Shown here piece by piece: positions 1 through 64,000 of a stretch of DNA of 64,000 bases. The stretch's first letter is position 1, and each line of letters begins with the position of its first letter. The DNA comes from Pararhodobacter aggregans (GTDB lineage: Bacteria > Pseudomonadota > Alphaproteobacteria > Rhodobacterales > Rhodobacteraceae). Where the stretch lies: the NCBI RefSeq assembly GCF_003075525.1, contig NZ_QDDR01000002.1, forward strand, positions 248,001 through 312,000, given 5' to 3'. The position numbers and the translations under genes were made by a program. Below the pieces are notes generated by a model, which was not told the DNA's origin, ran no database searches, and worked only from the letters and a program-made list of their open reading frames with translations.

Positions 1-459
1 GAAATCGCCGGGCCGCTTGCCGCGCACGAGGTCCCAGGAATTCGGTGGACTCGAGACATTGACGAAAACCATGTGCCCGTCGCCGATCACCACCTGACGC
101 TCGGGGTTGCGCGGGGTGATGGTGAAGGAGGCGGGCGCCCGGCGCACCATCTCCATGACGAAATCCTCACCCATCCTCACGTTCTGGTCGGCGACGCGGC
201 ACCCGGCCTGACGGAAGATCGCCAAAGCCTCGTCGTTGAGGAATTCGATGCCGATCTCGGACAGGATCCGCATCGCGCCCTTGTGGATCGCCAGCACGCC
301 TTCGGGATCGACGGGCTCGGTCGGCCGGTCGGGGTTCTTCGGGATCCGCCAGGGCATCTGCTCGAGGTGAAAGCCGCTCACCCTGCGCGCATTGCCCTCG
401 CGCCCGCCGCTCCGCCGCCTGCGCCCCGCGCTCTCGTCGCCCATGATGCACTCCGCCAT
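1..459 (-). CDS. MttB-family trimethylamine methyltransferase, N-terminal part
   Basis: The first 153 residues are visible and the rest lies beyond base 1. The protein matches the N-terminus of the MttB superfamily, which transfers methyl groups from quaternary or tertiary amines to a corrinoid protein or related acceptor. The stretch FHLEQMPWRIPKNPDRPTEP followed by SEIGIEFLNDEALAIFRQAGC is typical of the Rhodobacterales members. Two in-frame ATG codons (459 and 444) are possible starts; 459 is used here. Whether this is a pyrrolysine-independent member cannot be judged, because the pyrrolysine position lies outside the window. It is transcribed away from a regulator and a dimethylglycine dehydrogenase-like operon, which fits methylated-amine metabolism. 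Confidence 0.82.
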   Translation of the reverse strand, partial: MAECIMGDESAGRRRRSGGREGNARRVSGFHLEQMPWRIPKNPDRPTEPVDPEGVLAIHKGAMRILSEIGIEFLNDEALAIFRQAGCRVADQNVRMGEDFVMEMVRRAPASFTITPRNPERQVVIGDGHMVFVNVSSPPNSWDLVRGKRPGDF

Positions 460-565
460 GACTGGATCGGAGCCTAGAGCCGCGCCCGGCGCCCCGGCAA
501 GCGCAGTCTTGTCAGCGTCCCTGTGGTGTTCGGTCGCTCAGGGCGTCGCCGCCCGCGGGTTGCAA

Positions 566-629
566 GGCCGGGGGGTTTTGCACCCCCCGGACCCCCCGCA
601 GGATATTTGAAGAACAAAGATGAAGGTTA
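566..629 (+). repeat. Composite intergenic repeat, copy 1 (G-run hairpin plus AGGATATTTG box)
   Basis: A hairpin with arms CCGGGGGGT and ACCCCCCGG is followed by CCCCCCGCAGGATATTTG and then GAACAAAGATGAAGG. It is the first of six copies in the window. It stands head to head with copy 2 in the 267-base gap between the regulator and the methyltransferase. Confidence 0.65.
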
Positions 630-647
630 AGAAAACCCTAACGCCCC

Positions 648-720
648 TCTTCGTTCGTCAAATATCCTCGGGGGGTGAATTGGCCGCAGGCCAAGAGGGG
701 GGCAGAAGGCCCCCCTCCCT
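648..720 (-). repeat. Composite intergenic repeat, copy 2
   Basis: On the plus strand this reads CTTCGTTCGTCAAATATCCT, then CGGGGGG, then a small hairpin TTGGCC/GGCCAA and a larger one GGGGGGC/GCCCCCC. It is the inverted partner of copy 1, separated from it by about 20 bases, so the two boxes could also pair with each other. The larger hairpin lies just past the stop codon of the regulator gene. Confidence 0.65.
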
Positions 721-726
721 TTGCCC

Positions 727-1563
727 TCAGCACACGCGCAGCGACCGGACATAGGCGGCGGCTTCATGGGCGTGGATCGCGGCGTGGCGGATATGGGCGT
801 CGAAGCCCTGCGCCAGGTCGCGGATCAGCGCCTTCGAGCGGATCAGCAGGTAGGTCTCGCCGGTATAGACCGCGGCGCGCTGGTAGCCGAAGATGGTCAT
901 CGGCGGGGCGAAGCGTTTGCGGCCATCGAACAGATACATGCGGAAGGCGGGGTAGAGTTCCTCGACCGTCGCCGCGATATGGGCCAGCTGCTCGCGCCGT
1001 GCCTCCACCGCGAGACCGCGCCAATTGCCGGCGCCCTCGGCGAAGATCTGCAAGGATTGCAGGGGCATGCACAACTCGATATCCGATTCCGGCATGCGCG
1101 AGACATGCAGCCGCCGGTCGGTCTGGCGTTGCAGGCGGCGGCGTTCCTGTTCGCTGGCCGAGGCCTGCCAGGCGATCACTGCCGGGGTCCGCATCAGGTC
1201 GGGCAGCCAGGCGGGCACGTAGCGCACCTTCTGGCCCGTCGCCTCGTGGTGCCAGCGTTCCATCGCCGTGCGGTTTTCCTCGTCCAGCGCCTGTTCCGTC
1301 TCGACCGCGTTCAGCACCTGCGTGGTCAGCCCCTTGTCCTCGGTCAGGCCGAGCAGCCAATCGGCCGAGACATTGAACCGCGCGGCCAGCGCGATCAGTG
1401 TTTCGGCCCGGGGCAGGCGCGGGTTCTGGCCCGAGGTCAGCTGCGACAGCGCCGAGCGGTCGATGCCGATCTCCTGCGCGAAGGCCGATTGGGTGAGGCC
1501 CGATCCCGCCTGCAATTGCTGGAGCCGGATCCGGAACAGCGAGGCGGTTTCGCGTTTGCCCAT
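727..1563 (-). CDS. XRE-family transcriptional regulator
   Basis: A 278-residue DNA-binding regulator. An N-terminal helix-turn-helix of the XRE/Cro type covers roughly residues 10-70 (GLTQSAFAQEIGIDRSALSQ, then LARFNVSADWLLGL). The C-terminal 200 residues resemble no domain that I can name; they probably sense a ligand or mediate oligomerisation. The ATG at 1563 is preferred over the one at 1578 because AGGAG lies six bases upstream of it. The gene is divergent from the desaturase operon and an inverted repeat lies just upstream, so autoregulation and control of that operon are likely. Confidence 0.8.
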   Translation of the reverse strand: MGKRETASLFRIRLQQLQAGSGLTQSAFAQEIGIDRSALSQLTSGQNPRLPRAETLIALAARFNVSADWLLGLTEDKGLTTQVLNAVETEQALDEENRTAMERWHHEATGQKVRYVPAWLPDLMRTPAVIAWQASASEQERRRLQRQTDRRLHVSRMPESDIELCMPLQSLQIFAEGAGNWRGLAVEARREQLAHIAATVEELYPAFRMYLFDGRKRFAPPMTIFGYQRAAVYTGETYLLIRSKALIRDLAQGFDAHIRHAAIHAHEAAAYVRSLRVC

Positions 1564-1580
1564 GGTCTGGCTCCTCATTT

Positions 1581-1596
1581 GTTGACTTCAGTAAAC
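1581..1596. promoter_or_regulatory. Candidate XRE operator
   Basis: The sequence GTTGACTTCAGTAAAC is a near-perfect inverted repeat (arms GTTGACT and AGTAAAC, centre TC). It lies 18 bases upstream of the regulator start and about 110 bases upstream of the divergent desaturase gene. Its position suits an autoregulatory operator; this is inferred from symmetry only. Confidence 0.4.
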
Positions 1597-1704
1597 ATGT
1601 GGGGGCAAAGGCGTCAATCTGCGATCATCGTGCCGTGCAAACGCGCCTTGTCGCAGCGCCGCTTTCAACGAGAATGCAAGGGACTGGCGGCATGATCGGG
1701 GAAG

Positions 1705-2601
1705 ATGATGCGTCTTGAATGGCCCACCCTGGGATTGATCGGATTGTGCTACGGGCTCTGGGCCGTGGCGGGGTTCGCGCTGTATCCCGTGGCGCCGCCG
1801 CTGGCGCTGGCGGTGATGGCGGTGATGGCGGCGCTGCATTCCTCCTTGGTGCACGAATGTCTGCACGGGCATCCGACCCGCAAGCGTCTGGTGAACGAGG
1901 CGCTGGTGACGCTGCCCCTGTCGCTCGCCTATCCCTACCGCCGCTACAAGGCCACACATCTGGCGCATCACCATGACGAGCGGCTGACCGATCCCTTCGA
2001 CGACCCGGAATCCTATTACCGCGCGCGCTGGCAGTTCGAGGCGCTGCCCGCCGTGCTCCGGCACCTGCTGGCCTTGAACAACACGCTTCTGGGGCGGATG
2101 CTCTTGGGCCCCTGGCTGGTGGCGGGCGCCTTCTTCGTCGACGAGGCCCGGCAGATCCGCGCCGATGCGCCGGGCGTCCGGCGGGCCTGGGCGATCCATC
2201 TGCCGGCGCTGGCGCTGGTTCTGGCGCTGGTCTGGGCGATGGGCATTCCGCTCTGGCTCTACCTGCTGGGCGTCTGCTGGCCGGGCCTGGCCCTGATCGC
2301 CATCCGCACCTTCGCCGAACACCAGTGGCACGAGACGCCCGAGGGGCGTACCATCATCGTCGAGCGCAGCCCGCTCGCCTGGCTTTTCCTCAACAACAAC
2401 CTGCATATCGTGCATCACAAGACCCCCTCGGCCCCCTGGTACGCCCTGCCGCGCCTTTACCGCGAGAGGCGGGCGGAATGGCAGGCGATGAACGGCGGCT
2501 ATGTCTTTCCGAATTACCTGGCGCTCTGGCGCCGCTGGGGGCTTTGGGCCAAGGAGCCGGTCGCGCATCCGGTCCTGCACCGTGAGGCGCCCCTGCCATG
2601 A
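1705..2601 (+). CDS. Membrane diiron fatty acid desaturase / hydroxylase family protein
   Basis: A 298-residue membrane enzyme of the fatty acid desaturase superfamily. The three histidine clusters that bind the diiron centre are present: HECLH (residues 50-54), HLAHHH (85-90) and HIVHH (234-238), plus EHQWHE near 205. Hydrophobic segments near residues 8-48 and 165-200 flank the histidine boxes. The superfamily includes desaturases, carotenoid hydroxylases and alkane-type monooxygenases, so the substrate is open. It overlaps the next gene by four bases (ATGA) and begins a three-gene coupled operon, which suggests an oxygenase step on the operon's substrate rather than general lipid synthesis. 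Confidence 0.82.
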   Translation: MMRLEWPTLGLIGLCYGLWAVAGFALYPVAPPLALAVMAVMAALHSSLVHECLHGHPTRKRLVNEALVTLPLSLAYPYRRYKATHLAHHHDERLTDPFDDPESYYRARWQFEALPAVLRHLLALNNTLLGRMLLGPWLVAGAFFVDEARQIRADAPGVRRAWAIHLPALALVLALVWAMGIPLWLYLLGVCWPGLALIAIRTFAEHQWHETPEGRTIIVERSPLAWLFLNNNLHIVHHKTPSAPWYALPRLYRERRAEWQAMNGGYVFPNYLALWRRWGLWAKEPVAHPVLHREAPLP

Positions 2602-3359
2602 CGGCGCCGATGGCGGCCTTGCCGATGTACGACTGGCCCGAGGCGCGGGCCGAGACCGACGCCGAATACGCCTACTGGCGCGCGGCGTTCCGGGCGGCGA
2701 TCCCCGGGATCGACCTGCCGGAGGCGCTGACCCGGCCCGATGACCGGGCCGGTTTCCTCAACGACCATTGGCGTGATCCGGCGCTGATCTTCGGACAATG
2801 CTGCTGGGGGCCGCTCGATGTCGGCATGATCGACTATCTGATGCCGCTGGCCCAACCCGATTACGGGCGGTATCCGGGCGGGCGGGGGATCTTTTACCGC
2901 TCGGCCCTGGTGGCGCGGCGCGATGGCGGGATCGCGCCTGAGGTTGGCCTGCCCGGGGGGCCGGGGGCCGAGATCCCGGAGGGCGTGCTGGCAGGCCGCC
3001 GCTTCGCCTATAACGACACGGAATCGATGTCGGGCTATCGCGGGCTGATGGCCGACCTTGGCGCCGATCCGGTCAGCCTGGCGGGCGAGGGCGTCGAATC
3101 CGGCAGTCACCGGGCCAGCGTTCGGATGATCGCCGCGGGCGGGGCGGATCTGGCGGTGATCGACTGCCGGTCCTGGGCGCTGGCGCAGCGGTTCGAGCCC
3201 GAGGCGGCCGGGCAGCTCATGGTCATCGGCTGGACGGGTGAGCGCAAGGGCATCGCCTATGTCACCAGCCGCGCGACCGATCCCGGCATCGCCCGGGCCA
3301 TGAAACAGATCTTGTTGCAGAACGGGGCCCTGCCGGTCCCCGGTGGAGAAGACGCATGA
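2598..3359 (+). CDS. PhnD-like periplasmic-binding-fold protein without signal peptide
   Basis: A 253-residue protein with the fold of the PhnD/SsuA group of solute-binding proteins. Typical segments are DTESMSGYRGL, ESGSHRASVRMIAAGGADLA and VIDCRSWAL. There is no signal peptide and no transporter gene nearby, so it is probably cytoplasmic and may bind a ligand for regulation or for delivery to the neighbouring enzyme. Both ends overlap adjacent genes by four bases, indicating translational coupling with the desaturase and the flavoprotein. Family assignment is fairly secure; function is unknown. Confidence 0.75.
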   Translation: MTAPMAALPMYDWPEARAETDAEYAYWRAAFRAAIPGIDLPEALTRPDDRAGFLNDHWRDPALIFGQCCWGPLDVGMIDYLMPLAQPDYGRYPGGRGIFYRSALVARRDGGIAPEVGLPGGPGAEIPEGVLAGRRFAYNDTESMSGYRGLMADLGADPVSLAGEGVESGSHRASVRMIAAGGADLAVIDCRSWALAQRFEPEAAGQLMVIGWTGERKGIAYVTSRATDPGIARAMKQILLQNGALPVPGGEDA

Positions 3360-5902
3360 CGAGAAGCTATCGGGCGGTGGTGATCGGCGGCGGCGTGGTC
3401 GGGGCCTCGGTCCTGTTCCACCTGGCGCGGGCCGGCTGGAAGGACATCCTGCTGATCGAGCGGTCGGAACTGACCTCGGGCTCCAGCTGGCACGCGGCGG
3501 GGGGCTTTCACACGCTGAACGGCGACCCGAACGTGGCGCGGCTGCAGGCCTATACGGTGTCTCTCTATGAGGAGCTGGAGAAGATCTCGGGCCAGTCCTG
3601 CGGGCTGCACCTGACCGGCGGCGTGATGATGGCCGACAGCCCCGAGCGGATGAACTTCCTGCGCATGACCCATGCCCGGGGCCGGGCGCTGGGGATGGAG
3701 ACCGAACTCATCACCCCCTCCGAGGCCAAAGCGATGTTCCCGCTGATGGACGAGAGCCATTTCGTCGGCGCGCTCTGGGACCCGGTCGAGGGGCATCTCG
3801 ACCCCTCGGGCACGACGCACGCCTATGCCAAGGCGGCCCGCGTGCTGGGGGCCGAGATCGAGCTGCGCAACCCCGTCAAGGACATCACCCAGGCGCCCGA
3901 CGGCACCTGGACGCTGCACACCCGGAACGGGCCGATCACCTGTGAGCATGTGGTCAATGCCGGTGGCCTCTGGGCGCGGGAAGTGGGGCGGATGGTCGGG
4001 CTGGAACTGCCGGTCCTGGCCATGGAGCATATGTATCTGCTGACCGATTCCATGCCCGAGGTGATCGAGTTCAACCAGTCGACCGGCCGCGAGCTGGTCG
4101 GCGTCATCGACTTCAAGGGCGAGATCTACACAAGGCAGGAACGGCAGGGCATCCTTCTGGGCACCTACGAGAAGGCCTGCAAACCCTGGTCGCCGGTCAA
4201 CACGCCCTGGGATTTCGGCCACGAGCTGCTGGCGCCGGATCTGGACCGCATCGCGCCCTCGCTGGAAGTGGGCTTCCGCCATTTCCCGGCGGTGGAGCGG
4301 GCGGGCATCAAGCAGGTCATCAACGGCCCCTTCACTTTCGCCCCCGATGGCAACCCGCTGGTCGGACCGGTGCCGGGGCTGACGAACTTCTGGTCGGCCT
4401 GCGCGGTGATGGCGGGCTTCTCGCAGGGCGGCGGCGTCGGCCTCGTGCTGGCCAACTGGATGACCGAGGGCGATCCCGGCCACGATGTGTTCGGCATGGA
4501 TGTGAGCCGCTACGGCGAATGGGCGACGCTGCGCTACACCAACGCCAAGGTGCGCGAGAATTATTCCCGCCGCTTCTCGATCCGCTTCCCCAACGAGGAA
4601 CTGCCCGCCGCCCGCCCGGCCGAGACGACGCCGCTCTACGACCTGATGGTCGCCCAGAACGCGGTGATGGGCGACAGCTGGGGGCTGGAGACGCCCCTCT
4701 GGTTCGCGCCCTCGGCGGCCGAGGCGCATGACGTGCCCTCGTTCCACCGCTCCAACGATTTCAAGCATGTGGCGCGCGAAGTTAAACTGACGCGCGAGGG
4801 CGTCGGCGTCACCGAGATCGCCAACTTCGCCAAATACGAGGTGACGGGCGTCGGGGCCGAAGCCTGGCTCGACCATCTGATGACCAACGCCATGCCCAAG
4901 GTCGGTCGGCTGGTGCTGACGCCGATGCTGAACGACAACGGCAAGCTGATCGGCGATTTCACCATCGCCAAGGCAAGCGAGGGGCGGTTCCTGATCTGGG
5001 GCTCGCTCGGGGCGTCCAAGTACCACATGCGCTGGTTCGAGAGCCATTTGCCGAAGGACGGCTCGGTCCGCGTCCACCGCTTCCACATGGACCTCGTGGG
5101 CCTCTCGGTCTGCGGGCCGAAATCGCGCGCGGTGCTGGCCAAGCTGGTCGATGCGGATGTCTCGAACGAGGCCTTCCGCTTCATGGATTTCCGCGAGATG
5201 GATGTGGCGGGCGCGCCCTGCCTCATCAACCGCATCACCTATTCCGGCGATCTGGGCTATGAGATCTGGATGAAACCCGCGGCCCAGCGTCGCGTCTATG
5301 CCGCGATCAAGGAGGCGGGCGCCGAGTTCGGGATCGTCGATTTCGGGATGCGGGCGCTCTTGTCCATGCGGCTGGAGAAGAACTTCCCCACCTGGTTCGC
5401 CGAACTCAGGCCGATCTATGGGCCCTATGAGGGCGCCATGGACCGCTTCATCAAGCTGCAGAAGCCCGATTTCATCGGCCGTGCGGCGGCGGTGAAGGAA
5501 CGCGACGAGGGCCCGAAACTGCGCCGCGTCTCGCTGGTGATCGACGCGGGTACGGCCGATGTGCTGGGGGACGAGCCGATCTGGGCGAAAGTCGGCGACA
5601 CCGACTATGGCACCATCGGCGCCCCCCATGGCTATGGCGCGCCGCGGTTCGATGCGGGCGGCGCGGAGGTGGCGAAACCCGATCCCTCGCGCGATGGCGA
5701 CTGGCGGGTGGTCGGCTGGGTCACCTCGGGCGGCTATGCGCATTACGTCGAGAAGTCGATGGCGCAGGGCTATGTCCCGGCGGCGCTGGCAGGCCAGGGC
5801 GGCGCGGGGATGTTCGAGGTCGAGATCATGGGCGAACGCCGCCCGGCCACCATCGCGCTGGAGCCGCCCTTCGATCCCGACGGCGCGCGGATGCGGATGT
5901 AG
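3356..5902 (+). CDS. Dimethylglycine dehydrogenase-like FAD / GcvT-domain oxidoreductase
   Basis: An 848-residue two-domain flavoprotein. The N-terminal half is a DAO-type oxidoreductase with a dinucleotide-binding motif (VVIGGGVVGASVLFHLA, residues 8-24) and the motif TSGSSWHAAGG, whose His is the flavin attachment site in dimethylglycine and sarcosine dehydrogenases. The C-terminal half (about residues 420-840) is a folate-binding GcvT-like aminomethyltransferase domain. Such enzymes oxidatively remove N-methyl groups and pass the one-carbon unit to tetrahydrofolate. It is last in the coupled trio with the desaturase and binding protein. The exact substrate (dimethylglycine, sarcosine or another N-methyl compound) cannot be fixed from sequence. 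Confidence 0.88.
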   Translation: MTRSYRAVVIGGGVVGASVLFHLARAGWKDILLIERSELTSGSSWHAAGGFHTLNGDPNVARLQAYTVSLYEELEKISGQSCGLHLTGGVMMADSPERMNFLRMTHARGRALGMETELITPSEAKAMFPLMDESHFVGALWDPVEGHLDPSGTTHAYAKAARVLGAEIELRNPVKDITQAPDGTWTLHTRNGPITCEHVVNAGGLWAREVGRMVGLELPVLAMEHMYLLTDSMPEVIEFNQSTGRELVGVIDFKGEIYTRQERQGILLGTYEKACKPWSPVNTPWDFGHELLAPDLDRIAPSLEVGFRHFPAVERAGIKQVINGPFTFAPDGNPLVGPVPGLTNFWSACAVMAGFSQGGGVGLVLANWMTEGDPGHDVFGMDVSRYGEWATLRYTNAKVRENYSRRFSIRFPNEELPAARPAETTPLYDLMVAQNAVMGDSWGLETPLWFAPSAAEAHDVPSFHRSNDFKHVAREVKLTREGVGVTEIANFAKYEVTGVGAEAWLDHLMTNAMPKVGRLVLTPMLNDNGKLIGDFTIAKASEGRFLIWGSLGASKYHMRWFESHLPKDGSVRVHRFHMDLVGLSVCGPKSRAVLAKLVDADVSNEAFRFMDFREMDVAGAPCLINRITYSGDLGYEIWMKPAAQRRVYAAIKEAGAEFGIVDFGMRALLSMRLEKNFPTWFAELRPIYGPYEGAMDRFIKLQKPDFIGRAAAVKERDEGPKLRRVSLVIDAGTADVLGDEPIWAKVGDTDYGTIGAPHGYGAPRFDAGGAEVAKPDPSRDGDWRVVGWVTSGGYAHYVEKSMAQGYVPAALAGQGGAGMFEVEIMGERRPATIALEPPFDPDGARMRM

Positions 5903-5965
5903 CGGGGGCTTGCGCCGGGCGGCGGCCTGCGCCACCGTCAGGACCAGACACGGCCGGAGGATCCT

Positions 5966-6412
5966 ATGCCCGAAACCTTGCGCTATGCGGTGCTCATGCT
6001 GGCCGCCGGGGTCGGTATCCCGATCCTGGCCGCGCTCAACGCCCAGCTTGGCGCCCGCATCGCCTCGCCCACCGTGGCGGCGGTGGTGCTGTTCTGCGTG
6101 GCGCTGATCGGTGCGCTGGCGGTGATGCTGCTGACCCAGGGACCGGCAGGCTTCGCCCGGCTGCCGGGCCAGCCCTGGCACCTGTTCCTCGGCGGCTGCC
6201 TGGTCTGCTTCTACGTGCTGTCGGTCACCTTCATCGCGCCGCGCTTCGGGGTCGGCAACGCGGTCTTCTTCGTGCTGATGGGCCAGATGCTCAGCGCCGC
6301 GGCCATCGACCAGTTCGGGCTCTTCGGGGCCATCGTCCGGCCGATCACCCTGATGCGGGGCGCGGGCATCGGCTGCATGGCCTTCGGGCTCTATCTGATC
6401 CAGCGCGCCTGA
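5966..6412 (+). CDS. YdcZ-type (DUF606) DMT-family membrane transporter
   Basis: A 148-residue integral membrane protein with five hydrophobic segments, matching the half-size DMT-superfamily proteins formerly called DUF606. Characteristic parts are GVGIPILAALNAQLG near the start and a C-terminal GAGIGCMAFGLYLIQRA. It has a strong ribosome binding site (GGAGG, five bases before ATG). It lies 63 bases after the flavoprotein, so it may be cotranscribed with it and export or import a related metabolite. The substrate is unknown. Confidence 0.8.
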   Translation: MPETLRYAVLMLAAGVGIPILAALNAQLGARIASPTVAAVVLFCVALIGALAVMLLTQGPAGFARLPGQPWHLFLGGCLVCFYVLSVTFIAPRFGVGNAVFFVLMGQMLSAAAIDQFGLFGAIVRPITLMRGAGIGCMAFGLYLIQRA

Positions 6413-6477
6413 CTCGGCCGCACGAGGGAGCGCTCGGCGCTTGACCTTCCGGCCCCGCCCCGCGTAGGAGCGCGGCC

Positions 6478-7209
6478 ATGACCGATAGCCCCAAGCCCGA
6501 CCTGCCGCCGCATCCCGCGCTCGCCGCGCTCAGGACGCATCGCAATTTCTATGGCCGCGTCCATGGCAAGACCCTGCGCCCCAACCAGCGCGGCTATCTG
6601 TCCGAGTTGCTGCCCAGACTGCGGCTGAGGAACGTCTCGATCGACGAAAACCCGGACCGGCTGCCTCTGGACCTCGACGCCGCGCTGCCCGGGCAGGGGC
6701 CCTGGTGGCTGGAGGTGGGTTTCGGCGGCGGCGAGCATATGGCGGGCATGGCGCGGGCCTATCCTGACCAGCGGATCATCGGCTGCGAGCCTTTCGTCAA
6801 CGGCGTGGCCATGGCGCTGGGCCTCTTGGCCGAGGATCCCTGCCCGAACCTGCTGCTGCATCCGGGCGATGTGCGCGACCTTTTCGACGTGCTGCCGGAC
6901 GGGGCCTTTTCCAGGGTCTTCCTGAACTACCCCGATCCCTGGCCGAAAGCCCGCCACCACCGGCGCCGCTTCGTCACGCAGGAGCATCTGGTGCCCCTCT
7001 TCGCCGCCTGCGCGCCGGGGGCCGAGTTCCGCGTCGCGACCGATATCCCCGATTACGCCCGCCAGACCCGCGAGGAAGTGCCGCTCGCCGGTTTCGTGCC
7101 GGTCTCGGACAGTGCCGAGCCCTGGGCGGACTGGATCTCGACCCGATATGAGAAGAAGGCCCTGCGCGAAGGCCGGGTGCCCCGGTATCTGACCTATCGC
7201 AAGCCGTGA
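6478..7209 (+). CDS. trmB: tRNA (guanine-N7)-methyltransferase
   Basis: A 243-residue SAM-dependent enzyme that methylates G46 in the variable loop of tRNA. The SAM-binding motif EVGFGGGEHMAGMA (about residues 78-91) and the family motifs NYPDPWPKARHHRRRF and FRVATDIPDYA are intact. Length is normal. AGGAG lies eight bases before ATG. It is followed by a convergent small membrane protein gene. The assignment is secure. Confidence 0.96.
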   Translation: MTDSPKPDLPPHPALAALRTHRNFYGRVHGKTLRPNQRGYLSELLPRLRLRNVSIDENPDRLPLDLDAALPGQGPWWLEVGFGGGEHMAGMARAYPDQRIIGCEPFVNGVAMALGLLAEDPCPNLLLHPGDVRDLFDVLPDGAFSRVFLNYPDPWPKARHHRRRFVTQEHLVPLFAACAPGAEFRVATDIPDYARQTREEVPLAGFVPVSDSAEPWADWISTRYEKKALREGRVPRYLTYRKP

Positions 7210-7243
7210 GCGGGCTTGCGTATTTGAGGCAGAATGAAGGGGC

Positions 7244-7561
7244 TCAGGGCAGGCTGGTGCGGCTGACCGGGGCGCCGCCCTCGGGCCGGTAGAGCAGGAT
7301 TTCCCCGGCCTCGGTCACCACCACCAGCCAGTCGCGGGCGAAGGTGACGGCGGCGGGGGCGGCGCCGTCGGGCAGCTCGACGGTCTCGGGCAGCGCGGGC
7401 AGGGGCGCGCGTGCGCCCAGCCGCGTGACAAGCAGCCCGACGATCGCTAGAAGCCCCAGGATCATCACCGCGGTCAGCGTGGTGACCAGCAGTTTCAGAA
7501 AACGCAGATCGGCAGGGAGTTGCGGCGTGTCGTCATCGGAAGACTTGTCGGGGGAAGACAT
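7244..7561 (-). CDS. Small single-pass membrane protein (DUF6476-like)
   Basis: A 105-residue protein with a short acidic N-terminus, one transmembrane helix (about residues 24-46, LLVTTLTAVMILGLLAIVGL) and a soluble C-terminal part of about 55 residues (FARDWLVVVTEAGEILLYRP). It resembles the uncharacterised DUF6476 family, which I associate with a position divergent to rluD in Rhodobacterales. Its start codon overlaps the rluD start codon on the opposite strand by two bases. Function unknown. Confidence 0.75.
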   Translation of the reverse strand: MSSPDKSSDDDTPQLPADLRFLKLLVTTLTAVMILGLLAIVGLLVTRLGARAPLPALPETVELPDGAAPAAVTFARDWLVVVTEAGEILLYRPEGGAPVSRTSLP

Positions 7562-8603
7562 GGACGGCGAGGCCCTCGAACTCGTGGTGGTGATCGGCGC
7601 GAACCCGCCCGAGCGCCTTGATAAGGCCTTGGCGCGCGATGTGCCAGAAGAAGCGTCGCTGTCGCGCTCACGGCTGATGAGGCTGATCGCCGAGGGGGGG
7701 GTGAGCCGCGGCGGCGTCGCCCTGACCGACACCAAGGCCAGGGTGGCCGAGGGCGACGAGATCGTGGTGCAGATCGAGGCGGCCATCGAGCTGGAGGCGC
7801 GGCCCGAGGATATCCCCCTCAGCGTGGTCTACGAGGATGACGAGCTGATCGTCATCGACAAGCCCGCCGGCATGGTGGTGCATCCCGCCCCCGGCACGCC
7901 GCGCGGCACGCTGGTCAATGCGCTGCTGCATCATTGCGGCGACACGCTGTCGGGGATCGGCGGCGCCAAGCGGCCCGGCATCGTGCACCGGATCGACAAG
8001 GAGACCTCGGGCCTCCTGGTCGTGGCCAAGACCGACCGGGCGCATCACGGCCTCGCCGCGCAATTCGAGGCGCATTCGGTGGAACGCCTCTATCTGGCGC
8101 TGGTCAACGGCGTGCCGGATGCGGGCGATCCGCGGCTCAAGGGCATCCGCGGCGTCAGTTTCGAGCCGGGCGGCGTGGTCAAGATCACCACACGGCTGGA
8201 CCGGCACCGGCACGAGCGGCAGAAGCAGGCGGTCTTCTTCGACCGCGGGCGCCATGCAGTGACGCGGGCCCGGGTGCTGGAGGCGATCGGCGCGCCGCCG
8301 CAGGTCTCGCTGGTGGAATGTCGGCTGGAGACGGGGCGCACGCATCAGATCCGCGTGCACATGGCGCACGCCGGGCACGGGCTGGTCGGCGATCCGGTCT
8401 ATGGCGGGCGGCGCAAGGTCTCGGCCAATGCCCTGCCGCCGGGCGGGGCCGAGGCGGTGGCGACCTTCCCGCGGCAGGCGCTGCACGCGGCGACGCTGGG
8501 GTTCACCCATCCCAAGAGCGAAGAGCGGCTGACGTTCGTCTCGCCGCTCCCGCCGGATTTCGAGGATCTGCTGGCGGCGCTGGGCGCGCCGCGTCAGGCC
8601 TGA
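7560..8603 (+). CDS. rluD: Ribosomal large-subunit pseudouridine synthase, RluD type
   Basis: A 347-residue RNA-modifying enzyme with an N-terminal S4 domain (about residues 17-80) and a catalytic domain containing GIVHRIDKETSGLLVVAKT; the catalytic Asp is residue 146. RluD-type enzymes make pseudouridines in helix 69 of 23S rRNA. The motif LETGRTHQIRVHMAHAGHGL follows as expected. The start at 7560 matches the beginning of the S4 domain; the frame is open upstream, but earlier starts would add unrelated sequence and run over the divergent gene. RluA/C/D subclass is less certain than family. Confidence 0.93.
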   Translation: MDGEALELVVVIGANPPERLDKALARDVPEEASLSRSRLMRLIAEGGVSRGGVALTDTKARVAEGDEIVVQIEAAIELEARPEDIPLSVVYEDDELIVIDKPAGMVVHPAPGTPRGTLVNALLHHCGDTLSGIGGAKRPGIVHRIDKETSGLLVVAKTDRAHHGLAAQFEAHSVERLYLALVNGVPDAGDPRLKGIRGVSFEPGGVVKITTRLDRHRHERQKQAVFFDRGRHAVTRARVLEAIGAPPQVSLVECRLETGRTHQIRVHMAHAGHGLVGDPVYGGRRKVSANALPPGGAEAVATFPRQALHAATLGFTHPKSEERLTFVSPLPPDFEDLLAALGAPRQA

Positions 8604-8607
8604 GCCC

Positions 8608-8952
8608 TCAGCAGTTGCGGCCGCGGCCGACCGGGTCGGTGTAATAGGGGCCGACGTCGCTGTCGGTGCAGGCGCGGCGCCCGCGGCCATTGCCGACCGG
8701 GTCCGAGGGGTCGCGGTCGGTGATGCCCGTGCGCTGCACGACCACCACCCGGCTGCCGCCCCGGCCGTTGCCGACGGGGTCCGAGGGGTCGGCATCGGTC
8801 ACGCCGGTGCTGACGCAACCGGCCAGAACGGTCGTGCCGCCGAAGGTGCCGAGCAGGAAGGCGCGGCGGCCAAAGCCGTGGTTGGTGCTGATGTCAGCTT
8901 CGGTGAGCGTGGCTTTTCCCGGCTTGGATCCGGGCTTGGCTGCGTCCGACAT
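8608..8952 (-). CDS. Repeat protein 3: RR-leader lipoprotein with TD..DPxGNGRG repeats
   Basis: A 114-residue protein. The first 49 residues are a leader with a charged start, the motif TLTEADI (15-21), a twin-arginine segment GRRAFLLG (28-35), a hydrophobic stretch and a lipobox VLAGC (Cys 46). Three repeats follow: GVTDADPSDPVGNGRG, GITDRDPSDPVGNGRG, and a last unit CTDSDVGPYYTDPVGRGRNC bracketed by two cysteines. It appears to be exported and lipidated. It is the short paralogue of the two larger repeat proteins next door. The start at 8952 was chosen because it aligns the leader with those of the paralogues; the frame remains open to 9018. I recognise no named family. Confidence 0.75.
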   Translation of the reverse strand: MSDAAKPGSKPGKATLTEADISTNHGFGRRAFLLGTFGGTTVLAGCVSTGVTDADPSDPVGNGRGGSRVVVVQRTGITDRDPSDPVGNGRGRRACTDSDVGPYYTDPVGRGRNC

Positions 8953-9090
8953 GCGATTCACTTTCCAAATATGATGAGTATATGACCCGACATTGACGGC
9001 AAAAATGTTGCCGGTCAAGCAGTTCGCAGGGCGTTTGCGGGGTCGGGAGAGGCCGCGCCCGGGCGGGACCCGGCGCGGCCTCGGGGTGGG

Positions 9091-9654
9091 TCAGCGGCGC
9101 GGGCCGCGGCCGTAACCGGCCTGATCGGCGGTGGCGCCGGAATCGGAATCGGTCATGCCGGTGCGGTTGCCGCCGGGGCCGCGCCCGTTGCCGCCGGGAT
9201 CGGCCATGCCGCCCGAATCCTGGTCGGTCATGCCCGAGGGGCCGCTGCCGCGGCCATTGCCCGCGGGATCGGCGCTGGCGCCGCTGTCGGAATCGGTGAG
9301 GCCGGTGCGGCCGCCGCCGCGACCATTGCCCGCGGGGTCGGCGCCGGAGCCGCTGTCCGAGTCGGTGAGACCGGTGCGGCCGCCGCCACGGCCGTTGCCC
9401 GCCGGATCAGCGCTGGAGCCACTGTCCGAGTCGGTCAGCCCCGAGCGCGAACCACGGCCGTTGCCGGCGGGGTCGGCGCTGGAGCCGCTGTCGGAATCGG
9501 TGAGGCCGGTCTGGGCGCTCGCCACCCGGGTCTGGGCCAGGGCCGCGACACCGGCCGCGGCGCCCAGCAGGAGCGAGCGGCGGCCAATCCCGGAACGGGT
9601 GGAAATGTCGGAATCGGTCAATGTCTTCTTCTTGGGATCGTCGGCGTCAGCCAT
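9091..9654 (-). CDS. Repeat protein 2: RR-leader protein with six TDSDSG/GNGRG repeats
   Basis: A 187-residue protein with a 49-residue leader (TLTDSDI at 11-17, twin arginine GRRSLLLG at 24-31, hydrophobic GAAAGVAALAQ, likely signal peptidase site after VASA at residue 47). Residues 50-187 are six repeats of 22-25 residues with the pattern G(L/M)TD(S/Q)DSG..AD..G(N/Y)GRG. The mature protein would be composed almost only of Gly, Asp, Ser, Ala, Arg and Thr and has no cysteine. The DxDxG...D spacing recalls calcium-binding loops, but this is inference. It is paralogous to the flanking proteins and lies near a divergent JmjC hydroxylase gene. Confidence 0.78.
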   Translation of the reverse strand: MADADDPKKKTLTDSDISTRSGIGRRSLLLGAAAGVAALAQTRVASAQTGLTDSDSGSSADPAGNGRGSRSGLTDSDSGSSADPAGNGRGGGRTGLTDSDSGSGADPAGNGRGGGRTGLTDSDSGASADPAGNGRGSGPSGMTDQDSGGMADPGGNGRGPGGNRTGMTDSDSGATADQAGYGRGPRR

Positions 9655-9687
9655 GATGCTCTCGTGATGAAGGGATAAAGATGCTGC

Positions 9688-9715
9688 ACTCTAGCCGCGG
9701 CCGCGTTTCGGTCAA
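9688..9715 (-). promoter_or_regulatory. Putative sigma-70 promoter of repeat protein 2
   Basis: On the minus strand TTGACC, 16 bases, TAGAGT precede the coding start by about 35 bases. The -35 element and the bases GAAACG after it recur upstream of repeat protein 1. Confidence 0.5.
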
Positions 9716-9822
9716 GCGCCGCCGCATCACACTCGCGCAGGGGCCCGGAGGGTGGCGCCCGGCGCCTGCGGGCGGCACCGGATCGACGCCGCTCGCAAGG
9801 ATGCCCGAAGGGGCGGACCGCC

Positions 9823-11070
9823 TCAGCGCCAGCGTTTGCTGGGCCGCTGGGGCAGGCCGGGCTGCATCGGTGCGCCGCCCCCGGTGCTGGCGCCCTGCGG
9901 GTCGGAAATCACCGCGTCCTGGTCGGAGGCGCCAAAGCCCGGCACCTTGCCACCGCTGGGCGGCGGGCGCCCGCTGCTGCCCCGGCCATTGCCGACCGGA
10001 TCGGCCGAGGGGCCGCTGTCCTGATCGGTCAGACCCGTGCCGCGCCCGGCCGAGCCGCGGCCGTTGCCGACGGGGTCGGCGGTAGGGCCGCTGTCGGAAT
10101 CGGTGAGGCCGGTGCCGCGGCCGACCGAACCCCGACCGTTCCCGACCGGGTCGGCGCCCGCGCCGCTATCCGAGTCAGTGAGTCCCGTCCGGCTTCCGCC
10201 GCCGCGTCCGTTGCCAGCCGGGTCGGCGCCCGCGCCGCTGTCGGAGTCGGTGAGGCCGGTGCGACTGCCACCGCCGCGACCGTTCCCGGCAGGGTCGGCG
10301 CCCGCGCCGCTGTCGGAGTCGGTGAGTCCCGTCCGGCTGCCGCCGCCGCGTCCGTTCCCGGCAGGGTCAGCCCCGGCGCCGCTGTCGGAATCGGTGAGGC
10401 CGGTGCGGCTTCCGCCGCCGCGTCCGTTCCCTGCCGGGTCGGCGCCCGCGCCGCTGTCGGAGTCGGTGAGGCCCGTCCGGCTTCCGCCGCCGCGACCGTT
10501 CCCGGCCGGGTCAGCCCCGGCGCCGCTGTCGGAGTCGGTGAGGCCGGTGCGACTGCCACCGCCGCGACCATTGCCGGCCGGGTCGGCGCCCGCGCCGCTG
10601 TCGGAATCGGTGAGACCCGTCCGGCTGCCACCACCCCGTCCGTTCCCGGCCGGGTCGGCGCCCGCGCCGCTGTCGGAATCGGTGAGGCCGGTGCGACTGC
10701 CACCACCACCACCGCCGCCACGTCCGTTGCCCGCGGGGTCGGCCGAGGCGCCGCTGTCCGAGTCGGTGAGGCCTGTCCGGCTGCCGCCGCCCCGACCGTT
10801 CCCGGCGGGATCCGCCGAGGCACCGCTGTCCGAATCGGTGAGGCCCGAGCCGCTTCGCCCGCCGCCACCCCGGCCGTTGCCGGCGGGGTCGGCCGAGGCG
10901 CCACTGTCGGTGTCGGTGAAACCCGTCTGGGCGCCCGCGACCTTGCTCTGGGCCAGGGTCGCGACGCCCGCCGCGGCCCCCAGCAGCACGGAGCGCCGTC
11001 CAAGAGCGCTGCCGGTTCGGATATCGTCATCACTTAATGTCTTGCGGGGTTTTTTCGACTCGTCGGCCAT
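9823..11070 (-). CDS. Repeat protein 1: RR-leader protein with thirteen TDSDSG/GNGRG repeats
   Basis: A 415-residue protein with the same 49-residue leader layout as repeat protein 2: TLSDDDI at 11-17, GRRSVLLG at 24-31, GAAAGVATLAQ, and a likely cleavage site after VAGA. Thirteen repeats follow (residues 50-364), mostly 24 residues long, with core GLTDSDSGAGADPAGNGRG; seven consecutive units are identical at protein level. The last units diverge (DPVGNGRG) and the protein ends in a Pro/Gly-rich tail with one decayed unit (GASDQDAVISDPQG) and a basic end PSKRWR. It is predicted to be exported by the Tat pathway. No known family was recognised. It is divergent from the JmjC gene with a gap of only 102 bases. 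Confidence 0.78.
   Translation of the reverse strand: MADESKKPRKTLSDDDIRTGSALGRRSVLLGAAAGVATLAQSKVAGAQTGFTDTDSGASADPAGNGRGGGGRSGSGLTDSDSGASADPAGNGRGGGSRTGLTDSDSGASADPAGNGRGGGGGGGSRTGLTDSDSGAGADPAGNGRGGGSRTGLTDSDSGAGADPAGNGRGGGSRTGLTDSDSGAGADPAGNGRGGGSRTGLTDSDSGAGADPAGNGRGGGSRTGLTDSDSGAGADPAGNGRGGGSRTGLTDSDSGAGADPAGNGRGGGSRTGLTDSDSGAGADPAGNGRGGGSRTGLTDSDSGAGADPVGNGRGSVGRGTGLTDSDSGPTADPVGNGRGSAGRGTGLTDQDSGPSADPVGNGRGSSGRPPPSGGKVPGFGASDQDAVISDPQGASTGGGAPMQPGLPQRPSKRWR
9979..10923 (-). repeat. Tandem 72-78 bp coding repeat array
   Basis: Thirteen tandem units encode the repeats of the 415-residue protein. Units 4-10 (10186-10689) are each 72 bases and encode identical peptides but differ at synonymous positions (for example CCG/CCA and CGT/CGA in the Arg and Gly codons), so purifying selection or gene conversion is plausible. 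Units have no non-coding spacers. Confidence 0.85.
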
Positions 11071-11172
11071 TGCACACGACCTCCCGTTCGTGACTAATTG
11101 GCAAAGCGTAGGGACAGGTTCCGTTTCGGGTCAAGGAAACCCTGCCGGATGCCCAAAAAAAGGGAGTTTTTC
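11071..11172. promoter_or_regulatory. Divergent promoter region between repeat protein 1 and the JmjC gene
   Basis: On the minus strand CTTGACCCGAAACG lies about 65 bases upstream of repeat protein 1 and shares its core with the promoter of repeat protein 2. On the plus strand a clear ribosome binding site (AAAAAAAGGGAG) precedes the JmjC start. The short shared region suggests co-regulation of the repeat protein and the enzyme. Confidence 0.45.
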
Positions 11173-12372
11173 ATGAAAGATAATCAGGATTCACCCGCTC
11201 CGGTTGATTTTGCGAGCGTCATTGCGCCCCTCACGCCGCAAAGCTTTTTTGTCGACTATTTCGAAAAGAAACACCTCGTCATTCGCCGCGATAATCCCGA
11301 TTATTTCTCTAGCCTTTTGTCGGTGGCGGAAATTGACCGGGTGCTGACGCAGCAAATGATCCCGGGCGAAGAAATGCAGATGGTGCGCACCGGCAAGGGG
11401 ATCCCGGCCGAGGAGTTCCAGACGCCCTCGGGCTTCATCGACCCGGTGCGGGTGGCGCGGCTCTTCGACGAAGGCGCGACGATCGTGCTGCCCGGCTTGC
11501 AGAAGCGGGTGGCGGCGCTGGCGGCCTATTGCCGCTCGATGGAGACGGTGTTCAACGTCGATCTGCAGACCAACATCTACTTCACGCCCGAGGGCTCGCA
11601 GGGGTTCAAGACCCATTACGACAGCCATGATGTCTTCGTCCTGCAGGTGGCGGGCTCGAAGGAATGGAACATCTACGAAAGCTCGGAGCTGGAGCTGCCG
11701 CTGCGCAGCCAGGCCTTCCAGCCCGAGGGCTTCAAGGCGGGCGCGCTGATCGACACCTTCACGCTGCATCCAGGTGACATGTGTTATGTGCCGCGCGGCG
11801 TGGTGCATGATGCGCGTGCGACCGAGGAATTGTCGCTGCACATCACCACCGGCCTGCTGACGCCGCGCTGGATCGACCTGATCGTCGATGCGGTCAACCA
11901 GCTGGCGCTGGTCGATCCGGCGTTCCGCCGGGCGATCCCGCCGGGCCATGCCAATGACGGTTTCGACCGGACCGAGGCGCGGCAGGTCTTCCGCGACCTG
12001 CTGGCCCGTGCCGTCGAGCGGATCGAACCGGACCGGACCCTCGATTACTACGCCCATGATTTCCGCAGCCGCCGGGTGCCGGTGGTGCCGGGGCAATTGT
12101 TCCAGACCTTCGACGCGGGCGCCGTGCAGCCCGGCGTGGTGCTGGAGCGCCGGCCCGACCTGATCTACGCCATCGGCGTGGTCGGCGAGGAGGTGGTGCT
12201 GGGCGTCTACGGCACCGAGATCGCCTTCCCCGCCCATGTGGAGGAAAGCCTGCGCGAGGCGATGCGGCAGGATCGGGTCACGGTGGGCGAACTGGCGGGC
12301 GACCTCGACGAGGCGGGGCAGGCGGTGATGCTGCGCCGTCTGGTGCGCGAGGGCGTCTTCGCCCTCGTCTGA
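11173..12372 (+). CDS. JmjC/cupin-4 domain Fe(II)/2-oxoglutarate hydroxylase (ribosomal-oxygenase-like)
   Basis: A 399-residue protein resembling the YcfD/NO66/MINA53 group of protein hydroxylases. The iron ligands are visible: H148 and D150 in KTHYDSHDVFVLQ and H212 in GDMCYVPRGVVHDA. A helical C-terminal region of about 170 residues follows, as in YcfD, where it contributes to dimerisation and a winged-helix domain. Known relatives hydroxylate Arg or His of ribosomal proteins in the cytoplasm. It is divergent from three genes for Gly/Arg/Asp-rich repeat proteins, which makes those proteins candidate substrates; this is inference. The first 50 codons are richer in A/T than the rest. Hydroxylation of ribosomal protein L16 is the conservative alternative role. 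Confidence 0.85.
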   Translation: MKDNQDSPAPVDFASVIAPLTPQSFFVDYFEKKHLVIRRDNPDYFSSLLSVAEIDRVLTQQMIPGEEMQMVRTGKGIPAEEFQTPSGFIDPVRVARLFDEGATIVLPGLQKRVAALAAYCRSMETVFNVDLQTNIYFTPEGSQGFKTHYDSHDVFVLQVAGSKEWNIYESSELELPLRSQAFQPEGFKAGALIDTFTLHPGDMCYVPRGVVHDARATEELSLHITTGLLTPRWIDLIVDAVNQLALVDPAFRRAIPPGHANDGFDRTEARQVFRDLLARAVERIEPDRTLDYYAHDFRSRRVPVVPGQLFQTFDAGAVQPGVVLERRPDLIYAIGVVGEEVVLGVYGTEIAFPAHVEESLREAMRQDRVTVGELAGDLDEAGQAVMLRRLVREGVFALV

Positions 12373-12386
12373 GGCCGGGCGGGTCG

Positions 12387-13820
12387 ATGGAGACGGGCTT
12401 TTGGGTCGGCGTCGCGCTGTCCCTGCATTACGCCTTGCAGATCGCGGTCCTGATCCGGGCGCTGACCCGACCGGACCGCGAACCCGCCTCGCGCGTGGCC
12501 TGGGTGCTGGTGATCCTCGGCATTCCGGCGGCCGGGATCGCGCTTTACCTGATGCTGGGCGAGGTCAGCCCCGGCCGCCGCCGGGTGGCGCGGATGCGCG
12601 CGGTGCGGCAGGCGCTGCCGGTCGCGGTGCCGGGGCAGGGGGCGGCCTCCTTGCCGGCGCCCGCCCGGGCGGCCTTTGGTCGCGGGGCGGCGGTCAACGG
12701 CTTTTCGCCGGTCGGCGGCAACCGGGCCGAGCTGGCGGCGGATGCGGATGCCGCCATCGCCGGGATCGTGGCCGATATCGAGGCCGCGCGCGAGAGCGTG
12801 CATATCCTGGTCTATATCTGGCTCGACGATGGCAACGGCCGGGCGCTGATGGCGGCGCTGGCGCGCGCGGCGGCGCGGGGCGTGACCTGCCGGGCGATGG
12901 TGGACGGGCTCGGCTCGCGAGGGGTGCTGAAAAGCGCGGCCTGGGCGGCGATGAAGGCGGCAGGCGTCAGGACCGGCATCGCTTTCGACACCCGCTGGGC
13001 GGCGGCGCGGCTGCTTCTGGGCCGGATCGACATCCGCAACCACCGCAAGATCTTTGTCATCGACGGCCGCATCGCCTGGTGCGGCAGCCAGAACTGCGCC
13101 GATCCCGCCTTTTTGCCGAAGGCCCGTTTCGCGCCCTGGGTCGATATCATGCTGCGCATCGAAGGGCCGGTCGCCTGGCAGACGCAGGCGCTGTTTGCCG
13201 CCGACTGGATGGCGCAGGGGGGCGACGACATCACCGGCGCGCTGGCCGGGGCTCCGGCGACCCCGGAGGGCGGTTTCCCGGCGCTGGTGGTGGGAACCGG
13301 GCCTGACCTGTCGGCCAATGCGGTGCCGGACATGGTGGCGCTGCTTCTGGCGGCGGCCGAGCGCGAGGTGGTGATCTCGACCCCCTATTTCGTGCCGACG
13401 CAGGGGCTGGACGAGGCGATCCGCGCCACCGCCCTGCGGGGCGTTTCGGTGACGCTGATCCTGCCCGCGCGCAACGATTCCCGGATGGTGGCCTGGGCCA
13501 GCCGCTCGACCTATGCCGGGCTCCTCAGGGCCGGGGTGGCGATCCATGAATTCCAGCCGGGGCTGTTGCACGCCAAGACCCTGACGGTGGACGGCGGGCT
13601 GGCGATGATCGGTTCGGCCAACCTCGACCGGCGCAGTTTCGAACTGAATTTCGAGAATGTGATGCTGATCGCCGACGCCCCGACCTGCGGCTTGATCCGG
13701 GAGCGTCAGCAGGTCTATCTGGGGCAGAGCAGGCAGGTTTCGGGGGATGACGTCTCGGGCTGGAGCCTGCCGAAGCGATTGCTTTACAATGCTGCGGGCA
13801 TCGTCAGTCCGGTGTTGTGA
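12387..13820 (+). CDS. cls: Cardiolipin synthase
   Basis: A 477-residue phospholipase D superfamily enzyme that condenses two phosphatidylglycerol molecules into cardiolipin at the inner membrane. Two N-terminal transmembrane helices (about residues 5-24 and 33-54) precede two HKD catalytic motifs: NHRKIFVIDG near residue 214 and LHAKTLTVDG near residue 393, each followed by the family's GSxN element (GSQN, GSAN). Length and layout match bacterial ClsA. It starts 14 bases after the JmjC gene, so the two may be cotranscribed. Confidence 0.93.
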   Translation: METGFWVGVALSLHYALQIAVLIRALTRPDREPASRVAWVLVILGIPAAGIALYLMLGEVSPGRRRVARMRAVRQALPVAVPGQGAASLPAPARAAFGRGAAVNGFSPVGGNRAELAADADAAIAGIVADIEAARESVHILVYIWLDDGNGRALMAALARAAARGVTCRAMVDGLGSRGVLKSAAWAAMKAAGVRTGIAFDTRWAAARLLLGRIDIRNHRKIFVIDGRIAWCGSQNCADPAFLPKARFAPWVDIMLRIEGPVAWQTQALFAADWMAQGGDDITGALAGAPATPEGGFPALVVGTGPDLSANAVPDMVALLLAAAEREVVISTPYFVPTQGLDEAIRATALRGVSVTLILPARNDSRMVAWASRSTYAGLLRAGVAIHEFQPGLLHAKTLTVDGGLAMIGSANLDRRSFELNFENVMLIADAPTCGLIRERQQVYLGQSRQVSGDDVSGWSLPKRLLYNAAGIVSPVL

Positions 13821-13846
13821 CGGGTCCGGCCGGGGAACCGGGGCGC

Positions 13847-13875
13847 TTGAATCGCCGTTGACCCGTGCCTAGATC
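13847..13875 (+). promoter_or_regulatory. Putative rpoH promoter
   Basis: TTGAAT, 17 bases, TAGATC lies about 70 bases upstream of the rpoH start, matching the spacing of the tRNA promoters in this window. The preceding base gives CTTGAA, which would also suit a heat-shock sigma -35 element. Confidence 0.35.
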
Positions 13876-13943
13876 GACAAAACGACGGAAAGCCGTCGCT
13901 GCTGCGTAAGAGGTTCGTAGCACCTGAAAGGAGAGAACACCCG

Positions 13944-14834
13944 GTGAGCGATTACGCCAGTCTTCCCGCCCCCAGCCCCGAACAGGGCCTGAACCGGTAT
14001 CTGCAGGAGATCCGGCGCTTCCCGATGCTGGAGCCCGAGGAGGAATACATGCTGGCCAAGCGCTGGGTGGACCACCAGGACACCGGCGCCGCGCACAAGC
14101 TGGTGACCAGCCATCTGCGGCTGGCGGCCAAGATCGCCATGGGCTACCGCGGCTATGGCCTGCCGCAGGCCGAGGTGATTTCCGAGGCGAATGTGGGCCT
14201 GATGCAGGCGGTGAAACGCTTCGACCCCGAAAAGGGCTTCCGGCTGGCGACCTATGCCATGTGGTGGATCCGCGCCTCGATCCAGGAATACATCCTGCGG
14301 TCCTGGTCGATGGTGAAGCTGGGCACGACCTCGGCGCAGAAGAAGCTGTTCTTCAACCTGAGGAAGGCCAAGGCCCGTATCGGCGCCATCGAGGAGGGCG
14401 ATCTGCGCCCCGAGAACGTCAAGCGGCTGGCCGAGGATCTGTCGGTCACCGAAGACGAGGTCGTCGACATGAACCGCCGTCTGGCGGGGTCGGATGCCTC
14501 GCTCAACGTGACGGTGGGCGGCGACGAGGGGTCGTCCTCGTGGCAGGACTGGCTCGAGGATGAGGATGCCGACCAGGCCGGGGCCTATGCCGAGCGCGAC
14601 GAATTCGAGGCGCGTCAGGCGATGCTGATGGAAGCGATGGACGTGCTGAACGAGCGCGAGCGCGACGTGCTGACCGAGCGCCGTCTGGCCGAGCCGCCGG
14701 TGACGCTGGAGGATCTGAGCACGAAATACGGCGTCTCGCGCGAGCGGATCCGCCAGATTGAGGTCCGGGCGTTTGAGAAGCTGCAGGCCCGGATGACCGA
14801 AATCGCCCGTACCAAGGGCATGATCCCGGCCTGA
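13944..14834 (+). CDS. rpoH: RNA polymerase heat-shock sigma factor
   Basis: A 296-residue sigma-32 family factor that directs RNA polymerase to heat-shock and oxidative-stress promoters. Region 2 (LRLAAKIAMGYRGYGLPQAE, then FDPEKGFRLATYAMWWIRA), the RpoH box (QKKLFFNLRKAK, residues 132-143) and region 4 (SRERIRQIEVRAFEKLQ) are all present. The start is GTG, preceded by AGGAG. Rhodobacterales often have two rpoH paralogues; sequence alone does not tell which one this is. A run of inverted repeats follows the stop codon. Confidence 0.95.
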   Translation: MSDYASLPAPSPEQGLNRYLQEIRRFPMLEPEEEYMLAKRWVDHQDTGAAHKLVTSHLRLAAKIAMGYRGYGLPQAEVISEANVGLMQAVKRFDPEKGFRLATYAMWWIRASIQEYILRSWSMVKLGTTSAQKKLFFNLRKAKARIGAIEEGDLRPENVKRLAEDLSVTEDEVVDMNRRLAGSDASLNVTVGGDEGSSSWQDWLEDEDADQAGAYAERDEFEARQAMLMEAMDVLNERERDVLTERRLAEPPVTLEDLSTKYGVSRERIRQIEVRAFEKLQARMTEIARTKGMIPA

Positions 14835-14842
14835 GGGATCCC

Positions 14843-14870
14843 GTAGGATGGGCAATATTGCCCATCCTAC
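14843..14870. repeat. 28-base perfect palindrome
   Basis: The 28 bases read GTAGGATGGGCAAT followed by its exact reverse complement, nine bases after the rpoH stop codon. No T-tract follows, so it resembles a REP-type palindrome or a transcript-stabilising stem rather than a classical terminator. Confidence 0.7.
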
Positions 14871-14893
14871 CTGTGCCTTGCCACCGAGCGGGT

Positions 14894-15033
14894 GCCGGGC
14901 AAGCGCCGGCCCGGGGGATGGCGCCGCAAGGCTCGTGCGAAGCGCTTTATCGTGAGGCATCCGTCGACGGGCAGGTCGGCGCGGGCGGCAGCCAAAGTGC
15001 CAGCCCGTGGGGACGGGCCGGCGCTTGCCCGGC
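14894..15033. repeat. Long inverted repeat with 20-base perfect arms
   Basis: Arms GCCGGGCAAGCGCCGGCCCG (14894-14913) and its exact reverse complement (15014-15033) enclose 100 bases. A second pair, GCCAGCCCG (14999-15007) and CGGGCTGGC (15050-15058), overlaps it. No gene is seen in this 260-base gap. It may be a MITE-like or REP/BIME element. Confidence 0.6.
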
Positions 15034-15094
15034 GCCTTCGGCGTGATTCCGGGCTGGCGTTGCCTTGAGCGAGCCGGCGCCTTCCGGGCCCGCC

Positions 15095-15691
15095 CTAACC
15101 AAACAACACCGGATAGAGCGTCGCCACCAGCGTGGCCGCCATCACCGTGTTGAAGATCCTCAGCCGCCGCCGCTCCGCCAGGAAGCGCCGCAACCCGCGG
15201 CCCATCACCGTCCAGATCAGCACCGAGGGCACCGAAACCAGCAGGAACGCCCCCGCCACCATCAGGACCGAGGGCAGGTCCGCCCCCGGCGCATAGAGCG
15301 CATTGGCGGTCAGCGCCGCGGTCCAGCCCTTGGGGTTGACCCATTGGAACCCCGCCGCCTGCAGGAAGGTCAGCGGCCGCGCCCCGGCCTTGACCGAGTC
15401 GGACGGCGGGGCGGCAGTGGCGATCTTCCAGGCCAGCCACAGCAGATACCCGACCGAGATCACCGTCAGCACCAGCCGTGCCTCGGGCCAGGCGGTGAAG
15501 AGCCCGGCCACCCCGAAGCCCACAAGCGCGATCATCAGCGCAAAGCCCAGCGTCACCCCGGCCATATGCGGCACCGTCCGCGCCACGCCGAAATTGACGC
15601 CCGAACTCAGCAGCATGACGTTGTTCGGCCCCGGCGTCGCCGAGGCGACGAAGGCGAAGATCAGCAGGGCAAGGATCGTATCGGCGGGCAT
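15095..15691 (-). CDS. LysE-family amino acid / metabolite exporter
   Basis: A 198-residue inner-membrane exporter of the LysE/RhtB family with about six hydrophobic helices. The family motif is SATPGPNNVMLLSSGVNFG (residues 17-35), and GFQWVNPKGW lies in the middle. These proteins export lysine, arginine, homoserine lactone or other amino acids; the substrate cannot be read from sequence. It is paralogous to, and in line with, the next upstream LysE gene (41-base gap), probably in one operon under the divergent Lrp/AsnC regulator. Confidence 0.88.
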   Translation of the reverse strand: MPADTILALLIFAFVASATPGPNNVMLLSSGVNFGVARTVPHMAGVTLGFALMIALVGFGVAGLFTAWPEARLVLTVISVGYLLWLAWKIATAAPPSDSVKAGARPLTFLQAAGFQWVNPKGWTAALTANALYAPGADLPSVLMVAGAFLLVSVPSVLIWTVMGRGLRRFLAERRRLRIFNTVMAATLVATLYPVLFG

Positions 15692-15732
15692 GCCCCGAGC
15701 TTACCCGATTTCGCGGCGCTGGCGAGGGGGGC

Positions 15733-16344
15733 TCATCCCCGGATCACCGGCCAGAGCGTCGCCACCAGCAGCACCGCCATCGCCCCGTTGAACAGCCGCA
15801 GCCGCCTCGCATCGGCCAGCCAGCCGCGCAGCAGGCTCCCCATCGCCGCCCAGGTCGAGACGCAGGGCAGGTTGATGGCGCCGAAGACCAGCGCCAGGGC
15901 GAGGATCGCGGCGTTCCCGCCTGCGGGCGGCAGGTAGAGCGTGCTCGCGGTCAGCGCCATGCTCCAGGCTTTGGGATTGACCCATTGGAACCCGGCCGCC
16001 TGCCAGAAGCCGAAGGGCCGCCCGGCGGCCTCGCCCGGGGCAGGCGGCGCGGCATGGGCGATCTTCCAGGCGAGCCACAGCAGATAGGCGACCGAGGCGA
16101 GTGTCAGCACAAGATGCAGCGGCGGCCAGAGGGCGAAGAGCCCGGCCAGCCCCCAGCCGGTCAGCGCCACCATCAGCGTGAAACCGGCGCCGATCCCCAG
16201 CATATGCGGCAGCGTCCGGCGGAAGCCGAAATTCACCCCCGAGGCCAGCAGCATCAGGTTGTTCGGCCCCGGCGTGATCGACGAGACGAAAGCATAGAGC
16301 ATCAGGGCGGCAAGCAGGTCCGAGGGCAGGGGCATGGCGATCAT
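15733..16344 (-). CDS. LysE-family amino acid / metabolite exporter (paralogue)
   Basis: A 203-residue membrane protein with motif SSITPGPNNLMLLASGVNFG near residue 20 and GFQWVNPKAW, closely related to the downstream LysE protein and most likely a tandem duplication. The start at 16344 is chosen because the sequence before it is not hydrophobic family sequence; 16335 is a possible alternative. It is divergent from an Lrp/AsnC regulator, an arrangement common for amino acid exporters. Confidence 0.87.
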   Translation of the reverse strand: MIAMPLPSDLLAALMLYAFVSSITPGPNNLMLLASGVNFGFRRTLPHMLGIGAGFTLMVALTGWGLAGLFALWPPLHLVLTLASVAYLLWLAWKIAHAAPPAPGEAAGRPFGFWQAAGFQWVNPKAWSMALTASTLYLPPAGGNAAILALALVFGAINLPCVSTWAAMGSLLRGWLADARRLRLFNGAMAVLLVATLWPVIRG

Positions 16345-16393
16345 GTCTGAGGTTGGTCTGGGCGCAATCCTATGCGGTCTTCCGCCGAATTGA

Positions 16394-16430
16394 ATTGCAA
16401 GAATGCGTCCTCTGGCGATATCTTTGCAAT
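16394..16430. promoter_or_regulatory. Inverted repeat in the lysE / Lrp divergent promoter
   Basis: ATTGCAAGA (16394-16402) and TCTTTGCAAT (16421-16430) form an inverted repeat just before the Lrp-type gene. Lrp/AsnC regulators bind such spaced A/T-rich dyads, so this is a candidate operator. Confidence 0.4.
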
Positions 16431-16432
16431 CC

Positions 16433-16885
16433 ATGATCGACCATGATCCCCTCAACGAGAAGATATTGCGCGAGCTGTCGCGGGACGGCCGCCTGTCCAA
16501 TCTGCTGCTGGCCGAGCGCGTCGGCCTCTCGCCCTCGGCCTGTCTGCGGCGGGTGCAGGAGCTGGAGCGGCGAGGCGTCATCAAGGGCTACCGCGCGGTC
16601 CTCGATCCCGCGCAGACCGGGCGCGGTTTCGTGGCCTATATCACCGTCGGCCTCAGCCAGCACACCAAGGCCAGCCAGAGCGACTTCGAGCGCGCCATCG
16701 CCCAGGCGCCGCAGGTGCGCGAGTGTCACAATGTGACAGGGACGATCGAGTATCTGTTGCGAGTCGAGGTCGCCGACCTCGCCGCCTACAAGCATTTCCA
16801 CACCGAGATCCTCGGCACCCTGCCACAGGTCAATGCGATCAGCACCTATGTCGTCATGGAATCCCCCAAGGATGAACGCGCCTGA
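16433..16885 (+). CDS. Lrp/AsnC-family transcriptional regulator
   Basis: A 150-residue regulator with an N-terminal winged helix (residues 5-65; LAERVGLSPSACLRRVQELE) and a C-terminal RAM ligand-binding domain (residues 70-145). Lrp/AsnC proteins sense amino acids and control their transport or catabolism. The gene is divergent from two LysE exporters and overlaps the downstream chromate transporter gene by 14 bases. The start MIDHDPLNEKIL is the usual one for the family; an in-frame upstream ATG at 16403 would lie inside the candidate operator. Confidence 0.9.
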   Translation: MIDHDPLNEKILRELSRDGRLSNLLLAERVGLSPSACLRRVQELERRGVIKGYRAVLDPAQTGRGFVAYITVGLSQHTKASQSDFERAIAQAPQVRECHNVTGTIEYLLRVEVADLAAYKHFHTEILGTLPQVNAISTYVVMESPKDERA

Positions 16886-18119
16886 CAGCGACCAACCCGA
16901 AAGCGACCTGAGGGTCTGGGCCCGGATCGGGGTTCTGAGTTTCGGCGGACCGGCCGGGCAGATCGCGCTCATGCACCGCGAACTGGTCGACCGGCGCGGC
17001 TGGATCGACGAGGCGCGGTTCCTGCATGCGCTGAATTTCTGCATGCTGCTGCCGGGGCCCGAGGCGATGCAGCTTGCCACCTATGTCGGCTGGCTGAGGG
17101 GCGGCTGGCGGGGCGGGATCCTGGCGGGCGGGCTTTTCGTGTTGCCGGGGATCCTCGCCATCATGGCGCTGAGCTGGGTCTATGTGCTGGCGGGCGGTGT
17201 CGGTTGGATCGCCGGGGTATTCTTCGGGCTGAAGGCCGCGGTCATCGCGCTCGTGGCCGAGGCGCTGGTGCGGATCGGGCGGCGGGCGCTGAAGGGGCCG
17301 CAGGCCTGGGCCATCGCCGGGGCCGCCTTCCTCGCGCTCTTTTTCTTCGGCGTGCCCTTTCCGCTGGTGGTTCTGGCCGCGGCGGGGATCGGCTTTCTGA
17401 CCGCGCGGGGCGAGGCCGTGGCGACCGGCACGGCGCCCCGGGGCGCGACCCTGCGGGTGGCGCTGGTCTGGGCGGCGCTCTGGCTGGGGCCGGTCGCGCT
17501 GCTGCTGCTCGGGCTGGGGCCGGGGCATGTGCTGGCGCAGGTCGCGGTCTATTTCAGCCAGATGGCGGTGCTGACCTTCGGCGGGGCCTATGCGGTGCTG
17601 GCCTGGGTGGCACAGGCGGCGGTCGAGCAGTTCCACTGGCTCTCGGCGCCGCAGATGCTGGACGGGCTGGCCATGGCCGAGACCACGCCCGGCCCCCTGA
17701 TCATGGTCACGCAATTCGTGGGCTTCATGGCGGGCTGGCAGGCGGGCGGGCTTTGGCTGGCGACGCTGGCGGGGCTGATTACCACCTGGGTCACCTTCGC
17801 GCCCTGTTTCCTCTGGATCTTTGCCGGTGCCCCCTATGCCGAGCGGCTGCGGGGCAATCCGGCGCTGACCGGCGCGCTGGCCTCGGTCACCGCGGCGGTG
17901 GTCGGGGTCATCGCCAATCTGGCGCTGTGGTTCGGCATCCATGCGCTGTTTCACCAGACGGTCGCGGGCTGGCCGGTCTGGTCCTCGCTCGACCCCTGGG
18001 CGGCGGGGCTGACGGCGCTGGCGCTGGTCGCGGCCTTCGGGTTCAGGCTGGGGCCGGGGCTGCTGATCGGGGCGGCGGCGCTGGCGGGTGTGGCGCTGCA
18101 CCTCGCGGGACTGGTGTGA
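16872..18119 (+). CDS. chrA: ChrA-type chromate ion transporter
   Basis: A 415-residue long-chain CHR-family membrane protein with two homologous halves of about six helices. Each half starts with the CHR signature: [20 protein letters not shown] (near residue 21) and [15 protein letters not shown] (near residue 236). The downstream elements [15 protein letters not shown] and [15 protein letters not shown] are also paired. CHR proteins expel chromate or related oxyanions. The gene overlaps the Lrp/AsnC gene, so it is probably translated from the same transcript; no ChrB-type regulator is seen. Confidence 0.92.
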
Positions 18120-18168
18120 GGGGCGGGGCTGCGCTATCACCCCGCGGAAAGCAGCGCCCGAGGTTCCC

Positions 18169-19509
18169 ATGTCCGCCCATGCCACGCCGATCCCGATGAT
18201 TGCCCGCCGCTCGCCGGCCCTGACGGGCGTGGCCCAGATCCCCGGCGACAAGTCGATCAGCCACCGGGCGCTGATCCTGGGCGCGCTGTCGGTCGGCGAG
18301 ACGAGGATCACCGGCCTGCTGGAAGGACAGGACGTGCTGGACACGGCCGAGGCGATGCGGGCCTTCGGCGCCACGGTCACCCGGCTGGGCGAAGGCGAGT
18401 GGATCGTGCAGGGCGTGGGCGTGGGCGGCTTCGCGGAACCCGCGCAGGTCATCGATTGCGGCAATTCGGGTACTGGCGTGCGGCTGATCATGGGCGCCAT
18501 GGCCACGACGCCGATCACCGCCACCTTCACCGGCGACGCCAGCCTCAACAAGCGGCCGATGGGCCGGATCACCGACCCGCTGGCGCTGTTCGGGGCGCGG
18601 GCGGTGGGGCGGCAGGGCGGCAAGCTGCCGATGACGCTGGTCGGCGCGGCCGAGCCGGTGCCGGTGCGCTACACCCTGCCGATGCCCTCGGCGCAGGTGA
18701 AATCCGCGGTGCTGCTGGCCGGGCTGAACGCGCCCGGTGAAACCGTGGTGATCGAGCCCGAGGCGACGCGCGACCATACCGAGCGGATGCTGCGCGGCTT
18801 CGGCGCCGAGGTGATTGTCGAGGAAAGCCCGGAAGGCCGGGTCATCACCCTGAAAGGCCAGCCGGAACTCACCGGCCAGTCGGTCGCCGTGCCGCGCGAT
18901 CCCTCCTCCGCCGCCTTCCCGGTCTGCGCCGCGCTGCTGGTGCCGGGGTCCGAGATCCTGGTGCCCGGCGTCAGCCGCAACCCGACCCGCGACGGGCTCT
19001 ATGTCACGCTCCTGGAAATGGGGGCCGACATCGCCTTCGAGAACCCGCGCGAGGAAGGGGGCGAGCCGGTCGCCGACCTGCGCGTGCGCCATTCGCCGGG
19101 GCTGAAGGGCGTGACCACGCCCGAGGACCGCGCGGCCTCGATGATCGACGAATTTCCGGTGCTGTCGGTGGTGGCGGCGATGGCGCAGGGCACCACGGTG
19201 ATGCGCGGCGTCAAGGAATTGCGGGTCAAGGAAAGCGACCGGATCGACGCCATGGCCCGGGGGCTGGAGGCCTGCGGCGTCCGCATCGAGGAGGACGAGG
19301 ATACGCTGATCGTCCATGGCACCGGCCGCGTGCCGGGCGGCGCCACCTGCGAGACGCGGCTCGACCACCGGATCGCCATGAGCTTCCTGGTGCTGGGGCT
19401 GGTCGCCGAGGAACCCGTCGCGGTCGATGACGGCGGACCGATCGCCACCTCCTTCCCGGCCTTCGAACCCCTCATGGCGGCGCTCGGCGCCCGGATCGCG
19501 CGGCGGTGA
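18169..19509 (+). CDS. aroA: 3-phosphoshikimate 1-carboxyvinyltransferase (EPSP synthase, class II type)
   Basis: A 446-residue enzyme of the shikimate pathway that joins phosphoenolpyruvate to shikimate 3-phosphate. Motifs: [20 protein letters not shown] (N-terminus), [51 protein letters not shown] and [20 protein letters not shown]. The overall pattern follows the class II enzymes (as in Agrobacterium CP4) rather than the E. coli class. In CP4 the PEP-site motif reads GNAATG; here the second alanine position is glycine (GNSGTG). The start at 18169 gives normal family length. Confidence 0.96.
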
Positions 19510-19513
19510 GGCG

Positions 19514-20008
19514 ATGCGGCGCGCGCTGACCTGGCTCCTGCCGCTCGCGACCCTCGCCTCCTATCTCTATCTGGCGCTCTGGCTCGGCCGGCCCTTGCAG
19601 GTCGAGGCCCAGGGCCTGCCGCCCTTCGATTTGCGACTGACGGGCTATGACCTGGGCGAGGTGCGGGCCTATCTGCGCGCGCTGAGCCCGGCAGGCTATG
19701 CGCTTTATCAGGGGCCGATCAGGCTGGCCGATACCGTCTTCCCGGCGCTGATGGGGCTGACCTTCCTGTGGTGGATGCGGCCCTTGCGCGGCGCCTTCGG
19801 CATGGTCTGCGCCACCGCGGCGCTGGCCTATACCGCGCTCGACTGGGGCGAGAACCTGTTCATCCAGCGGCTGCTGGAGGGGGGGCCGGATTACGTCGAC
19901 CTGGCCGATGTGCAGGGCGCAAGCGCCTTCACCCTGGCGAAATTCGCGGCCTTCGCGCTGGCGGCGGTGCTGGCGGCCCGGGCGAGCTGGCGGCGGGTGC
20001 GGGGCTGA
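19514..20008 (+). CDS. Hypothetical integral membrane protein
   Basis: A 164-residue protein with four predicted membrane helices (about residues 5-25, 70-88, 97-114 and 138-156). It begins four bases after aroA and is probably cotranscribed with it. Between helices 1 and 2 lies a conserved-looking soluble stretch FDLRLTGYDLGEVRAYLRAL. I do not recognise a characterised family. Confidence 0.7.
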   Translation: MRRALTWLLPLATLASYLYLALWLGRPLQVEAQGLPPFDLRLTGYDLGEVRAYLRALSPAGYALYQGPIRLADTVFPALMGLTFLWWMRPLRGAFGMVCATAALAYTALDWGENLFIQRLLEGGPDYVDLADVQGASAFTLAKFAAFALAAVLAARASWRRVRG

Positions 20009-20019
20009 GGAGGGCCGGC

Positions 20020-20130
20020 GCTCGGGGGCATCGAGCCCCCTCGCGCCGGCGCGGGTGCCCCGCGCAGGGGGCGTTCCGCCCCCTCGGCCTGACGGCCTCA
20101 CCCCCTGAGGATATTTGCAGAACGAAGATA
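20020..20130 (+). repeat. Composite intergenic repeat, copy 3
   Basis: Hairpins GGGGGC/GCCCCC occur twice (around 20025 and 20068), then ACCCCCTGAGGATATTTGCAGAACGAAGAT ends at the stop codon of the convergent MBL gene. Same architecture as the other copies: G-run hairpins, then the box. It may serve as a bidirectional terminator here. Confidence 0.6.
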
Positions 20131-21102
20131 TCAGAGGGGCGGGATCGCCCAGCTGTCGGCCGGGGCGAGGGCGCGGAAACGCTCGGCCGGGATGGCGTGG
20201 GTGTGCAGGGCCCGGGCGAGTGCCTCGGGCGGGGCCTCGCGTCCCTCGTCGGTCAGCTGGAAGGTGCCCCAATGGTGGCCGATCCCGTAGGCCGCGCGCG
20301 CAAGGCGGAAGCCCTGCAGCGCCTCGTCCGGGTCCTGGTGCTGCGGGCTCATGAACCAGCGCGGCTCATAGGCGCCGATCGGCAGGATGGCGAGGCGCAG
20401 CGGCCCGTGGCGGGCGGGCAGGTCGCGGTAGGGGCGGCCCTGGTCGAAGCCGGTATCGCCGATATGCAGGATCTTGCCCGCAGGCCCCTCGATCACGAAC
20501 CCGGCCCAGAGCGCCATCGAGCGGTCGCGGATCCCGCGGGCGGACCAATGGTGGCAGGGTTCGAGATGGAGGGTGAGGGGCCCGAACTGGCGGCTCTCCC
20601 CCCAATCGGCGGTCTCGACCCTGAGGCCGGTGCCTTTCAGCAGCGCGTCATTGCCGAGGGGGGTGATGACCAGCGGGTCATGCGCCTTCAGCCGCTTGAG
20701 CGTCGCAAGGTCCAGATGGTCGTAATGGTTGTGGCTCAGCAGCACCGCGTCGATCTTCGGTAGATCCTCGAACCGGACGCCCGGCTGCGCCACCCGCCGC
20801 GGCCCCGCCAGCCGCGAGGGCGAGGCGCGCTCGGACCAGACGGGGTCGGTCAGCAGGTTCAGCCCGGCGGTCTGGATCAGGAGCGTGGCATGGCCGACCA
20901 TGGTGACGCTGAGGTCATCGACCACGGGCGCCGGCACCACCGGCGTTACCGCCACCTTTGCCGGCCAGCGCATCCGCTGCCCCTCGCGCTGCCAGCGCCA
21001 GAGGTCGCGCAACCCGCGCGGCGCCTCGCCCCCGGGGTTGAAAAAGCGCGTCCCGTCGAAATGGTCGCTGACCGGGCCGCGGTAATAAGGGGTGCGGGGC
21101 AT
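20131..21102 (-). CDS. MBL-fold metallo-hydrolase (NAPE-PLD/UlaG-like)
   Basis: A 323-residue metallo-beta-lactamase-fold protein. Metal-binding motifs: [16 protein letters not shown] (HxHxDH type), a histidine pair in [10 protein letters not shown], and an Asp in [12 protein letters not shown]. The final histidine is probably within [11 protein letters not shown]. The layout resembles N-acyl-phosphatidylethanolamine phospholipase D and related proteins ([20 protein letters not shown]), so a phosphodiesterase or lactonase activity is likely. GAAAGGAG precedes the start. It is convergent with the preceding membrane protein gene. Confidence 0.87.
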
Positions 21103-21190
21103 CGGGATCTCCTTTCCTGCGATATTGGCACCGGGACAGGGGTTTCAAGGGGGCGGGCCCTGCGCTAGGCAGGGCCAAACGGAGGCAGGC

Positions 21191-21781
21191 ATGATCTTCA
21201 CGGTGGCAGTGGACGGCCCGGCGGCAGCGGGCAAGGGCACGATCAGCAAGGCGCTGGCCCGGCGCTTCGGGCTCGCGCATCTGGATACGGGGCTTTTGTA
21301 CCGCGCGGTCGGGGCCAGGGGCGGCGACCCGGTGGCGGCGGCGCGGGGCCTGACGCCCGACGACCTCGCCCGCGACGATCTGCGCAGCCTGGAGGCCGGG
21401 CAGGCCGCGAGCCGGGTCGCCGCGATCCCCGAGGTCCGCGCCGCGCTCATCGCCTTCCAGCAGGATTTCGCCCGGCGCGAGGGCGGCGCGGTGCTGGACG
21501 GGCGCGACATCGGCACGGTGATCTGCTCGAAAGCCGAGGTGAAGCTCTTCGTCACCGCCCGCCCCGAGATCCGCGCCCATCGCCGCTGGCTGGAGCTGGG
21601 CGGCGACGAGGCGCAGGTCCTGACCGAGGTCATCGCCCGCGACGAACGCGACATGAACCGCGCCGACGCCCCGTTGAAACCGGCCCCGGATGCGGTGCTG
21701 ATCGACACCTCGGACCTGACGATCGAGGCCGCCATCGCCCGCGCCGCCGATCTTGTCGCGGCCCGCCTGCCGCCTGCCTGA
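21191..21781 (+). CDS. cmk: Cytidylate kinase
   Basis: A 196-residue nucleoside monophosphate kinase that phosphorylates CMP and dCMP. The P-loop [15 protein letters not shown] (residues 8-22), [31 protein letters not shown] and [17 protein letters not shown] are typical. It is slightly shorter than the E. coli enzyme, as is common in Rhodobacterales. aroA and cmk are often neighbours of rpsA; here the next gene is psd and rpsA is not in the window. Confidence 0.94.
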
Positions 21782-21784
21782 CCG

Positions 21785-21885
21785 CTTCATCTTTGTTCTC
21801 CAAATATCCTCGGGGGTTTCCAAAGGGGGCCCGAGGGTCCCCTTTGGCGAGGGGGTGCGGGGGGCGAGCAGCCCCCCGCTTCCGG
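21785..21885 (-). repeat. Composite intergenic repeat, copy 4
   Basis: Directly after cmk: CTTCATCTTTGTTCTCC, AAATATCCTCGGGGG, then a hairpin CCAAAGGGG/CCCCTTTGG and a second one GGGGGGC/GCCCCCC. This has the same order of parts as copies 2 and 6. About 90 further bases before psd contain no gene. Confidence 0.65.
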
Positions 21886-21975
21886 TCGCCCGAGGAACCG
21901 AGGGCGAAAACCCTCTCCCCTTTGCCTCGGGCCGTGATCGGGCTAGAACCTGACCCAACATCTGAAGGAGCCCCG

Positions 21976-22686
21976 ATGCCCGACCCCGCGCACGATTCGA
22001 TTCTCGCCGCCGTCATCAAGCCGGTCCACCGCGAGGGCTATCCCTTCATCGGCATCTTTGCCGCGGTGACGCTGGTCCTGTTCCTGATCTGGCAGCCGCT
22101 GGGCTGGGTCGGGGTCGTGCTGACCGTCTGGTGCTATTACTTCTTCCGCGATCCCGACCGCTACACGCCGCAGCGCGAGGGGCTGATCATCAGCCCCGCC
22201 GATGGCGTGGTCTCGCTGATCGAGCCCGCCGCGCCGCCGGTCGAGCTGGGCATGGGGACCGAGCCGATGACCCGGGTCAGCGTCTTCATGAACGTCTTCA
22301 ACTGCCATGTGAACCGCCTGCCGATCGCCGGCACGATCACCGCCGTCAGCTACCGGCCGGGCAAATTCCTCAACGCCTCGCTCGACAAGGCCTCGGTCGA
22401 CAACGAGCGCAACTCGGTCGCCGTGCAGATGGCCGACGGGCGCAAGCTGGCCGTGGTGCAGATCGCGGGTCTGGTGGCGCGGCGCATCGTCTGCGACGTG
22501 AAGCCGGGCGCGGTGCTGGAAACCGGCGAGCGGTTCGGGATGATCCGCTTCGGCTCGCGCCTCGATGTCTACCTGCCCGAGGGCGTTCAGCCGCTCGTCT
22601 CGCTCGGCCAGACCATGGTCGCGGGCGAGACGGTGCTGGCCGACCTCACCCTGGCCGAGCCCGCGCGGCTGGCCGAGGTCCGCTGA
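21976..22686 (+). CDS. psd: Phosphatidylserine decarboxylase proenzyme
   Basis: A 236-residue inner-membrane enzyme that converts phosphatidylserine to phosphatidylethanolamine. It is the short (PSD-A) form. Membrane helices lie near residues 20-50, followed by [20 protein letters not shown] and [17 protein letters not shown]. The self-cleavage site that yields the pyruvoyl cofactor is the Gly-Ser in [13 protein letters not shown] near residue 192. The start ATG follows GAAGGAG. It is immediately upstream of pssA, giving a complete CDP-DAG to phosphatidylethanolamine route. Confidence 0.95.
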
Positions 22687-22688
22687 GC

Positions 22689-23450
22689 ATGGACCGCGAT
22701 CCCGCCTTCGAGGACGAGAGCGAGCCCGCCGACCGCCGCACCCTGCCGCTGGTGCAGCTGATCCCCAATCTGGTGACGCTGCTGGGGCTTTGCGCGGGGT
22801 TGACGGCGATCCGCTATGGCATCGCCGGGTCCTGGCAGGTGGCGGCGGGGCTCATCGTGCTGGCGGCGCTGATCGACGGGATGGACGGGCTTCTGGCCCG
22901 CAAGCTGAACGCGGCCAGCCATTTCGGCGCCGAACTCGATTCGCTCAGCGATTTCGTCTGCTTCGGCGTGGCGCCGGGGATCGTGATCTATTCGGCGCTG
23001 TTGCAGGACTGGCCTGGGCTCGGCTGGGTGCTGGTGCTGATCTATGTGCTGGGGGCCTGCCTGCGGCTGGCGCGGTTCAACGTGAACCGCAATGCGCCGC
23101 CGCCGCCCGGGCGGGTGCATTTCGTCGGCGTTCCGGCGCCTGCCGGGGCGATGCTGGGGCTTTTGCCGCTGTACCTCACGCTGGCGGGCTGGATGGACAT
23201 GCGGGAATGGCCGGCGCTGGCCGGGCTCTACATGGCCTTCGTCGGGCTCCTGATGATCTCGCGCCTGCCGACGCCTTCGCCCAAGGGCTGGCGGGTGCCG
23301 AGGAAGCGGGCGGCGCTGGTTCTGGTGGGGGTCGCGGTCTATGCGGGCGCGCTGGTCTCGCAGCCCTGGGTGGTGCTGGCGGTGTCGGATCTGGCCTATC
23401 TGGCGGTGCTGGCCTGGGGAAGCTGGCGCGACCGTCGGAAACTTGCGTGA
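22689..23450 (+). CDS. pssA: CDP-diacylglycerol-serine O-phosphatidyltransferase
   Basis: A 253-residue integral membrane enzyme that makes phosphatidylserine from CDP-diacylglycerol and serine. The CDP-alcohol phosphotransferase signature is complete: DGMDGLLARKLNAASHFGAE followed by LDSLSDFVCFG. About seven hydrophobic segments are present. It starts two bases after psd, so the two genes form an operon. Confidence 0.94.
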   Translation: MDRDPAFEDESEPADRRTLPLVQLIPNLVTLLGLCAGLTAIRYGIAGSWQVAAGLIVLAALIDGMDGLLARKLNAASHFGAELDSLSDFVCFGVAPGIVIYSALLQDWPGLGWVLVLIYVLGACLRLARFNVNRNAPPPPGRVHFVGVPAPAGAMLGLLPLYLTLAGWMDMREWPALAGLYMAFVGLLMISRLPTPSPKGWRVPRKRAALVLVGVAVYAGALVSQPWVVLAVSDLAYLAVLAWGSWRDRRKLA

Positions 23451-23456
23451 AGGCGC

Positions 23457-23485
23457 TTGACCTTGCCGGACGGGGCGGCTAATCA
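23457..23485 (+). promoter_or_regulatory. tRNA-Asp promoter (copy 1)
   Basis: TTGACC, 17 bases, TAATCA ends 11 bases before the tRNA gene. It overlaps the region just after the pssA stop codon. Confidence 0.55.
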
Positions 23486-23496
23486 CCCCCCATCGC

Positions 23497-23573
23497 GCGG
23501 TTGTAGCTCAGTTGGTTAGAGTACCGGCCTGTCACGCCGGGGGTCGCGGGTTCGAGCCCCGTCAACCGCGCCA
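23497..23573 (+). tRNA. tRNA-Asp (anticodon GTC), copy 1
   Basis: A 77-base cloverleaf aligned to E. coli tRNA-Asp: acceptor GCGGTTG/CAACCGC, D-arm GCTCAGTTGGTTAGAGT, anticodon loop CTGTCAC (GTC), T-arm GCGGGTTCGAGCCCCGT, discriminator G, encoded CCA. Identical to the copy at 26176-26252. Confidence 0.97.
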
Positions 23574-23585
23574 TTAGCTTCCTCA

Positions 23586-23611
23586 GGGCCCCTCACGGGG
23601 CCTTTCTTTTT
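23586..23611 (+). terminator. Rho-independent terminator after tRNA-Asp copy 1
   Basis: Stem GGCCCC/GGGGCC with loop TCAC, followed by TTTCTTTTT. Confidence 0.85.
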
Positions 23612-23880
23612 GCCCGCTGGACGGCCTGTCCCAGGCATGGAACACCGGGCGAGGCAAGGAAGATCAAGGGCTTGGCGGCCCGCGTTAACCTTCTGGCAAG
23701 TCCGTCCCACGCCGCTGCGAGCCGCGCTGAGAGCTGCGCCTCAAGGGCTGCCTTGTCGATCACCGGACAGACAGGGGCGATCCTGCCGTGCCGGTTTTCG
23801 CAAGGGACAGGCTCGGTGACACGCATCTTCCGGCCGTTCACCCGCAGACCGCAATGCCGCCCCGCCGGGGTGCTCTCCAA
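23593..23880 (-). other. Possible degraded coding remnant in a 556-base gap
   Basis: The gap 23574-24129 holds no confident gene. One minus-strand frame reads coherently for about 110 residues (for example GRKMRVTEPVPCENRHGRIA and ALEAQLSARLAAAWDGLARR) with high G/C at third positions, but it has only a TTG start, an upstream in-frame stop, and its end runs into the tRNA terminator. It may be a decayed gene or chance. I recognise no family. Confidence 0.25.
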
Positions 23881-24129
23881 GACCAGCCGGGCGGCGATCA
23901 GCGGCGGATCGCAGGCCGGATCCGAGGTGGTGACGGCCCGATCCGGGATCGCTCGCCAGGCCGGTCTGCACGCCGTTGCCGGTCAGGTCCGGGGCCACGA
24001 ACCGGGGCAGGGCCGCCCCGTCACGGTCAGGCAGGCGCGGGGGTTCAGGCAGGCGCAGGGGGCAGGCCAGACAGAGGCGACAGGCCGAGCGGATGCCATC
24101 GCGGGTCAGGCTCCGGCCTCCCGCTGTCC

Positions 24130-25770
24130 TCAGCCCTCGGGCAGGCCCGAGGCGATCAGGGCCTCGAAATAGCCCCGGTGCATGCCGGTGATGGTGGGGC
24201 CGACCGAATGGCGCAGCCGCTCGACCGTGAGGCCGGGATAGGCCTGTTTCAGCCGGGCCACGGCGGCCCTGGCCTCGTCCAGGCGTCCGAGGTGATAGAG
24301 CACCACCGCCAGGGTCCGATGCGCCCATTCCGAGCCCGGCGACAGCGCCACGCCGCGTTCGAGCTGCACCAGCGCCAGGTCGAACCGGTCCTCGCGCAGG
24401 TAGGAACTGGCGCGGCCGAAGGCGATGTTGAAGAGGAACGGGTCCAGCGGGCTCAGCGCCTCGGCCCGGTCGAAACAGCGCCGGGCCTCTTCGGTACGAC
24501 CGGCGTAATTGCGGCTCCAGCCGCGGCGGAGCCAGCCCCAGGCGTTGTTCGGGTCGATGGCCAGCGCCCGGTCGATATAGGAATCGGCCAGCCGGATCTC
24601 GGTCGACACCAGCGAGACCGCCGCCCCCAGCGCCACCAGCGAGGGCGCGTGATCGCCGACCCGGGCGGCGGCGCGGCGGGTGAGGTCCAGCGCCGCGGCG
24701 CGGTCACGCTCGGGGTCGTCGGACCAGACATAGGTGGCCTGCTGCGCCAGCGCCCAGGCCTTGTAGGCCAGCGCCGGGCCATAGGCGGGATCGGCGGCCA
24801 GCGCCTGATCGAGGATCGCCAGCGCCCGGGTATTGTCGCGCCTTGTATGGGCCCAGAAATGCGGCAGGGCGCTGAGGACGCGACCATAGGCGTTGCGGTC
24901 GCCGGGCGGGATCGAGGCGATGCGGTCGATCTCGGCATGCCGGAGGCGGGGCGCGATCTGGCCCGCGACCAGCGCGGCGATGCGGTCCTGCAGGTCGAAG
25001 AGGTCGCCCAGCCGGTCGTCGAAGCGTTCCGACCACAGGGTGCGGCCATCCGGCCCGTTCACCAGCTGCACGGCGATTCGCACCCGCTCGCCAGCGCGGC
25101 GGACCGAGCCCTCGACGACGTAATCGGCGCCGAGGCGCTGCGCGGCCTCGGGCACCGGCAGCGGATGGGGCAGGGCGAAGGCCGATTGCCGGGCGATGAC
25201 GTGGAAATCATGCACCCGGCTCAGGGCGCCGGTGATCTCTTCGACCACGCCATCGGCGAACATGTCGCCGCCGCCGCCCAGTTCCTCGAAGGGCAGGACG
25301 GCCAGCGAGGGCTGGGCATGTGGCGCGGCAGAGAGGGGCGCGGCGGGCAGGGGGGAGGCAGGCGGCGCCTCGGCCCGGTTGCGGCGTTCGCGCAGCCAGT
25401 CCTCGAACCCTTCGGAGGGCAGGTCGAATCCCTCAAGAAAGCTGCCCGTCGCGGCGAGAAGGGTGAAACGCCCGGGCGCGAGCCAGAGCGATTGCCGGTT
25501 GGCACCCAGCAGGTCGGCGGGCAGCGCCTTGCGCAGCACCGACAGCTCCTGGCGCAGCGAGGCGCGGGCCTGGTCCTCGCCCCGGTCGGACCACAGGAGA
25601 TCGGCCATCAGCCCGCGCTCGATCCGCCCATCCGGTTGGCAGGCCAGAATCGCCAGAAGCGCCTGGGCGCGGCGCGACAGGCCGGCGATCTCGTGGCCGT
25701 CGGGGCCGCGGGCGCTGAACGGGCCGTTCAGGCGCAGGCTGAGGAGGATTGGGTCCGGCATCGCGCCCAT
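24130..25770 (-). CDS. BTAD/SARP-type transcriptional regulator with FlgO-like and TPR domains
   Basis: A 546-residue protein. Residues 8-110 form a winged-helix plus BTAD-like domain (GLSRRAQALLAILACQ, DLLWSDRGEDQARASLRQEL). Residues 155-290 resemble the segment found in adenylate-cyclase-linked and CadC-like regulators (PSLAVLPFEELGGGGDMFAD, LGADYVVEGSVRRAGERVRI). Residues 300-520 are tetratricopeptide repeats (for example YIDRALAIDPNNAWGW). It is a one-component regulator whose TPR part probably binds a partner. It is divergent from a DUF1127 gene and lies between two tRNA-Asp genes. Ligand and targets are unknown. Confidence 0.82.
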   Translation of the reverse strand: MGAMPDPILLSLRLNGPFSARGPDGHEIAGLSRRAQALLAILACQPDGRIERGLMADLLWSDRGEDQARASLRQELSVLRKALPADLLGANRQSLWLAPGRFTLLAATGSFLEGFDLPSEGFEDWLRERRNRAEAPPASPLPAAPLSAAPHAQPSLAVLPFEELGGGGDMFADGVVEEITGALSRVHDFHVIARQSAFALPHPLPVPEAAQRLGADYVVEGSVRRAGERVRIAVQLVNGPDGRTLWSERFDDRLGDLFDLQDRIAALVAGQIAPRLRHAEIDRIASIPPGDRNAYGRVLSALPHFWAHTRRDNTRALAILDQALAADPAYGPALAYKAWALAQQATYVWSDDPERDRAAALDLTRRAAARVGDHAPSLVALGAAVSLVSTEIRLADSYIDRALAIDPNNAWGWLRRGWSRNYAGRTEEARRCFDRAEALSPLDPFLFNIAFGRASSYLREDRFDLALVQLERGVALSPGSEWAHRTLAVVLYHLGRLDEARAAVARLKQAYPGLTVERLRHSVGPTITGMHRGYFEALIASGLPEG

Positions 25771-25901
25771 CTTGCAAGTGCACTGTCGATTTTACGGAAT
25801 TCTTGCGCAGCTTACAGAGGCAATCGGCCCTGCTTTTGCGCAAGGATTGCGGGGGGATGCGAGAAAGGGCCATCGAGACACAGAAGAAGACGGAGCCTGC
25901 C

Positions 25902-26093
25902 ATGCAGAGCCTGACCCAGACCCGCCCGTTCCTTGCCGCCCCGGGGCGCCCCTTCGTGCTGCGCCTGCTGGACCGGATCGCCGCCGCCGACGCCGCCTAC
26001 CGCCAGAAAGTGGCGCTGCGCGGGATGGGAGCCGAGCGGCTGGCCGACATGGGCCTGACCGAGGCCGATGTCGAGGCCGCGTTCCGCCGCTGA
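25902..26093 (+). CDS. DUF1127-family small protein
   Basis: A 63-residue basic protein. The C-terminal half matches DUF1127 (RGMGAERLADMGLTEADVEA). In alphaproteobacteria, members of this family bind RNA or phosphate-related partners and influence small RNA turnover and phosphate or carbon metabolism. The start ATG at 25902 has GGAG seven bases upstream. The gene is divergent from the BTAD/TPR regulator and immediately precedes tRNA-Asp copy 2. Confidence 0.78.
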   Translation: MQSLTQTRPFLAAPGRPFVLRLLDRIAAADAAYRQKVALRGMGAERLADMGLTEADVEAAFRR

Positions 26094-26135
26094 GCCGGGC
26101 TGTCACAATCGGTGAGGGGCGGTGCGTTTTCCCGC

Positions 26136-26164
26136 TTGACGCCCCCCGCCGCACCCCCTAGATG
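26136..26164 (+). promoter_or_regulatory. tRNA-Asp promoter (copy 2)
   Basis: TTGACG, 17 bases, TAGATG ends 11 bases before the second tRNA-Asp, the same geometry as copy 1 although the spacer differs. Confidence 0.55.
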
Positions 26165-26175
26165 ACCCCCTACGC

Positions 26176-26252
26176 GCGGTTGTAGCTCAGTTGGTTAGAG
26201 TACCGGCCTGTCACGCCGGGGGTCGCGGGTTCGAGCCCCGTCAACCGCGCCA
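26176..26252 (+). tRNA. tRNA-Asp (anticodon GTC), copy 2
   Basis: A 77-base cloverleaf with CCA encoded, base for base identical to the copy at 23497-23573. The two lie 2,679 bases apart in the same orientation. Confidence 0.97.
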
Positions 26253-26257
26253 TTTGC

Positions 26258-26285
26258 AAAAGCCCCTGTGCAAGCAGGGGCTTTT
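26258..26285 (+). terminator. Rho-independent terminator after tRNA-Asp copy 2
   Basis: Stem AAAAGCCCCTG/CAGGGGCTTTT with loop TGCAAG. The stem is symmetrical and A/T-flanked, so it could also stop transcription of the convergent LRR gene. Confidence 0.85.
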
Positions 26286-26327
26286 GTCGTTCTGACGGCC
26301 GAGGCACGGGGCCAGAACCAGGCCGGA

Positions 26328-27296
26328 TCAGGGCGGCAGCGTACGCAGATACGCCAGCGTTTCGCGCGTCGCCTGCCTCCAGTCAGCTATCCGCGACAGC
26401 CGCTCCAACTCGGGGTCGTTGCGACAGGCGGGGATGTCGCGAAAATGCAGGCCGGGCAGGCCGAGCACATCCGACGCCCAGCCGTTCAACGGCAGATCGC
26501 GAAGCGGCCGGAGGTCGTGAACCTGCGTGCGGTGGATCGACAACCCTGCCAGCGCGGGCAACCGGGCGAGCGGCCACAGATCGGACACGGGCGTGTCATT
26601 GAGGGAAAGGGTTTCGAGCCTGGACAGCGCCGCCAGAGGGCCCAGCTCGCTGATCCGGCACTTTCCTAGCGACAGGGAGCGCAGCCCGCGGATCGCCGCC
26701 AGCGGTGCAAGGTCGGTGATCGGCGTCTCCTCAAGGGTGAGGGATTGAAGGCCCGACAACGGCGCCAGTTGGCTCGGATCGGTGACCTGCGTGTTGCCCA
26801 GTCGGAGGTGCTTGAGGCCTGTCAGCGGGGCCAGGGGGGCCAGATCGACGACCCTCGATCGCCAGAGGCCGAGCGAGATCAGGCCGCGCATAGTCGCCAG
26901 AGGGCGCAAGTCATCCGCCAGTGTCCCGGCGAGATGCAGGATTTCAAGGTCTCGCAGCCCGGCGAGGGGCGAGAGATCGCGCACCGGGAGGTCATCGGCC
27001 GAAAGGATCCTGAGGGCATCGAGGCCTTCAAGCGGCGACAGATCCTGAACCTGCGTTTCGCTGATCTGGAGCTCGACCAACCCGGTCAAACCGGCGATCG
27101 GCGCCAGATCGCGGACGCGGGTCTGAGCACAGTTGAAACGCCGCAAGCCGGTCAGTTGCGCTGCTTCGGGCGGGATCTGTTCCAGCGGGTCGAAACCGAA
27201 ACCGGACAGGACCAGATCGGTCGCGCCAGACTCCCGGACCCGCCTGATCTCGTCGCGTGCCTCCGCGTAGGCCCAAGTCGCGTCGTGCTCTGGCAT
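26328..27296 (-). CDS. Leucine-rich repeat protein
   Basis: A 322-residue protein without signal peptide, made of about ten LRR units of some 22 residues (for example [40 protein letters not shown]), with the consensus L..L.L..T.V.DL.PLA of internalin-type bacterial LRRs. It has a short N-terminal cap ([20 protein letters not shown]) and a C-terminal alpha-helical cap. LRRs mediate protein binding; the partner is unknown. It is divergent from murD with a gap of 112 bases. G/C at third positions is somewhat lower than in neighbouring genes, which may reflect acquisition. Confidence 0.83.
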
Positions 27297-27408
27297 GGTC
27301 TCACTCGCCGCTGTTCGGCAAGGGTGTGGCGCAGGCGGGACTGAGTCAAGCGGCCCTTTCCTCTGCCCGCGCCGCGTCGTAGCTTGCGGGCCAATCAGGG
27401 AGCGTTCG

Positions 27409-28797
27409 ATGATCGCAGTCACAGCATACGAAGGTCGGCGGGTGGGCGTGCTGGGGCTCGGGCGCTCGGGTCTGGCGACTTGCGCGGCGCTGAAGGCCGG
27501 GGGCGCCGAGGTCTGCGCCTGGGACGACAGCCCCGAGGGACGCGCCAAGGCCGAGGCGGCGGGATTCGTGCCGGTGGACCTGACGAAACAGGGCGCGGTC
27601 GAGGGGTTGGCGGCGCTGATTACCTCGCCCGGGATCCCGCATCTCTATCCCGCGCCGCATCCGGTGATCGCCGCGTGCCTCACGGCAGGCGTGCCGGTCG
27701 ACAACGACATTTCGCTTTTCTTCCAGTCGCTTGCCGGGATGGACGAGCCGCCGAAAGTGGTTTGCGTCACCGGCTCGAACGGCAAATCCACCACCACGGC
27801 GCTGATCGCGCATCTGCTGGCCGAGGCAGGCCGGGACGTGCGGATGGCGGGCAATATCGGCACCGGGGTTCTGTCCATCGACCTGCCGGGCGAGGCGGGC
27901 GTGGTGGTGCTGGAACTCTCCAGCTACCAGACCGACCTCGCGCGCCGTCTGGCGCCGGATGTGGCGGTCTTTACCAACCTCAGCCCCGACCATCTGGACC
28001 GCCACGGCGGGATGGGCGGCTATTTCGCGGCCAAGCGGCGGCTCTTCACCGAAGGCGCGCCGGCGCGGGCGGTGATCGGGGTGGACGAGGCCGAGGGGCG
28101 CTATCTGGCGATGCAACTGGCCGAAGGGGCCGAGGATCTGCGGGTGGTCCGCGTGTCCTCGGGCCAGAAGCTTCAAGGGCCGGGCTGGTCGGTCTTTGCC
28201 CGCAAGGGCTTTCTGGCGGAATGGCGGGGCGGGCGGCAGGTGGCCTCGATCGACCTGCGGCCGATCACTGGTCTGCCGGGCGCCCATAACCACCAGAACG
28301 CCTGCGCCGCCTATGCGGCGGTGCGCGCCCTGGGGCTGGCGCCACGGCAGATCGAGGCGGGTCTGGCCAGCTTCCAGGGCCTGCCGCATCGCAGCCAGCT
28401 GATCGGCGAGCGCAACGGCGTGCGATTCGTCAACGATTCCAAGGCCACGAACGTCGATTCGGCGGCCAAGGCCCTGCAGGCTTTTCCGAAAATCCGCTGG
28501 ATCGCCGGCGGGTTGGGCAAGGAGGGGGGCATCGCCGGGCTGGTGCCGTTCCTCGGCTCGGTCAGCAAGGCCTATATGATCGGCCATTCGGCGCGCGATT
28601 TCGCCCTGCAACTGGGCACGACCCCGCATGAGATCTGCGAGACGATGGAGCGCGCCGTGGCCCGCGCCGCCGACGAGGCCGAACCGGGCGAGGTGGTGCT
28701 GCTGGCGCCCGCGGCCGCGTCCTTCGACCAATACCCGAATTTCGAGAAGCGCGGCGAGCATTTTGCTGCACTTGTGCAGGACCTGCTTGGCGCGTAA
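27409..28797 (+). CDS. murD: UDP-N-acetylmuramoylalanine-D-glutamate ligase
   Basis: A 462-residue cytoplasmic Mur ligase that adds D-glutamate to UDP-MurNAc-L-alanine. The N-terminal UDP-binding domain has [20 protein letters not shown]; the central ATP-binding motif is [40 protein letters not shown] and [15 protein letters not shown] complete the family pattern. Start ATG at 27409 follows CAGGGAG. It is the first dcw-cluster gene in the window; murE, murF and mraY are not upstream of it. Confidence 0.95.
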
Positions 28798-28812
28798 GTG
28801 GGGCGCATGAGG

Positions 28813-28882
28813 CGGCCGGGGAGGGGGGCGCTGCCCCCCGCGCGTGCCGCGCTCCCCCCGGGATATTTAAGGAACGAAGATG
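28813..28882 (+). repeat. Composite intergenic repeat, copy 5, overlapping the rarD start
   Basis: A hairpin GGGGGGC/GCCCCCC and a small one GCGCG/CGCGC are followed by TCCCCCCGGGATATTTAAGG and AACGAAGATGG. The ATG of the element is the start codon of rarD, and AAGGA within it is the ribosome binding site. Confidence 0.6.
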
Positions 28883-29788
28883 GACAAGGGGCGGGCCGAC
28901 GATTCCGTCGCGTCGGACGGGGACAGCCTGCAGGGCTTCCTGCTGGCGCTGGCGGCCTACGGGATCTGGGGCGCGATGCCGCTCTATCTGCATCAGCTGC
29001 GCCATATCGGCATGGCCGAGGTGCTGGCGCATCGCGTGGTCTGGTCGGTGCCGGTGGCGCTGGCGGTGCTGGTCTGGCTGGGGCGCACGGCCGATCTGCG
29101 GCGGGCGCTGCTCACGCCGCGCCTTCTGGCGATGGGGGCGCTGACGGCGGCGCTGATCTCGGTCAACTGGGGGGTCTATGTCTATACCATCCAGTCGGGC
29201 CAGACGATCAGCGCGGCGCTCGGCTATTACATCAACCCGCTGTTCTCGATCCTTCTGGGCGCCATCGTCCTGCGCGAGCGGCTGACGCCGCTGCAATGGG
29301 CGGCGGTGGCGCTGGCGGGTGCGGCCGTGGCGGTGCTGACCTGGGAGGCGGGGCGGCTGCCGCTGTTGTCGCTGTCCCTGACGGTGAGCTGGGGGCTTTA
29401 CGCGCTGGCCAAGCGCGCGCTGCCGATCGGCCCGAACCAGGGCTTCACGCTGGAGGTGCTGATCCTGTTCCCGGTGGCGGCGGGTTGCCTGCTGTGGCTG
29501 GCCGCGCGCGGTGCGCTGGCCTTGGGCAATACCGGGGCCTGGGACACGCTGCTGATGCTGGGCTGCGGGGTCATCACGGCGGTGCCGCTGATGCTTTATG
29601 CCAATGGCGCCAAGAAGCTGAAGCTGACCACCATCGCCCTGATGCAATATATCGCGCCGAGCTGCATCTTCCTCACCGCGGTCTTCATCTTCCACGAGCC
29701 CTTCGGGCGGGAGAAACTGATCGCCTTCGCCATGATCTGGGCGGCGCTCGCGCTTTATTCAGCCGATCTGTGGTGGCGGCGGCGTTAA
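28880..29788 (+). CDS. rarD: RarD-type EamA-family transporter
   Basis: A 302-residue inner-membrane protein with about ten helices, matching RarD of the EamA/DMT superfamily. Family hallmarks: AAYGIWGAMPLYLHQL, VLAHRVVWSVP, NWGVYVYTIQSGQTISAALG, YYINPLFSILLG and GAKKLKLTTIALMQYIAPSC. RarD proteins are presumed exporters of small metabolites; substrate unknown. It sits within the dcw cluster between murD and ftsW, and its translation start lies in a dispersed repeat. Confidence 0.9.
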   Translation: MDKGRADDSVASDGDSLQGFLLALAAYGIWGAMPLYLHQLRHIGMAEVLAHRVVWSVPVALAVLVWLGRTADLRRALLTPRLLAMGALTAALISVNWGVYVYTIQSGQTISAALGYYINPLFSILLGAIVLRERLTPLQWAAVALAGAAVAVLTWEAGRLPLLSLSLTVSWGLYALAKRALPIGPNQGFTLEVLILFPVAAGCLLWLAARGALALGNTGAWDTLLMLGCGVITAVPLMLYANGAKKLKLTTIALMQYIAPSCIFLTAVFIFHEPFGREKLIAFAMIWAALALYSADLWWRRR

Positions 29789-29874
29789 GCCTCTGGCCAG
29801 AGTCCGGGTGATTCGCTATCCTGTCGGTCAATGACCCGGACCATACCGGGCACGCAGGCAGAGCGAGCGGCAAG

Positions 29875-31041
29875 ATGACGGAAATGGTGCATGGCAGCAT
29901 GCCCGCCCATGTGGGCGAGCCTGTGCTGTCGCGCTGGTGGCGCACGGTGGACCGCTGGACGATCTCCAGCGTTTTGTTGCTGGTCGGTGTGGGCCTTCTG
30001 CTGGCGCTGGCCTCGTCGCCGCCGCTGGCGGCGCGCAACCATCAGGCCCCGTTCCATTATTTCGAGCGGCACGCGATCTTTGCGGCGATGAGCGTGGCGA
30101 TCATGCTCTTCATCTCGATGCGCAGCCCCGAGACGGTACGCCGCTGGGCGGTGCTGGGGTTCGGCGTGGGGATCCTGACGCTGATGGCGCTGCCCTTCAT
30201 CGGCTCCGATTTCGGCAAGGGCGCGACGCGCTGGCTGAGCCTGGGATTCACCTCGATCCAGCCGTCGGAATTCGTCAAGCCCTGCCTTGCGGTGACCGCG
30301 GCCTGGCTCCTGGCGGCGGGGCAGGATCTGAACGGTCCGCCCGGGCGGCTTCTGTCCTTGGGCATCACGTTGTCGACAGTGGGCCTGCTGGTGATCCAGC
30401 CGGATTTCGGCCAATCGGTGCTGGTGCTCTTCGGCTGGGGGGCGATGTATTTCGTCTCGGGCGCCTCGATGGTGGTGATCCTGGCGCTGGCCGGGGCGGC
30501 GGTGACGGGCGGTTTCGTGGCCTACAACACCTCGGAGCACTTTGCCCGGCGGATCGACGCCTTCCTGTCGTCGGAACTCGATGCCCGCTCGCAGCTGGGC
30601 TACGCCACCTCGGCCATCCAGGAGGGCGGGCTGTGGGGCATGGGCGTGGGCGAGGGGCAGGTGAAATGGCAACTGCCTGATGCCCATACCGATTTCGTCA
30701 TCGCCGTGGCGGCCGAGGAATACGGCTTCCTGCTGGTGGCCTTCATCATCACCCTTTACGCGGTGATCTGCCTGCGGGCGCTCACCCGGCTGACGCGCGA
30801 GCGCGATCCCTTCATCCGGCTGGCGGGGACGGGGCTGGTCGCCATGGTCTCGGCCCAGGCGATGATCAACATGGGCGTGGCCGTGCGGCTGTTGCCCGCC
30901 AAGGGCATGACGCTGCCCTTCATCAGCCAGGGCGGTTCGTCCCTGCTGGCGATGGGGGTGATGGTGGGCATGCTGCTGGCCTTGACGCGCACCCGCCCGC
31001 AGGGTGAGATCGGGGACTTGTTGCAGACGCGAGGACGCTGA
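29875..31041 (+). CDS. ftsW: Septal peptidoglycan glycosyltransferase FtsW
   Basis: A 388-residue SEDS-family membrane protein with about ten helices that polymerises lipid II at the division septum with FtsI. Typical segments: [54 protein letters not shown] and [15 protein letters not shown]. The conserved catalytic Asp of SEDS proteins corresponds to that in QPDFGQS. Its stop overlaps the murG start by one base. Confidence 0.95.
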
Positions 31042-32153
31042 TGGCCCAGGTTTCGGGATCGAAGCGCCCGCTGGCAGTGATCGCGGCCGGCGGGACGGGC
31101 GGGCACATGTTTCCCGCCCAGGCGCTGGCCGAGGAATTGCTGGCGCGCGGCTGGCGGGTGGTCCTGTCCACCGACGCCCGGGGCGCGCGCTATGCCGGGG
31201 GCTTCCCGGCCGAGGTCGAGCGCCGGGTCGTGGGCTCGGCCACCTTCGCCCGGGGCGGTGTGCTGGCCAAGCTGCTGGTGCCCTTCCGGATCGTGGGCGG
31301 CGTGGCGCGGGCGGTGCTGTCGCAGCTGATCGACCGGCCCTCGGTGGTGGCGGGGTTCGGCGGCTATCCCTCGATCCCGGCCCTGACCGCGGCCTGGCTG
31401 CTGCGCCTGCCGCGGCTGATCCATGAACAGAACGGCGTTCTGGGCCGGGTGAACGAGGTCTTCGCCAAGCGCGTTTCGGTCGTCGCCTGCGGCACCTGGC
31501 CCACCGCCCTGCCGCAGGGTGTCGAGGGCGTGCATACCGGCAATCCGGTGCGCGCCACGGTGCGCGAGCGGGCGGCCTCGCCCTATATCGAGCCCGGGGA
31601 TTACCCGATGTCGGTGGTGGTGATCGGCGGCTCTCAGGGCGCGCGGGTGCTGTCCGACGTGGTGCCGGCGGCGCTGGCGCTGCTGCCCGAGGGCCTGCGC
31701 CAGCATCTGCGGGTGGCGCAGCAGGCCCGCCCCGAGGATCTGGAGCGGGTGGTCGCGGCCTATGACGCCGCGGGCATCCCGGCCGAGGTCGAGAGTTTCT
31801 TCGACGACATCCCGCGCCGGTTCTCCGAGGCGCAGCTGGTCATCGCGCGCTCCGGCGCCTCGACGGTGGCGGATCTGACGGTGATCGGGCGGCCCTCGGT
31901 GCTGGTGCCCTATGCGGCGGCGATCCGCGGCGAGCAGGAGGCGAATGCCCGGGGCCTGGTCGAGGCCGAAGCCGCCGTCCTGATCCGCGAGCCTGCCTTC
32001 ACGCCCGAGGCGCTGGCGGCGGCGATCCATTCCATCCTGACCCAGCCGCAGGCTGCCAGCCGCATGGCGCGGGCGGCAACGGCGCTGGGTATTCCCGATG
32101 CGGCCGGGCGTCTGGCGGATCTCGCCGAGCATCTGGCCGGTCCCCCTTCCTGA
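31041..32153 (+). CDS. murG: UDP-GlcNAc:lipid I N-acetylglucosaminyltransferase
   Basis: A 370-residue peripheral membrane GT28 glycosyltransferase that converts lipid I to lipid II. The N-terminal glycine loop [19 protein letters not shown] (residues 13-31), [25 protein letters not shown] and the acceptor-site region [20 protein letters not shown] are intact. Starts at the last base of ftsW. Confidence 0.96.
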
Positions 32154-32163
32154 GACGATCTCC

Positions 32164-33570
<1,407 letters not shown>

Positions 33571-33618
33571 AGCACCGGCCGGGTTGACGGGCGGCAGGCA
33601 GGGGGGCCAAATCCCGGC

Positions 33619-33930
33619 ATGGAATCGGAAGTTCTCATTGTGGGTCTGGCGGCCTTCATCGTCGGGGCGGTGCCGGGGTATTTCCTCGGGCGCTATGCCG
33701 GCGGGATCGCGGCCGTGGTCTGGGTCGGGCTGCTGGCAGGCGGTGCCGCGGTGCTGGTCCTGCTGGGGCAGGGCACGCGCGGCTGGGACGGGCTGGCCTA
33801 TATGGTCGGCGGCCTGTTGCTGCTGGCGCCCGCCGCCCTGGGCGGGGCGCTGGCCGGGTGGCTGGGCGTGAGCCTCAGGCGGCGCCGGCGTCAGGGATCC
33901 CCGCGCGGGGCGGAGGCGCCGCGCGGGTGA
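33619..33930 (+). CDS. Hypothetical small membrane protein
   Basis: A 103-residue protein with three hydrophobic segments (about residues 4-24, 28-48 and 58-82) and a basic tail SLRRRRRQGSPRG. It lies 48 bases after murC in the same direction. A small membrane protein between murC and murB is common in Rhodobacterales, but I could not match this one to a named family. Confidence 0.6.
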   Translation: MESEVLIVGLAAFIVGAVPGYFLGRYAGGIAAVVWVGLLAGGAAVLVLLGQGTRGWDGLAYMVGGLLLLAPAALGGALAGWLGVSLRRRRRQGSPRGAEAPRG

Positions 33931-33934
33931 GGGT

Positions 33935-34246
33935 TCAGGCGCTGGCCGGTTGCTGGTCGAGCGCGGGCGGATAGGCCACCGGCCGTGAGGGATCGACGGC
34001 GCGCTGCGCGGCCTCGGGGTCATAGGCAGCGCCTTCGGGCCGGGGCAGCGGCGGCTGGGCGCGCATCCTGCGGGCGATGGCGATGCCCAGCGGCACACCG
34101 ATCACCAGACCGGCAACCCCGGCCAGCGCAAAGAGACGCCAGTCGTACCAGCCAAAGGCGAGGCCCGCGATGACGAGGGCACCGGCGATGCAGGCCACGG
34201 CCAGCGTCGCCATGGTCGAGCGCAGGGGGGCGGCGGGGATCATCAT
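33935..34246 (-). CDS. Hypothetical two-helix membrane protein
   Basis: A 103-residue protein with two transmembrane helices (about residues 10-30 and 34-57) and a Pro-rich cytoplasmic tail ending LDQQPASA. AAGGAG seven bases before the ATG at 34246 decides the start. It ends four bases from the convergent small membrane protein. No family recognised. Confidence 0.6.
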   Translation of the reverse strand: MMIPAAPLRSTMATLAVACIAGALVIAGLAFGWYDWRLFALAGVAGLVIGVPLGIAIARRMRAQPPLPRPEGAAYDPEAAQRAVDPSRPVAYPPALDQQPASA

Positions 34247-34313
34247 GGTGTTCTCCTTCGATGAGGGACAGCTGTGAACCAACGCCCGGGGCCGGGTCGG
34301 GGTTCCGGGCCGG

Positions 34314-34643
34314 TTACTCGGCCGGAACCACGCGGGCGGCTTCCGGCTGACCCCTGTCGCGCCCGCGGGCCTGCCGGGCAAGGCGGAGGACAGGTTGCGC
34401 CAGCGTCGCGAGGGCGGGCAGCGGCAGGGCAGGCAGCGGCGCACCGCGGCGCAGCCAGAAGGCGGTCGCCTCGAACGGCACCAGCACCGCAAGGCCAAGC
34501 GCGAGGGCATAGCCGAAGAGCTGGGTGTCTCGGTTGCCCGCGGCGAGCATGAGGATGACATAGAGACCGGCGAGGGCACCGGCCGCCAGCGTGGGCAGCG
34601 CGGGGCGCAGGGCGGCGGTCAGGGCAGGGGGCAGCTGGCGCAT
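34314..34643 (-). CDS. Hypothetical small membrane protein
   Basis: A 109-residue protein with two or three hydrophobic segments ([14 protein letters not shown] near residue 24, [20 protein letters not shown] near residue 42) and a basic, Arg-rich C-terminus. The ATG at 34643 is preferred over a TTG at 34664 because AGGA precedes it. It is in line with the previous minus-strand gene (gap 67 bases), so the two interrupt the plus-strand dcw cluster as a small operon. No family recognised. Confidence 0.55.
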
Positions 34644-34754
34644 GACGGGTCCTGTTGGGATCAAGATGTTGAGAGGTCAACGCCGCCAGACCCCGGCGGG
34701 TTCCCGCCTATTGTGGTGCTTGCGAGGGACGGGCGGCGCGGCTATCCCTTGGCC

Positions 34755-35702
34755 ATGACCCAGAGCCTTGCAGACCTTTCCTACACCCCGCGCGGCGCCC
34801 TGACCCGGGACCGCGCCCTCGCCGATCTGACCTGGCTGCGCGTGGGCGGCCCGGCCGACTGGCTGTTCCAGCCCGCCGACGAGGAGGATCTCGCGGCCTT
34901 TCTGGCGGCGTTGCCGGACGGGGTGGCGGTGTTTCCCATGGGCGTGGGCTCGAACCTGATCGTCCGGGACGGGGGGCTCAGGGCCGTGGTGATCCGGCTG
35001 GGGCGGGGTTTCAACGGGATCAGCGTCGAGGGGGCGCGGGTGACCGCCGGGGCCGCGGCGCTGGACGCGCATGTCGCGCGCAAGGCGGCCGAGGCCGGGC
35101 GCGACCTGACCTTCCTGCGCACCATCCCCGGCTCGATCGGCGGGGCGGTGCGGATGAACGCGGGCTGCTACGGGCAATACGTCGCCGACCGGCTGGTCGG
35201 CGTGCGCGTCGTCACCCGGGCGGGCGAAATCCGCGAGATCCCGGCGGCCGAGCTGGGCCTCGCCTATCGCCAGAGCGCGCTGCCCGAGGGCTCGGTCATC
35301 ACAAGCGCGGTATTCGAGGCGCCCGAGGGTGACCCGGCGGCCCTTCAGGCGCGGATGGACGAGCAACTGGCCAAGCGCGACGCGACGCAGCCGGTGAAGG
35401 ACCGGACCGCCGGTTCCACCTTCCGCAATCCGGCCGGGTTTTCCTCTACCGGTAGGGCCGACGATGTCCACGACCTCAAGGCCTGGTCCCTGATCGACGG
35501 CGCGGGGATGCGTGGCGCCACGCGCGGCGGGGCGCAGATGTCGCCCCTGCACGCCAATTTCATGATCAACACCGGCGGAGCCACGGCCGCCGACCTGGAA
35601 GGGCTGGGCGAGGAAGTCCGAAAAAGGGTGTTGGAAAACAGCGGGATTACGCTAGAATGGGAGATCATGCGCGTCGGCGAACCGGCGGGCGGTAACGGTT
35701 AG
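34755..35702 (+). CDS. murB: UDP-N-acetylenolpyruvoylglucosamine reductase
   Basis: A 315-residue FAD enzyme that completes UDP-MurNAc synthesis using NADPH. Motifs: [62 protein letters not shown] and [20 protein letters not shown] (type I substrate loop and catalytic region). The start at 34755 is the family start. Confidence 0.95.
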
Positions 35703-35803
35703 TCGGGCATCAGACCCGAGTGTAAAAGAACCGGACGGGCGGCGTAACGGCGCCGCCGCACAAGAAGGGGCGCAAAGCCCCACGAGAGGCAGAGTTGGTG
35801 GGC

Positions 35804-36718
35804 ATGTCGAGCAGGGCAGCCCCCACAGTAGCGGTTTTGATGGGCGGACCCTCGGCTGAACGCGAGGTGTCGCTGTCGACGGGGCGCATGTGCGCGGCCG
35901 CGCTGCGGGAGGCGGGATTCCATACTGTCGAGGTCGATGCCGGCCGCGATCTGGCCGAGCGTATGCTGGCGCTGGCGCCGGACGTGGCCTTCAACGCCTT
36001 GCACGGGCGCTGGGGCGAGGACGGCTGCGTCCAGGGTCTGCTGGAATGGCTGCGCATTCCCTATACACATTCGGGCGTCCTGGCCTCGGCTCTGGCCATG
36101 GACAAGGAACGCACCAAGAAGGCCTATGCGGCGGCCGGTCTGCCCATCGTGCCCTCGGTCCTGGCGACGCGGGACGAGGTCCGGGCGCGCCATGTCATGC
36201 CAGCCCCCTATGTGGTGAAGCCCTATAACGAGGGCTCGTCCGTCGGCGTCTGGCTGGTGGCCGAGGAGAACAACGGCCCGCCGCAACTGGATGACCGGAT
36301 GCCCGAGGTGGTGATGGTCGAGGCCTATGTGCCGGGGCGCGAGATGACCTGCACGGTGATGGGCGACCGGGCGCTGACCGTCACCGATATCATCACCGAA
36401 GGCTGGTACGATTACGACGCCAAATACAAGACCGGCGGCTCGCGCCACGTGGTCCCGGCCGAGATCCCGGCCGAGATCTTCGACGCCTGCATGGACTATG
36501 CGCTGAGGGCCCATCAGGTCCTGGGCTGCCGGGGCATCAGCCGCACCGATTTTCGCTGGGACGAGGCCCGGGGCCTTGCCGGGCTGGTGCTGCTGGAGAC
36601 CAATACCCAGCCCGGCATGACGCCCACCTCGCTCAGCCCCGAACAGGCGGCGCATTGCGGGATCCCGTTCCCGGAACTTTGCCGCTGGTTGGTGGAGGAT
36701 GCCTCGTGTCAGCGCTGA
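35804..36718 (+). CDS. ddl: D-alanine-D-alanine ligase
   Basis: A 304-residue ATP-grasp enzyme that makes the D-Ala-D-Ala dipeptide for peptidoglycan. Motifs: VAVLMGGPSAEREVSLSTG, FNALHGRWGEDGCVQGLLEW, YVVKPYNEGSSVGVW, GCRGISRTDFRWDEA and LETNTQPGMTPTSLSPEQA. The ATG at 35804 is used; GTG at 35798 and TTG at 35795 are in frame. The ftsQ start lies inside its last codons. Confidence 0.95.
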   Translation: MSSRAAPTVAVLMGGPSAEREVSLSTGRMCAAALREAGFHTVEVDAGRDLAERMLALAPDVAFNALHGRWGEDGCVQGLLEWLRIPYTHSGVLASALAMDKERTKKAYAAAGLPIVPSVLATRDEVRARHVMPAPYVVKPYNEGSSVGVWLVAEENNGPPQLDDRMPEVVMVEAYVPGREMTCTVMGDRALTVTDIITEGWYDYDAKYKTGGSRHVVPAEIPAEIFDACMDYALRAHQVLGCRGISRTDFRWDEARGLAGLVLLETNTQPGMTPTSLSPEQAAHCGIPFPELCRWLVEDASCQR

Positions 36719-38016
36719 AGAGCCGCGATCCGATGAATTCGGCCCGTACCCAGCCGCAGGGCGGGGCCTGGCTCTGGCCCGACCCGCAGGAGGTGACGGC
36801 ACCCGCCGTGCGCGCCGGGCGTCCGGTGCGCTCGGGCGGCTTGCCGGCCAGCGGGCAATGGCCCAGCGATCCGCCCGCGCCCTTCTGGCCTCCCGCGCCC
36901 GACGGCGGCGAGCGCGCGCCCCGCGCGCTGCGCACGGTCGAGCCGCCCGAGCCCGCGGCCTTCGAGGAATACGACGCGCTGACCCTGCCCGAAAAGCCGA
37001 TCCGCGGCACTTTCGGCTTTCAGGCGAACCCGGGTTACAGCGCGGCGCCGGCGCAGGCGCTGCATGCGCCGATGCCGGGCGCGACGGCAGCGGCTTTGGG
37101 GGCGGCGCAGGCCGGATGGGCCGACCCGGTGCCCGCGGGTCCGGCGCCGTCGCCTGCGTTTGATCCGTCGCCCAGCCGTCTGGCCTATCGCCTGAACCGG
37201 CTGTGGCTGACGCCGCTGGTGCGCAATTTCCTGCGGCTGGGCCTGCCCCTGCTGGTGGTCGCGGCCTTTGCCGGGGCCTGGGCGTCCAAGCCCGAGAACC
37301 GCGAGATGGTCACCGGCCAGATCGCCCAGACCGTCGAATGGGTGCAGAACCAGCCGATGTTCCGCGTCACCGGCATCGAGGTCGAGGCCCGCTCGCCCGA
37401 GGTGGCGCTAGGGGTCGAACAGCTTCTGGGGCTCAGCTTCCCGCTGTCGTCGTGGGATCTGGACCTGACCGACTTGCGCGCCCGGGCTGAATCGCTCGAC
37501 GCGGTCGAGCGCGCCTGGCTGCAGATCCGCTCGGGCGGGGTGCTGGAGGTGCGCATCGCCGAGCGCGTCCCGGCGATGATCTGGCGCAATGGCGAAGTGC
37601 TGGATCTGGTCGATGACGAGGGCCATCGCGTCGCCCGTCTGGCCACCCGCGCCGCGCGCGCCGATCTGCCGCTGATCGCCGGGGCCGGTGCGCCCGAGGC
37701 GATCGCCGAGGCGCAGGCGCTCTGGACCGCCGCCGCGCCGATCCAGGGGCGGATCCGCGGCCTGGTGCGCGTGGGCGAACGCCGCTGGGACGTGGTTCTG
37801 GACCGCAACCAGCGGATCCTTCTGCCCGAGACCGGCGCGCTCGAGGCGCTGGAGCGCGTCGTCGCCATGTCCGAGGGCGCGCAGCAATTGCTGTCACGCG
37901 ACGTGACCATTGTCGACATGCGCCAGCCGGTGCGCCCGACCCTGCGCCTGACCGCCGAGGCGATGACCGAACTGACCCGCAACCGAACCGAAACCAGAGG
38001 AGCCCCCCGCCGATGA
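36706..38016 (+). CDS. ftsQ: Cell division protein FtsQ
   Basis: A 436-residue bitopic division protein of the FtsQLB complex. A long Pro/Ala-rich cytoplasmic N-terminus (about 170 residues, longer than in enterobacteria) precedes one transmembrane helix (FLRLGLPLLVVAAFAGAWAS, near residue 176) and a periplasmic POTRA domain (MFRVTGIEVEARSPEVALGV) and beta domain. The GTG start at 36706 is preferred because GGAGG lies seven bases before it; ATG at 36733 is an alternative. It overlaps ddl by 13 bases. Confidence 0.9.
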   Translation: MSALKSRDPMNSARTQPQGGAWLWPDPQEVTAPAVRAGRPVRSGGLPASGQWPSDPPAPFWPPAPDGGERAPRALRTVEPPEPAAFEEYDALTLPEKPIRGTFGFQANPGYSAAPAQALHAPMPGATAAALGAAQAGWADPVPAGPAPSPAFDPSPSRLAYRLNRLWLTPLVRNFLRLGLPLLVVAAFAGAWASKPENREMVTGQIAQTVEWVQNQPMFRVTGIEVEARSPEVALGVEQLLGLSFPLSSWDLDLTDLRARAESLDAVERAWLQIRSGGVLEVRIAERVPAMIWRNGEVLDLVDDEGHRVARLATRAARADLPLIAGAGAPEAIAEAQALWTAAAPIQGRIRGLVRVGERRWDVVLDRNQRILLPETGALEALERVVAMSEGAQQLLSRDVTIVDMRQPVRPTLRLTAEAMTELTRNRTETRGAPRR

Positions 38017-39347
38017 CCGACCTCTACGAATCGCAGCGCGCGATGCGCAACCTTCGCCGTCAGGCGATGCAGCGGGGGGTGATCGCGGTGATGGACATCG
38101 GCACCCATAAAGTCGCCTGCCTGATCCTGAAATTCGGCGCCTCGGACGGCCCGCAGGAGGGGTTCGGCGTCGGCAACATGGCGGGGCAGGCGGCCTTCCG
38201 GGTGATCGGCGCTGGCACCACCTGTTCGCGCGGCATCCGCTTTGGTGAGATCGCGGCCATGCGCGAGACCGAGCGGGCGGTGCGCACGGCGTTGCAGAAC
38301 GCGCAGAAGATGGCGCAGACCCGGGTCGACCACGCGATCCTGACCTTCTCGGGCGGCGATATCCGCAGTTACGGGCTTGAGGGCAATGTCGAGATCGAGG
38401 CCGATCGCGTCAGCGAAAACGATATCGCCCGGGTGCTGGATGCCTGCGACACGCCCGATATCGGCCATGGCCGCGAGGTGCTGCACGCGCAGCCGGTGAA
38501 TTTCGTGCTGGACCACCGCTCGGGCCTGTCGGATCCGCGCGGGCAGGCGGGGCGCAACCTTGGCTGCGACATGCATCTGCTCAGCGTCGGCACCGATGTG
38601 GTGCAGAACCTGGTCCATTGCCTCAAGCGCTGCGACGTCGAGGTCGCGGGGCTGGCGGCGGCGCCCTATGTCTCGGGGCGGGCGGCGCTGGTCGAGGACG
38701 AGCAGGAGCTGGGGGCTGCGGCGATCGACATGGGCGGCGGCACGACCTCGCTGTCGATCTTCATCAAGGGCCACATGATCTATGCCGATACGGTCAAGCT
38801 GGGCGGCGACCACATCACCGGCGATATCGCCAAGGTGCTGACCATCCCCTATTCGACGGCCGAGCGGATCAAGACCCTGCATGGCGGTCTCTTCGCCACC
38901 GGGCAGGACGACCGGCAGCGAATCGAGATCGGCGGCAATTCGGGCGATTGGGACAAGGACCGGCGGACCATCACCCGCACCGAACTCATCGGCATCATGC
39001 GGCCCCGGATGGGCGAGATCCTGGAAGAGCTGCGCGCGCGGCTGGATATCGCCGGCTTCGACCATCTGCCCAGCCAGCAGGTGGTGCTGACCGGCGGCGG
39101 CAGCCAGGTGCCGGGGCTGCTGGAGATGGCGGCGCGGGTCCTTGGAACGCAGGTGCGGCTGGGCCGTCCGATCCGCGTGCCGGGTCTGCCGCAGGCGGCG
39201 ACGGCACCGGGCTATTCGGCGATTGTGGGCCTGTGCCAATACGCCGCCCATCCGCAGGACGAATGGTGGGATTTCGACATTCCCGCCCAGATGTTCGCCG
39301 CCCGGCCGCTCAAGCGCGCCATGAAGTGGTTCCGCGACAATTGGTGA
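38013..39347 (+). CDS. ftsA: Cell division protein FtsA
   Basis: A 444-residue actin-like ATPase that anchors FtsZ to the membrane. Nucleotide-binding elements: MDIGTHKVACLILKFG (phosphate 1), AAIDMGGGTTSLSIF (phosphate 2) and VVLTGGGSQVPGLLEMAARV (adenosine). The C-terminal amphipathic helix (PLKRAMKWFRDNW) is present. Overlaps ftsQ by four bases. About 290 bases, with hairpins, separate it from ftsZ. Confidence 0.95.
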   Translation: MTDLYESQRAMRNLRRQAMQRGVIAVMDIGTHKVACLILKFGASDGPQEGFGVGNMAGQAAFRVIGAGTTCSRGIRFGEIAAMRETERAVRTALQNAQKMAQTRVDHAILTFSGGDIRSYGLEGNVEIEADRVSENDIARVLDACDTPDIGHGREVLHAQPVNFVLDHRSGLSDPRGQAGRNLGCDMHLLSVGTDVVQNLVHCLKRCDVEVAGLAAAPYVSGRAALVEDEQELGAAAIDMGGGTTSLSIFIKGHMIYADTVKLGGDHITGDIAKVLTIPYSTAERIKTLHGGLFATGQDDRQRIEIGGNSGDWDKDRRTITRTELIGIMRPRMGEILEELRARLDIAGFDHLPSQQVVLTGGGSQVPGLLEMAARVLGTQVRLGRPIRVPGLPQAATAPGYSAIVGLCQYAAHPQDEWWDFDIPAQMFAARPLKRAMKWFRDNW

Positions 39348-39407
39348 GCGCTACCACCCGTCTGATGTCTGACATTTGACGGCCCCCTCGTCTCAACAAC
39401 ACCCTGA

Positions 39408-39459
39408 AAACCCCTGATGCGGCGTGAAAAAACGCTGTTCAGGGGTTTCTCGCCTGAAC
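39408..39459 (+). promoter_or_regulatory. Mutually exclusive hairpins between ftsA and ftsZ
   Basis: Stem 1 pairs AAACCCCTGA (39408-39417) with TCAGGGGTTT (39439-39448). Stem 2 pairs GTTCAGG (39438-39444) with CCTGAAC (39453-39459). They share the central arm, so only one can form. No long T-tract follows either. The arrangement resembles an attenuator or a processing site upstream of ftsZ. Confidence 0.45.
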
Positions 39460-39639
39460 CCCCGGGAGGCAAATTTCCGCGGGAATCTAAGCCATTGCGC
39501 TGTTTTGGTTCGTTTTTTTGATGACGCCGATTCAGGGTCGCGCTAAGATCGTTTCAAATCTGGCAAATCACCGAAATGACCAGATCACGAACGAGCAACT
39601 GAGACCGGGAATACCCGGCTCCCAATAAGGCGGACAGGC

Positions 39640-41430
39640 ATGACTCTGACTTTTCTCGCAACCGAGACCAAGGACTTGACTCCGCGCATCACCGTTTTCG
39701 GTGTGGGCGGCGCGGGCGGCAATGCCGTCAACAACATGATCGACCAGAACCTTGAAGGGGTCGATTTCGTCGTCGCGAACACCGATGCGCAGGCGCTGCA
39801 GCAGTCCAAGGCCCCGACCCGCATCCAGCTGGGCGTGCAGGCGACCGAAGGTCTGGGGGCGGGCGCCCGTCCCGAGGTCGGCGCCAATGCCGCGGCCGAG
39901 ACGCTGGAAGAGATCATGGATCATCTGTCCGGCGCGCATATGTGCTTCATCACCGCCGGCATGGGCGGCGGCACCGGCACCGGTGCGGCCCCGATCATCG
40001 CCCAGGCGGCGCGTGAGATGGGGATCCTGACCGTCGGCGTGGTGACCAAGCCCTTCGCCTTCGAAGGCGGCAAGCGGATGCGTCAGGCCGAGTCCGGCGT
40101 CGAGGAGCTGCAGAAGGTCGTCGACACCCTCATCATCATCCCCAACCAGAACCTGTTCCGTCTGGCCAACGAGCGCACCACCTTCACCGAGGCCTTCGCG
40201 CTGGCCGATGACGTGCTCTATCAGGGCGTCAAGGGCGTGACCGACCTGATGGTCCGTCCGGGCATGATCAACCTCGACTTCGCCGACGTCCGCGCGGTGA
40301 TGGACGAGATGGGCAAGGCCATGATGGGCACCGGCGAGGCGACCGGCGAGGACCGCGCCCGTCAGGCGGCCGAGAAGGCGATCGCCAACCCGCTTCTGGA
40401 CGAGATCAGCCTCAACGGCGCCAAGGGCGTGCTGATCAACATCACCGGCGGCAATGACCTCACGCTGTTCGAACTGGACGAAGCGGCCAATCTGATCCGC
40501 AACAAGGTCGATCCTGAGGCGAATATCATCGTCGGCTCGACGCTGGACCCGGAGATGGAAGGCGCGATCCGCGTCTCGGTCGTCGCCACCGGCATCGAGG
40601 CCCAGCCGGTCACCGCCGAGGTGCCGCGCCGCCGCATGGCCGAGCCGCTGGTCACCGAGACCCCGGTCGTGGTCGAAGAGCCCGCGCCGGCCCCGGTCGC
40701 CGAAGAGCCGCGCTTCGAGGCCCCGGCCTATGAAGAGCCCGCCTACGAGGATGCCGCCTACAACCCGCCGATGTTCGAGTCGCGCGCGGTGGAGCGTCAC
40801 GCCGAACGTCAGGTCGAGCGTCACATGGAGCGTCACCCGGAGCCCCGCTACGAGGCCCCGACCCATGCCGCCTATCACGAGGCCCCCGCGGCCGAGCCGG
40901 TGCAGGAGGACTTCTTCCTGGAGGACGTGCTGCGCAACGAGGCCCCGGTCGCCCCGCAGCCGCAGGTCCGCCGTCCGGCCATGGCCGAGCCCGTCCGTGC
41001 CCCGCAGCCGCAGCAATACCAGCCGCAACCGCAGCAGTATCAGCCGCAGCAGCACCAGCCCGAGGCGGCCTTCACCGCCCCGCGTCCGGGCCGCAACCCG
41101 GGTCAGCCCAGCCCCGAGACCCTGGCCCGCCTGCGCGCCGCGGTCGAGAAGCAGCCCGAGGCGCCCGCGCGCCGTCCGGTCGCGCAGCACCAGCCGCAGC
41201 AGCAGGCCCCGGCCCCCGCGCCGCAGCCGGAAGCGCGCCGCGGTCTGGGCATCGGCAGCCTGATCCACCGCATGGCGGGCCATGCCGCGCCCGCCGCCAC
41301 CGCCGCGGCCGAGCAGCCCGCCCGTCACGCCCGCCCGCAGCCGCAGGTCCAGGCTTACGAGGACGAGCACCAGCACCGCGCCGCCGACCAGTTCGAAATC
41401 CCGGCTTTCCTGCGTCGTCAGGCGAACTGA
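39640..41430 (+). CDS. ftsZ: Cell division protein FtsZ
   Basis: A 596-residue tubulin-like GTPase that forms the division ring. The GTPase domain covers residues 1-320 ([15 protein letters not shown], the tubulin signature [19 protein letters not shown], and [20 protein letters not shown]). Residues 325-580 are a disordered linker rich in Glu, Pro, Gln, Arg and Ala with repeated QPQQYQP blocks, much longer than the E. coli linker. The C-terminal peptide [12 protein letters not shown], which binds FtsA and other partners, is intact. It probably has its own promoter in the 290-base gap before it. Confidence 0.97.
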
Positions 41431-41472
41431 GCTGAAAAGCGCGATCAAATCCTGCCCCGCGGGGCCTGTGGA

Positions 41473-41502
41473 GAACCGGCGAGAGCCGGTTCTTTTCATT
41501 TT
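41473..41502 (+). terminator. Rho-independent terminator after ftsZ
   Basis: Perfect stem GAACCGGC/GCCGGTTC with tetraloop GAGA, followed by TTTTCATTTT. Confidence 0.88.
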
Positions 41503-41661
41503 GAATTCAGGGCGTTACGGAAGGCCTGCCTGACGTGCGCGGAAACTCGCGCATGCGTGAGGGCAGTGTTACATCGTGTTACAAAGCGTGACTTGAGCAT
41601 TAACGCACGGATTCATAAAGAAACTGTGAGCCGAGCAGAAATTCAGGCCGAGGACCAACTC

Positions 41662-42609
41662 GTGCAGACAACCTTGAAATCTTCCGTGCGTTTCGACGGC
41701 ACCGCGCTCCATTCGGGGCGGGCCGTGGTCATGCATGTCCGCCCCGCGCCTGCGGGGCACGGGGTGGTGTTCGAACGTCTCGACCTCGACCTGCCTGTGG
41801 CGCAGCGCCGCATCGCCGTCACGCCCTCGGCGCTGATCGAGGCCAACCTCTGCACCAAGATCGGCAACGATCATGACGTTTCCGTGGCGACCATCGAACA
41901 TCTGATGGCGGCGCTGGCCGGGTGTGGCATCCATAACGCGCGGGTGACGCTGGACGGGCCGGAAGTGCCGATCCTCGACGGCTCGGCCCGGCCCTTCGTC
42001 GCGGCCTTCGTCGCGGCGGGCACCCGGGTGCAGGCGGCCTCGCTGACGGCGATCCGCGTGCTGAAGCCGATCGAGGTCCGCATGGGCGAGGCCTGGGCCC
42101 GGCTGGAACCGGCCGAGGCGCTGTCCATCGCGTTCGAGATCGACTTCCCCGATGCCGCCATCGGCCACCAGACCTGCGAGCTGGAACTGGCCAACGGCAC
42201 CTTCGTGCGCGAACTCTCGGATTGCCGCACCTTCTGCCGTCAGGCGGATGTGGATTTCATGCGTGCCAATGGCCTGGCGCTGGGGGGCACCTACGAGAAT
42301 GCGGTGGTGGTGCAGGGGGCCGATATCCTCAGCCCCGGCGGCCTGCGCCGGATCGACGAGCCGGTGCGCCACAAGATGCTCGATGCGATGGGTGACCTTG
42401 CCGTGGCCGGGGCGCCGATCCTCGGCCGCTATATCGGCCACCGTGCGGGCCACACCCTGACCGGCCGTCTGGTGCGGGCGCTTCTGGATGACGCCACCGC
42501 CTGGGAGCATGTCACGGTCGAGGGCGATCAGGCGCACCGGATGCCCGGCGCCGGGGTCTGCGCCGCGGATCTGCTGGCCACCGGCGCCACCACCGCCTCG
42601 GCCGCCTGA
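41662..42609 (+). CDS. lpxC: UDP-3-O-acyl-N-acetylglucosamine deacetylase
   Basis: A 315-residue zinc enzyme that catalyses the committed step of lipid A synthesis. Motifs: VQTTLKSSVRFDGTALHSG, VATIEHLMAALAGCGIHNA (zinc His), PILDGSARPFVAAF, RTFCRQADVDFMRANGLALG and RHKMLDAMGDLAVAG (zinc His and Asp). The start is GTG at 41662, supported by GAGGA seven bases upstream and by alignment with family N-termini; an upstream open frame to 41557 is not family sequence. A terminator separates it from ftsZ. Confidence 0.94.
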   Translation: MQTTLKSSVRFDGTALHSGRAVVMHVRPAPAGHGVVFERLDLDLPVAQRRIAVTPSALIEANLCTKIGNDHDVSVATIEHLMAALAGCGIHNARVTLDGPEVPILDGSARPFVAAFVAAGTRVQAASLTAIRVLKPIEVRMGEAWARLEPAEALSIAFEIDFPDAAIGHQTCELELANGTFVRELSDCRTFCRQADVDFMRANGLALGGTYENAVVVQGADILSPGGLRRIDEPVRHKMLDAMGDLAVAGAPILGRYIGHRAGHTLTGRLVRALLDDATAWEHVTVEGDQAHRMPGAGVCAADLLATGATTASAA

Positions 42610-42799
42610 GGCGCCGCCGTGAGCGGCTTTCGGCGTCTTGGCCAGTCCGCTGAACACGGGGATGTTTTTCTGCTGAATGGCGTTTTGCGTGCGCCCGGCA
42701 AACGTGCTAGGACACGCCGGGACGCGCCCCCGGCGAGCCCGGGATTCGCCCGGGATGTCGGCTGCGGCGCCCTTCGGTAAGACAAGAATGAGGATCGGC

Positions 42800-43660
42800 A
42801 TGGTCGGCACCCTTGGCAAATCGGCCCGGCGCAGGCTGTCGACGCTGGCGCTGAGCAGCGTTCTGGTGCTGGCACTGGCCGCCTGCGGGAACCAGGTCGG
42901 CACCGACGAGCCGCTGGACGGCTATTCGGCCGAGGAAATCTTCACGCGCGGCGAATACGTGCTGGAGAACAACCGCCGGATCGAACCGGCGATGCGCTAT
43001 TTCCGCGAGGTCGAGCGGCTTTATCCCTATACCGACTGGGCCCGGCGCTCGTTGGTGATGCAGGCCTATGCCCTGCATCGCGACGGCCAGTATGACGAGG
43101 CCCGCGCCACGGCGCAGCGCTTCCTCGACCAGTATCCGGGCGATCCGGACGCCGCCTGGGCCGCCTATATCGTGGCGCTGACCTATTACGATCAGATCGA
43201 GGACGTGGGCCGCGACCAGGGCCTGACCTTCCAGGCGCTGAACCATCTGCGCTACGTGATCGAGCAATACCCGAACACCGAATACGCCCGCTCGGCGGTG
43301 CTGAAATTCGATCTGGCCTTCGACCGTCTGGCGGCAAAGGAGATGGAGATCGGCCGCTTCTACCTGTCGCGCGGCAATTATCAGGCGGGGATCAACCGTT
43401 TCCGCGCCGTGGTCGAGCAATACCAGACCACCACCCAGACGCCCGAGGCGCTGCACCGGCTGGTGGAAAGCTATCTGGCGCTGGGGCTGCGCGACGAGGC
43501 GCAGACCGCGGGCGCGATCCTGGGCCACAACTTCCGCTCCTCGCCCTTCTACGAGGACAGCTTCCGTCTGCTGACCGCGGCAGGGCTGAGCGATCAGGCG
43601 CAGGGCACCAGCTGGCTCAACGACATCTATCGCCGGACCATTCGCGGCGAGTGGCTCTGA
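42800..43660 (+). CDS. bamD: Outer membrane assembly lipoprotein BamD
   Basis: A 286-residue lipoprotein of the BAM complex, which inserts beta-barrel proteins in the outer membrane. The signal peptide RRLSTLALSSVLVLALAACG ends in the lipobox LAAC. Five TPR-like repeats follow (for example RRIEPAMRYFREVERLYPYT, YDEARATAQRFLDQYPGDPD). The ATG at 42800 is preferred because GAGGA lies six bases upstream; ATG at 42788 is an alternative. Confidence 0.93.
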   Translation: MVGTLGKSARRRLSTLALSSVLVLALAACGNQVGTDEPLDGYSAEEIFTRGEYVLENNRRIEPAMRYFREVERLYPYTDWARRSLVMQAYALHRDGQYDEARATAQRFLDQYPGDPDAAWAAYIVALTYYDQIEDVGRDQGLTFQALNHLRYVIEQYPNTEYARSAVLKFDLAFDRLAAKEMEIGRFYLSRGNYQAGINRFRAVVEQYQTTTQTPEALHRLVESYLALGLRDEAQTAGAILGHNFRSSPFYEDSFRLLTAAGLSDQAQGTSWLNDIYRRTIRGEWL

Positions 43661-43681
43661 CGCCGGGGGGCGCGCGCGGGA

Positions 43682-45325
43682 ATGCTACGGGCGCTCTCGA
43701 TTCGGGACATGCTGCTGATCGAGCGGCTTGAGCTGGATTTCCATCCCGGCCTCAATGTGCTGACCGGCGAGACCGGGGCGGGCAAATCCATTCTGCTGGA
43801 CAGTCTGGGTTTCGTGCTGGGCTGGCGCGGCCGCGCCGATCTGGTGCGGCAGGGCGCCCAGCAGGGCGAGGTGGAGGCGGTGTTCGATCTGCCCGAGGGG
43901 CACCCGGGCCGCGCCGTGCTGGACGAGGCCGGGATCCCGCTGGAAGACGAGCTGGTCCTGCGCCGTGTCAACACTGCCGAGGGGCGCAAGACCGCCTGGA
44001 TCAACGACCGCCGCGCCTCGGGCGAGGTGCTCAGGGCGCTGTCGGATACCCTCGTGGAACTGCATGGCCAGCATGACGACCGCGGGCTCCTGAACCCGCG
44101 CGGGCACCGGCAATTGCTCGATGCCTATGCCGGGGCCGACACCGGCGCCGTGCGCGCCGCATGGCGGGCGCTGGCCGAGGCGCGCAAGGCGCGTGAGGCC
44201 GCCGCGGCCCGGCTGGCGGGTCTCAGGGCCGAAGAGGAATACCTGCGCCATGCGGTCAAGGAGCTGGATCAACTGGACCCGCAGCCCGGCGAGGAGGCCG
44301 AGCTCGACACCCGCCGCCGCCTGATGCAGGCCGCGACCCGGCTGGTGGGCGATGTGGCCCGCGCCCGGCAGGCTTTGGGCGAGGACGGGGCCGAGCGTCT
44401 GGCGCTGGACGCGCTGCGCTGGCTGGAGGATGCGGCCGAAGGCGTCGAGGGTCGGCTCGACGCGGCGATCGAGGCTCTGGGCCGGGCGCTGTCGGAACTG
44501 GGCGAGGCCACGGGCGAGATCGAGGCCTGCCTCGACCAGATGCAGGCCGATCCGGCAGAGCTGGAGCGGGTCGAGGAGCGGCTTTTCGCGCTGAGGGGCC
44601 TGGCGCGCAAACATTCGGTGCTGCCCGATGATCTGGGCACCCATGCCGCCGGGCTGCGCGAACGGCTGGAGGCGCTGGATTCCGGCGACAAGGGCATGGC
44701 GGCGCTGGCCCAGGCCGAGGCCGCGGCGCAGACGGGCTTCACCGCGGCCTGCGCGGCGCTGACGGCGGAACGCAAGGCGGCGGCGGCCTCGCTCGATCAG
44801 GCGATGGCGGCGGAACTGGCGCCCCTGAAGATGGAGCGCGCGGTCTTCCAGACGGTGATCGAGCCGACCGAACCCGGGCCGGAAGGGGCGGATGCGGTGA
44901 CCTTCGAAGTGGCGACCAACCCCGGCGCACCGGCCGGGGCGCTGAACAAGATCGCCTCGGGCGGGGAACTGTCGCGCTTTCTGCTGGCGCTGAAGGTCTG
45001 TCTCAGCCGCGGGCAATCGGGCGTGACGATGATCTTCGACGAGATCGACCGCGGGGTCGGCGGGGCGACGGCCGATGCGGTGGGCCGCCGGCTGCGGGCG
45101 CTGGCCGAGGGCGCGCAGGTGCTGGTCGTCACCCATTCGCCGCAGGTGGCGGCGCTCGGCGCGCATCACTGGCGGGTCGAGAAGCGGGTGGAGGCCGGGG
45201 CCACTCTCAGCCATGTGACGCCGCTTTCCGCCGGGGAACGCGTGGACGAGATTGCCCGCATGTTGTCGGGTGATACCATTACCGAGGCGGCGCGCGGCGC
45301 GGCCCGCGCCCTGATCGGCGCGTGA
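43682..45325 (+). CDS. recN: DNA repair protein RecN
   Basis: A 547-residue SMC-like ATPase for double-strand break repair. N-terminal Walker A GETGAGKSILLDSLGFVLGW; long coiled-coil arms across residues 155-370; C-terminal ABC signature ASGGELSRFLLALKVCLSRG and Walker B MIFDEIDRGVGGATADAVGR. It is 21 bases after bamD, so probably in the lpxC-bamD-recN transcription unit. Confidence 0.96.
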   Translation: MLRALSIRDMLLIERLELDFHPGLNVLTGETGAGKSILLDSLGFVLGWRGRADLVRQGAQQGEVEAVFDLPEGHPGRAVLDEAGIPLEDELVLRRVNTAEGRKTAWINDRRASGEVLRALSDTLVELHGQHDDRGLLNPRGHRQLLDAYAGADTGAVRAAWRALAEARKAREAAAARLAGLRAEEEYLRHAVKELDQLDPQPGEEAELDTRRRLMQAATRLVGDVARARQALGEDGAERLALDALRWLEDAAEGVEGRLDAAIEALGRALSELGEATGEIEACLDQMQADPAELERVEERLFALRGLARKHSVLPDDLGTHAAGLRERLEALDSGDKGMAALAQAEAAAQTGFTAACAALTAERKAAAASLDQAMAAELAPLKMERAVFQTVIEPTEPGPEGADAVTFEVATNPGAPAGALNKIASGGELSRFLLALKVCLSRGQSGVTMIFDEIDRGVGGATADAVGRRLRALAEGAQVLVVTHSPQVAALGAHHWRVEKRVEAGATLSHVTPLSAGERVDEIARMLSGDTITEAARGAARALIGA

Positions 45326-45372
45326 CGGACAACCGGGGCGGGGCCAACCCGTCCCCCAGACGGAGGCCGGGC

Positions 45373-45735
45373 ATGACACGGGCAATCTGGATCACGGCGG
45401 CACTGGCCGCGGCAACGGCACTCGCGGGCTGCGGGGATATCCCGGACATGCGCTTCGGGCAGGGCGGGGGGCGTCCGGCCTATGGCGGGGGCTATGGCGG
45501 CACCCCGGTAGTGCCGTCGGAGCCGGTGGTGGCCGGGCCCTCGGCCAGCCAGGCCGAAGGCGCCTGCATGAGCGCGGGCCGCGAGGCCGGGTTCGACGTG
45601 CAGGGCGTGGTCGGCACCCGCGAACAGGGCACGTCGCGCGATGTGATGCTGCGGGTTCAGCGCGGCGGCCAGACGGTCGAGGTACGTTGCAGCTACGCTT
45701 ACGATTCGGGCCAGGCCCGGATCATGACGCTTTAG
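45373..45735 (+). CDS. Small hypothetical lipoprotein
   Basis: A 120-residue protein with a lipoprotein signal (ITAALAAATALAGCGDIPDM, lipobox LAGC), a Gly-rich linker (GGGRPAYGGGYGG) and a 75-residue domain with two later Cys residues (GACMSAGREAGFDVQGVVG, VEVRCSYAYDSGQARI). The start at 45373 is supported by GGAGG; the frame is open upstream to 45322. It probably faces the periplasm. Function unknown. Confidence 0.68.
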   Translation: MTRAIWITAALAAATALAGCGDIPDMRFGQGGGRPAYGGGYGGTPVVPSEPVVAGPSASQAEGACMSAGREAGFDVQGVVGTREQGTSRDVMLRVQRGGQTVEVRCSYAYDSGQARIMTL

Positions 45736-45744
45736 GCGCAAGGC

Positions 45745-45765
45745 GGCGGGAGGCACGCTCCCGCC
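45745..45765 (+). terminator. Putative terminator stem after recN operon
   Basis: Perfect stem GGCGGGAG/CTCCCGCC with loop GCACG, nine bases after the lipoprotein stop codon; no T-tract follows, so termination is uncertain. Confidence 0.4.
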
Positions 45766-46469
45766 CGCCCACCCCGCGCGCCTCCCGCCGCGGAGAGGCC
45801 AGCGCCCGGGGCCGGGACCCTTTGCAGGCGCGAGGTTGAGGGATGATGTCGACTTTCGGTCGTGGCGCTGCGCGCTGATCGTCCGACTGATGTCGTTGGC
45901 AGAGGCCCGGACATTCCCAAACAGAGTACAGGGACGATAGGGAAGGGCGATGGGCCGCTTCTCTGGCTTCCTGCGGGGGGCCGTCTGGTCTGCCTGTGAT
46001 GCGGTCTCAAGGCTCTGTCCTGGAGGATCGAGGCTTATGAGCTGCGCTGCCGCCTCGCCTTCTGGATGGAGCTCTTCGGCGGACCTTGGCGGACACTTGC
46101 TGTCGCAGCCCGGTGAGCAGAGGGCCGCGCCCTTATCTCAGGAAAAAAGACAGAGGGGTGTATCCCGTCAAGGCTCTGCAGAACCTTCGGGAGGGTCGGA
46201 GGTGCGTATTTCTGGCAAGATGATGCCTTTGGCTAGCGTCGGCTCCTCATCGGGAGGCAATGGCGCGCCAAAGGATGTGCCAATGGATCAGGAGGTGCGG
46301 GCCTTGGGCTTGCGGCAAGGCCAGCGGTCTTGCCTCGCCCGTCACGAGATCACACTCGCTAACGGGGTCTCGGCCTGTCCGTCAGAGGCGCGGCCTTCGG
46401 GGCTCGCGTCGAGGGGCCGGGCGTAGCAAAGGCCGGGCGGCAGGGCGTTTCCCCGCCGCCCGGTATGTC
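45766..46469. other. About 700-base region without a recognisable gene
   Basis: No reading frame here has both a credible start and family resemblance. The central part (45840-46380) is less G/C-rich than its surroundings, with runs such as CAGGAAAAAAGACAGAGGGG. One plus-strand frame (45950-46426) is open for 158 residues but looks non-coding. It could be the remnant of an element or gene. Confidence 0.4.
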
Positions 46470-47258
46470 TCAGCGGGCCGCGGTCACGGCGCGGCGGGTC
46501 ATCACGGCGCAGAGATGCGCGCGGTAAGCGGGCGTGCCGTGCAGGTCGCCCATCATGCCGTCCTCCGGCAGCGAGAGGCCGTTCAGCGCCTCGGCCGTGA
46601 AGGAGCGGCTCAGCGCCTCCTCGGCTTCGGTCCAGCGGAACACGCCGCCTTCCGAGGCGCCGGTGATCGCCACCCGCACCCCGTCGCCATACTTCGCGAC
46701 ATAGGCCCCGGTCAGGGCGAAGCGCGAGGCGGGCTGCTGGAACTTGGCGTAGGCCGCTTTCTCGGGCACCGGGAACTTCACCGCGGTGATGATCTCGCCC
46801 GGCTCAAGCGCCGTCTCGAACATGCCGGTGAAGAAATCGTCGGCGGCGATCTCGCGGTTGTTGGTGACGATGGTCGCGCCCGACCCCAGCGCCGCCGAAG
46901 GATAGCAGGCCGAGGGGTCGTTGTTGGCGAGCGACCCGCCGATGGTGCCGCGGTTGCGGACCGCCGGATCGCCGATGCCCCCGGCCAGCGCCGCCAGCGC
47001 CGGATAGGCCGAGGCGACCTCGGCCGCCACCACCGCATGCGGGGTGGCGCCGCCGATGACCAAGAGCCGGCCTTCCATCGACACGCCTTTCAGCGCGGCG
47101 ATCCCGGTCAGCGAGACCAGCACCCCCGGCGCGTTCAGGCGCTGTTTCATCGAGGGCAGCAGGGTCTGCCCGCCCGACAGCGGCTGTGCATCCTCGCCCC
47201 CCAGCGCGGCGACCGCCTCGTCCAGGGTGCTGGGTTTCACGAAGTCGAAATTGTACAT
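46470..47258 (-). CDS. coxM: CO dehydrogenase-type FAD subunit (CoxM family)
   Basis: A 262-residue FAD-binding subunit of a xanthine oxidase-family molybdenum hydroxylase. Motifs: QPLSGGQTLLPSMKQRLNAP and the FAD contact region GGSLANNDPSACYPSAALGS. It transfers electrons from the iron-sulfur subunit. It lies 11 bases after the large subunit gene. Together with the large subunit it indicates a form II type enzyme, whose physiological substrate may not be CO. Confidence 0.85.
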   Translation of the reverse strand: MYNFDFVKPSTLDEAVAALGGEDAQPLSGGQTLLPSMKQRLNAPGVLVSLTGIAALKGVSMEGRLLVIGGATPHAVVAAEVASAYPALAALAGGIGDPAVRNRGTIGGSLANNDPSACYPSAALGSGATIVTNNREIAADDFFTGMFETALEPGEIITAVKFPVPEKAAYAKFQQPASRFALTGAYVAKYGDGVRVAITGASEGGVFRWTEAEEALSRSFTAEALNGLSLPEDGMMGDLHGTPAYRAHLCAVMTRRAVTAAR

Positions 47259-47269
47259 CGGGACCTCCC

Positions 47270-49651
47270 TCAGTGCTTCTGCATCGCCGCCCAGACCCGG
47301 GCGGGCGAGACGGGCATGTCGATATGCGTCACATGGTCATAACCGCCCCGGTGCAGCGCGTCGATGACCGCGTTGACCACGGCGGGCGGCGAGCCGATGG
47401 CCCCGGCCTCGCCGCAGCCCTTCACCCCCAGCGGGTTGTGGGTGCAGGGCGTCTGGCAGGAATAATCCACGTTGTAGAACGGCACGTCATCCGCCCGCGG
47501 CATGGCGTAATCCATGAAGGACGCCGAGGTGAGCTGCCCGTTCTCGTCATAGGTCGTGTTCTCGCACAGAGCCTGACCGATGCCCTGTCCGACGCCGCCA
47601 TGCACCTGACCCTCGACGATCATCGGGTTCATGATGTTGCCGAAATCGTCGGCGCAGTGGAAGGCCACGACCTGCACCTTGCCGGTGTCGGGATCGACCT
47701 CGACCTCGCACAGATAGGCGCCCGCGGGATAGGTGAAGTTGCCCGGATCGTAGAAGGCGGTTTCCTCCAGCCCCGGTTCCAGCGTCTCCAGCGGGTAATT
47801 GTGGGGGACATAGGCCGAGAAGGCGATCTCGCCGAAGGTCTTGGCCTTGTCGGTGCCGGCAACCGAGAAGGTGCCGTCCTTGAACTCGATGTCGCCCTCG
47901 GCGGCTTCGAGCATATGGGCGGCGATCTTCTTGCCCTTGGCGATGATCTTGCCCATGGCCCGGTCGATGGCCGAGCCGCAGACCGCCAGCGAGCGCGAGC
48001 CGTAGGAGCCCATGCCGAAGGGGATCTTGGCGGTGTCGCCGTGCACGATCTCGACCGAAGTCGCGTCGACGCCGAGCTTTTCGGCCACGATCTGGGCGAA
48101 GACGGTTTCATGGCCCTGCCCGTGGCTGTGGGCGCCGGTCATGACCGAGATGTTGCCGGTGGCGTTCACCCGCACCGTCGCCGCGTCATAGAGGCCGACG
48201 CGCGAGCCCAGCACACCCACCAGGTTCGAGGGCGCGATGCCGCAGGCCTCGATCCAGGTGCTGAGGCCCAGACCCCGCAGCTTGCCGCGCGCCTTGGCCT
48301 CGGCCGCGCGGGCTTCGAACCCGGCGAGGTCGGTCATTTCCAGCGCCTTGTCGAGCGTGGCGTGGTAATTGCCGGTGTCGTAGACCAGCCCGACGGGCGT
48401 GGTGTAGGGGTACATGTCGGGCGTGATGAAGTTCTTGCGCCGCACCTCGAACTGGTCGAGGCCAAGCTCGCGGCACATCTTGTCGATCACGCGCTCAAGG
48501 CTGAAGGTCGCCTCGGGCCGGCCGGCGCCGCGATAGGCATCGACGGGCGCGGTGTTGGTGAAGACGGTCTTCACGTTCACATAGACCTTCGGCACCTTGT
48601 AGGGCCCGGCCATCAGCGTGCCGTGCAGGAAGGTCGGCGTCGCGGTCGAGAAGTTCGACAGATACGCGCCCACGTTCGCCAGCGTCTCGGTCCGGAAGGC
48701 GAGGAAGGTGCCGTCCTTCTCGCAGGCCAGTTCGATCTTGGTCACATGGTCGCGGCCATGGGCGTCGGACAGGAAGCTCTCCGAGCGCTCCGCCGTCCAG
48801 CGCACCGGGCGCTTCAGCTTCTTCGCGGCGGCCAGCACCACGGCTTCTTCACCGTAATGATAGATCTTCGAGCCGAAGCCGCCGCCCACGTCGGGCGCAA
48901 CGACCTGCAGCTTGTTTTCCGGGATGCCCATGACGAAGGCGGCGATCAGCAGCCGGGTCAGGTGCGGGTTCTGGGACGTGGTGGTCAGCTTGTAATCGCC
49001 GGTGCCGGGGAAATACTCGCCGATCGAGGCGCGGGGCTCCATGGCGTTGGGCACGAGGCGGTTGTTGACCAGTTCCAGCGTGGTGACATGGGGCGCGGTC
49101 TTGAAGACCTCGTCCACCGCGGCGCGGTTGTCCTCGATCCAGCCCCAGTCGAAGCAGAGGTTGTCGGGGATCTCGTCATGCACGCGGTTCGAGGGATCGG
49201 CCACGGCGGCCTTCATGTCGACGATGGCGGGCAGTTCGTCGATCACCGTATCGGCGGCCAGCTGTTCGGCCGCGTCCTTGGCCTGGGCATAGGTCTCGGC
49301 GATGACGGCGGCATAGGCGTCGCCGACATGGCGGACCTTGCCATGCGCCAGCACGGGGCGCTTGGGTTCGCGCATCGGCGTGCCGTCGCGGCTGTTGATC
49401 AGCCAGCCGGCGGGGTTGCCGCCCACGTCCTTGAAATCCTGGCCGGTGAAGACCGCCAGCACGCCGGGCATCGCCTCGGTCGCGGCGGTGTTGATGGACA
49501 CGATCTTGCCGTGCGCTACGGTCGAGCGGCAGAAGACCGCGAAGGTCTGGCCGTGCAGGTTGAGGTCGTCGGTATAGACGCCGCGTCCGGTGAGGAAGCG
49601 GATGTCTTCGCGCCGCTTGGTGCTGGCGCCGATGCCACCGTCTTTGGGCAT
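47270..49651 (-). CDS. coxL: Molybdenum hydroxylase large subunit (form II CoxL-like)
   Basis: A 793-residue molybdopterin-binding catalytic subunit. Family segments: [40 protein letters not shown] and [20 protein letters not shown]. The active-site loop reads AYRGAGRPE, the signature of form II enzymes; form I CO dehydrogenases carry AYRCSFR with the catalytic Cys, which is missing here. So oxidation of CO at high rate is unlikely and another aldehyde or heterocycle is the probable substrate. The start at 49651 follows AGGGAGG; the frame is open further upstream. Confidence 0.88.
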
Positions 49652-49745
49652 GGAATCCTCCCTTTGTGTCTGATGGGCGCGCCCGGAGCGCGCTGCCTGT
49701 CTCACGGATCAGCCGGCCGCCGCCTGATGCACGGCCGGTCGGGGG

Positions 49746-50158
49746 TTATTTCGTGGCGCCGCCCTGTGCCGGCATCCCGCCGTTCCAATAGCCGGTGATG
49801 CCGTCGGCGACCGCCGCACGATCCTCCTCGGCGCCGGTGCCATGGGCGGTCAGAAGCGCCACGCCGACATGATTGTCGCGGTAGGGGCAGGCGATATCGA
49901 CATCGACGCCGCCCGGTTCGAGGCCATAGGCATCGACCGACCAGACCCCGGCCTGGATCACCGCCCCGGGGGTGCCGGTCGCGGTCGCATAGGCCGAGAG
50001 CGCTGCCAGCGCCTGAGCCATGCAGGCCTCGGGCGCGCCGCCGTCTCCCAGATCGTGGACGTAGAAGCCGTCAGCACGACCTTCTCCCGGCATCGCCAAC
50101 ACCAGACCCGCCGCCAGAAGCGGCAGGAGGGCAAGGGAACGCAGGGCGGGAAGGCGGA

Positions 50159-50162
<4 letters not shown>
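49746..50162 (-). CDS. Periplasmic hypothetical protein within the cox cluster
   Basis: A 138-residue protein with a Sec signal peptide ([20 protein letters not shown], cleavage near GRA-DG) and a mature domain of about 105 residues with two Cys ([20 protein letters not shown] and [19 protein letters not shown]). Its start overlaps the coxS stop by four bases (ATGA), so translation is coupled. It is inserted between the small and large subunit genes. I do not recognise the family; a periplasmic role linked to the dehydrogenase or its substrate is inferred from coupling only. Confidence 0.72.
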
Positions 50163-50650
<488 letters not shown>

Positions 50651-50862
50651 GTATCCCTCCCTTCGGATGGCGGCATGTAAGCACGGGCCGCCAGACCGCG
50701 ATATGCCACCTTAGGACTAATTCCCCGGTCTTGGACAGAGCCAGGCGAGAGGCGCGGGCGGCGGGTCGGCGCATGGGGCGGGCAGGGGGCCGGTTTTCCC
50801 TTTTCTTGGACGCGGCAACGCAGTATGGCAGGCCCATCCCCAGCCCCCACAGGAGACGCCGC

Positions 50863-51531
50863 ATGAAGGCCGCCGTCATCACCTTCCCGGGTTCCAACTG
50901 CGACCGCGATCTGGCCGTCGCCTTCGAGGCCGCCGGCGCCGAGGTGACCCGCGTCTGGCACAAGGACGCGGCCCTGCCGCCCGGCACCGATGTGGTCGGC
51001 CTCCCCGGCGGCTTCAGCTTCGGTGATTACCTGCGCTGCGGCGCCATCGCCGCCCGCTCGCCCATCGCTTCGGCGGTCGTGGCCCATGCCCGGAAGGGCG
51101 GCTATGTGCTGGGGGTCTGCAACGGCTTCCAGGTGCTGGTGGAGACGGGTCTGCTGCCGGGTGTCCTGATGCGCAACGCGGGCCTCAAGTTCATCTGCAA
51201 GCCGGTGGCGCTGGAAGTGGCGAGCGCCGACAGCGCCTTCACCCAGGGCTATGCCAAGGGCGCCACGGCGATCATCCCGATTGCCCACCATGACGGCAAT
51301 TACCAGGCCGACGCCGAGACGCTGGCGCTGCTCGAGGGCGAGGACCGCGTGGCCTTCCGCTATGTCGAGAACCCCAACGGCTCGCAGCATTCGATCGCCG
51401 GGATCCTGTCCGAGAACCGTCGCGTCCTCGGCATGATGCCGCACCCCGAGCGCGCGGTCAGTGCGCAGCATGGCGGGACCGATGGTTCGGCGCTGTTCCA
51501 GGGGGTTATGGGCGCTCTGGCGCTCACCTGA
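50863..51531 (+). CDS. purQ: Phosphoribosylformylglycinamidine synthase, glutaminase subunit
   Basis: A 222-residue class I glutamine amidotransferase that supplies ammonia to PurL in purine synthesis. Catalytic nucleophile Cys in [12 protein letters not shown]; His and Glu in [10 protein letters not shown]. PurS usually precedes it but is not found here; the upstream gene is divergent coxS. AGGAG lies before the start. Confidence 0.95.
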
Positions 51532-51588
51532 GGGGCCCCCGTGCCGCGGCGCCTTGAGGCGCCGCACGCGCGCCCCTAGTATGCCGCC

Positions 51589-53373
51589 ATGAGCGACACT
51601 TCCCCGACCCCCGCCTCGGCGGCGCCCCTGCGGCTTGGCCTGCCCCCATGGGGCAAGGCCATCGTCGGGCTGCTGATGGTGGTGGCAGTCGCCGTGGTCT
51701 GGGTGATGGACGATTGGCTGAGCGAAAGCTTCACCGTCGACACCCGCAACCGGGCCCAGCTGCGCCTTGTCCTCTATGCCGGGAACATCGAGGCCGAGTT
51801 GCAGCGCACCCAGGTGGTGCCGATCCTTTTGTCGCGCGACCCGGTCCTGCGCGAGGCGCTGCGTTCGGGCAATTACACGACCATCTCGCAGATCTTCATC
51901 TCGCTGCAGCAAGAGGTCGGCGCGGCCTCGATCGAGCTTCTGGACACCGCGGGCCGGGTGGTCGCCGCCACCGACCGCAACCGTCTGGGCACCCAGCGCG
52001 GCAACGAGGCGCTGTTCGTCGATTCGCGCCGTCTGGTCGATGGCAGCGGCAATAACGAGACGCTGTTTGCCGTGCAGGCCCGCGATTCCGGCGGCTATGG
52101 CTTCGCCTATGCCCGCGCGATCCGCGAGGGCGGGCAGATTCTGGGCGTCATCACCGTCGAGGTCGATCTGGCCAAGTTCGAACGCTCCTGGTCGGGGCTT
52201 CTGGATGCGGTGGCGCTGATTGACAGCGAAGGGCGGATCATCCTGTCCACCCAGCCCCGCTGGCGCGGCCGGACCGAGGCCGAAGCGCTGTCGATGCGCG
52301 ACGCCCCCACCGCCATCGAACGGGCGCTGCGCTACACCGCCGATCTGGCGGGCCGCGGCCCCGATGCGTTCCTGTCGAACGAGGCGGTGCTGCGCTCGGA
52401 AACCCGGGTCCAGCACCGCGGCTGGCGGCTGATCAGCTACACGACCTATGACGGCGTGCGCGAAAAGGTGAACGGCGTGCTGGCGCTGGTCATCATGGGC
52501 TTCGCCATCCTGCTGGCGATGGTCTTTTACCTCTTCTCGCGCCGCGCCTGGTCGCAATCGGCCCGGCTGGAACAGGAATCGCTGGAACTCAGGCAGCTGA
52601 ACCTGCGCCTGCAACGCGAGATCGCCGCCCGCGAAAAGGTGCAGAAGGAGCTGAACGTCGCCGAACAGACCCTGGCGCAATCCTCGAAACTGGCGGTGCT
52701 GGGCGAAATGTCGGCCGCGGTCAGTCACGAACTGAACCAGCCGCTCGCCGCGATGAAGACCTATCTGGCGGGCGCGCGGCTGCTGATGACCCGGCGGCGG
52801 GGCGAGGAGGCGCTGGTCAGCTTCCAGCGCATCGACGACCTGATCGACCGGATGGGCGCCATCACCCGCCAGCTGAAAAGCTTCGCCCGCAAGGGCGGCG
52901 ACGCCTTCGAGCCGCTCGACCTGCGCGATTGCGTGACCGAGGCGCTGACCATGATGGAACCGCGCCTGCGCGAACGCCGGGTGCTGGTGGTTCGGACATT
53001 GCCGAAGGAACCCGTCACGGTGATGGGCGACCGGCTCAGGCTGGAACAGGTCATCATCAACCTGATGCGCAACGCGGTCGATGCGACCCGCGCCGTCAAC
53101 GCGCCGCAGATCGACCTGATCCTGACCCAGGGCGATACAGTGACGCTGACCATCAAGGACAACGGCACCGGCATCGCCGATATCGGCAAGGTGTTCGAGC
53201 CCTTCTACACCTCGAAAAAGGCGGGCGAGGGCGTGGGCCTTGGCCTCGCCATCTCCTCGGGCATCGTCGCCGATCACGGCGGCAGGCTGACCGCGCGGAA
53301 CCTGCCCGAGGGCGGCGCCGCGTTCGATATTGCGTTACCGGTACTGGCCAATGCCGGACAATCGGCGGCATAA
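51589..53373 (+). CDS. dctB: C4-dicarboxylate-sensing histidine kinase DctB
   Basis: A 594-residue sensor kinase. Two transmembrane helices (about residues 22-40 and 290-312) flank a periplasmic double-PAS (PDC) ligand domain. A coiled coil (LELRQLNLRLQREIAAREKV) leads to the phosphoacceptor His 380 in SAAVSHELNQPLAAMKTYLA. The ATPase domain has N (INLMRNAVDA), G1 (IKDNGTGIADIG) and G2 (GEGVGLGLAISSGIV) boxes. The layout matches DctB, which senses succinate, fumarate and malate. It is paired with the dctD-type regulator 60 bases downstream. Confidence 0.92.
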   Translation: MSDTSPTPASAAPLRLGLPPWGKAIVGLLMVVAVAVVWVMDDWLSESFTVDTRNRAQLRLVLYAGNIEAELQRTQVVPILLSRDPVLREALRSGNYTTISQIFISLQQEVGAASIELLDTAGRVVAATDRNRLGTQRGNEALFVDSRRLVDGSGNNETLFAVQARDSGGYGFAYARAIREGGQILGVITVEVDLAKFERSWSGLLDAVALIDSEGRIILSTQPRWRGRTEAEALSMRDAPTAIERALRYTADLAGRGPDAFLSNEAVLRSETRVQHRGWRLISYTTYDGVREKVNGVLALVIMGFAILLAMVFYLFSRRAWSQSARLEQESLELRQLNLRLQREIAAREKVQKELNVAEQTLAQSSKLAVLGEMSAAVSHELNQPLAAMKTYLAGARLLMTRRRGEEALVSFQRIDDLIDRMGAITRQLKSFARKGGDAFEPLDLRDCVTEALTMMEPRLRERRVLVVRTLPKEPVTVMGDRLRLEQVIINLMRNAVDATRAVNAPQIDLILTQGDTVTLTIKDNGTGIADIGKVFEPFYTSKKAGEGVGLGLAISSGIVADHGGRLTARNLPEGGAAFDIALPVLANAGQSAA

Positions 53374-53433
53374 CCCCTATATTGGCTCAGCGGGTCGTGG
53401 ACCCGCCGCCGCATGACCATCAGGAGAGACTGT

Positions 53434-54816
53434 ATGAGCGCTCCGGAAAGCGCCCCCAAGCTGGACCCCGCCACCGCGCCGCTGGCCGGCCGCACGCCAA
53501 CCCGTGTTGCGGTCATCGACGACGAACAGGACATGCGGGCCTCGATCAGCCAGTGGCTGTCGCTCTCGGGGTTCCAGCCCGAGACTTTCGGCAGCGCCGA
53601 AGAGGCCCTGGCGGTGCTGGGTGCCGATTTCCCCGGCATCGTCGTCTCGGACATCCGCATGCCGGGCATGGACGGGATGGCGCTGTTGAAGCGGTTGATG
53701 GGGATGGACGCGGGCCTGCCGGTGATCCTGATCACCGGCCATGGCGACGTGCCGATGGCGGTGGAGGCGATGCGCCTCGGCGCCTATGATTTCCTCGAAA
53801 AACCCTTCGATCCCGAACGGATGGCCGATCTCGCCCGCGGCGCGCTCAAGGCCCGCGGTCTGGCGCTGGAAAACCGCGCGCTGAGGCACGAACTGTCCGA
53901 TGGCAGCACGATCATGCGCCGCCTGGTCGGCCAGTCGCCCGAGATGGTGCGCCTGCGCGAGGATATCCTCGATTACGGCCAGGCCGACGGCCATGTGCTG
54001 ATCGACGGCGAGACCGGGACCGGCAAGACGCTGGTGGCCCATGCGCTGCACGCAGTAGGCCCCCGCGCCGGGCGCAAGTTCGTCGCCGTCTCCTGCGCCG
54101 GGATCGAGGACGAGGCGCTGGCCGCCAAGCTCTTCGGCCCGGTCGAGGCCGGCGGCCTGCCGCTGGTCGAGGAGGCGCGGGGCGGCACGCTCTGCCTTGA
54201 AGACATCGAATCGCTGAGCGCCGCGCTGCAGGGTCGCCTGCTGACCTTCATCAACGACCAGCCCGCGCCCCCCGCCACGCGGATCGTCGCCATCTGCAAC
54301 GACCACAAGCCCGGTCGGACGCTGGAGGATGTGCTCCGGCCCGACCTCTATTACCGGCTGGCGGCGATGAAACTGACCCTGCCGCCGCTCAGGACCCGGG
54401 GCGAGGATATCCTCGCGCTCTTCAAGAGCTACGCCAGCGATTACGCCGAGGAATACGGCTGCCCGGCGCCCGATCTCTCGGCGCAGGATGCGGCCTATCT
54501 GTTGCAGGCGCCCTGGCCCGGCAACATCCGGCAGCTGGTGTCCATCGCCGAGCAGAGCGTGCTGCAAAGCCGTCGCGGCACCGGCTCGGTCGTGTCGCTG
54601 GTGATGGCGGAAAACGAGGCCTCGGGCAGCGCGCTGACCACCGAGGGCAAGCCGCTCAAGGATTACGTCGAGGCTTTCGAGCGGACGCTGATCGACAACA
54701 CAATGCGCCGCCACAAGGGCTCGATCGTCGCGGTGATGGAGGAACTCTGCCTGCCGCGCCGCACCCTGAACGAGAAGATGGCGAAATACGGCCTCAGCCG
54801 CGGCGATTACGTCTGA
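53434..54816 (+). CDS. dctD: DctD-type response regulator with degenerate sigma-54 interaction domain
   Basis: A 460-residue NtrC-family regulator: receiver domain (Asp 73 in VVSDIRMPGMDG, Lys 123), AAA+ domain (Walker A DGETGTGKTLVAHALH) and a Fis-type helix-turn-helix at the C-terminus (GSIVAVMEELCLPRRTLNEK). The loop that normally reads GAFTGA and contacts sigma-54 is replaced by FGPVEAGGLPLVEEARGG (residues 234-251), and the Walker B region is LCLEDIE. It therefore probably does not activate sigma-54 polymerase in the standard way. AGGAG supports the start at 53434. Confidence 0.9.
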   Translation: MSAPESAPKLDPATAPLAGRTPTRVAVIDDEQDMRASISQWLSLSGFQPETFGSAEEALAVLGADFPGIVVSDIRMPGMDGMALLKRLMGMDAGLPVILITGHGDVPMAVEAMRLGAYDFLEKPFDPERMADLARGALKARGLALENRALRHELSDGSTIMRRLVGQSPEMVRLREDILDYGQADGHVLIDGETGTGKTLVAHALHAVGPRAGRKFVAVSCAGIEDEALAAKLFGPVEAGGLPLVEEARGGTLCLEDIESLSAALQGRLLTFINDQPAPPATRIVAICNDHKPGRTLEDVLRPDLYYRLAAMKLTLPPLRTRGEDILALFKSYASDYAEEYGCPAPDLSAQDAAYLLQAPWPGNIRQLVSIAEQSVLQSRRGTGSVVSLVMAENEASGSALTTEGKPLKDYVEAFERTLIDNTMRRHKGSIVAVMEELCLPRRTLNEKMAKYGLSRGDYV

Positions 54817-54844
54817 GCCGGGGCCGCGGCCGCAGAACGACCAG

Positions 54845-54876
54845 GGGGCAGGGTAAAACCTGCCCCTTCTTTGTTC
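54845..54876 (+). terminator. Terminator after dctD
   Basis: Stem GGGGCAGG/CCTGCCCC with loop GTAAAA, followed by TTCTTTGTTC, which is also the start of composite repeat copy 6. Confidence 0.7.
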
Positions 54877-54960
54877 TGAAAATATCCTCGGGAGGATTTT
54901 CAAGGAGGGTGGAAAACCCTCCTTGAAGCAGGGGGTGCGGGGGGCCGCAGCCCCCCGCCT
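54867..54960 (-). repeat. Composite intergenic repeat, copy 6
   Basis: Between the convergent dctD and oppC genes: TTCTTTGTTCTG, AAAATATCCTCGGGAGG, an 11-base stem TCAAGGAGGGT/ACCCTCCTTGA, then CGGGGGGC/GCCCCCCG. Same order of parts as copies 2 and 4. A further GGGGGC/GCCCCC hairpin lies at about 54972-54987. Confidence 0.65.
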
Positions 54961-54998
54961 TTTGCGTTCTCCGGGGGCTCCGGCCCCCCGCTTTTCCC

Positions 54999-55925
54999 TC
55001 AGCGGCCCCGGATCCTCGGATCCAGCGCATCGCGCAGCCCGTCGCCGATGTAGTTCACGCTCAACACCGTCAGCGAGATGAACACCCCCGGCAGCATGGC
55101 CCGCGAGGGATATTGCTGCAGATAGTCGATCCCGTCATAGACCAGCCGGCCCCAGGTCGGGAAATCCGGCGGGAAGCCCATGCCGAGGAAGCTCAGCGCG
55201 CTTTCGGTGATGATGGCGGTGGCGATCATCAGCGTGGCCGAGACCATGACCGGCGACAGCACATTGGGCAGGATATGCCGCAGGATCAGCCGCCGCGGCG
55301 GCGTGCCGATCGAGCGCGCGGCCAGCACGTATTCCCGCTCCTTCAGCGCCAGCACATCGCCCCGCACGACCCGCGCCGTGCGCATCCACGAGGTGATGCC
55401 GATGGCGGTGACGATCAGCAGGAACATCCCCATCTCGACCCCGAAGACCGCGCTGAGCGGCTGGCGGAACAGCATCGACATGACCAGCAGCAGGGGCAGC
55501 AGGGGCAGGGCGAGGAACAGGTCGGTCATCCGCATCATCAGCCCGTCGATGCGGCGGAAGTAGCCCGAAACGACGCCGATCAGCGTGCCGATCAGGATCG
55601 ACAGCAGCATGGCGACGATGCCCACCGCCAGCGAGACCTGACCGCCCGCCATCATCCGTGCCATGATGTCCCGGCCCAGCTGGTCGGTGCCGAACGGATG
55701 CGCCAGGCTCATGCCCTGATTGCGCGAGCGGATGTCGATGAAAGTCGCGTCATAGGGCCAGAACCAGGGCCCGACGAAGCAGAAGAGCACGATCAGCCCG
55801 AAGACCAGCGAGCCGGCCAGCGCGCCCTTGTGCACCTTGAACTGGTCCCAGACGTCCCACCACTGGTTGCGCGGCGGGCGGAAGGCGGCGACGTCGAGCG
55901 ATTTTTCGGGCGCGGTCTCAGTCAT
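54999..55925 (-). CDS. oppC: Peptide ABC transporter permease, OppC/DppC type
   Basis: A 308-residue inner-membrane permease with six helices. The BPD permease motif (EREYVLAARSIGTPPRRLILRH) and the OppC-type N-terminal region (VFGLIVLFCFVGPWF) are clear. It pairs with the OppB-type permease and overlaps its end by eight bases. Last gene of the minus-strand transporter operon. Confidence 0.92.
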   Translation of the reverse strand: MTETAPEKSLDVAAFRPPRNQWWDVWDQFKVHKGALAGSLVFGLIVLFCFVGPWFWPYDATFIDIRSRNQGMSLAHPFGTDQLGRDIMARMMAGGQVSLAVGIVAMLLSILIGTLIGVVSGYFRRIDGLMMRMTDLFLALPLLPLLLVMSMLFRQPLSAVFGVEMGMFLLIVTAIGITSWMRTARVVRGDVLALKEREYVLAARSIGTPPRRLILRHILPNVLSPVMVSATLMIATAIITESALSFLGMGFPPDFPTWGRLVYDGIDYLQQYPSRAMLPGVFISLTVLSVNYIGDGLRDALDPRIRGR

Positions 55926-56928
55926 AGCGGATCCTCGGGTCGAAGACCGCGTAGAGCAGGTCGGCGATCAGGTTGAAGAGGACGATGAGGATGGCGAAGA
56001 CCACCGACAGCGTCAGCACCATCGGGATGTCCGAGGCATAGATGGCGGTGATCAGGAGCGCGCCGAGCCCGTTCACGCGGAAGATCTGCTCGGTGATGAT
56101 GGCGCCGGTAAAGATCGTCGGGATCCCCAGGGCGATGACGGTGATCACCGGGATCATCGAGTTCCTGAGCACATGCACCAGCACCACGACCTTTTCCGTC
56201 ATCCCCTTGGAGCGGGCGGTGCGGACGTAATCCTGGGTCAGGTTGTCCAGCATCGAGGCGCGCATGAAGCGGGTGATCTGCGCCGCGTTGTAGAGCGTCA
56301 GCACGAAGACCGGCATCGCCATCTGCCGCAATTGCAGGCCGAAGTCGTACCAGCTGTCGACCACGAGGGTGGTGTCGTAGATGATCGGGAACCAGCCCAG
56401 CCAGATCGAGAAGATCAGCATCAGCAGCGGCCCGGTGAAGAAGGTGGGCAGCGAGAAGCCGACCATCGAGATGAAGGTGCCGGCCTGATCGAACCAGGAA
56501 TACTGCCGGTAGGCCGAATAGATGCCGATCGGCACCGCCACCATGATCCCGAAGATATAGCTGAGCCCGACCACCCACAGCGTCTGCGGCAGGCGTTGGG
56601 CGATGATGTCGCCGACCGGCGAGCGGGTCTGGAACGAGATGATCCGCTGCCCCTCGATCGCCAGCCAGTCGAGCCCGGTCATGTTGGCCAGCACATGGCT
56701 GGGTTCCACCACCGAGAAGAGGTAGAGCCATTTGAAGAAGCGGATGTACCAGGCCTCGCCCAGGCCGAGCGCCAGGCGCATCTGTTCGCGCACCTCGGGC
56801 GGGATGGTCAGCGGCATGTCGGCCATCGGGTCGCCGGGCGAAAGCTCCAGCAGCAGGAAGATGGCCAATGCGATGAACAAAAGCGTCGGGATTGCCAGCA
56901 GCAATCGTCGCAGCGTGTAGTTGAACAT
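55918..56928 (-). CDS. oppB: Peptide ABC transporter permease, OppB/DppB type
   Basis: A 336-residue permease with the family N-terminus (YTLRRLLLAIPTLLFIALAI), FGTD-class large periplasmic loop and the coupling motif QDYVRTARSKGMTEKVVVLV, which contacts the ATPases. Six helices. It follows the substrate-binding protein gene after a 73-base gap. Confidence 0.92.
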   Translation of the reverse strand: MFNYTLRRLLLAIPTLLFIALAIFLLLELSPGDPMADMPLTIPPEVREQMRLALGLGEAWYIRFFKWLYLFSVVEPSHVLANMTGLDWLAIEGQRIISFQTRSPVGDIIAQRLPQTLWVVGLSYIFGIMVAVPIGIYSAYRQYSWFDQAGTFISMVGFSLPTFFTGPLLMLIFSIWLGWFPIIYDTTLVVDSWYDFGLQLRQMAMPVFVLTLYNAAQITRFMRASMLDNLTQDYVRTARSKGMTEKVVVLVHVLRNSMIPVITVIALGIPTIFTGAIITEQIFRVNGLGALLITAIYASDIPMVLTLSVVFAILIVLFNLIADLLYAVFDPRIRYD

Positions 56929-57001
56929 GGGGTTCGGCGCCTTGGTTCAGCGTTCCGTGAGGAAAGGACCCGCCCCGTGACGGGGCGGGTCCGGGCTCAG
57001 A

Positions 57002-58708
57002 TCACTCGGTCCGGTGCCAGTCGGCAACGTTCCACAGTTCGGAATCCCAGGTGTTCAGCAGCACGCCGCCCAGGGTCACCGAATGGGCCGAGACCCGGCC
57101 GCGGTCGACCAGCGGCACGATGACGTAGTTCTGCATCAGGATGTCGTTGAGTTCACGCCCGATGCGGCCGCGTTCCTCGATGCTGGCGGTCTGGGCGAGT
57201 TGCAGGTGCAGCTCGTCATAGGCCGGATCGCAGAAGCGGTTGATGTTCTCGCCCTGCCACTGGGTTTCCGGCCGGGGCTCGACGCCGCAGCGATAGGCGC
57301 CCAGATACGACTCGGGGTCGGTGCCGTTGAAGTTGTTGGCGTACATTTCCACGTCCGCATAGAACTTCTGGAACGTGTCGGGCGAGCCGGGGTCGCCGCC
57401 GAAGAACACCGAGGAGTTGATGTTGCGCAGGTTGGCCTCGACGCCGATCTCGCGCCACCATTGCTGGATCAGGGCCTGGAAGTCCTGACGCACGGCGTTG
57501 GTCGAGGTCTGGTAGTCGAGGACCAGGCGGCGGCCGTCGGCGTTCACGCGGATGCCGTCGCCGCCGACCGTCCAGCCGGCTTCATCGAGCAGCGCCCGGG
57601 CGCCGTCGAGGTCCTGCACGAGGCAGGCGTCATTGGCGGTCGAGGCGAAGATCGGCGGGGCCGGGACCAGGTTGCAGGTCGGACGACCCGCCTGGCCATA
57701 GCCGATTTCCACCAGCAATTCGCGGTCGATGGCCATGCTGAGCGCCTGACGCACGCGGATGTCCGACAGGACCGGATGCGGATGCGCGCGGGTCGAGCGC
57801 GTTTCCGGCGGCAGGTCGGGCGAGGGATCGGTGAGGTTCATCTCGATCCGTTCGACCAGCGTGCCGAAGGCCGAGACCGGGACACCGCGGCCGCCCTGGG
57901 CCATGGTGGCGATGACGTCGGGCGCCAGCTGCAGGTTCCAGGCGTAGTCCATCTCGCCGGTTTCCATCACCGCGCGCCCGGCCGAGGCCGCATCGCCACC
58001 GCCCTTGAGGGTCAGCGTGGCGAAATGGGGCAGGGCGGGATCGCGGTAATTGGGGTTGGCTTCCATCTGGATCACGTCATTGGGACGGAAATCCACGACC
58101 CGGAAGCCGCCGGTGCCGATCGGATAGAAGTTCGCTTCGGTGCATTCCGGCGCCCGGGCACCGAGGCAATCGGCGAATTGTGCCGCCTGCAGGATCGGCG
58201 ACTGGGCCGAGACGAACGGGCCATAGGGCACGGGTTTGGGCACCGAGAAATGCACGGTCACGGTGCGCTCGTCGACGACCTCGACGTTTTCCACGTCCTG
58301 ATAGCGCGCCGCCTGGGCGCAGCCGCCCTCGGGATGCATGCAATACTGGGCGGTGAAGGCGATGTCGGCCGAGGTCACGGGCGAGCCGTCCGACCACAGC
58401 AGCCCTTCGCGCAGCCGCCAGGTGATCGAGGTCAGATCCTCGGCCACGCCGCCGTTCTCGACGGTCGGGATCTCTTCGGCGAGCCAGGCGACCAGTTCGC
58501 CGTCCTGATTGTAGCGGGCGAGCGGTTCGATGACCAGCGACGAGGCCTCGACGTCCTTCGTGCCACCCGAGAGATACGGGTTCATGATGGACGGCGCCTG
58601 CCAGTAGATGATGTTCAGGTGACCGTCCTCGCCACGGTCGGCCCAAGCCGCCATGGGCGCGAGCGCCAGTGCGGCAGCCGCCCCGTACAGGGCACTTCTG
58701 CGTTTCAT
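57002..58708 (-). CDS. oppA: Peptide ABC transporter substrate-binding protein
   Basis: A 568-residue periplasmic binding protein (SBP family 5). Signal peptide with twin-Arg-like start ([20 protein letters not shown], cleavage near AWA-DR). Family motifs: [40 protein letters not shown] and [20 protein letters not shown]. Six or more Cys in the mature protein are unusual for the family and could form disulfides. Peptides are the most likely ligands, but SBP-5 proteins also bind opines, glutathione and metal chelates. Overlaps the upstream ATPase gene by four bases. Confidence 0.9.
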
Positions 58709-59778
58709 GCAACCTCTCCTTGTTGGGTTTTCATTTGATTGTGCTCGGCCTCGGCGCCGCCGGTTCGTCCGGCGGTCTGTGGATGGGAAACCAGATGGCA
58801 GGCGACGAAATGCCCCGGTACCGCTTCGACCGTCTCGGGGTCGAGCTGGTGGCAGATGTCCATGACCTTGGGGCAGCGGGTGCAGAAGTTGCAGCCCTTG
58901 GGCGGGTTGGCGGGCGAGGGCACGTCGCCCTTCAGCACGATCCGGTCCTTGCGCCGCTCGAGCGAGGGGTCGGGTTCGGGCACCGCCGACAGAAGCGCCT
59001 CGGTATAGGGATGGAGCGGGTAATCGTAGAGGCGGCTCACCGGAGCCAGTTCGACGATCTTGCCCAGATACATGACCGCCACCCGGTCGGCGATGTGGCG
59101 CACCATCGACAGGTCATGGCTGATGAACATGTAGGTCAGGCCGAACTGATCCTGCAATTCCTCCAAGAGGTTGACCACCTGCGCCTGGATCGACACATCC
59201 AGCGCGGCGATGGGTTCGTCGCAGACGATGAAGCGCGGGTTCAGCGCCAGCGCCCGGGCGATGCCGATCCGCTGCCGCTGGCCGCCGGAAAAGGCATGCG
59301 GATAGCGGTTGGCGAAATCACGGTTCAGGCCGACCGCGTCCATCAGCTCGTAGATGCGGGCCAGCTTCTTCTTGCGGTCCCAGTTGGTGTGCTCGTCCAG
59401 CGGCTCGCCGATGATGCCGGCGACGGTCATCCGGGGGTTGAGGCTGGCCTGCGGATCCTGAAACACCATCTGCATGGCCGGGCGCTTCTTGCGCAGAACT
59501 TCGGCCGGCAGCGTGGCGATATCCTCGCCGTCGATGCGGATCGAGCCCGCCGTCGCCTCGTAGAGCCTGAGAACCGCGCGGCCGGCGGTGGACTTGCCGC
59601 AGCCCGATTCGCCCACCACGCCCAGCGTCTCGCCTTCGAAGATATCGAACGAGATCCCGTCCACCGCCTTCACCGCCCCCACCTGCCGCCGCAGGATGCC
59701 GCCCAGAATGGGGAAGTGCATCTTGAGGTCACGAACCTCGACCAGCTTGCGGCGGTCGGTCTGCGGGGTTTCGGTCAT
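58705..59778 (-). CDS. oppF: Peptide ABC transporter ATP-binding protein, OppF type
   Basis: A 357-residue ATPase: Walker [16 protein letters not shown], signature [19 protein letters not shown], Walker [15 protein letters not shown], and the C-terminal oligopeptide domain with a four-Cys iron-sulfur-like motif ([14 protein letters not shown]). Overlaps genes on both sides by four bases. Confidence 0.94.
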
Positions 59779-60794
59779 GCGGGGGCCTCGGCGGCGGTGA
59801 GGGGATCGGCGGTGGTGTGGTCCCAGTGACAGGCCACGTCATGGGCATGGCCGATGTCGCGCCGGGCCGGGTTCTCGCGGCCGCAGCGGTCGAAGGCATG
59901 GGCGCAGCGGGCGGTGAAGGGGCAGGCGGCGGGCTGGCGGGTCAGCATCGGCGGCTGGCCCTCGATCACCCGCAGCTTGGCGTCGCGCGCCCCGTGCATC
60001 TTCGGCATGGTCTGCAAGAGAGCCCGGGTATAGGGATGCGCCGGATTGGCAAAGACCTCGCGCACCGGGCCATGTTCCGCGACCTGACCGCCATACATCA
60101 CCATCACCCGGTCGGCGATGCCGGCGATCACGCCCAGATCATGGGTGATCCAGATGATCGCCATGCCCAGCTTCTGGCGCAACTCCTTCACCAGTTCCAG
60201 AATCTGCGCCTGGATGGTGACGTCGAGGGCGGTCGTCGGCTCGTCCGCGATCAGCACCTTGGGGTCGCAGGCCAGGGCGATGGCGATCATCACCCGCTGC
60301 CGCATCCCGCCCGAGAACTGGTGCGGATAATCGCCCAAGCGGCGCCTTGCATCGGGGATCCCGACCAGCTCCAGCAGTTCGACCGCCCGGTTGCGCGCCT
60401 GCGCCTTGGACATGCCCAGATGCTTGCGCAGCGGCTCGCACAGCTGGAAACCCACGGTGAAGACCGGGTTGAGCGAGGTCATCGGGTCCTGAAAGACGAA
60501 GCCCACCTCGCGGCCCCGGACATTGCGCAATTCCTCGGCGCCGATCTTCAGGATATCGCGTCCGCCCAGCATGACGGTGCCGGACCGGACCTCGGCCGGG
60601 GGCGAGGGCAGGAGGCCCAGAAGCGACATCATGGTCACGGATTTGCCCGAGCCCGATTCCCCCACCACGCCGAGCAATTCGCCGGGCCTGAGGTCGAAGC
60701 TGACGGAATTGACGGCATGTACCTCGCCTGATCGCGTGGCAAAAACCGTCTTAAGGTTCTTGACATCAAGAACCGGCGTTGCCCCGTCGGGCAT
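59775..60794 (-). CDS. oppD: Peptide ABC transporter ATP-binding protein, OppD type
   Basis: A 339-residue ATPase: Walker [17 protein letters not shown], signature [19 protein letters not shown], Walker [15 protein letters not shown], and C-terminal Cys motif ([15 protein letters not shown]). The ATG at 60794 is preferred because GGGAG lies six bases before it; ATG at 60800 and 60827 are in frame. First gene of the operon D-F-A-B-C, an unusual order with ATPases first. Confidence 0.93.
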
Positions 60795-60885
60795 GCGCAT
60801 CTCCCTGTTTGTTCTTATCCCGGCCATTTTTGACTCGGGTTGTTATGCGACGAGATTGGCAACATTCATCTGGTACGGCAAGATG

Positions 60886-60924
60886 AAATCCGCGCTGTTA
60901 TACGCTTGTAGAACGTGCGGATTT
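60886..60924. promoter_or_regulatory. Inverted repeat in the oppD / argE divergent region
   Basis: AAATCCGC (60886-60893) and GCGGATTT (60917-60924) are exact reverse complements, 23 bases apart, around a TTATAC sequence. The 310-base gap is A/T-richer than the genes around it and otherwise shows only a possible -35 element TTGACC (61004-61009) before argE. Candidate operator or promoter region. Confidence 0.4.
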
Positions 60925-61104
60925 GCTCATCTATTGGGCGGAATGCGAAGCTGGGGGCGCGAAACTGCCTGCCGTCACGTCAGAAGATTGCGCCTTTTGT
61001 GCGCTTGACCTCTTGATCCGGGCGGCGCGAGGATGCGCCCGTTGACGACCCCGGCCCGGGTGCAGACCCAGGGCCCCAGACCCGAACGAGAAGCGGAGAA
61101 TCCC

Positions 61105-62277
61105 ATGACCAGCCCCGGCGACCGCCCCCTCGGTCCGCGCGAGATCCTCGAACGGCTGGTGGCCTTTCCCACCGTCAGCCGCGACACCAACCTGCCGCTG
61201 GTCGAGTGGTTGCAGGGCTATCTGGCGGGGCAGGGGATCGACAGCCACCGGGTGATGTCGCCCTGCGGCACCAAGGCGCATCTCTATGCGCAAGTCGGAC
61301 CCGAGGCGCCGGGCGGCGTGATCCTGTCGGGCCATACCGATGTGGTGCCGGTCGACGGGCAGGCCTGGACCAGCGATCCCTGGCAGGTGGTCGAGAAGGA
61401 CGGCAAGCTCTATGGCCGCGGCACCTGCGACATGAAGGGCTTCGACGCGCTGGCGATCTGGGCTTTGGTCAGGGCCGCGAAAGCGCCGCTGACGAAGCCC
61501 CTGCAGCTGGCGCTCAGCTATGACGAGGAAGTGGGCTGCATGGCCGTGGCGGATCTGGTCGAGGCGATGATCGCCTCGGACCTGCCGCGCGCGGACTCGG
61601 TGATCGTGGGCGAGCCCTCGATGATGAAGGTGGTGACAGGCCACAAGGGCGGCGTGGGGATCAGGGTCCATGTCCGGGGCTTCGAGGTGCATTCCTCGCT
61701 GCAGCCCTATGGCGTGAGCGCGGTGATGGAGGCCGCGCGGCTGATCGACTGGTGCAACGACCGCAACGCCGAGAACGCGGCGGCGACGCCGTCGGAGATG
61801 GCGGCGGTGTTCGATCCGCCGTTTTCCACCCTGCATGTCGGCGTCATCAATGGCGGGACCGCGCATAACATCACCGCCAAGGATTGCGAGTTCCTGATCT
61901 CGGTCCGGCAGGTGCCGGGCGATACCGGCTGGGGCGAGAAGATCGTCGAGGCCGCGCGCGCCATCGAGGCGGGGATGCAGGCGATCCGGCCCGAGACGGG
62001 GATGGACCTCAGTTCCGTCTTCGGCGTGCCGCCGCTGACCCCCGAACAGGGCGGCCCGGCCGAGGAACTGGCCCGGCGGCTGACCGGCGACAACGGCCAG
62101 CATGTCGTCAGCTACGGCACCGAGGGCGGGCAGTTCCAGGTGCGCGGCTATTCGGCGGTGGTCTGCGGGCCGGGCGACATCGCCCAAGCGCATCAGCCCG
62201 ACGAATTCCTGACGCTGGAGCAATTCGCCGCCGGGCAGGCCTTCATGGAAAAGCTGGTCGACGATCTCTGCCAATGA
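61105..62277 (+). CDS. argE: Acetylornithine deacetylase (ArgE/M20 family)
   Basis: A 390-residue M20-family zinc amidohydrolase that releases ornithine from N-acetylornithine, or a related N-acyl amino acid. Metal ligands: SGHTDVVPVDG, YGRGTCDMKGFDALAIWAL, SYDEEVGCMAVADLVEAMI and AQAHQPDEFLTLEQF; dimerisation domain in the middle (GHKGGVGIRVHVRGFEVHSS). Since Rhodobacterales usually use ArgJ, and the gene is in an operon with an amidotransferase and an oxidase, a catabolic N-acyl amino acid deacylase is a real alternative. GGAG precedes the start. Confidence 0.85.
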   Translation: MTSPGDRPLGPREILERLVAFPTVSRDTNLPLVEWLQGYLAGQGIDSHRVMSPCGTKAHLYAQVGPEAPGGVILSGHTDVVPVDGQAWTSDPWQVVEKDGKLYGRGTCDMKGFDALAIWALVRAAKAPLTKPLQLALSYDEEVGCMAVADLVEAMIASDLPRADSVIVGEPSMMKVVTGHKGGVGIRVHVRGFEVHSSLQPYGVSAVMEAARLIDWCNDRNAENAAATPSEMAAVFDPPFSTLHVGVINGGTAHNITAKDCEFLISVRQVPGDTGWGEKIVEAARAIEAGMQAIRPETGMDLSSVFGVPPLTPEQGGPAEELARRLTGDNGQHVVSYGTEGGQFQVRGYSAVVCGPGDIAQAHQPDEFLTLEQFAAGQAFMEKLVDDLCQ

Positions 62278-62960
62278 GCCGCATCCTGTTGATCGAACAC
62301 GGCTATGACGGGCCGACGCCCGACCGTGTGCGGCTGTATCTGGAGCGGACGGGCCGCCCCTACGAGGTGCTGCGCCCCTATCAGGGCGACGCCTTGCCCG
62401 ACAGCATGGCGGGCATCGCCGCCGCCGTCATCTATGGCGGCGGGCAGGAGATCTACCAGACCGACCTCTACCCCTATCTGGCGGGCGAACACGCCTTTGC
62501 CCGCCGGGCGGTGGCCGCGGATGTGCCGCTTCTGGGCCTTTGTCTGGGGGCGCAATGCATCGCCTATGCGCATGGGGCCGAGGTCGCGCATCGTTCCGAC
62601 GGCGCCTATGAATTCGGCTATTACGCGCTGACGCCGACCGAGGCCGGGCGCGCGCTGTTCCCGACCCCGCCGGTCATGCCGCAATGGCATTGGCACGGGT
62701 CCGGCGTGCCCGAGGGGGCCGAGGTTCTGGCCGCCTCGCCGCTCTTTCCCAATCAGGCGTTCCGGCTGGGTTCGGCCTGGGGGTTCCAGTTCCACCCTGA
62801 GGTCACGCCCGACCTCATGCGCTACTGGCAGGGGCTGGAGGCTGCGCCCTGGGGCAGACCCGGCGCCCAGACCCGGGCCGAACAGGACGCGCTGATGGCC
62901 CGTCACGACGCCGAGATCGACCGCTGGTTCAACGCCTTCCTCGCCCGGTTCTTCGCATGA
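62274..62960 (+). CDS. Class I glutamine amidotransferase-like protein
   Basis: A 228-residue stand-alone GATase. Nucleophile Cys 90 in LLGLCLGAQCIAYAHG; His 174 and Glu 176 in FQFHPEVTPD. Relatives act as GMP synthase-like or gamma-glutamyl hydrolases of amines. It overlaps both neighbours by four bases, so it belongs to the argE operon. Specific substrate unknown. Confidence 0.85.
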   Translation: MSRILLIEHGYDGPTPDRVRLYLERTGRPYEVLRPYQGDALPDSMAGIAAAVIYGGGQEIYQTDLYPYLAGEHAFARRAVAADVPLLGLCLGAQCIAYAHGAEVAHRSDGAYEFGYYALTPTEAGRALFPTPPVMPQWHWHGSGVPEGAEVLAASPLFPNQAFRLGSAWGFQFHPEVTPDLMRYWQGLEAAPWGRPGAQTRAEQDALMARHDAEIDRWFNAFLARFFA

Positions 62961-64000
62961 ACGACTTCCCCTTCCACAACGGCCTGCCCCCGGAACACCG
63001 CGCGCCGATCCCCCTGGCCTGCGATGTGGTGGTGATCGGCGGCGGCATCGCCGGGATCAGCACCGCCTGGGAGCTGGCGGGCAAGGGATTGCAGGTGGTG
63101 CTCTGCGAGAAGGGCCTTGTCGGGGCCGAGCAATCGGGCCGCAACTGGGGCTGGATCCGGGTGCAGGGCCGTGACCCGGCCGAGATCCCGCTGGTCATCG
63201 AGGCCAAGCGCCTCTGGTCCCGCTGGGCCGAGCGGCTGGGCCCCGATCTGGGCCATCGCATTGTCGGCGTCACCTATCTGGCCGAGAATGACCGCGACCT
63301 GGCCGAGCATGAGGCTTTCATGACCCATGCCAGGGCCCATGATCTCGACACCCGCCGCCTGTCCGCCGCCGAGACGCAGGCGCTGATCCCCGGCGCGACC
63401 GAGGGCCGCTGGCTGGGTGCGCTGCACACCCCCTCCGACGCGCGGGCCGAGCCCTGGGTCGCGGTGCCGATGATGGCCCGGGCGCTGGCACAGGCGGGCG
63501 TGGCGATTCGCGAACATTGCGCGGTGCGGGCGCTGGATATCGAGGGCGGGCAGCTGAGGGGCGTCATCACCGAGGAAGGCCGCATCCGCGCCGATTCGGT
63601 GGTGCTGGCGGGCGGCGCCTGGTCGTCCCTGCTGCTCAGGCTGCACGGGCTGAGCATCCCGCAACTGTCGGTTCTGGCCTCGGTCGGCGCGACCGAGCCG
63701 CTGCCGCTGATCCATGACGGCAACGCCTCGGACAATGAGGTGGGGTTCCGCCGTCGTGCCGATGGCGGCTATTCGCTGGCCGCGCCCAATTCGCATGTCA
63801 TGCCCGTGGGCCCCGATGCCTTCCGCCATTTCGGCGCCTATCTGTCGATCCTGAAGAAGGAATGGCGCACCACGCGGCTCAGGCCGGGCGCGCCCCGCGG
63901 CTGGCCCGATGCCTGGACCACCCCCCGCCGCTGGACAGCCGAGGACCGCAGCCCCTTCGAGGTGACGCGCATCCTCGATCCCGGGCCCGACGCCAAGGCG
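62957..64000 (+). CDS. FAD-dependent oxidoreductase (DAO family), 3' end beyond the window
   Basis: 348 residues are visible. The dinucleotide motif is ACDVVVIGGGIAGISTAWEL (residues 21-40), followed by GAEQSGRNWGWIRVQGRDPA and ADSVVLAGGAWSSLLLRLHG. It resembles the gamma-glutamylputrescine oxidase / D-amino acid dehydrogenase group in bacterial amine catabolism operons. Coupling by four-base overlap to the amidotransferase supports a shared pathway with amine or amino acid substrates. Confidence 0.87.
   Translation, partial: MNDFPFHNGLPPEHRAPIPLACDVVVIGGGIAGISTAWELAGKGLQVVLCEKGLVGAEQSGRNWGWIRVQGRDPAEIPLVIEAKRLWSRWAERLGPDLGHRIVGVTYLAENDRDLAEHEAFMTHARAHDLDTRRLSAAETQALIPGATEGRWLGALHTPSDARAEPWVAVPMMARALAQAGVAIREHCAVRALDIEGGQLRGVITEEGRIRADSVVLAGGAWSSLLLRLHGLSIPQLSVLASVGATEPLPLIHDGNASDNEVGFRRRADGGYSLAAPNSHVMPVGPDAFRHFGAYLSILKKEWRTTRLRPGAPRGWPDAWTTPRRWTAEDRSPFEVTRILDPGPDAKA

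What the first reader, a model, noticed from the sequence alone, without database searches (positions are those of the whole stretch)
8608..12372. Candidate new system: JmjC hydroxylase with three exported Gly/Asp/Arg repeat proteins
Seen: three adjacent minus-strand genes encode proteins with a related leader and repeats of the type GLTDSDSG..ADPAGNGRG (3, 6 and 13 units). A divergent gene, 102 bases from the largest, encodes a JmjC/cupin-4 protein with intact Fe(II) ligands (H148, D150, H212). Known: enzymes of this group (YcfD, NO66, MINA53) hydroxylate Arg or His in ribosomal proteins, in the YcfD case in a Gly-rich stretch. Inference: the enzyme hydroxylates a residue (Arg, Asn or Asp) in each repeat, in the cytoplasm, before Tat-dependent export; a multi-core modified protein or RiPP-like system. 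Use of Tat rather than Sec would allow modification before export.
Basis: partly seen in the sequence, partly recalled or inferred. Interest (0 to 1): 0.88.

Follow-up and report, generated by a model that had tools for sequence, protein, structure and literature searches.

The report
Enzyme-paired exported aspartate-repeat proteins
A bacterial iron enzyme of a kind that adds oxygen to proteins sits beside three genes for exported repeat proteins, and across many bacteria the two almost always occur together, so the enzyme very probably chemically modifies the repeats before export; what the modified proteins do is unknown.

Summary
Three minus-strand genes encode Tat-leader proteins with 13, 6 and 3 TDxD-repeat units, divergent from a JmjC_2 (PF08007) enzyme with intact H148/D150/H212. 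The proposed link holds: a scan for the repeat motif alone found 116 stretches in 90 genomes, of which 88 carry this JmjC. In 385 class genomes the repeats occur in 10, all among the 12 with this JmjC. JmjC is the most frequent neighbour family. The enzyme is ROX-like (NO66/MINA53 fold), not the L16 hydroxylase.

New here: relatives in Actinomycetes sit behind small ORFs with a similar acidic leader box and Asp-rich cores mostly without Arg (27 of 30 loci). This suggests a leader-plus-core, RiPP-like system and favours Asp over Arg or Asn as target; D2, D4 and D10 never vary in 665 repeats. Best reading: the JmjC hydroxylates Asp in each repeat in the cytoplasm, then Tat exports or lipid-anchors the protein. 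The pairing is very likely; residue, chemistry and function are unproven. A 2025 paper mentions bacterial PF08007 proteins in RiPP-like contexts.

The parts
11173..12372 (+). JmjC_2 / ROX-type Fe(II)/2OG oxygenase, 399 aa; Fe ligands H148, D150, H212; K163 aligned with the Arg of E. coli RoxA that I take for the 2OG residue (recalled); C-terminal strand-helix region read as winged helix
   Evidence: PF08007 E 3e-27; invariant ligands; AlphaFold2 pLDDT 93; Foldseek best hits NO66/MINA53
9823..11070 (-). repeat protein A, 415 aa, Tat leader, 13 units TDSDSGxxADPAGNGRG
   Evidence: dN/dS 0.12 across units of A and B
9091..9654 (-). repeat protein B, 187 aa, Tat leader, 6 units
   Evidence: AlphaFold2 of this protein alone: mature part predicted without structure, pLDDT 46
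8608..8952 (-). repeat protein C, 114 aa from the ATG at 8952, Tat leader with lipobox (LAGC), 3 units, two of them short form TDxDPSDPVGNGRG
   Evidence: start, lipobox and unit count by eye
10924..11070 (-). leader of A: acidic box TLSDDDIRT, then GRRSVLLG twin-Arg and hydrophobic stretch
   Evidence: like boxes in relatives
9508..9654 (-). leader of B: TLTDSDIST ... GRRSLLLG
8815..8952 (-). leader of C: TLTEADIST ... GRRAFLLG ... LAGC
11071..11172 (.). 102-base divergent intergenic region between repeat gene A and the JmjC gene

Best explanation
A two-part modification and export system. SHOWN by comparison: the JmjC and the repeat proteins are close to an obligate pair in the genomes sampled; the repeat proteins carry twin-Arg leaders; the enzyme has the ROX fold with intact metal ligands and belongs to a branch whose members sit beside leader-plus-Asp-core ORFs in Actinomycetes too. 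INFERRED: the enzyme acts in the cytoplasm, where Fe(II) and 2-oxoglutarate are. It may dock through its C-terminal winged-helix (RRE-like) region on the acidic leader box where that box is present. It hydroxylates Asp side chains (most likely one of D2, D4, D10 in TDxDxGxxxDPxGxGRG) in every unit, and the protein is then exported by Tat, some copies being lipid-anchored. The product would be an Asp/hydroxy-Asp, Gly and Arg polymer in the periplasm or at the surface, plausibly binding Ca2+ or another metal.
For: Repeat to enzyme: 116 stretches found by the repeat motif only lie in 90 genomes; 50 genomes have the JmjC in the fetched stretch of at most 8 kb and 38 of the other 40 elsewhere or just outside. 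Around the JmjC of 30 of these 38, 25 have a repeat unit within 1.5 kb (0 of 18 paralog loci). Enzyme to repeat: 4 of 4 in 149 family genomes; in 385 class genomes 12 have the clade JmjC (best hit 429-552 bits; next genome 188) and 10 of these and no other genome have the repeat profile (Fisher p 4e-18, not kinship-corrected); an 11th has a variant repeat; 4 of 4 further handles from a 398-genome phylum sample. Within one genus G851 has both and G780 neither. The nearest repeat ORF is on the JmjC strand upstream in 42 of 50 loci, median gap 104 bases. JmjC is the top non-repeat neighbour family (51 genomes); the ten others scanned are housekeeping-type genes. Twin-Arg plus hydrophobic stretch in 157 of 168 repeat ORFs; TatC in the genome. 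Asp: D2, D4, D10 in 665 of 665 units. Actinomycetes: Asp-rich ORF upstream in 27 of 30 loci against 2, 0 and 0 in control positions, and 0 of 19 in other alphaproteobacterial JmjC loci; leader box upstream in 18 of 30 against 0 and 0. S. clavuligerus core ADNDPSDPP/ADPDPFDPV without Arg; a Tat-leader variant with SDTDPVDPIGEG units, also without Arg there (L171). One tree branch (SH-aLRT 100) parts the coupled enzymes from 18 paralogs.
Against: No biochemistry. R16 is also 96% conserved in the TDSD family, and the bacterial enzymes whose target I could read act on basic residues: YcfD on Arg and BipG on ornithine. The leader box was found in only 39 of 162 twin-Arg repeat ORFs, none from loci named Maricaulis, Parasphingopyxis or Erythrobacter, so it cannot be a universal docking site. 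Actinobacterial repeats are often DGGADGG types, so what is common is Asp-richness, not an exact core. The Asp conservation count comes from loci picked for holding at least one strict unit. The genome sets of the two directions overlap in part (see full report). G389 has a clade JmjC and no repeats were found. Pocket comparison is by alignment, not by a complex structure.
Confidence: 0.55

Rival explanations
1. Same pairing, but the target is the Arg of GxGRG (YcfD-like C-3 hydroxylation), once per unit.
For: R16 is conserved at 96% and lies in a Gly-rich stretch; YcfD-type enzymes hydroxylate Arg before MGKGKG in uL16 (passages of PMC5862935); the pocket position that I align with MINA53 Ser257 is Gly in this family and in E. 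coli RoxA.
Against: Actinobacterial relatives have Asp-rich cores, most without Arg, and a Tat-leader variant lacks it too (L171); R16 is replaced in 28 of 693 units while D2, D4 and D10 never are; the pocket Asp that I recall for YcfD is Asn134 here (alignment; its role is recalled, not read).
Confidence: 0.2
2. The enzyme oxidises Asp, or a neighbour, but the product is a crosslink, macrocycle or cleaved backbone rather than a plain alcohol.
For: A title in the reference list of PMC12710340 reports 2OG-dioxygenase macrocyclisation in RiPPs (the paper itself is not held). A related JmjC lies beside a Nif11-leader precursor.
Against: The closest solved relatives are named hydroxylases; long multi-unit exported proteins do not look like small macrocyclic products.
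Confidence: 0.12
3. The JmjC is an ordinary ribosomal oxygenase (L16 or another ribosomal protein) and the repeat genes are neighbours by chance.
For: ROX fold; it is the only PF08007 protein in the genome.
Against: Near-perfect co-occurrence; it is far closer to MINA53 and NO66 than to YcfD (103 and 95 against 34 bits); no hit in 145 of 149 family genomes.
Confidence: 0.03
4. The two are functionally linked without enzyme-substrate contact, for example both belong to one metal or oxygen response.
For: No direct biochemical evidence of modification; the repeats look metal-binding (by eye).
Against: Leader and Asp-core partners persist beside the same enzyme branch in Actinomycetes with quite different repeat sequences.
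Confidence: 0.07

Closest known systems
NO66 / MINA53 ribosomal oxygenases (PF08007)
   Same: Best sequence matches (MINA53 E 1e-28, NO66 E 5e-26) and fold matches (TM by query 0.72-0.75 for NO66 chains, 0.56-0.72 for MINA53 chains); H-D-H ligands; Tyr136 aligned with the Tyr that contacts the substrate.
   Different: They hydroxylate His in ribosomal proteins; the repeats hold almost no His (0.6%) and the substrate-contacting Ser257 of MINA53 aligns with an invariant Gly here (aligned by counting).
YcfD / RoxA L16-arginine hydroxylase
   Same: Same superfamily; hydroxylates a residue in a Gly-rich stretch.
   Different: Much weaker sequence match (E 2e-7 over about 100 residues); Arg there where this family has Lys163; substrate is a ribosomal protein.
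RiPP systems with JmjC tailoring enzymes (biphenomycin BipG; PF08007 proteins with RRE-like domains)
   Same: Leader plus core precursors beside a JmjC oxygenase. PMC12710340 (passages) says the closest bacterial homologs of fish and algal PF08007-RRE proteins lie in RiPP-like contexts.
   Different: Here the core is a long repeat protein with a Tat leader and no recurrent protease or transporter was found beside it; no small product is evident. BipG acts on ornithine.
Collagen-type and EGF-type hydroxylation (eukaryotic; recalled, not searched)
   Same: Dedicated 2OG oxygenase acting many times on a Gly-rich or Asp-containing exported repeat before secretion.
   Different: Other enzyme families, other repeats, secretory pathway instead of Tat.

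Membership tests
PF08007 JmjC_2 / ROX-type oxygenase | Profile match above the curated cut-off | tested here: met
   95 bits against cut-off 22
PF08007 JmjC_2 / ROX-type oxygenase | HxD...H Fe(II) triad and ROX fold | tested here: met
   H148, D150, H212 invariant in 43 rows; model pLDDT 93, Foldseek NO66/MINA53
PF08007 JmjC_2 / ROX-type oxygenase | Ribosomal protein substrate | not testable with these tools
   Distribution speaks against it: hit in 4 of 149 family genomes
YcfD/RoxA L16-Arg hydroxylase | Close similarity to roxA | tested here: not met
   34 bits to YcfD against 103 to MINA53; E. coli roxA scores 28.5 bits on the family profile
RiPP (precursor plus modifying enzyme) | Precursor with a conserved leader and variable or repeated core beside the modifying enzyme | tested here: met
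   but the leader box is in only 39 of 162 TDSD ORFs
RiPP (precursor plus modifying enzyme) | Post-translational modification of the core | not testable with these tools
   needs mass spectrometry
RiPP (precursor plus modifying enzyme) | Dedicated protease or transporter with the precursor | tested here: not met
   None among the ten neighbour clusters scanned; Tat with signal peptidase would serve instead (inference)
Tat substrates | Twin-Arg leader followed by a hydrophobic stretch | tested here: met
   157 of 168 ORFs; several of the 11 misses are cut by contig or stretch ends; TatC in the genome
Known repeat families (Pfam, NCBIfam) | Match to a curated model | tested here: not met
   No match above a cut-off for the window repeat proteins or the six actinobacterial precursors tried

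The most novel reading that the evidence does not exclude
An undescribed, widespread class of leader-guided JmjC systems that hydroxylate Asp many times along low-complexity repeat proteins, with a Tat-exported branch (the window) in Alphaproteobacteria and Myxococcota and a small-precursor branch in Actinomycetes. It would be a bacterial counterpart of collagen-type hydroxylation, making exported poly-(hydroxy)aspartyl metal-binding polymers.
Probability: 0.4. Interest if true: 0.9.

Novelty: new variant of a known kind. Interest (0 to 1): 0.8.

Why it matters
It gives a likely substrate to a branch of bacterial JmjC oxygenases that plasmid records annotate mostly as cupin proteins. It links the ROX enzymes, which modify ribosomes, to RiPP-type leader-and-core logic, and predicts heavily modified exported repeat proteins in genera such as Maricaulis, Erythrobacter and Parasphingopyxis. 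It makes a clear prediction: one or more oxygen atoms per repeat unit. It may also bear on what the winged-helix region of ROX enzymes descends from.

Tried and rejected
L16 hydroxylase: rejected by distribution and similarity. Asn as target: position 14 is N 30%, R 28%. His as target: 0.6% of the mature sequence. Chance repeat: 18 matches against 0.00 expected. Other recurrent partners: the ten neighbour clusters scanned are housekeeping-type genes. EF-hand-like Ca site: considered by eye, spacing does not fit, not computed. Repeat-protein model: pLDDT 46, no fold. Viral carriage: one IMG/VR contig with a divergent repeat ORF and no JmjC hit in the fetched stretch; phage records give only weak hits of 36% coverage. 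First tree: E. coli RoxA has a branch of 6.3 and pairs with L176, so I rely only for the split from the 18 paralogs. First leader scan was replaced by the controlled ones. My first view that two family genomes have the pair unlinked was wrong: a short repeat ORF lies beside their JmjC too. Exceptions: G150 (Nocardia, single match in an ORF without leader), G188 (repeat gene runs into a contig end), G389 (JmjC; its upstream neighbour is not a repeat gene; its contig ends 40 bases after the hit; no repeat at E below 0.15 anywhere in the genome). Weak profile hits in G251 and G843, which lack the clade JmjC (E 0.003-0.04), read as chance by eye.
Full report
THE OBSERVATION. The strict repeat motif occurs 18 times in the window against none in shuffles. 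Units differ mainly at silent sites (dS 1.01, dN 0.118 over 19 units). The JmjC matches PF08007, and H148, D150 and H212 are invariant in the 43-row alignment. Pfam and NCBIfam give no match above a cut-off for the repeat proteins.

REPEAT TO ENZYME. By accession prefix they lie in 90 genomes. tblastn finds the JmjC inside 50 of the 116 fetched stretches, in 50 genomes. Of the other 40 genomes, 38 have it elsewhere or just beyond the stretch, at 432-582 bits; second hits in these genomes score 79-153, apart from a 57-bit row that is the front part of G151's own gene. The two exceptions are a Nocardia genome with one motif in an ORF without leader, which I read as chance, and a MAG whose repeat gene runs off its contig. 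Around the JmjC of 30 of the 38 (those given as loci), 25 have at least one repeat unit by a relaxed motif within 1.5 kb; the same motif finds none in 18 paralog loci.

ENZYME TO REPEAT. In 149 family genomes the JmjC is in 4 and the repeats in the same 4. In two of these (G084, G144) the hits lie on other contigs than the JmjC, but a further short Tat-leader repeat ORF lies beside the JmjC there. In 385 class genomes 12 have a clade JmjC (best hit 429-552 bits, one second copy at 358; the next genome 188); 10 genomes have the repeat profile, all among these 12. An eleventh has a shorter variant repeat beside the JmjC. The twelfth, G389, is an open exception: its upstream neighbour is not a repeat gene, the contig ends 40 bases after the hit and the profile finds nothing better than E 0.15. 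Fisher p for this table is 4e-18, not corrected for kinship. In 398 phylum genomes 8 had the clade JmjC, 4 of them new handles, and all 4 have the repeats; G851 has both and its genus-mate G780 neither. Over the three samples, 18 of 19 JmjC-first genome handles have repeats.

CONTEXT. In the 50 linked loci the nearest repeat ORF is upstream on the same strand in 42, divergent in 6 and downstream in 2, with a median gap of 104 bases between open frames. In an all-against-all comparison of 5681 open frames the JmjC family is the most widespread non-repeat neighbour (51 genomes); ten others scanned by Pfam are ruvABC, transketolase, trkH, folE2 and similar. The cassette thus sits in different housekeeping contexts.

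EXPORT. 157 of 168 repeat ORFs have a twin-Arg followed by a hydrophobic stretch before the first unit, 69 with a lipobox-like Cys. TatC is in the genome. The JmjC has no leader by eye. One relative (L086) carries a C-terminal tail that reads like a peptidoglycan-binding domain (by eye).

THE ENZYME. phmmer against the PDB: MINA53 103 bits, NO66 95, YcfD 34. The AlphaFold2 model (pLDDT 93) matches NO66 best and then MINA53 by Foldseek. Position 227, which by counting along the alignment matches Ser257 of MINA53, a contact of the target His (PMC9994133, passages), is an invariant Gly, and Gly in E. coli RoxA; Tyr136 matches Tyr167 of MINA53; 163 is Lys, Arg in RoxA. So the pocket is neither that of the His nor that of the Arg hydroxylases. 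The role of YcfD Asp118 is recalled, not read.

WHICH RESIDUE. Leave-one-out counting over 168 ORFs: D2, D4, D10 and G15 are kept in every unit that matches elsewhere (665 of 665), R16 in 665 of 693, T1 is T or S in 709 of 711; Asn14 is not conserved. The short form TDxDxxDxxGxGR (56 full matches) has D2 in 56 of 56, D4 and D7 in 56 of 57. Selection of loci needed one strict unit per stretch, so the counts are not free of bias. A Tat-leader ORF beside the first JmjC of G514 (L171) has units of the type SDTDPVDPIGEG, without the Arg.

BEYOND THE FAMILY. tblastn against plasmids gave a full-length homolog in Streptomyces clavuligerus (32% identity), 91 bases behind a 48-aa ORF, MDDKKTSLEPDEIEVIPPVSTPDFVIADNDPSDPPIAIADPDPFDPVI; an S9 peptidase gene (opposite strand) and an ABC transporter gene follow. 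Using that enzyme, 74 of 394 Actinomycetes genomes had hits at E 1e-30. I examined the 30 best loci and one. In 30 of these 31 (L290 lay too near an edge for the script, but has such an ORF) an Asp-rich low-complexity ORF lies within 600 bases upstream on the same strand in 27; controls: downstream 2, opposite strand 0 and 0; 18 alphaproteobacterial paralog loci plus L252: 0 of 19 upstream, 1 on the opposite strand. The three misses (L272, L273, L302) have short Asp-core ORFs by eye. A leader box like that of the window proteins is upstream in 18 of the 30 best, 0 in both control positions, 1 of 19 in the other loci, there without Asp repeats. TLRDEDIVT occurs both in deltaproteobacterial/myxobacterial repeat proteins and in an actinobacterial precursor. 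In the TDSD family the box is in 39 of 162 twin-Arg ORFs, so it is partial. A quick tree (two rows poorly filled) puts the 37 TDSD enzymes, the 32 actinobacterial ones and two others on one side of a branch with SH-aLRT 100, and 18 paralogs on the other; the TDSD group is one side of a branch with support 87. One of the two others, L252, lies beside a Nif11-leader precursor (PF07862 40 bits, cut-off 23.8; NCBIfam 26.3, below its cut-off 32.3). For the other, a cyanobacterial plasmid gene, I found no precursor, but a LanM gene about 2.8 kb away.

MECHANISM. Shown: the pairing, the leaders, the fold and ligands, the Asp-core partners elsewhere. Inferred: cytoplasmic oxidation of Asp in each unit, docking of leader on the winged-helix region, Tat export, metal binding. 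I put the enzyme-substrate relation at about 0.9, Asp hydroxylation as the chemistry at about 0.55.

PRIOR WORK. Searches of the held library for the repeat and core strings found no paper. Searches on JmjC, cupin and RiPP terms led to biphenomycin BipG, an ornithine hydroxylase (PMC12707348, passages), its relatives (PMC12257519, passages) and PMC12710340 (passages), which notes in one sentence that bacterial homologs of fish and algal PF08007-RRE proteins lie in RiPP-like contexts. In these searches I saw no description of this repeat family. Most subscription papers are not held.

Noticed in passing
L269:7784-9179 (Streptomyces clavuligerus plasmid): 48-aa Asp-core ORF 91 bases before a JmjC, with an S9 peptidase gene (opposite strand) and an ABC transporter gene after it: reads like a small RiPP cluster.
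   Followed up: partly
L274-L301: Actinomycetes JmjC genes behind ORFs with acidic leaders and DGGADGG or DADGTD repeats; no Pfam or NCBIfam family for the precursors tried.
   Followed up: partly
L171:2799-3191: Tat-leader ORF with leader box TLSDDDIVS and SDTDPVDPIGEG units without Arg beside a clade JmjC (G514).
   Followed up: partly
L252:2767-3051: Nif11-leader precursor beside a JmjC of the same branch in a genome of the window's family.
   Followed up: partly
L086:2079-2888: TDSD repeat protein in an Anaerolineae MAG with a C-terminal tail that reads like a peptidoglycan-binding domain.
   Followed up: no
L134:9518-10066 (IMG/VR contig): Divergent repeat protein with acidic leader box and twin-Arg on a contig called viral; no JmjC hit in the fetched stretch.
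   Followed up: partly
L033:2935-3681: Repeat protein with a long acidic low-complexity linker between a lipobox-like Cys and the repeats (Parasphingopyxis lamellibrachiae).
   Followed up: no
window 6478-7209, 7344-8603, 12387-13820, 13944-14834: Flanks are housekeeping genes: TrmB-type methyltransferase and cardiolipin synthase by search; RluD-like and RpoH-like by eye. The cassette looks inserted between them.
   Followed up: partly
L271:2699-3592: Weak cupin homolog beside an ABC transporter gene on a small mobilizable E. coli plasmid.
   Followed up: no
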